Source: Planctomycetaceae bacterium (GTDB lineage Bacteria; Planctomycetota; Planctomycetia; Pirellulales; Thermoguttaceae). From it: a stretch of 12,422 nucleotides of DNA. Under the pieces are notes generated by a model that had not been told where the DNA came from, ran no database searches, and saw only the letters and a list, made by a program, of their open reading frames with translations. Positions within the stretch are counted from its first letter, which is position 1, and each line of letters opens with the position of its first letter. The translations under genes were made by a program, and so were the position numbers. This document shows, piece by piece, positions 1 to 12,422 of the stretch. The stretch covers positions 1 to 12,422 of the forward strand of contig JAITAZ010000272.1 of NCBI GenBank assembly GCA_031283825.1, read 5' to 3'.

Positions 1-231
1 CCAGAAAATATTCGTATCATAAATAAAAAATTAGAACTGTTAAAACCAATTGCTCAATCGCACAATTTAACAATTGGTCAACTTGTAATTGCATGGACTG
101 CCGCAAAATATAACAAAATGCACGTCCTGTGCGGAATGAGAAATCCAAAACAAGCCGCAGAAAACGCAAACGCCGGAAATATAAATCTGGCAAACGACGA
201 AATCAAAAAAATAGAAGAAACATTTTTGTAG
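1..231 (+). CDS. Aldo/keto reductase, C-terminal part (5' end outside window)
   Basis: The reading frame is open from base 1 and stops with TAG at 229-231, giving the last 76 residues of a protein whose start lies upstream of the window. The visible part follows the usual end of the NAD(P)H-dependent aldo/keto reductase (TIM-barrel) family. It has a helix reading ELLKPIAQSHNLTIGQLVIAW (the 'la..hg.tpaqlalaW' pattern), then a strand and loop VLCGMRNPKQAAENANAG (the 'piPGtrn.eqleeN' NADP-binding segment), then the closing helix LANDEIKKIEETF. The catalytic Asp/Tyr/Lys/His residues lie in the missing part, so the substrate cannot be inferred. The usual Pro-Gly before the Arg-Asn is Cys-Gly here. 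The hairpin-rich repeat at 263-416 follows about 30 nt after the stop. The family call is fairly sure; the specific activity is unknown. Confidence 0.82.
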   Translation, partial: PENIRIINKKLELLKPIAQSHNLTIGQLVIAWTAAKYNKMHVLCGMRNPKQAAENANAGNINLANDEIKKIEETFL

Positions 232-262
232 AATTATTTTGTAAGTATTCAGTAGATAATAA

Positions 263-416
263 ACCCCAGATCAGGTATGCGACCTTTCGCCGAAAGGTCG
301 CGTTGCCGAAGGCAACGATAAAATGGATTCGACAATAATTAAAATCAATTCCAGATTTACCGTCGGCTAACGCCGACGCGACCTTTCGGCGAAAGGTCGC
401 CTACCTAATCGGGGGT
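263..416. repeat. Palindrome-rich inverted pair (BIME/REP-like)
   Basis: Two 39-nt arms, 263-301 and 378-416, are inverted copies of each other with only 3 mismatches. Each arm contains a hairpin with a 10-bp stem (GCGACCTTTC/GAAAGGTCGC, 3-nt loop) at 279-301 and 378-400. Between them are two further small hairpins, CGTTGCC-GAA-GGCAACG (301-317) and CGTCGGC with GCCGACG (361-378). The block is far more GC-rich than its surroundings and has no coding potential. It lies just after the aldo/keto reductase gene, so it could stop transcription or protect the mRNA end, but no U-tract follows. The architecture resembles paired REP sequences; no mobilising enzyme is visible. Confidence 0.75.
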
Positions 417-419
417 AGC

Positions 420-436
420 AAGTGCGTAACATGAGT
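420..436 (+). repeat. 17-bp dispersed repeat, copy 1
   Basis: The 17 bases AAGTGCGTAACATGAGT recur exactly, on the opposite strand, at 5441-5457. This copy follows the paired palindromes at 263-416 by 3 nt and includes a small GTAAC-ATGA-GTTAC inverted repeat (426-439). It is probably the edge of a larger dispersed element. Confidence 0.6.
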
Positions 437-460
437 TACTATAAATTAATAAAAGAATTA

Positions 461-526
461 TTGATTTAAGTCAAAATTTAATTTTTAAAAAACTTCTCTG
501 TGAACACTGTGTTCTCGGTGGTTTAA
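461..526 (+). repeat. Intergenic 'tctctgtga' repeat, left copy beside folK
   Basis: About 66 nt, running from TTGATTTAAGTCAAAATTTA to TTCTCGGTGGTTTAA. It is an imperfect inverted copy of 1146-1211 on the other side of folK. The core, cttctctgtga..actgtgttctc, resembles a degenerate intergenic sequence that I know in general terms from many bacterial genomes. There is no open frame of note, and its function is unknown. Confidence 0.65.
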
Positions 527-540
527 AATAAATTTTTAAT

Positions 541-560
541 TTTTAGAGATTCCCTACTAA
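541..560 (+). repeat. 20-bp repeat TTTTAGAGATTCCCTACTAA, copy 1
   Basis: This 20-mer recurs in the same orientation at 1218-1237 with one mismatch. A more diverged inverted version (TTGGGAAATTCTAAAAA) lies near 1118-1134. The copies flank folK together with the longer inverted repeat. Copy 1 lies 5 nt past the folK stop codon. Confidence 0.55.
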
Positions 561-565
561 ATAAT

Positions 566-1063
566 TCAGAAATCAGAATTACGTATTGCGAACTTAAATT
601 TTTTCTCGGCGGTTTTAATCATTTCGGATGCGATTTCTTTGGCTGGAATCAATACAAAATCACGCTCAAACATAAGAGGATGAGGTATCTTTAATCGCGG
701 AGAATCTATTACAAAATCGCCAAATAACAATATATCTATATCAAGAGTCCTAGCGCACCAACGGATCGTTCGCACGCGTCCGAAACTGTACTCTATCGCT
801 TGCAATTTATCAAGCAATATCTCAGGATAAAGATTAGTTCGAATTAAACCGACTGCATTCAAAAAATCAGGTTGATTCTCGCCGCAACCAACCGCAACAG
901 TCTCTATCAAACTACTCAAACATATCGGCTCAACTCCCTCCAAACCGCAAACAGATAACCAACCACTCTCAATAAATCTACGACGATCCCCAAGATTAGA
1001 ACCAAATCCTAAAAGAACATCAACGCTATCTTTTCCAACACTTACAATATTACTTTTCACCAA
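566..1063 (-). CDS. folK: 2-amino-4-hydroxy-6-hydroxymethyldihydropteridine pyrophosphokinase (HPPK)
   Basis: This enzyme transfers pyrophosphate from ATP to 6-hydroxymethyl-7,8-dihydropterin, the step before dihydropteroate synthase in cytoplasmic folate synthesis. At 165 residues it matches the family (about 160). Visible motifs are GFGSNLGD at the N-terminus (19-26), QPDFLNAV in the pterin-binding region (64-71), the FGR and RW elements (94-102), RTLDIDILLFGD carrying the two Mg-binding aspartates (Asp108, Asp110), and LKIPHPLMFERDFVL PA (124-141). The signature normally reads Arg-Trp-Gly-Pro-Arg or similar; here it is RWCAR, a mild deviation. The start is uncertain. TTG at 1063 gives the numbering used here. 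GTG at 1060 sits 8 nt after an AAAGGG motif and is slightly better spaced. No other folate gene is in view, and the gene is divergent from fliO, flanked by inverted repeats. Confidence 0.95.
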   Translation of the reverse strand: MVKSNIVSVGKDSVDVLLGFGSNLGDRRRFIESGWLSVCGLEGVEPICLSSLIETVAVGCGENQPDFLNAVGLIRTNLYPEILLDKLQAIEYSFGRVRTIRWCARTLDIDILLFGDFVIDSPRLKIPHPLMFERDFVLIPAKEIASEMIKTAEKKFKFAIRNSDF

Positions 1064-1145
1064 AACAACCCTTTCGTTAAATTCTACTGAATCGTTAAAT
1101 TTTTTCTGCCCGACTATTGGGAAATTCTAAAAACTCGTTTTTTTA

Positions 1146-1211
1146 TTAACCAATGAGAACACAAAGCTCACAGAGAAAATATTTTTAAAAAATTAAATTT
1201 TGATTTAAATC
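1146..1211 (-). repeat. Intergenic 'tctctgtga' repeat, right copy beside folK
   Basis: This is the inverted partner of 461-526. Read on the minus strand it runs TGGATTTAAATCAAAATTTA, then an A/T run, then TCTCTGTGAGCTTTGTG and TTCTCATTGGTTAA. Differences from the left copy are scattered substitutions and small indels in the A/T run, so the copies are old rather than recent. Confidence 0.65.
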
Positions 1212-1217
1212 CATGAT

Positions 1218-1237
1218 TTTTAGAGATTCCCTATTAA
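1218..1237 (+). repeat. 20-bp repeat TTTTAGAGATTCCCTATTAA, copy 2
   Basis: It matches 541-560 with a single C/T difference and has the same orientation. It lies a few bases past the right copy of the longer inverted repeat. Confidence 0.55.
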
Positions 1238-1294
1238 AAAAATCGCCTTGAATCGTTACCAAAATTGTCAACGGAAATATCGTAAAAATTGCTA

Positions 1295-1323
1295 TTGGAG
1301 ATTTTTTAGGTCTTTGTTATACT
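1295..1323 (+). promoter_or_regulatory. Candidate sigma-70 type promoter for fliOPQ
   Basis: TTGGAG at 1295-1300 and TATACT at 1318-1323 are separated by exactly 17 nt. The -10 box matches the consensus in 5 of 6 positions, the -35 box in only 3 of 6. It lies about 105 nt upstream of the fliO start in the gap between divergent folK and fliO. No sigma-28 or sigma-54 flagellar promoter pattern was recognised. This is a candidate only. Confidence 0.35.
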
Positions 1324-1429
1324 CCGCCGTTTTCAGTCAATAGTTAATACTTCCGTGATTTGTTTTTTGTCCTTTAATCAATAAAAAAATTAAACCTCAA
1401 CAATTTTAAACCCAACATTCATAACGCCA

Positions 1430-2734
1430 ATGTTTGCTAATCGCCGTAATTTTTTATACAAAATTTTATCAATCGCCGCTATTATAGTTTTTTTTACAAA
1501 TATAAATATTTGTCCGGCTGATACTCCAGATAACTCAGATTTCAGTCAAGAACAATACTCGCAAAATCAAAAAAATTATAGACAAAATAATTATCCCAAT
1601 AATTCAAATTTGTCAAACGCCGCCTTCGGAAAAGAAATAACGCCAGATATCGCCGCAAAAGAACAACACAACCGCGAAAATTCAATCCGCGAACAACAAA
1701 ATCAAGAACCGCCTCTTCACGAACCTTTGCCGCTTCCGCCTAAACCATCGTCAAACTACAAAAAAAATAATCAGCTAAACGCCTTAAAAAGCGGACTTAC
1801 CAACTCGCCAACTCCTCAAACGAATAATCAGCCGATAAATTCTCACGCAACAAATTCTCCTTCAACGAATTCCTCGCGGTATTCTGCAATGTCGGCGGAT
1901 TATAACAGAAGTTCCGCACCGCAAAGAGCAATTAAATTAGCCGCAGCAGACTCGCAAGAAAATCAAATCAATAATAGAGATATTAACTCTAATCCGAATC
2001 AAAATAATCAATCAAATAATTCGACAAATAATACGAACTCGTCAGAGAAGTCGTCTAATAATGACGACGATAGAATTATCGTTACAGAAAATCAAAAAAC
2101 TCAAAACGAAAACGGGATTCTCGATCAAAAAATTGGTCTTGGCGACTCTAACGACGACGGAAATAAATTAAAGAAACCGCGAATGCCGGAGTTTTTCGGA
2201 CCTGTTGTTTCAGTTGTAAGTAGTTTATTTATCGTGATTTCAATTTTTTTGATTCTGACTCTTTTGTTTAGAAAAATTTCGCCTAACGCAACTCAGACCC
2301 TGCCGAAAGAAGTATTTGAAAATCTTGGTAAAACATTTTTGTCGCAAAAATTGCAAGTGTATTTATTGCGTCTTGGCAACAGATTAATTTTGGTTTCAGC
2401 AACAGGAGACGCTTTAACGCCGATTACAGAAATCACCGACCCCGACGAAGTCGTTACCGTTCTCGGAATGTGCCGGACGCTCAATAACAACGCAATAAAT
2501 AAATTTCACAAAAATTTATCGGCACAATTAAACTCAAACAACTTTAACGAATCAGAAAAAAATTACACGGCAAAAAATAACCGAAACGATTACTTCGGAA
2601 TAAATCAAAACGAACAAGAACAAAGATATAAATCCAGAACATCGCATGGATTAGATATCTACAGCGAACCAGACAACAAAAGTCTTGCATCGATTCTCGC
2701 TTCGGGAATGGAACGTAAAGGAGTCAAATCTTGA
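1430..2734 (+). CDS. fliO: Flagellar biosynthetic protein FliO with a long Asn/Gln-rich N-terminal region
   Basis: FliO is a small membrane protein that helps assemble the FliP ring of the flagellar type III export gate. The recognisable part is C-terminal: a transmembrane helix at about 257-281 (GPVVSVVSSLFIVISIFLIL), followed by the cytosolic FliO domain at about 293-345 (LQVYLLRLGNRLILVSATGD, then ITEITDPDEV). The protein is 434 residues, against roughly 100-150 for enterobacterial FliO. The excess is an N-terminal signal-like hydrophobic segment (about 10-30) plus a ~220-residue low-complexity stretch rich in Asn, Gln, Ser and Pro, and a charged Asn-rich tail of ~80 residues. If the first segment is cleaved, the low-complexity region is periplasmic. 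The ATG at 1430 has no Shine-Dalgarno sequence. The stop overlaps the fliP start by 4 nt. The call rests on the C-terminal domain and position before fliP. Confidence 0.87.
   Translation: MFANRRNFLYKILSIAAIIVFFTNINICPADTPDNSDFSQEQYSQNQKNYRQNNYPNNSNLSNAAFGKEITPDIAAKEQHNRENSIREQQNQEPPLHEPLPLPPKPSSNYKKNNQLNALKSGLTNSPTPQTNNQPINSHATNSPSTNSSRYSAMSADYNRSSAPQRAIKLAAADSQENQINNRDINSNPNQNNQSNNSTNNTNSSEKSSNNDDDRIIVTENQKTQNENGILDQKIGLGDSNDDGNKLKKPRMPEFFGPVVSVVSSLFIVISIFLILTLLFRKISPNATQTLPKEVFENLGKTFLSQKLQVYLLRLGNRLILVSATGDALTPITEITDPDEVVTVLGMCRTLNNNAINKFHKNLSAQLNSNNFNESEKNYTAKNNRNDYFGINQNEQEQRYKSRTSHGLDIYSEPDNKSLASILASGMERKGVKS
2717..2723 (+). promoter_or_regulatory. Shine-Dalgarno sequence for fliP (AAAGGAG)
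   Basis: AAAGGAG ends 7 nt before the TTG at 2731 and 13 nt before the ATG at 2737. The spacing favours the TTG, which also overlaps the fliO stop codon and implies translational coupling. Confidence 0.7.
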
Positions 2735-3960
2735 ATATGATCTCAATGAACAATTCGTATTTTAAAATTCGGCGGCGCGATAGCGTAAACGTTTGTCGTC
2801 AGACTGACAATCGGAAAACGTTATCCGAAATTACAGACGAAAAAAATTCAAACGTAAATTCAATCGCGCGTCAATTTGAATTTTTGTACGAAAATAAATT
2901 TGTCCGAGTAATAATTGCGTCGTTAATGTTTTTAATTTGCGCAACGATAATTATTCCGTTTGTTGACGGGAATTTGGTTTTTGCGCAAGTAATAATTAAC
3001 AATTACAAACCGAACAAGCCGCAAGGTCGTTATGCGGATCGGCGCGAGCCTCATTTCATGCAATTTGAGCCTTCGATTTACGACTCTAACAACGCCTCCG
3101 TAAACCGCGCCGGACGCGAGCCGTTTGAGTCTCAAGCTCCGCAACTCGACCCGCCAATCGACGAGTTACGTTACGAAGACGGCTCGTTAGCGTTGCCAGT
3201 GCCGAAAGAAATCTTGCCCGGTGTCGATTTTTTACGAACTCCCGGCGGATTAGTTTCGACGATACAAATCATGGTTATTTTAACCGTGATAACGTTAGCG
3301 CCGTCAATAATGATAATGACAACTTCGTTTGTACGCATTATGACCGTGTTAGCCGTTTTACGTCAAGCGATAGGAACGAATCAACTTCCGCCGAGTCAGG
3401 TAATTACGGCGTTGTCGTTATTCTTGACGCTTTTAATTATGACGCCGGTGTGGTCTGAAATTTATTCGGAATCGGTGTTGCCGTTTAGCGAAAGAAGAAT
3501 CGGTCTCGAAACTGCGTACAATAAAGCAGAAAGACCTGTAAGAAAATTTATGGCGGAACAAATAATGAGATGTCATAACACTGACGACGTAAAAGTTTTC
3601 TTGAGATATATCGACAATTACGCCGCGCCGGAAGAAATGACTTGGAAAGACATCCCTTGGCGTGCGCTTTTGCCGGCGTTTATGTTGAGCGAATTGAAAA
3701 CGGCGTTTATGATCGGATTTCAAATTTACTTGCCGTTTCTCGTCTTGGACATGGTAATTGCGAGCGTGATGGTTTCGATGGGTATGATGATGTTGCCGCC
3801 GGTGATTATTTCGTTGCCGTTTAAGTTAATGCTTTTTGTGTTAATGGACGGATGGCAACTAGTTGTGGTAATGTTGTTAGAGAGTTTTGAGCATTACGTG
3901 CCGGAAACAACGAGAGAATCAGTTTTATTTCAAGCAATGCAATTAAGCGGATTCTGTTGA
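2731..3960 (+). CDS. fliP: Flagellar biosynthetic protein FliP (export gate) with N-terminal extension
   Basis: FliP is the main pore-forming subunit of the flagellar type III export gate in the inner membrane. The conserved core occupies about residues 165-409. It carries the FliP signatures PAFMLSELKTAFMIGF (315-330; the usual charged/polar residue before Ile-Gly is Met) and D-MVIASVMVSMGM-MMLPP (340-357). Core hydrophobic segments are at about 175-195, 198-212, 222-240, 325-355 and 360-385. The total of 409 residues is much longer than the usual ~245. The extension has a 57-residue polar N-terminus, a signal-peptide-like helix (58-86, ending VFAQ) and a Pro/Arg-rich linker (87-160). Many FliP proteins have a cleaved signal peptide, so the odd part is the long polar lead and the linker. 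TTG at 2731 is chosen for its Shine-Dalgarno spacing and overlap with fliO. Confidence 0.95.
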   Translation: MNMISMNNSYFKIRRRDSVNVCRQTDNRKTLSEITDEKNSNVNSIARQFEFLYENKFVRVIIASLMFLICATIIIPFVDGNLVFAQVIINNYKPNKPQGRYADRREPHFMQFEPSIYDSNNASVNRAGREPFESQAPQLDPPIDELRYEDGSLALPVPKEILPGVDFLRTPGGLVSTIQIMVILTVITLAPSIMIMTTSFVRIMTVLAVLRQAIGTNQLPPSQVITALSLFLTLLIMTPVWSEIYSESVLPFSERRIGLETAYNKAERPVRKFMAEQIMRCHNTDDVKVFLRYIDNYAAPEEMTWKDIPWRALLPAFMLSELKTAFMIGFQIYLPFLVLDMVIASVMVSMGMMMLPPVIISLPFKLMLFVLMDGWQLVVVMLLESFEHYVPETTRESVLFQAMQLSGFC

Positions 3961-4040
3961 CGAATTATCGTTATGAATTATCGTTACGAAAATGTTCATT
4001 CGATTAAATTTTGAAAAAAATTTATACGTTTAATAAAAAT

Positions 4041-4310
4041 ATGGATGCACAGGTTGCGGTTGATTTATGCCGTAATGCGACTTGGATCGCGTTATTGATA
4101 GCGTCTCCGGTTTTGATTGCCGGAACGGCGGTAGGGTTGTTGATTGGACTATTGCAAGCGTTGACGCAAATACAAGAACAGACAATTGCGATTGTGTTAA
4201 AAATAATTGTGATGATTCTAGTGCTTGCGTTTCTCATGCCATGGATGACAATCAAAATGATGGATTACACAATCGAATTGTTGCAAGAAATTCCTCAGAG
4301 AATGTTGTGA
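4041..4310 (+). CDS. fliQ: Flagellar biosynthetic protein FliQ (export gate)
   Basis: FliQ is the two-helix export-gate subunit that packs around FliP/FliR. The ATG at 4041 gives 89 residues, the usual family length, and starts MDAQVAVDLCRNATWIALLI, which lines up with FliQ N-termini. Two membrane helices follow, about 14-40 and 53-75. The conserved loop GLLQALTQIQEQTIAIVLKI between and into the second helix is diagnostic. A longer form from TTG at 4011 (99 residues) is possible, but neither start has a Shine-Dalgarno sequence. The gene follows fliP by 80 nt. A near-direct repeat GAATTATCGTTA(T/C) at 3962-3987 lies in that gap, of no known role. Confidence 0.94.
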   Translation: MDAQVAVDLCRNATWIALLIASPVLIAGTAVGLLIGLLQALTQIQEQTIAIVLKIIVMILVLAFLMPWMTIKMMDYTIELLQEIPQRML

Positions 4311-4325
4311 TTTAGTAACTATTTA

Positions 4326-4467
4326 GTAACCGTTTTTTAAGATGATTTCGCGGACGAAGAGGACAAAGAGGACGTCGTTGTTTGAAATCGTAGATTAACG
4401 GCTCCAAAGAAGTTGTTCTTGAGTTTTTTCAACAGATATTAAATCTAAACGTCTCTTTTTGTCTTTT
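4326..4467. repeat. Decayed copy of the GGGGAC hairpin element with a truncated element end
   Basis: The gap between fliQ and fliR begins with GTAACCGTTTTTTAA (4326-4340), a version of the GTAACCGTTCACGG termini found later, with CACGG lost. It is followed by GAGGACAAAGAGGACGTC, TTGTTTGAAATC and GATTAACGGCTC, which align in order with the left half of the hairpins at 7398 and 11641. AAACGTCTCTTTTTGTCTTT (4447-4466) corresponds to the right arm. The GGGGAC units have become GAGGAC or similar, so the arms still pair only imperfectly. This is an old, eroded copy inside a flagellar operon. Confidence 0.55.
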
Positions 4468-4551
4468 AAAAAATTTGTCTGTTTGCGTGAAGAAAATATT
4501 TTTTTGACAAGACTGATAACAAATCTAATTAATTTTTTTCGGCTACTATAG

Positions 4552-4577
4552 CTACTATAACTAAACTAAAAAAAGGA
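4552..4577 (+). promoter_or_regulatory. fliR leader: shared CTACTATAACTAAA motif plus Shine-Dalgarno AAAAGGA
   Basis: CTACTATAACTAAA at 4552-4565 is identical to 5814-5827 upstream of the symporter, and similar to the leader of pheT. AAAAGGA at 4571-4577 lies 7 nt before the TTG at 4585 and decides that start. Confidence 0.55.
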
Positions 4578-4584
4578 TATTTGA

Positions 4585-5412
4585 TTGGATTGGTACAATT
4601 ACATTGACACGTCTCGCGTTTTTGTGTTTGCGTTGGTTTTGACGCGAGTGAGTGGAATAGTGATAATGTCGCCGGTTTTTGGCGGTTCAGACATTCCGAT
4701 GCAAGTTCGGGCGCTTTTTGCGTTTGCGCTTACGCTTTTGATAATGCCGTCTCAATGGTTGGTAGAGATTGAGGAGCCGGGAACGTTGTCGGAGTTTGCG
4801 ATTTTGATTGCGGGCGAGCTTATAATTGGTCTTTTTATTGGTCTTGGGGTGAATATATTTTTTTCTGGGATTTCGCTTGCGGGCGAGGTGATTGGTCAGC
4901 TGGGCGGATTATCGGCGGCGGCGATTTTCGATCCGATTTCGGGCGATCAATCTCCGTTATTATCGCGGATGCTGACTTATCTGGCGATAACTGTTTTCGC
5001 GGCAATAGGAGGATTAAGCACGACAATTGCCGCTCTATTAGACACGTTCCAAACATTGCCTTTAACAAAATGGACGACAAATTCAATTGGTGAAAATTCG
5101 CATTTCGAGTTAATGTCGTGTGCGTTGATTCATATTTTGAGTATTAGTTTTAATTTGTCGTTGAGAGTAGCCGCGCCGGTGATGATTTCGGTGTTAGTCG
5201 CGTTATTGGTGATGGGGCTTTTGAGTAAAACGCTGCCGCAGCTTAATCTGATGTCGATAGGATTTGGGATTAACAGTATGATTATGTTGTTGGTTTTTAG
5301 TTTATCGATTAGTTCGGGCATTTGGTGTTTTCAAGACAGAGTAAGCGACGTATTAGAATTAATTTTTCACGCCCTCCACGCAAACATAGACGTTACAGGA
5401 ATACAAAAATAA
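4585..5412 (+). CDS. fliR: Flagellar biosynthetic protein FliR (export gate)
   Basis: FliR is the single-copy subunit that closes the FliP5FliQ4FliR1 export gate in the inner membrane. The 275 residues match the family (about 260) with no extension. Family features are RVSGIVIMSPVFGGSDIP (21-38), the long central segment GEVIGQLGGLSAAAIFDPIS (100-119), LRVAAPVMISVLVALLVMGL (193-212) and SKTLPQLNLMSIGFGI (214-229). There are five to six hydrophobic helices. The TTG start is supported by AAAAGGA 7 nt upstream. flhB, which often follows fliR, is not here; a repeat element and a symporter gene follow instead. Codon use is rich in G and T at third positions, unlike fliO. Confidence 0.96.
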   Translation: MDWYNYIDTSRVFVFALVLTRVSGIVIMSPVFGGSDIPMQVRALFAFALTLLIMPSQWLVEIEEPGTLSEFAILIAGELIIGLFIGLGVNIFFSGISLAGEVIGQLGGLSAAAIFDPISGDQSPLLSRMLTYLAITVFAAIGGLSTTIAALLDTFQTLPLTKWTTNSIGENSHFELMSCALIHILSISFNLSLRVAAPVMISVLVALLVMGLLSKTLPQLNLMSIGFGINSMIMLLVFSLSISSGIWCFQDRVSDVLELIFHALHANIDVTGIQK

Positions 5413-5440
5413 AAAAATTGACGGCGGAGAAAAATTATTC

Positions 5441-5457
5441 ACTCATGTTACGCACTT
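5441..5457 (-). repeat. 17-bp dispersed repeat, copy 2
   Basis: Exact inverted match of 420-436 (plus strand here reads ACTCATGTTACGCACTT). It lies 29 nt past the fliR stop and 28 nt before the target duplication of the MITE-like element. Confidence 0.6.
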
Positions 5458-5492
5458 ATTGCCTTTGTAAAGTTTTATTTGTTTGCTATATT

Positions 5493-5728
5493 GTAACCGT
5501 TCACGGTTTTTTAAATTCGGATTTGAATTACTAAACCCAATGTAGAGACGCAATGCTTTGCGTCTCAATCGGTGAGCTTTTGATCGAACAATAGAGACGC
5601 AATGCTTTGCGTCTCTATCGGTGATTTTTTGATCGAACAATGAGACGCAAGGCATTGCGTCTCTACATTTGTTAATTTGTAACTATTCACGTTTTAATTT
5701 TGTCGATAAAATTTCCGTGAACGGTTAC
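5493..5728. mobile_element. MITE-like element 1 (236 bp) with 14-bp inverted termini and 8-bp target duplication
   Basis: The left end is GTAACCGTTCACGG (5493-5506) and the right end its exact reverse complement (5715-5728). The perfect direct repeat GCTATATT lies immediately outside both ends (5485-5492 and 5729-5736), as expected of a target-site duplication. The interior has a left flank (TTTTTTAAATTCGGATTTG), three tandem GAGACGC palindromes, and a right flank with an internal variant end GTAACTATTCACG (5679-5691). There is no transposase, so it must be mobilised in trans. Ends beginning GTAA with 8-bp duplications are typical of the IS66 family; assigning it to that family is inference. 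Element 3 after pheT and element 4 after lepB are homologous. Confidence 0.88.
5545..5663. repeat. Three tandem GAGACGCAA/TTGCGTCTC palindromes
   Basis: Palindromes at 5545-5566, 5592-5617 and 5642-5663 each have 9-bp or longer stems around a 4-nt loop (TGCT, TGCT, GGCA). They are separated by nearly identical ~25-nt spacers of the form ATCGGTGA..TTTTGATCGAAC, so the whole unit repeats every 48-49 bp. Elements 3 and 4 carry two units each. In RNA these would form strong stem-loops downstream of fliR. Confidence 0.85.
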
Positions 5729-5740
5729 GCTATATTTATA

Positions 5741-5789
5741 TTGTTGACGCAGCGCGGGGCTGGTCGAGTTTTAGGCTTTACGTCAACAA
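5741..5789 (+). promoter_or_regulatory. Stem-loop in the leader of the symporter gene
   Basis: TTGTTGACG (5741-5749) and CGTCAACAA (5781-5789) form a perfect 9-bp stem around a 31-nt loop. The loop is locally GC-rich and could itself fold (CAGC with GCTG). It starts just after the target duplication of element 1 and ends 63 nt before the symporter ATG. It could be an operator or RNA structure; a TTGACG -35-like string lies within the left arm. No known riboswitch was recognised. Confidence 0.35.
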
Positions 5790-5852
5790 CAAAAAATGGT
5801 AATAGTTACACAACTACTATAACTAAAACATCTACTACAATTAAACTTACAA

Positions 5853-7352
5853 ATGAATATATTTCCTTTTATATTAACAGCATTCTTTTTTGTTGTGATT
5901 TTGATAATTGCGGGTTGGGGTTTGCGTCGAACTTCTGACGTGCATGATTTTTTTCTTGGCGGACGGACGTTGGGCGCTTGGTTTTTGGCGTTTTCTTATG
6001 GGACGGCATATTTCAGCGCGGTGATTTTTGTCGGTTTTGCAGGAAAATTCGGTTGGCAATTTGGATTGAGTTCGCTTTGGGTCGGAATTGGCAATGCTTT
6101 AATTGGTTCAGGTTTAGCGTGGATTGTGCTAGGTCGAAGAACTCGGCGGATGACTCACAATCTTGACGTAAAAACGATGCCGGAATTTTTCGCGGCTCGA
6201 TATGAAACAAACGGAATGAAAATTATTACGGCATTGATAATTTTCATTTTTTTAACTCCGTATTCAGCGTCAGTGTTTACTGGTTTGAGCTATCTATTCG
6301 AGATTGTATTTGAACGAAGATTTAGTTTTACGTTTGTATTAACTGTTATATCGATATTTTCGTTTATTTATGTTACATGCGGCGGTTACAAGGCAATTGC
6401 AAGAATCGACTTTGTTCAGGGATTGATTATGTTGATTGGTTCGGTGTTGATGGTTTATGTAGTTGTGAAAAATTCCGGCGGAATTTCTGCGGTGTCTGAA
6501 CTTTCAACAAAACTTACGGAAAGAACGTTGAGCGGCGAGATTAAATCTTCGGCTTGGTATATTTTGCCGTCTGTTGTATTTATGACTTCGATTGGAGTTT
6601 GGGGATTACCTCAGATGGTTCACAAATATTATGCGATTCGCGATGAGAAAGAGATTGTTCGAGGAGCGTTGATTACGACAATTTTTGCATTGGTGATTGG
6701 TTGTGCCGCGTATTTCACTGGAGCGATGACACATTTAATGACAGCAGAAAAAATTCCTAGAACATCGTCCGGCGGCGTTAATTTTGATCAGCTTGTTCCA
6801 GATTTGGTTGCGACTCATTTACCTCAGGCGTTGTTGGCGGTGATATTATTATTAGTTTTATCGGCGTCTCTTTCGACGTTGAGTTCATTGGTGTTGGTAT
6901 CGTCGTCTGCGATTACGATAGATTTGTACAAGGGCTATATGAATCCGAATGTATCGAAGCGAGCAGAGTTATTATTGATGCGTTTACTTTGTGGCGTATT
7001 TATTTTGATATCTTATTTGATAGCGTTATTTAAGCCGGCGTGGATAGTGTCGTTGATGTCGATTTCGTGGGGTGCTGTAGCAGGTTCATTTTTAGCGCCG
7101 TATCTGTATGGATTATTTTGGAAACGCGCGACCAAACTGGGCGCATACGCGGGAATGTGGAGTGGATTATTTGTATCGAATGGATTGTATTGGTATTGGT
7201 TTTTCACGGAGAGTCCCGCCGACGCAGGAGCAAGAGCGCCGTTAGCCGCGTCGATTGCAATGATTATCCCGTTAGCTGTTGTCCCGTTAGTGAGTCTAGT
7301 AACTTCGCCGCCAAAAGACGAAACAATAAAAAAAGCATTCAAAGAAAAATAA
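5853..7352 (+). CDS. Sodium:solute symporter (SSS family, PutP/PanF-like)
   Basis: An inner-membrane transporter of 499 residues with about 13 hydrophobic helices, the usual length and topology of the SSS family, which import a solute with Na+. Recognisable parts are DFFLGGRTLGAWFLAFSYGT (32-51), GGYKAIARIDFVQGLIML (177-194), WGLPQMVHKYYAIRD (250-264) and, in the ninth helix region, LSTLSSLVLVSSSAITIDLY (340-359). In PutP the equivalent Ser-Thr pair (here Ser341, Thr342) helps bind Na+. The Asp55 used by PutP early in the protein is not evident. The substrate may be an amino acid such as proline, pantothenate or another organic acid; the sequence does not decide. ATG at 5853 has no Shine-Dalgarno sequence but follows the shared CTACTATAACTAAA leader. 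It stands alone between two repeat-filled gaps. Confidence 0.9.
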   Translation: MNIFPFILTAFFFVVILIIAGWGLRRTSDVHDFFLGGRTLGAWFLAFSYGTAYFSAVIFVGFAGKFGWQFGLSSLWVGIGNALIGSGLAWIVLGRRTRRMTHNLDVKTMPEFFAARYETNGMKIITALIIFIFLTPYSASVFTGLSYLFEIVFERRFSFTFVLTVISIFSFIYVTCGGYKAIARIDFVQGLIMLIGSVLMVYVVVKNSGGISAVSELSTKLTERTLSGEIKSSAWYILPSVVFMTSIGVWGLPQMVHKYYAIRDEKEIVRGALITTIFALVIGCAAYFTGAMTHLMTAEKIPRTSSGGVNFDQLVPDLVATHLPQALLAVILLLVLSASLSTLSSLVLVSSSAITIDLYKGYMNPNVSKRAELLLMRLLCGVFILISYLIALFKPAWIVSLMSISWGAVAGSFLAPYLYGLFWKRATKLGAYAGMWSGLFVSNGLYWYWFFTESPADAGARAPLAASIAMIIPLAVVPLVSLVTSPPKDETIKKAFKEK

Positions 7353-7379
7353 ATTTGAAAAAGGTAATTCTACTTTGAA

Positions 7380-7392
7380 CGTGAACGGTTAC
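7380..7392. repeat. Isolated MITE-type terminus CGTGAACGGTTAC
   Basis: This 13-mer matches the right end of element 1. It lies 27 nt past the symporter stop codon and directly before the GGGGAC hairpin. A second end in the same orientation, CCATGAACGGTTAC, lies at 7633-7646 beyond the hairpin. With both ends pointing the same way and no duplicated target, this gap looks like a rearranged or doubly inserted element. Confidence 0.6.
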
Positions 7393-7397
7393 AATAA

Positions 7398-7612
7398 TTT
7401 TTTTGGGGGACGTTGGGGACAAAGGGGACGTTGGGGACACTGGGGACGTTTTTGTTTGAAATCTGGGGTTGATGACTCAGGAGATAATGCTGAAAAAAAT
7501 CTCTCTTTTAAAAAGGCTATTGTCTTCTGTTGAGTCATTAATCATGGTTTTTAAATTAGAGTGTCCCCAGTGTCCCCAACGTCCCCTTTGTCCCCAATGT
7601 CCCCCAAAAAAA
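7398..7612. repeat. GGGGAC hairpin element, copy 1 (50-nt arms)
   Basis: The left arm (7398-7447) is seven Ts, then five GGGGAC-type units spaced by 3 nt (a 9-nt period). The right arm (7563-7612) is its reverse complement with one difference, which would be a G-U pair in RNA. The 115-nt loop has its own stem, 7469-7479 with 7531-7541 (11 bp, one wobble), and an internal sequence (TCTCTCTTTTAAAAAGGC) shared with the copy at 11641-11857. It fills the gap between the symporter and pheT. As RNA it would be an extremely stable structure, able to end or stall transcription. The G-rich strand also has four G4 tracts with 5-nt spacing, suitable for a G-quadruplex. Confidence 0.85.
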
Positions 7613-7658
7613 TAATATGGTTTGTAAAAATACCATGAACGGTTACACAACTACTACT

Positions 7659-7694
7659 ACAACTAATACAACTAATACAACTAATACAACTAAT
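7659..7694 (+). repeat. Four tandem copies of the 9-mer ACAACTAAT in the pheT leader
   Basis: Four perfect ACAACTAAT units are followed by a partial ACAACAACT, ending 10 nt before the pheT ATG. The stretch before it, GTTACACAACTACTACTAC, resembles the symporter leader (GTTACACAACTACTATAAC). The tract has almost no G and cannot fold, so it would give an unstructured leader. There is no Shine-Dalgarno sequence between it and the start. Confidence 0.85.
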
Positions 7695-7713
7695 ACAACA
7701 ACTTTAAAATAAA

Positions 7714-10164
7714 ATGAACATTTCACTTGATTGGATTTCGGATTATGTTGATCTTTCGGGTCTTGATATTGATTTGATAGTCAACCGATTAACTTTGGCG
7801 ACGGCTGAGGTTGAAGGCGTTAAGTTGATTCGTCGTAATGTTGGCGGCGTTTTGGTCGGCGAGATAACTTCGGTCGAGCGGCTTGACGCGAGTCATAATT
7901 TTTGTAACGTTAATTGCGGGAGTAAAAATTTCTCGACCGTTTGCGGCGCGTCGAATGTTCGAGTTGGATTGAAATCGGCGTTTGCTCCGGTTGGGTCGAT
8001 TCTTGCTAACGGTCAGCGAATCGAGTTGACTGAAATTCTTGGCAAGAAAAGTCAGGGGATTCTTTGCAGTGCGGCGGAACTTGGTTTGTCAACTTGGCAT
8101 GAAATTATTTTTGAAATTCCGAGTAATATCTCCGTCGGCGTTCCGATTTCCGAGTTGATTCCTGAAACGGATTCGCTAATTGAAATCGACAATAAGAGTC
8201 TAACGCATCGCCCCGATTTATGGGGACATTATGGTTTCGCCCGCGAATTATCCGTGATTTTCAAACGCGAATTAAAACCTCTTCCGCAAATTGATCTCGA
8301 CCAATTTGACAGTTTGCCGGAATATTCGTTACGAAATATCGACTATGAAAATTGTCCGGTTTATGCTTGCATTGAGTTTCAAACTTGCGGCGTAATTCCG
8401 TCTCCGATTTACATGCAGCGTCGGCTTCATGCGTTGGGGCTTCGCACTTACAATTTGCTAGTTGACGTTACGAATTATGTCAATTTGGAACTTGGTCAGC
8501 CGACTCATGCATTCGACGCGGATAAACTCGGCGGAATAAAAGTTGCGACTGCGGGCGAAAAAATTAAATTCACCACGCTAGATAATCAAGTTAGAAATCT
8601 TGAGCCGGAGGATTTATTGATCTGGGGAAGTCATCAGTTGTCGGATCAATATCGACCTGTTGCGCTTGCCGGAGTTATGGGCGGTGCGGAAACGGAAGTA
8701 ACCGAAAGTACGACCAAAATTTTACTCGAATGTGCTAATTTCAAGGCGGCGCGGATTCGGCGGACTTCCGGCAGACTCGATTTGAGAACGGACGCTTCGC
8801 AACGTTATGAAAAAACTCAACCGCAGGCGAATGTCAAGACGGCGGCGGCGAGAATATTAAAGTTGATTGGAGAATCGTCTCCGAAAAACGAGTTGCAGAT
8901 TTTGAGTCGGTTTACAGTTGACGGCGATTTGCAAGACAAAATGAGGGAGATAAAAATTCCGGCGGGACGTCTTGAGCAACTTGCCGGAATAAAAATTCCG
9001 CGAGAGCAAGTTCTGGATATTTTGCATTCGCTAGGGTTCGACGCGAAATTTGACGCGGTGCAAAATTTGATTGTCGGTGCGCCGCCGTTTCGTAGCGTCA
9101 AGGACATTTCGATTCCTGAAGATATAGTTGAGGAGGTGTTGCGGATTTATGGTTACGATAATATTCCGCCGATAATGCCGTCTCAACCGATTCGTCCGTT
9201 GTTTATTGAGAAGCAGATTAAGGTAGAGCATAAAATCCAGAAATTGTTGACGACGGGGCATCGTTTTTTGGAGGTTCACAATTATATCTGGTACAACGAC
9301 GCGTGGCTGAAAACGATTGGATTGGACGCTGGATTGGATGCGGGCGAAACTCTTGTGTTGCGGAATCCGACGACTCCTGAGACGTCGCGATTGCGGACGA
9401 CGTTGTTGCCGAATTTGTTGTCGTTAATTCCGAAAAATCGCCCGTTTCGGGATGCGTTTAATTTGTTTGAGATAGGACGAGTATTTTTTCCAACGGGCAA
9501 AGATCGCGAGTGTATTGAGGAGCGTCGTCTTGGCGGAGTTGCGTTTAGGCAATCGGCTGGCGGTAATTCGCTGGAGGAGTTTTATTTGTTGATCAAGTCG
9601 GCGGTGGAAGATATTTTTTCTGTTTGTGGAGTTAGCGGAGTTAAATTTGTAGAGAGCAAAAACGAAAAAGTCAACGCGGGCGGAGTAATTCCGGTGTGGC
9701 GATCTGAAGGTTCGTGGGTGTTGATAGAAGTTTTGGGCAAAGTGGTTGGCAGTCTTGGAACGCTTGACAAAAAGATGACGTCTAAAGTTTCGCCGGAGGG
9801 CGGAGGAATTATTTGGTTTGAGATTGAACTTGACAAGATAGACGCAATATTATTTCCAGAGATTAAGTTTGTTGAGCCTCCTCGTTATCCTGTTTCGTGG
9901 CAAGATTTTTCGATTATCTGGGGACTAGGCGAAGGCTTTAGTAAGTTGGAGAGTCTTCTTGATGAATTTTGTGATCCGTTGGTTGTGAAGCGAGAATTTT
10001 TAGTTTCGTACAAAGGCAAGGGAATTGATGTCGGGATGGCGAGTTATTCATTTAGATTTTGGATAGGCGCGTCAGATCACACTCTTTCCGGCGAAGAAAT
10101 AGACCAATTCCACAAACACTTTTTAGAATTTCTAAATAATAAAAAAATATCGTTACGAACATAG
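7714..10164 (+). CDS. pheT: Phenylalanine--tRNA ligase, beta subunit
   Basis: The beta chain of the cytoplasmic (alpha-beta)2 enzyme that charges tRNA-Phe. At 816 residues it is full length for the bacterial form (about 790-820). In order: N-terminal MNISLDWISDYVDL; OB-fold tRNA-binding domain at about 43-150 (VCGASNVRVG, then KKSQGILCSAAELGL); B3/B4 editing domain at about 210-385 (LLVDVTNYVNLELGQPTHAF at 248-267; LAGVMGG at 318-324); B5 DNA-binding-like domain at about 412-485 (EDIVEEVLRIYGYDNIP); a catalytic-like core at about 500-705 (LRNPTTPETSRLRTTLLPNL, then FEIGRVF); and the C-terminal anticodon-binding FDX-ACB domain at about 722-815 (PPRYPVSWQDFS, then SFRFWIGASDHTLSGEEID). The alpha-subunit gene pheS, usually just upstream, is absent; a transporter and repeats are there instead. 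The stop directly abuts repeat element 3. Confidence 0.98.
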   Translation: MNISLDWISDYVDLSGLDIDLIVNRLTLATAEVEGVKLIRRNVGGVLVGEITSVERLDASHNFCNVNCGSKNFSTVCGASNVRVGLKSAFAPVGSILANGQRIELTEILGKKSQGILCSAAELGLSTWHEIIFEIPSNISVGVPISELIPETDSLIEIDNKSLTHRPDLWGHYGFARELSVIFKRELKPLPQIDLDQFDSLPEYSLRNIDYENCPVYACIEFQTCGVIPSPIYMQRRLHALGLRTYNLLVDVTNYVNLELGQPTHAFDADKLGGIKVATAGEKIKFTTLDNQVRNLEPEDLLIWGSHQLSDQYRPVALAGVMGGAETEVTESTTKILLECANFKAARIRRTSGRLDLRTDASQRYEKTQPQANVKTAAARILKLIGESSPKNELQILSRFTVDGDLQDKMREIKIPAGRLEQLAGIKIPREQVLDILHSLGFDAKFDAVQNLIVGAPPFRSVKDISIPEDIVEEVLRIYGYDNIPPIMPSQPIRPLFIEKQIKVEHKIQKLLTTGHRFLEVHNYIWYNDAWLKTIGLDAGLDAGETLVLRNPTTPETSRLRTTLLPNLLSLIPKNRPFRDAFNLFEIGRVFFPTGKDRECIEERRLGGVAFRQSAGGNSLEEFYLLIKSAVEDIFSVCGVSGVKFVESKNEKVNAGGVIPVWRSEGSWVLIEVLGKVVGSLGTLDKKMTSKVSPEGGGIIWFEIELDKIDAILFPEIKFVEPPRYPVSWQDFSIIWGLGEGFSKLESLLDEFCDPLVVKREFLVSYKGKGIDVGMASYSFRFWIGASDHTLSGEEIDQFHKHFLEFLNNKKISLRT

Positions 10165-10461
10165 ATAACCGTTCACGGGTTTTTAAAATTCGGATTTGAA
10201 TTACTAACCCCAATGTAGAGACGCAATGCATTGCGTCTCAATCGGTGATCTTTTGATCGAACAATAGAGACGCAAGTCATTGCGTCTTTACATTTGTTAA
10301 TTTGTAACTATTCACGTTTTAATTTTTCGATAAAAAAATATACGACTCGTACTATGAATTTCGGCAATGTAAATGCGTAAAAGATTTCTTTCCGAAGGTA
10401 AGCAGGCGTCGCTAACCGAAAATTCAAGTGTGAACAGTTTAAAAATTTCGTGAGCGGTTAC
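10165..10461. mobile_element. MITE-like element 3 (about 297 bp), abutting the pheT stop codon
   Basis: The left end ATAACCGTTCACGG (10165-10178) starts at the base after the pheT TAG. The right end is CGTGAGCGGTTAC (10449-10461). The left flank, two GAGACGC palindromes (10218-10239, a perfect 22-bp palindrome, and 10267-10288) and the internal GTAACTATTCACG (10304-10316) match element 1. A ~100-bp D repeat (10338-10440) lies between that internal end and the right terminus. No 8-bp direct repeat is seen at the edges, and both ends deviate from the 14-mer, so it is probably older than elements 1 and 4. It fills the whole gap between pheT and lepB. Confidence 0.75.
10338..10440. repeat. D repeat, copy 1 (uninterrupted)
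   Basis: This ~100-bp unit runs from ATATACGACTCGTACTATG through TCCGAAGGTAAGCAGGCGTC to ACCGAAAATTCAAGTGTG and AACAGTTT. Related copies lie at 12042-12144 and 12318-12413. It contains an imperfect outer inverted repeat (GAATTTCGG with CCGAAAATTC). Its first 27 bases match the site into which element 4 inserted, with 3 mismatches, so it serves as the intact reference. Confidence 0.75.
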
Positions 10462-10492
10462 ACCATATTTAATATCGATAATAGATACAAAG

Positions 10493-11374
10493 ATGACGAA
10501 TAATTTTAGTATTAAAAATTTACTTTATTTTTTGATTGGGACATTTGTTACTATATTTTGTCCGGGAGTAATACAATTTCTTTCATTTCAAAAGATACGC
10601 GGAATTTCTTTTTATTTTGGTTATTTTGGTTTTATTTTATTGTTTTTTGTTGTAGCGAGTTTACCTTATAGATTTGCGGATTTTCTGATATTATTTCTAG
10701 TTTTTATTTGGATTTTGTTTGTGATTTTATTTTCAATTGTTTCTGTACCTTTAATGAAAAAATTATATTTTAAAGGTTGGATTTTGTTATTTGTTGGAGG
10801 TTATTTTTTTAATATTTTGACTTGTTATGTAGTTGGTAATTGGTTTATAAATTATGTTGAATGTCATTTAATATTGACAACGTCTATGTCTCCGACTTTG
10901 AAAATTACTTCTGATTTCCATGACATGGTAATAATAAATAAATGGATATATAAATTACGCGAGCCTCAAAGGGGCGATATTGTTTGTTTTGATTCTGACA
11001 GATGGTTATGGCATGTTGAGAATAAAATACCAGTAGGAAATATTAAGCGTATTATAGGTTTGCCGGAAGAAATAATCGATATTGAGCCGCCGTATATTAT
11101 GATAAATGGAGAGCGACTAACCGAACCATTAATCTTTGAAACGATTTCGTCATGTCAGAACGGTTATGCCGGATATTGTAAAAACCTTGACAATGTATCG
11201 GCTAAAACTATTGAGTTGCCGATAACATTAGGAAAAGATCAATATTTTATTATGGGCGACAATTCGCAACACAGCATTGATAGCAGGATAATAGGCGTAA
11301 TTCACAAAAACGAAATACGAGGTAAAGTTGTACGAATAATATATCCGTTATCGCGATTTAAATTACTTGATTGA
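10493..11374 (+). CDS. lepB: Type I signal peptidase
   Basis: A membrane-bound serine protease that removes signal peptides from exported proteins on the outer face of the inner membrane. The catalytic Ser131 is in TTSMSPTLK (the 'SMxPT' box). The general-base Lys185 is in NIKRIIGLPEE, where the usual PGD is PEE. The conserved box MGDNSQHSIDSR (254-265) follows. At 293 residues it carries about four N-terminal hydrophobic helices (9-32, 38-57, 62-86, 95-121) before the catalytic domain, more than the one or two of classical enzymes. ATG at 10493 has no clear Shine-Dalgarno sequence. It lies 31 nt after element 3, so its promoter is either inside that element or in the AT-rich stretch TATTTAATATCGATAAT. 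The two-helix E. coli topology is not reproduced, but the catalytic core makes the call firm. Confidence 0.93.
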   Translation: MTNNFSIKNLLYFLIGTFVTIFCPGVIQFLSFQKIRGISFYFGYFGFILLFFVVASLPYRFADFLILFLVFIWILFVILFSIVSVPLMKKLYFKGWILLFVGGYFFNILTCYVVGNWFINYVECHLILTTSMSPTLKITSDFHDMVIINKWIYKLREPQRGDIVCFDSDRWLWHVENKIPVGNIKRIIGLPEEIIDIEPPYIMINGERLTEPLIFETISSCQNGYAGYCKNLDNVSAKTIELPITLGKDQYFIMGDNSQHSIDSRIIGVIHKNEIRGKVVRIIYPLSRFKLLD

Positions 11375-11474
11375 TTAGTCGAGTACAAACGAAAAGAACA
11401 AACTCAAGCGAGATTTGTTTATCATTGAGCGAGTCTAATCGGCTTATATTTATCGTTACAAAAATTCAGATATA
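11375..11474. other. Gap after lepB: weak stem-loops only
   Basis: No gene is seen. GATTAG near 11373 can pair with CTAATC near 11436, and AACAAA with TTTGTT inside it, but the stems are only 6 bp and no U-tract follows. Bases 11470-11474 begin the D-repeat copy that element 4 interrupts. Confidence 0.3.
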
Positions 11475-11547
11475 CAACTTGTGTAACCGTTCACGGAAAT
11501 TTTTATCGAAAAATTAAAGCGTGAATAGTTACAAATTAACAAATGTA

Positions 11548-11618
11548 GAGACGCAATGCTTTGCGTCTCAATCGGTGATCTTTTGATCGAACAATAGAGA
11601 CGCAAGGCATTGCGTCTC
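11548..11618. repeat. Two tandem GAGACGC palindromes in element 4
   Basis: Palindromes at 11548-11569 and 11597-11618 are joined by ATCGGTGATC-TTTTGATCGA-ACAAT, 49 bp apart. The spacer reads in the same direction as in elements 1 and 3, but the flanking sequence on the left (an ATTTGTTAATTTGTAACTA homologue) is reversed. Confidence 0.85.
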
Positions 11619-11640
11619 TACTGTTGGTTTAACGATTACA

Positions 11641-11857
11641 TTTTTTTAGGGGACATTGGGGACAAAAGGGACGTTGGGGACGTTGGGGACGTTCTTGTTT
11701 ACAATCTGGGGTTAATGGCTCGGAGGGATAAAACTGAAAAAAAATCTCTCTTTTAAAAAGGCAGTTGTTTTCTGTTGAGTCGTTAATCATGGTTTTTAAA
11801 TTAGCGTGTCCCCTTTGTCCCCAACGTCCCCTTTGTCCCCAATGTCCCCCCAAAAAA
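11641..11857. repeat. GGGGAC hairpin element, copy 2
   Basis: The arms at 11641-11690 and 11808-11857 are again built of GGGGAC units at a 9-nt period. One left-arm unit is AGGGAC, and the innermost spacers differ (GTT against TTT on the right). The loop keeps the shared TCTCTCTTTTAAAAAGGC and the inner stem; here TTAATGGCTC faces GAGTCGTTAA, so pairing is kept through two G-U pairs. It is followed, like copy 1, by AATAATATGGTTT. Confidence 0.85.
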
Positions 11858-11879
11858 TAATATGGTTTTTAAAAATACC

Positions 11880-11930
11880 GTAACCGTTCATGATTTTTAA
11901 ATTCCGAATTTTAAAACCGTGAACGGTTAC
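11880..11930. repeat. 51-bp minimal unit with both MITE termini
   Basis: GTAACCGTTCATG (11880-11892) and CCGTGAACGGTTAC (11917-11930) enclose only 24 nt (ATTTTTAAATTCCGAATTTT and 4 more). The interior matches the left flank of elements 1 and 3. There is no direct repeat at its edges. It may be an internal deletion product or a shuffled end. Confidence 0.65.
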
Positions 11931-11970
11931 AATTAAATTAAATAATTTTATTCGTTGTAAATCTTTTTTA

Positions 11971-12021
11971 TTATCCGTGAAAATCCGTATTCACTAAAAA
12001 AATCCGTGTATATCTGTGTTT
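11971..12021. repeat. 'atccgtgaaaatccgt' type degenerate repeat
   Basis: ATCCGTGAAAATCCGT, AATCCGTG and ATCTGTG occur in succession. The pattern resembles simple dispersed intergenic repeats seen in many bacteria. It lies inside element 4 near its right end. Confidence 0.45.
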
Positions 12022-12041
12022 AAAAATTCGAGAGCGGTTAC

Positions 12042-12144
12042 CAACTTGTACGATGAATTTCGGCGTGGCAATGTAAAGGCGTCAAAGCTTGTTTTCCGAA
12101 AGTAAGCAGACGTCGATAGCCGAAAATTAAAGCGTGAAAAGTTT
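12042..12144. repeat. D repeat, copy 2 (split by element 4)
   Basis: It begins in the second target duplication (CAACTTGT) and continues ACGATGAATTTCGGCG, TTCCGAAAGTAAGCAGACG, GCCGAAAATTAAAGCGTG and AAAAGTTT. Its missing first bases lie at 11470-11482 on the other side of element 4. Confidence 0.75.
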
Positions 12145-12241
12145 AAGTAATTCCGAAAAAAAAATTAAAATTCCTGCGTCAACATGCCGACAATTCGCTG
12201 TGCTGACGCTTGCGGATATTTGACAGTTACGTGATATTGAC

Positions 12242-12422
12242 TCATTTTAGTTGTCGGTATATATTTTTTTTAGTTTTAACAGGCGGGAAATTTTGAAGAC
12301 CTAACATATCAGGTTGCAATTGAGTTTTGGCGATACGGGCTACATTAAAAAGCTGATTTTTTTGAAGGTCATTAGGCGGCTCTAACTGAAAATTCAATCG
12401 CGAGCAGATTAAATAGGTTTTT
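12242..12422 (-). CDS. Possible C-terminal part of an unknown protein, off the right edge
   Basis: A minus-strand frame is open from the window edge for 59 codons and stops with TGA at 12242-12244. The translated end reads VARIAKTQLQPDMLGLQ and later TKKNIYRQLK. I do not recognise it. A second tiny frame (26 codons, 12165-12245, starting MSQYHVTVKYPQ) overlaps its stop as ATGA, which would fit coupled genes. Against a real gene, most of its first half coincides with D repeat copy 3, which is non-coding elsewhere, and an open run of this length is not rare in six frames. Confidence 0.22.
   Translation of the reverse strand, partial: KTYLICSRLNFQLEPPNDLQKNQLFNVARIAKTQLQPDMLGLQNFPPVKTKKNIYRQLK
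12318..12413. repeat. D repeat, copy 3 (diverged)
   Basis: The stretch GAAGGTCATTAGGCGGCTCT through CTGAAAATTCAATCGCGAG to CAGATTAAA matches copy 1 at about three quarters of 50 aligned positions. The 5' part (TTGAGTTTTGGCG against ATGAATTTCGGCG) is weaker. The 170 nt between copies 2 and 3 contain only short inverted repeats (GCGTCA/TGACGC, CCGACAA/TTGTCGG). Confidence 0.55.

Follow-up and report, generated by a model that had tools for sequence, protein, structure and literature searches.

A probable composite IS66-type MITE nested within an interspersed repeat of a Planctomycetaceae genome

We identified a nested insertion in a 12,422-nt stretch of Planctomycetaceae DNA (the window), in which an IS66-type MITE, here called element 4, interrupts a copy of D, an interspersed repeat of about 105 bp. 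The insertion is confirmed; it is an ordinary type of event, and the genome is unusually rich in such gene-less jumping elements. Very probably, element 4 is a non-autonomous composite MITE that was moved in trans by a transposase of the IS66 family, of the single-ORF, ISBst12-like kind. The window is the whole of contig C179, from a 73%-complete assembly whose 689 contigs total 3.46 Mb, and its relevant features are collected in Table 1.

Element 4 is bounded by the inverted-repeat ends GTAACCGTTCACGG and TCGAGAGCGGTTAC, the left one perfect and the right one deviating from the perfect form at three positions. The 8-bp duplication CAACTTGT, which is exact, directly adjoins the first of these ends, which starts at 11483, and the second, which runs to 12041; the identical flanking repeats described in a sequence-only reading of the window are therefore borne out. 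At the local base composition, an 8/8 match at one given end pair has a chance of about 2e-5. The stretch 11483-12041 contains no open reading frame of at least 80 aa, and no Rfam families were found in the whole window. The consensus of D begins TATACAACTCGTACTATGAATTTCGG, and the duplicated 8 bp are its positions 5-12. Joined together, the flanks of element 4 rebuild the left end of D, with 24 of 26 positions identical to the family consensus and with three mismatches in 27 against the copy at 10338-10364, a count that the sequence-only reading had already given and that we reproduced. Nonetheless, the 8-bp repeats could in principle be the product of recombination between two copies of D, or belong to two D pieces that lie separately beside an unrelated spacer, with no insertion at all. 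D copies are very common and at times adjacent, and the left D piece measures just 12 bp, with TATA (a word present at 0.3% of positions) as the only D sequence beyond the duplication. We find this origin scarcely credible, given that the repeats abut both element ends exactly, that the overlap between the D pieces is exactly 8 bp, and that the 8-bp pattern recurs at other MITE copies away from D.

The D family itself shows what the site looks like when empty. A single D query gave 39 matches in the genome of origin, and among the 38 copies aligned beside the window copy, 28 retain a left end that can be recognised and carry at most one additional letter where element 4 is inserted in the window copy; the other 10, with a left end that is worn or missing, are uninformative on this point. 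The insertion point is crossed uninterrupted, in one piece of 94-125 bp, by 32 of the 62 distinct D hits of the genome, and 6 of 16 D hits from contigs of the genus also cross it in one piece. Given that D copies run uninterrupted through this point, element 4 is not part of D; D copies with such a spacer built in are what the sequence-only reading had named as speaking against its own interpretation. The alignment of genomic D repeats that it had proposed thus places the insertion in an existing D, with empty paralogous sites both in the window and elsewhere in the genome. D matches were found in 13 of the 20 other genomes of the genus; first-look candidates numbered 872 in G017, 1,187 in G019 and 444 in G020, of which 40 each were scored. 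A target duplication of D's own was looked for and could not be defined. MITEs beside other D pieces gave two possible cases (L172 and L045), neither with both D halves, and these were not counted. A third, partial D copy sits at the window's right edge (12353-12411), and a D-like copy at L177 is nearly palindromic, as though two right halves of D had been joined.

Table 1. Coordinates of element 4, its parts, and the associated D repeats and MITEs in the window.
Feature	Position	Strand	Remarks
Target-site duplication, copy 1, CAACTTGT	11475..11482		
Element 4, composite IS66-type MITE, 559 bp	11483..12041		no ORF of at least 80 aa
Left terminal inverted repeat, GTAACCGTTCACGG	11483..11496	+	perfect
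Right terminal inverted repeat	12028..12041	-	3 mismatches
Target-site duplication, copy 2, CAACTTGT	12042..12049		
Interrupted D, left end	11471..11482	+	D consensus; TATA plus first copy of the 8-bp duplication
Interrupted D, remainder	12042..12146	+	
Intact D repeat	10338..10445	+	paralogous empty site, itself within a MITE
Left unit, about 50 bp	11483..11532		itself bounded by two converging ends
GAGACGC hairpin module	11540..11626		
GGGGAC long-hairpin module	11640..11879		repeated in genome
Mini-MITE, 51 bp	11880..11930		junction with GGGGAC module recurs at C658 and C262
Right module	11931..12041		repeated in genome
Related MITE, 236 bp	5493..5728		exact duplication GCTATATT at 5485-5492 and 5729-5736
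MITE with same kind of ends, split by D at 10338	10165..10461		no 8-bp duplication around it

The ends of element 4 belong to a motif that is extremely frequent in this genome. With up to two mismatches, the motif occurs 1,293 times in the assembly (635 + 658), against 10 occurrences (3 + 7) of a reversed control, a density of about one IS66-type end per 2.7 kb. With up to one mismatch it occurs 942 times in this genome (G000), 915 times in G017 and 0-170 times in the other 19 genomes of the genus. In related genomes outside the genus the same motif bounds elements of 1,487 bp (G056), 1,494 bp (G035) and 1,558 bp (G059), each with a single open frame of 477-501 aa that fills most of the element. 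These three full-length elements (L059, L060 and L061, out of 15 regions) match DDE_Tnp_IS66 with E-values of 4e-35, 6e-27 and 4e-25, and DUF6444 as well; zf-IS66 exceeds its cut-off in one of the three, and no exact 8-bp duplication was found around any of them. All three carry a single transposase ORF and are free of the accessory genes of other IS66 elements, as in the ISBst12 group, so that we refer to them as ISBst12-like, a name given by resemblance and not from a tree. Within the genus, both ends surround IS66 remnants at L122 (977 bp) and L125 (727 bp), which look like internal deletion derivatives of IS66 elements and showed no exact 8-bp duplication around them. PF03050 was matched in 11 of the 21 genomes of the genus. 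Among 23 hits extending into the C-terminal part of the domain, six are followed at 123-205 bp by an end in the correct orientation, no oppositely oriented end occurs at that distance, and one hit has an end 300-1,500 bp off; the 17 hits that have no such end at 123-205 bp indicate that other IS66 types are also present.

No PF03050 match was obtained in the assembly of origin or in G017, and a protein search of both with a transposase from the genus, run without a positive control, was empty. G000 and G017, the genomes richest in IS66-type ends, are thus among those of the genus with no match to an IS66 transposase. The missing gene weighs little, considering that the assembly is 73% complete and that assemblies of this sort readily lose IS genes present in multiple copies; the gene may have been lost from the lineage, or it may be missing from the assembly. 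Duplications of 8 bp are not confined to IS66 and are made by other IS families too. Together with the lack of a detected IS66 gene in the genome, this leaves room for a transposase of another family that makes 8-bp duplications and uses these ends, the link to IS66 in relatives being incidental. We consider such an enzyme very unlikely, because these ends enclose IS66 genes in three related genomes, and 6 of the 23 IS66 hits of the genus have such an end beside them in the right orientation. Element 4 and its kin share terminal inverted repeats with autonomous IS66 elements, are short, transposase-less and present in many copies, and have the 8-bp target-site duplication at element 4 and at 5493-5728; an autonomous IS66 source was not found in the same genome, and we treat the presence of such a source as a trait of active MITEs and not as one that defines membership of the IS66-family MITEs. 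An IS66-family enzyme probably acted in this lineage. The transposase would have used ends of the GTAACCGTTCACGG type and inserted them at a staggered cut of 8 bp across D positions 5-12, leaving CAACTTGT on both sides of the insert. Counting against this reading are the undetected transposase gene, the lack of exact duplications around the full-length IS66 elements and the deletion derivatives, the 17 IS66 hits without these ends, the single exact duplication in a fixed-step sample of end pairs (below) and the imperfect right end of element 4.

Duplications are also found at other copies with these ends. In a chosen sample consisting of the window and 20 contigs of the same genome picked for several exact ends (67 end pairs, 28-900 bp apart), 10 pairs show an exact duplication of 8 bp at offset 0, and eight other offsets yielded none; among the ten are several words made of A and T only, each of which is weak evidence by itself. 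A fixed-step sample of 40 contigs from the genome gave one exact duplication among 24 pairs, with three more that are one base off; in shuffled pairings of the same sample the corresponding values are 0.042 for exact duplications and 0.61 when up to one mismatch is allowed. Exact duplications were also present at two of five pairs on five contigs of G017. The smallest elements with exact duplications are free-standing and measure 52 and 53 bp.

Another question regards the composite interior of element 4. The left unit, both hairpin modules, the mini-MITE and the right module all recur elsewhere in the genome, and C658 shares, at 90%, an interior stretch of about 400 bp that covers the hairpin, the GGGGAC module and the mini-MITE. 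Given this shared stretch, and that the junction between the GGGGAC module and the mini-MITE is found at both C658 and C262, part of the interior was pre-assembled. The sequence-only reading had the composite jump as a unit, for which we found no support, since the duplication dates the outer ends only and a second copy of the 559-bp element was not found in the 73%-complete assembly. Alternatively, a smaller IS66-type MITE might have entered D first, and the GGGGAC module, the mini-MITE and the right module might have been added later by nested insertion or recombination; the transposase would be the same, and the unit that jumped would have differed from the present 559 bp. We give this course of events a chance slightly short of even. 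It agrees with a duplication that gives a date for the outer ends alone, with the occurrence of the whole element at no other locus, and with the existence of free-standing elements of 52-53 bp that have exact duplications of their own. The junction of the right module may moreover be local, since a MITE end directly precedes this module at none of the nine loci read out of its 48 matches. Against such later additions stand the part of the interior that was assembled elsewhere (the stretch at C658 and the junction at C262) and the inner units of element 4, none of which has an 8-bp duplication of its own. Around the composite at C262 no duplication was found, and C658 begins at a contig edge. 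On arrival, the element may have held less of its interior than it does today. The GGGGAC-rich long hairpin, of about 240 bp, lies at both 7397-7644 and 11640-11879 and is a high-copy module in itself; a MITE end directly beside it is seen in many of the 14 distinct loci listed.

The order of events differs between the two D copies of the window. The claim that D spread first and the element came later holds for the copy at 11470/12050 and fails as a general order, as the intact D at 10338 splits a MITE. This MITE (10165-10461) is related to the one at 5493-5728, with two common stretches that are 93% and 97% identical, and TTTTTCGATAAAAATTTCCGTGAACGGTTAC, which is unbroken at the left end of element 4 (as the reverse complement), is broken in it by D within the A run. 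Therefore D also moved after such MITEs had spread, each family inserted into the other, and no general order applies. The split MITE has no matching 8-bp flanks (GAACATAG and ACCATATT), so its own insertion lacks the proof that a duplication would give. In a relative with a PheT 79% identical, a D copy (L112:2634-2736) lies 63 bp downstream of pheT, with no IS66-type ends. Were this the D found at 10338, the MITE at that site would be the younger of the two, which would speak against mutual nesting; the flanks of the two D copies differ and the L112 contig holds three D pieces in 3.65 kb, so the D at L112 may well be independent. A more speculative scenario, which we hold to be rather unlikely, is that two unrelated transposase-less families, the IS66-type MITE and D, went through their expansions at the same time and inserted into one another, while MITE ends and captured hairpin modules gave rise to composite 'MITEs of MITEs' that moved as units, in a lineage that now has no transposase.

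Comparable elements have been described. Duplications of 8 bp are published for the IS66 elements ISPpa5a and ISPpa7 (PMC3281130) and for ISDge4 of the ISBst12 group, with the end GTAACTGCTCAGCA (PMC12898284). ISDge4 shares with our elements the ends that begin with GTAAC and the 8-bp duplication, and with the full-length relatives a single transposase ORF of similar size, coding for 449 aa in ISDge4 and 477-501 aa here; element 4 differs from it in having no transposase, in being composite and in the details of its end sequences (PMC12898284). MITECca01 of Cardinium, likewise a MITE of IS origin, outnumbers every other mobile element in its genome and interrupts other mobile elements, whereas it derives from IS982, has 169 copies and has an intact parental IS in the same genome (PMC9769881). 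MITEPsy1 of Pseudomonas syringae is also small and transposase-less, with two copies within other transposons, but it makes a 4-nt duplication, probably derives from ISPsy2, has few copies and has been shown experimentally to move (PMC3189936). ERIC-type MITEs are short intergenic inverted-repeat elements that also reach high copy numbers, up to hundreds (711 copies are reported in Photorhabdus luminescens; PMC10969869), yet their sequence is unrelated, and for element 4 the parent family is identified as IS66. MITEs within other mobile elements are thus already described (PMC9769881; PMC3189936), and the unusual points here are the copy number and the mutual nesting. Our literature search, with partial coverage that does not prove absence, found no IS66-type MITE of Planctomycetes. 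Through a clean footprint and full-length relatives, a very abundant repeat found in uncultured Planctomycetes is linked to the IS66 family, and the relative ages of two repeats can be read from their mutual nesting without strain data. With about one IS66-type end per 2.7 kb, these genomes are suited to studies of MITE multiplication, of composite formation and of the breakage of metagenomic assemblies.

Regarding the genomic setting, the PheT encoded in the window shares 76-79% identity with the PheT proteins of three MAGs that carry the label Planctomycetaceae and whose isolate codes we take to stand for termite guts. The signal-peptidase gene that neighbours the insertion, sought as a landmark for an empty version of this site in relatives, has just 39-41% matches, in 6 of the 20 other genomes of the genus, and no signal peptidase was found near pheT in five relatives, within about 1.1, 0.14, 5, 5 and 5 kb downstream. 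A short tandem array of ACAACTAAT-like 9-mers (7650-7699) lies just upstream of pheT. By Pfam, the flagellar export genes fliO, fliP, Bac_export_3 (fliQ) and Bac_export_1 (fliR) stand in a row at 1430-5412, with a degenerate copy of the GGGGAC-type repeat between the last two (4352-4404). Finally, a long inverted repeat at 263-416, with 46-nt arms that are 89% complementary, contains words CGCGACCTTTCGGCGAAAGGTCGC.
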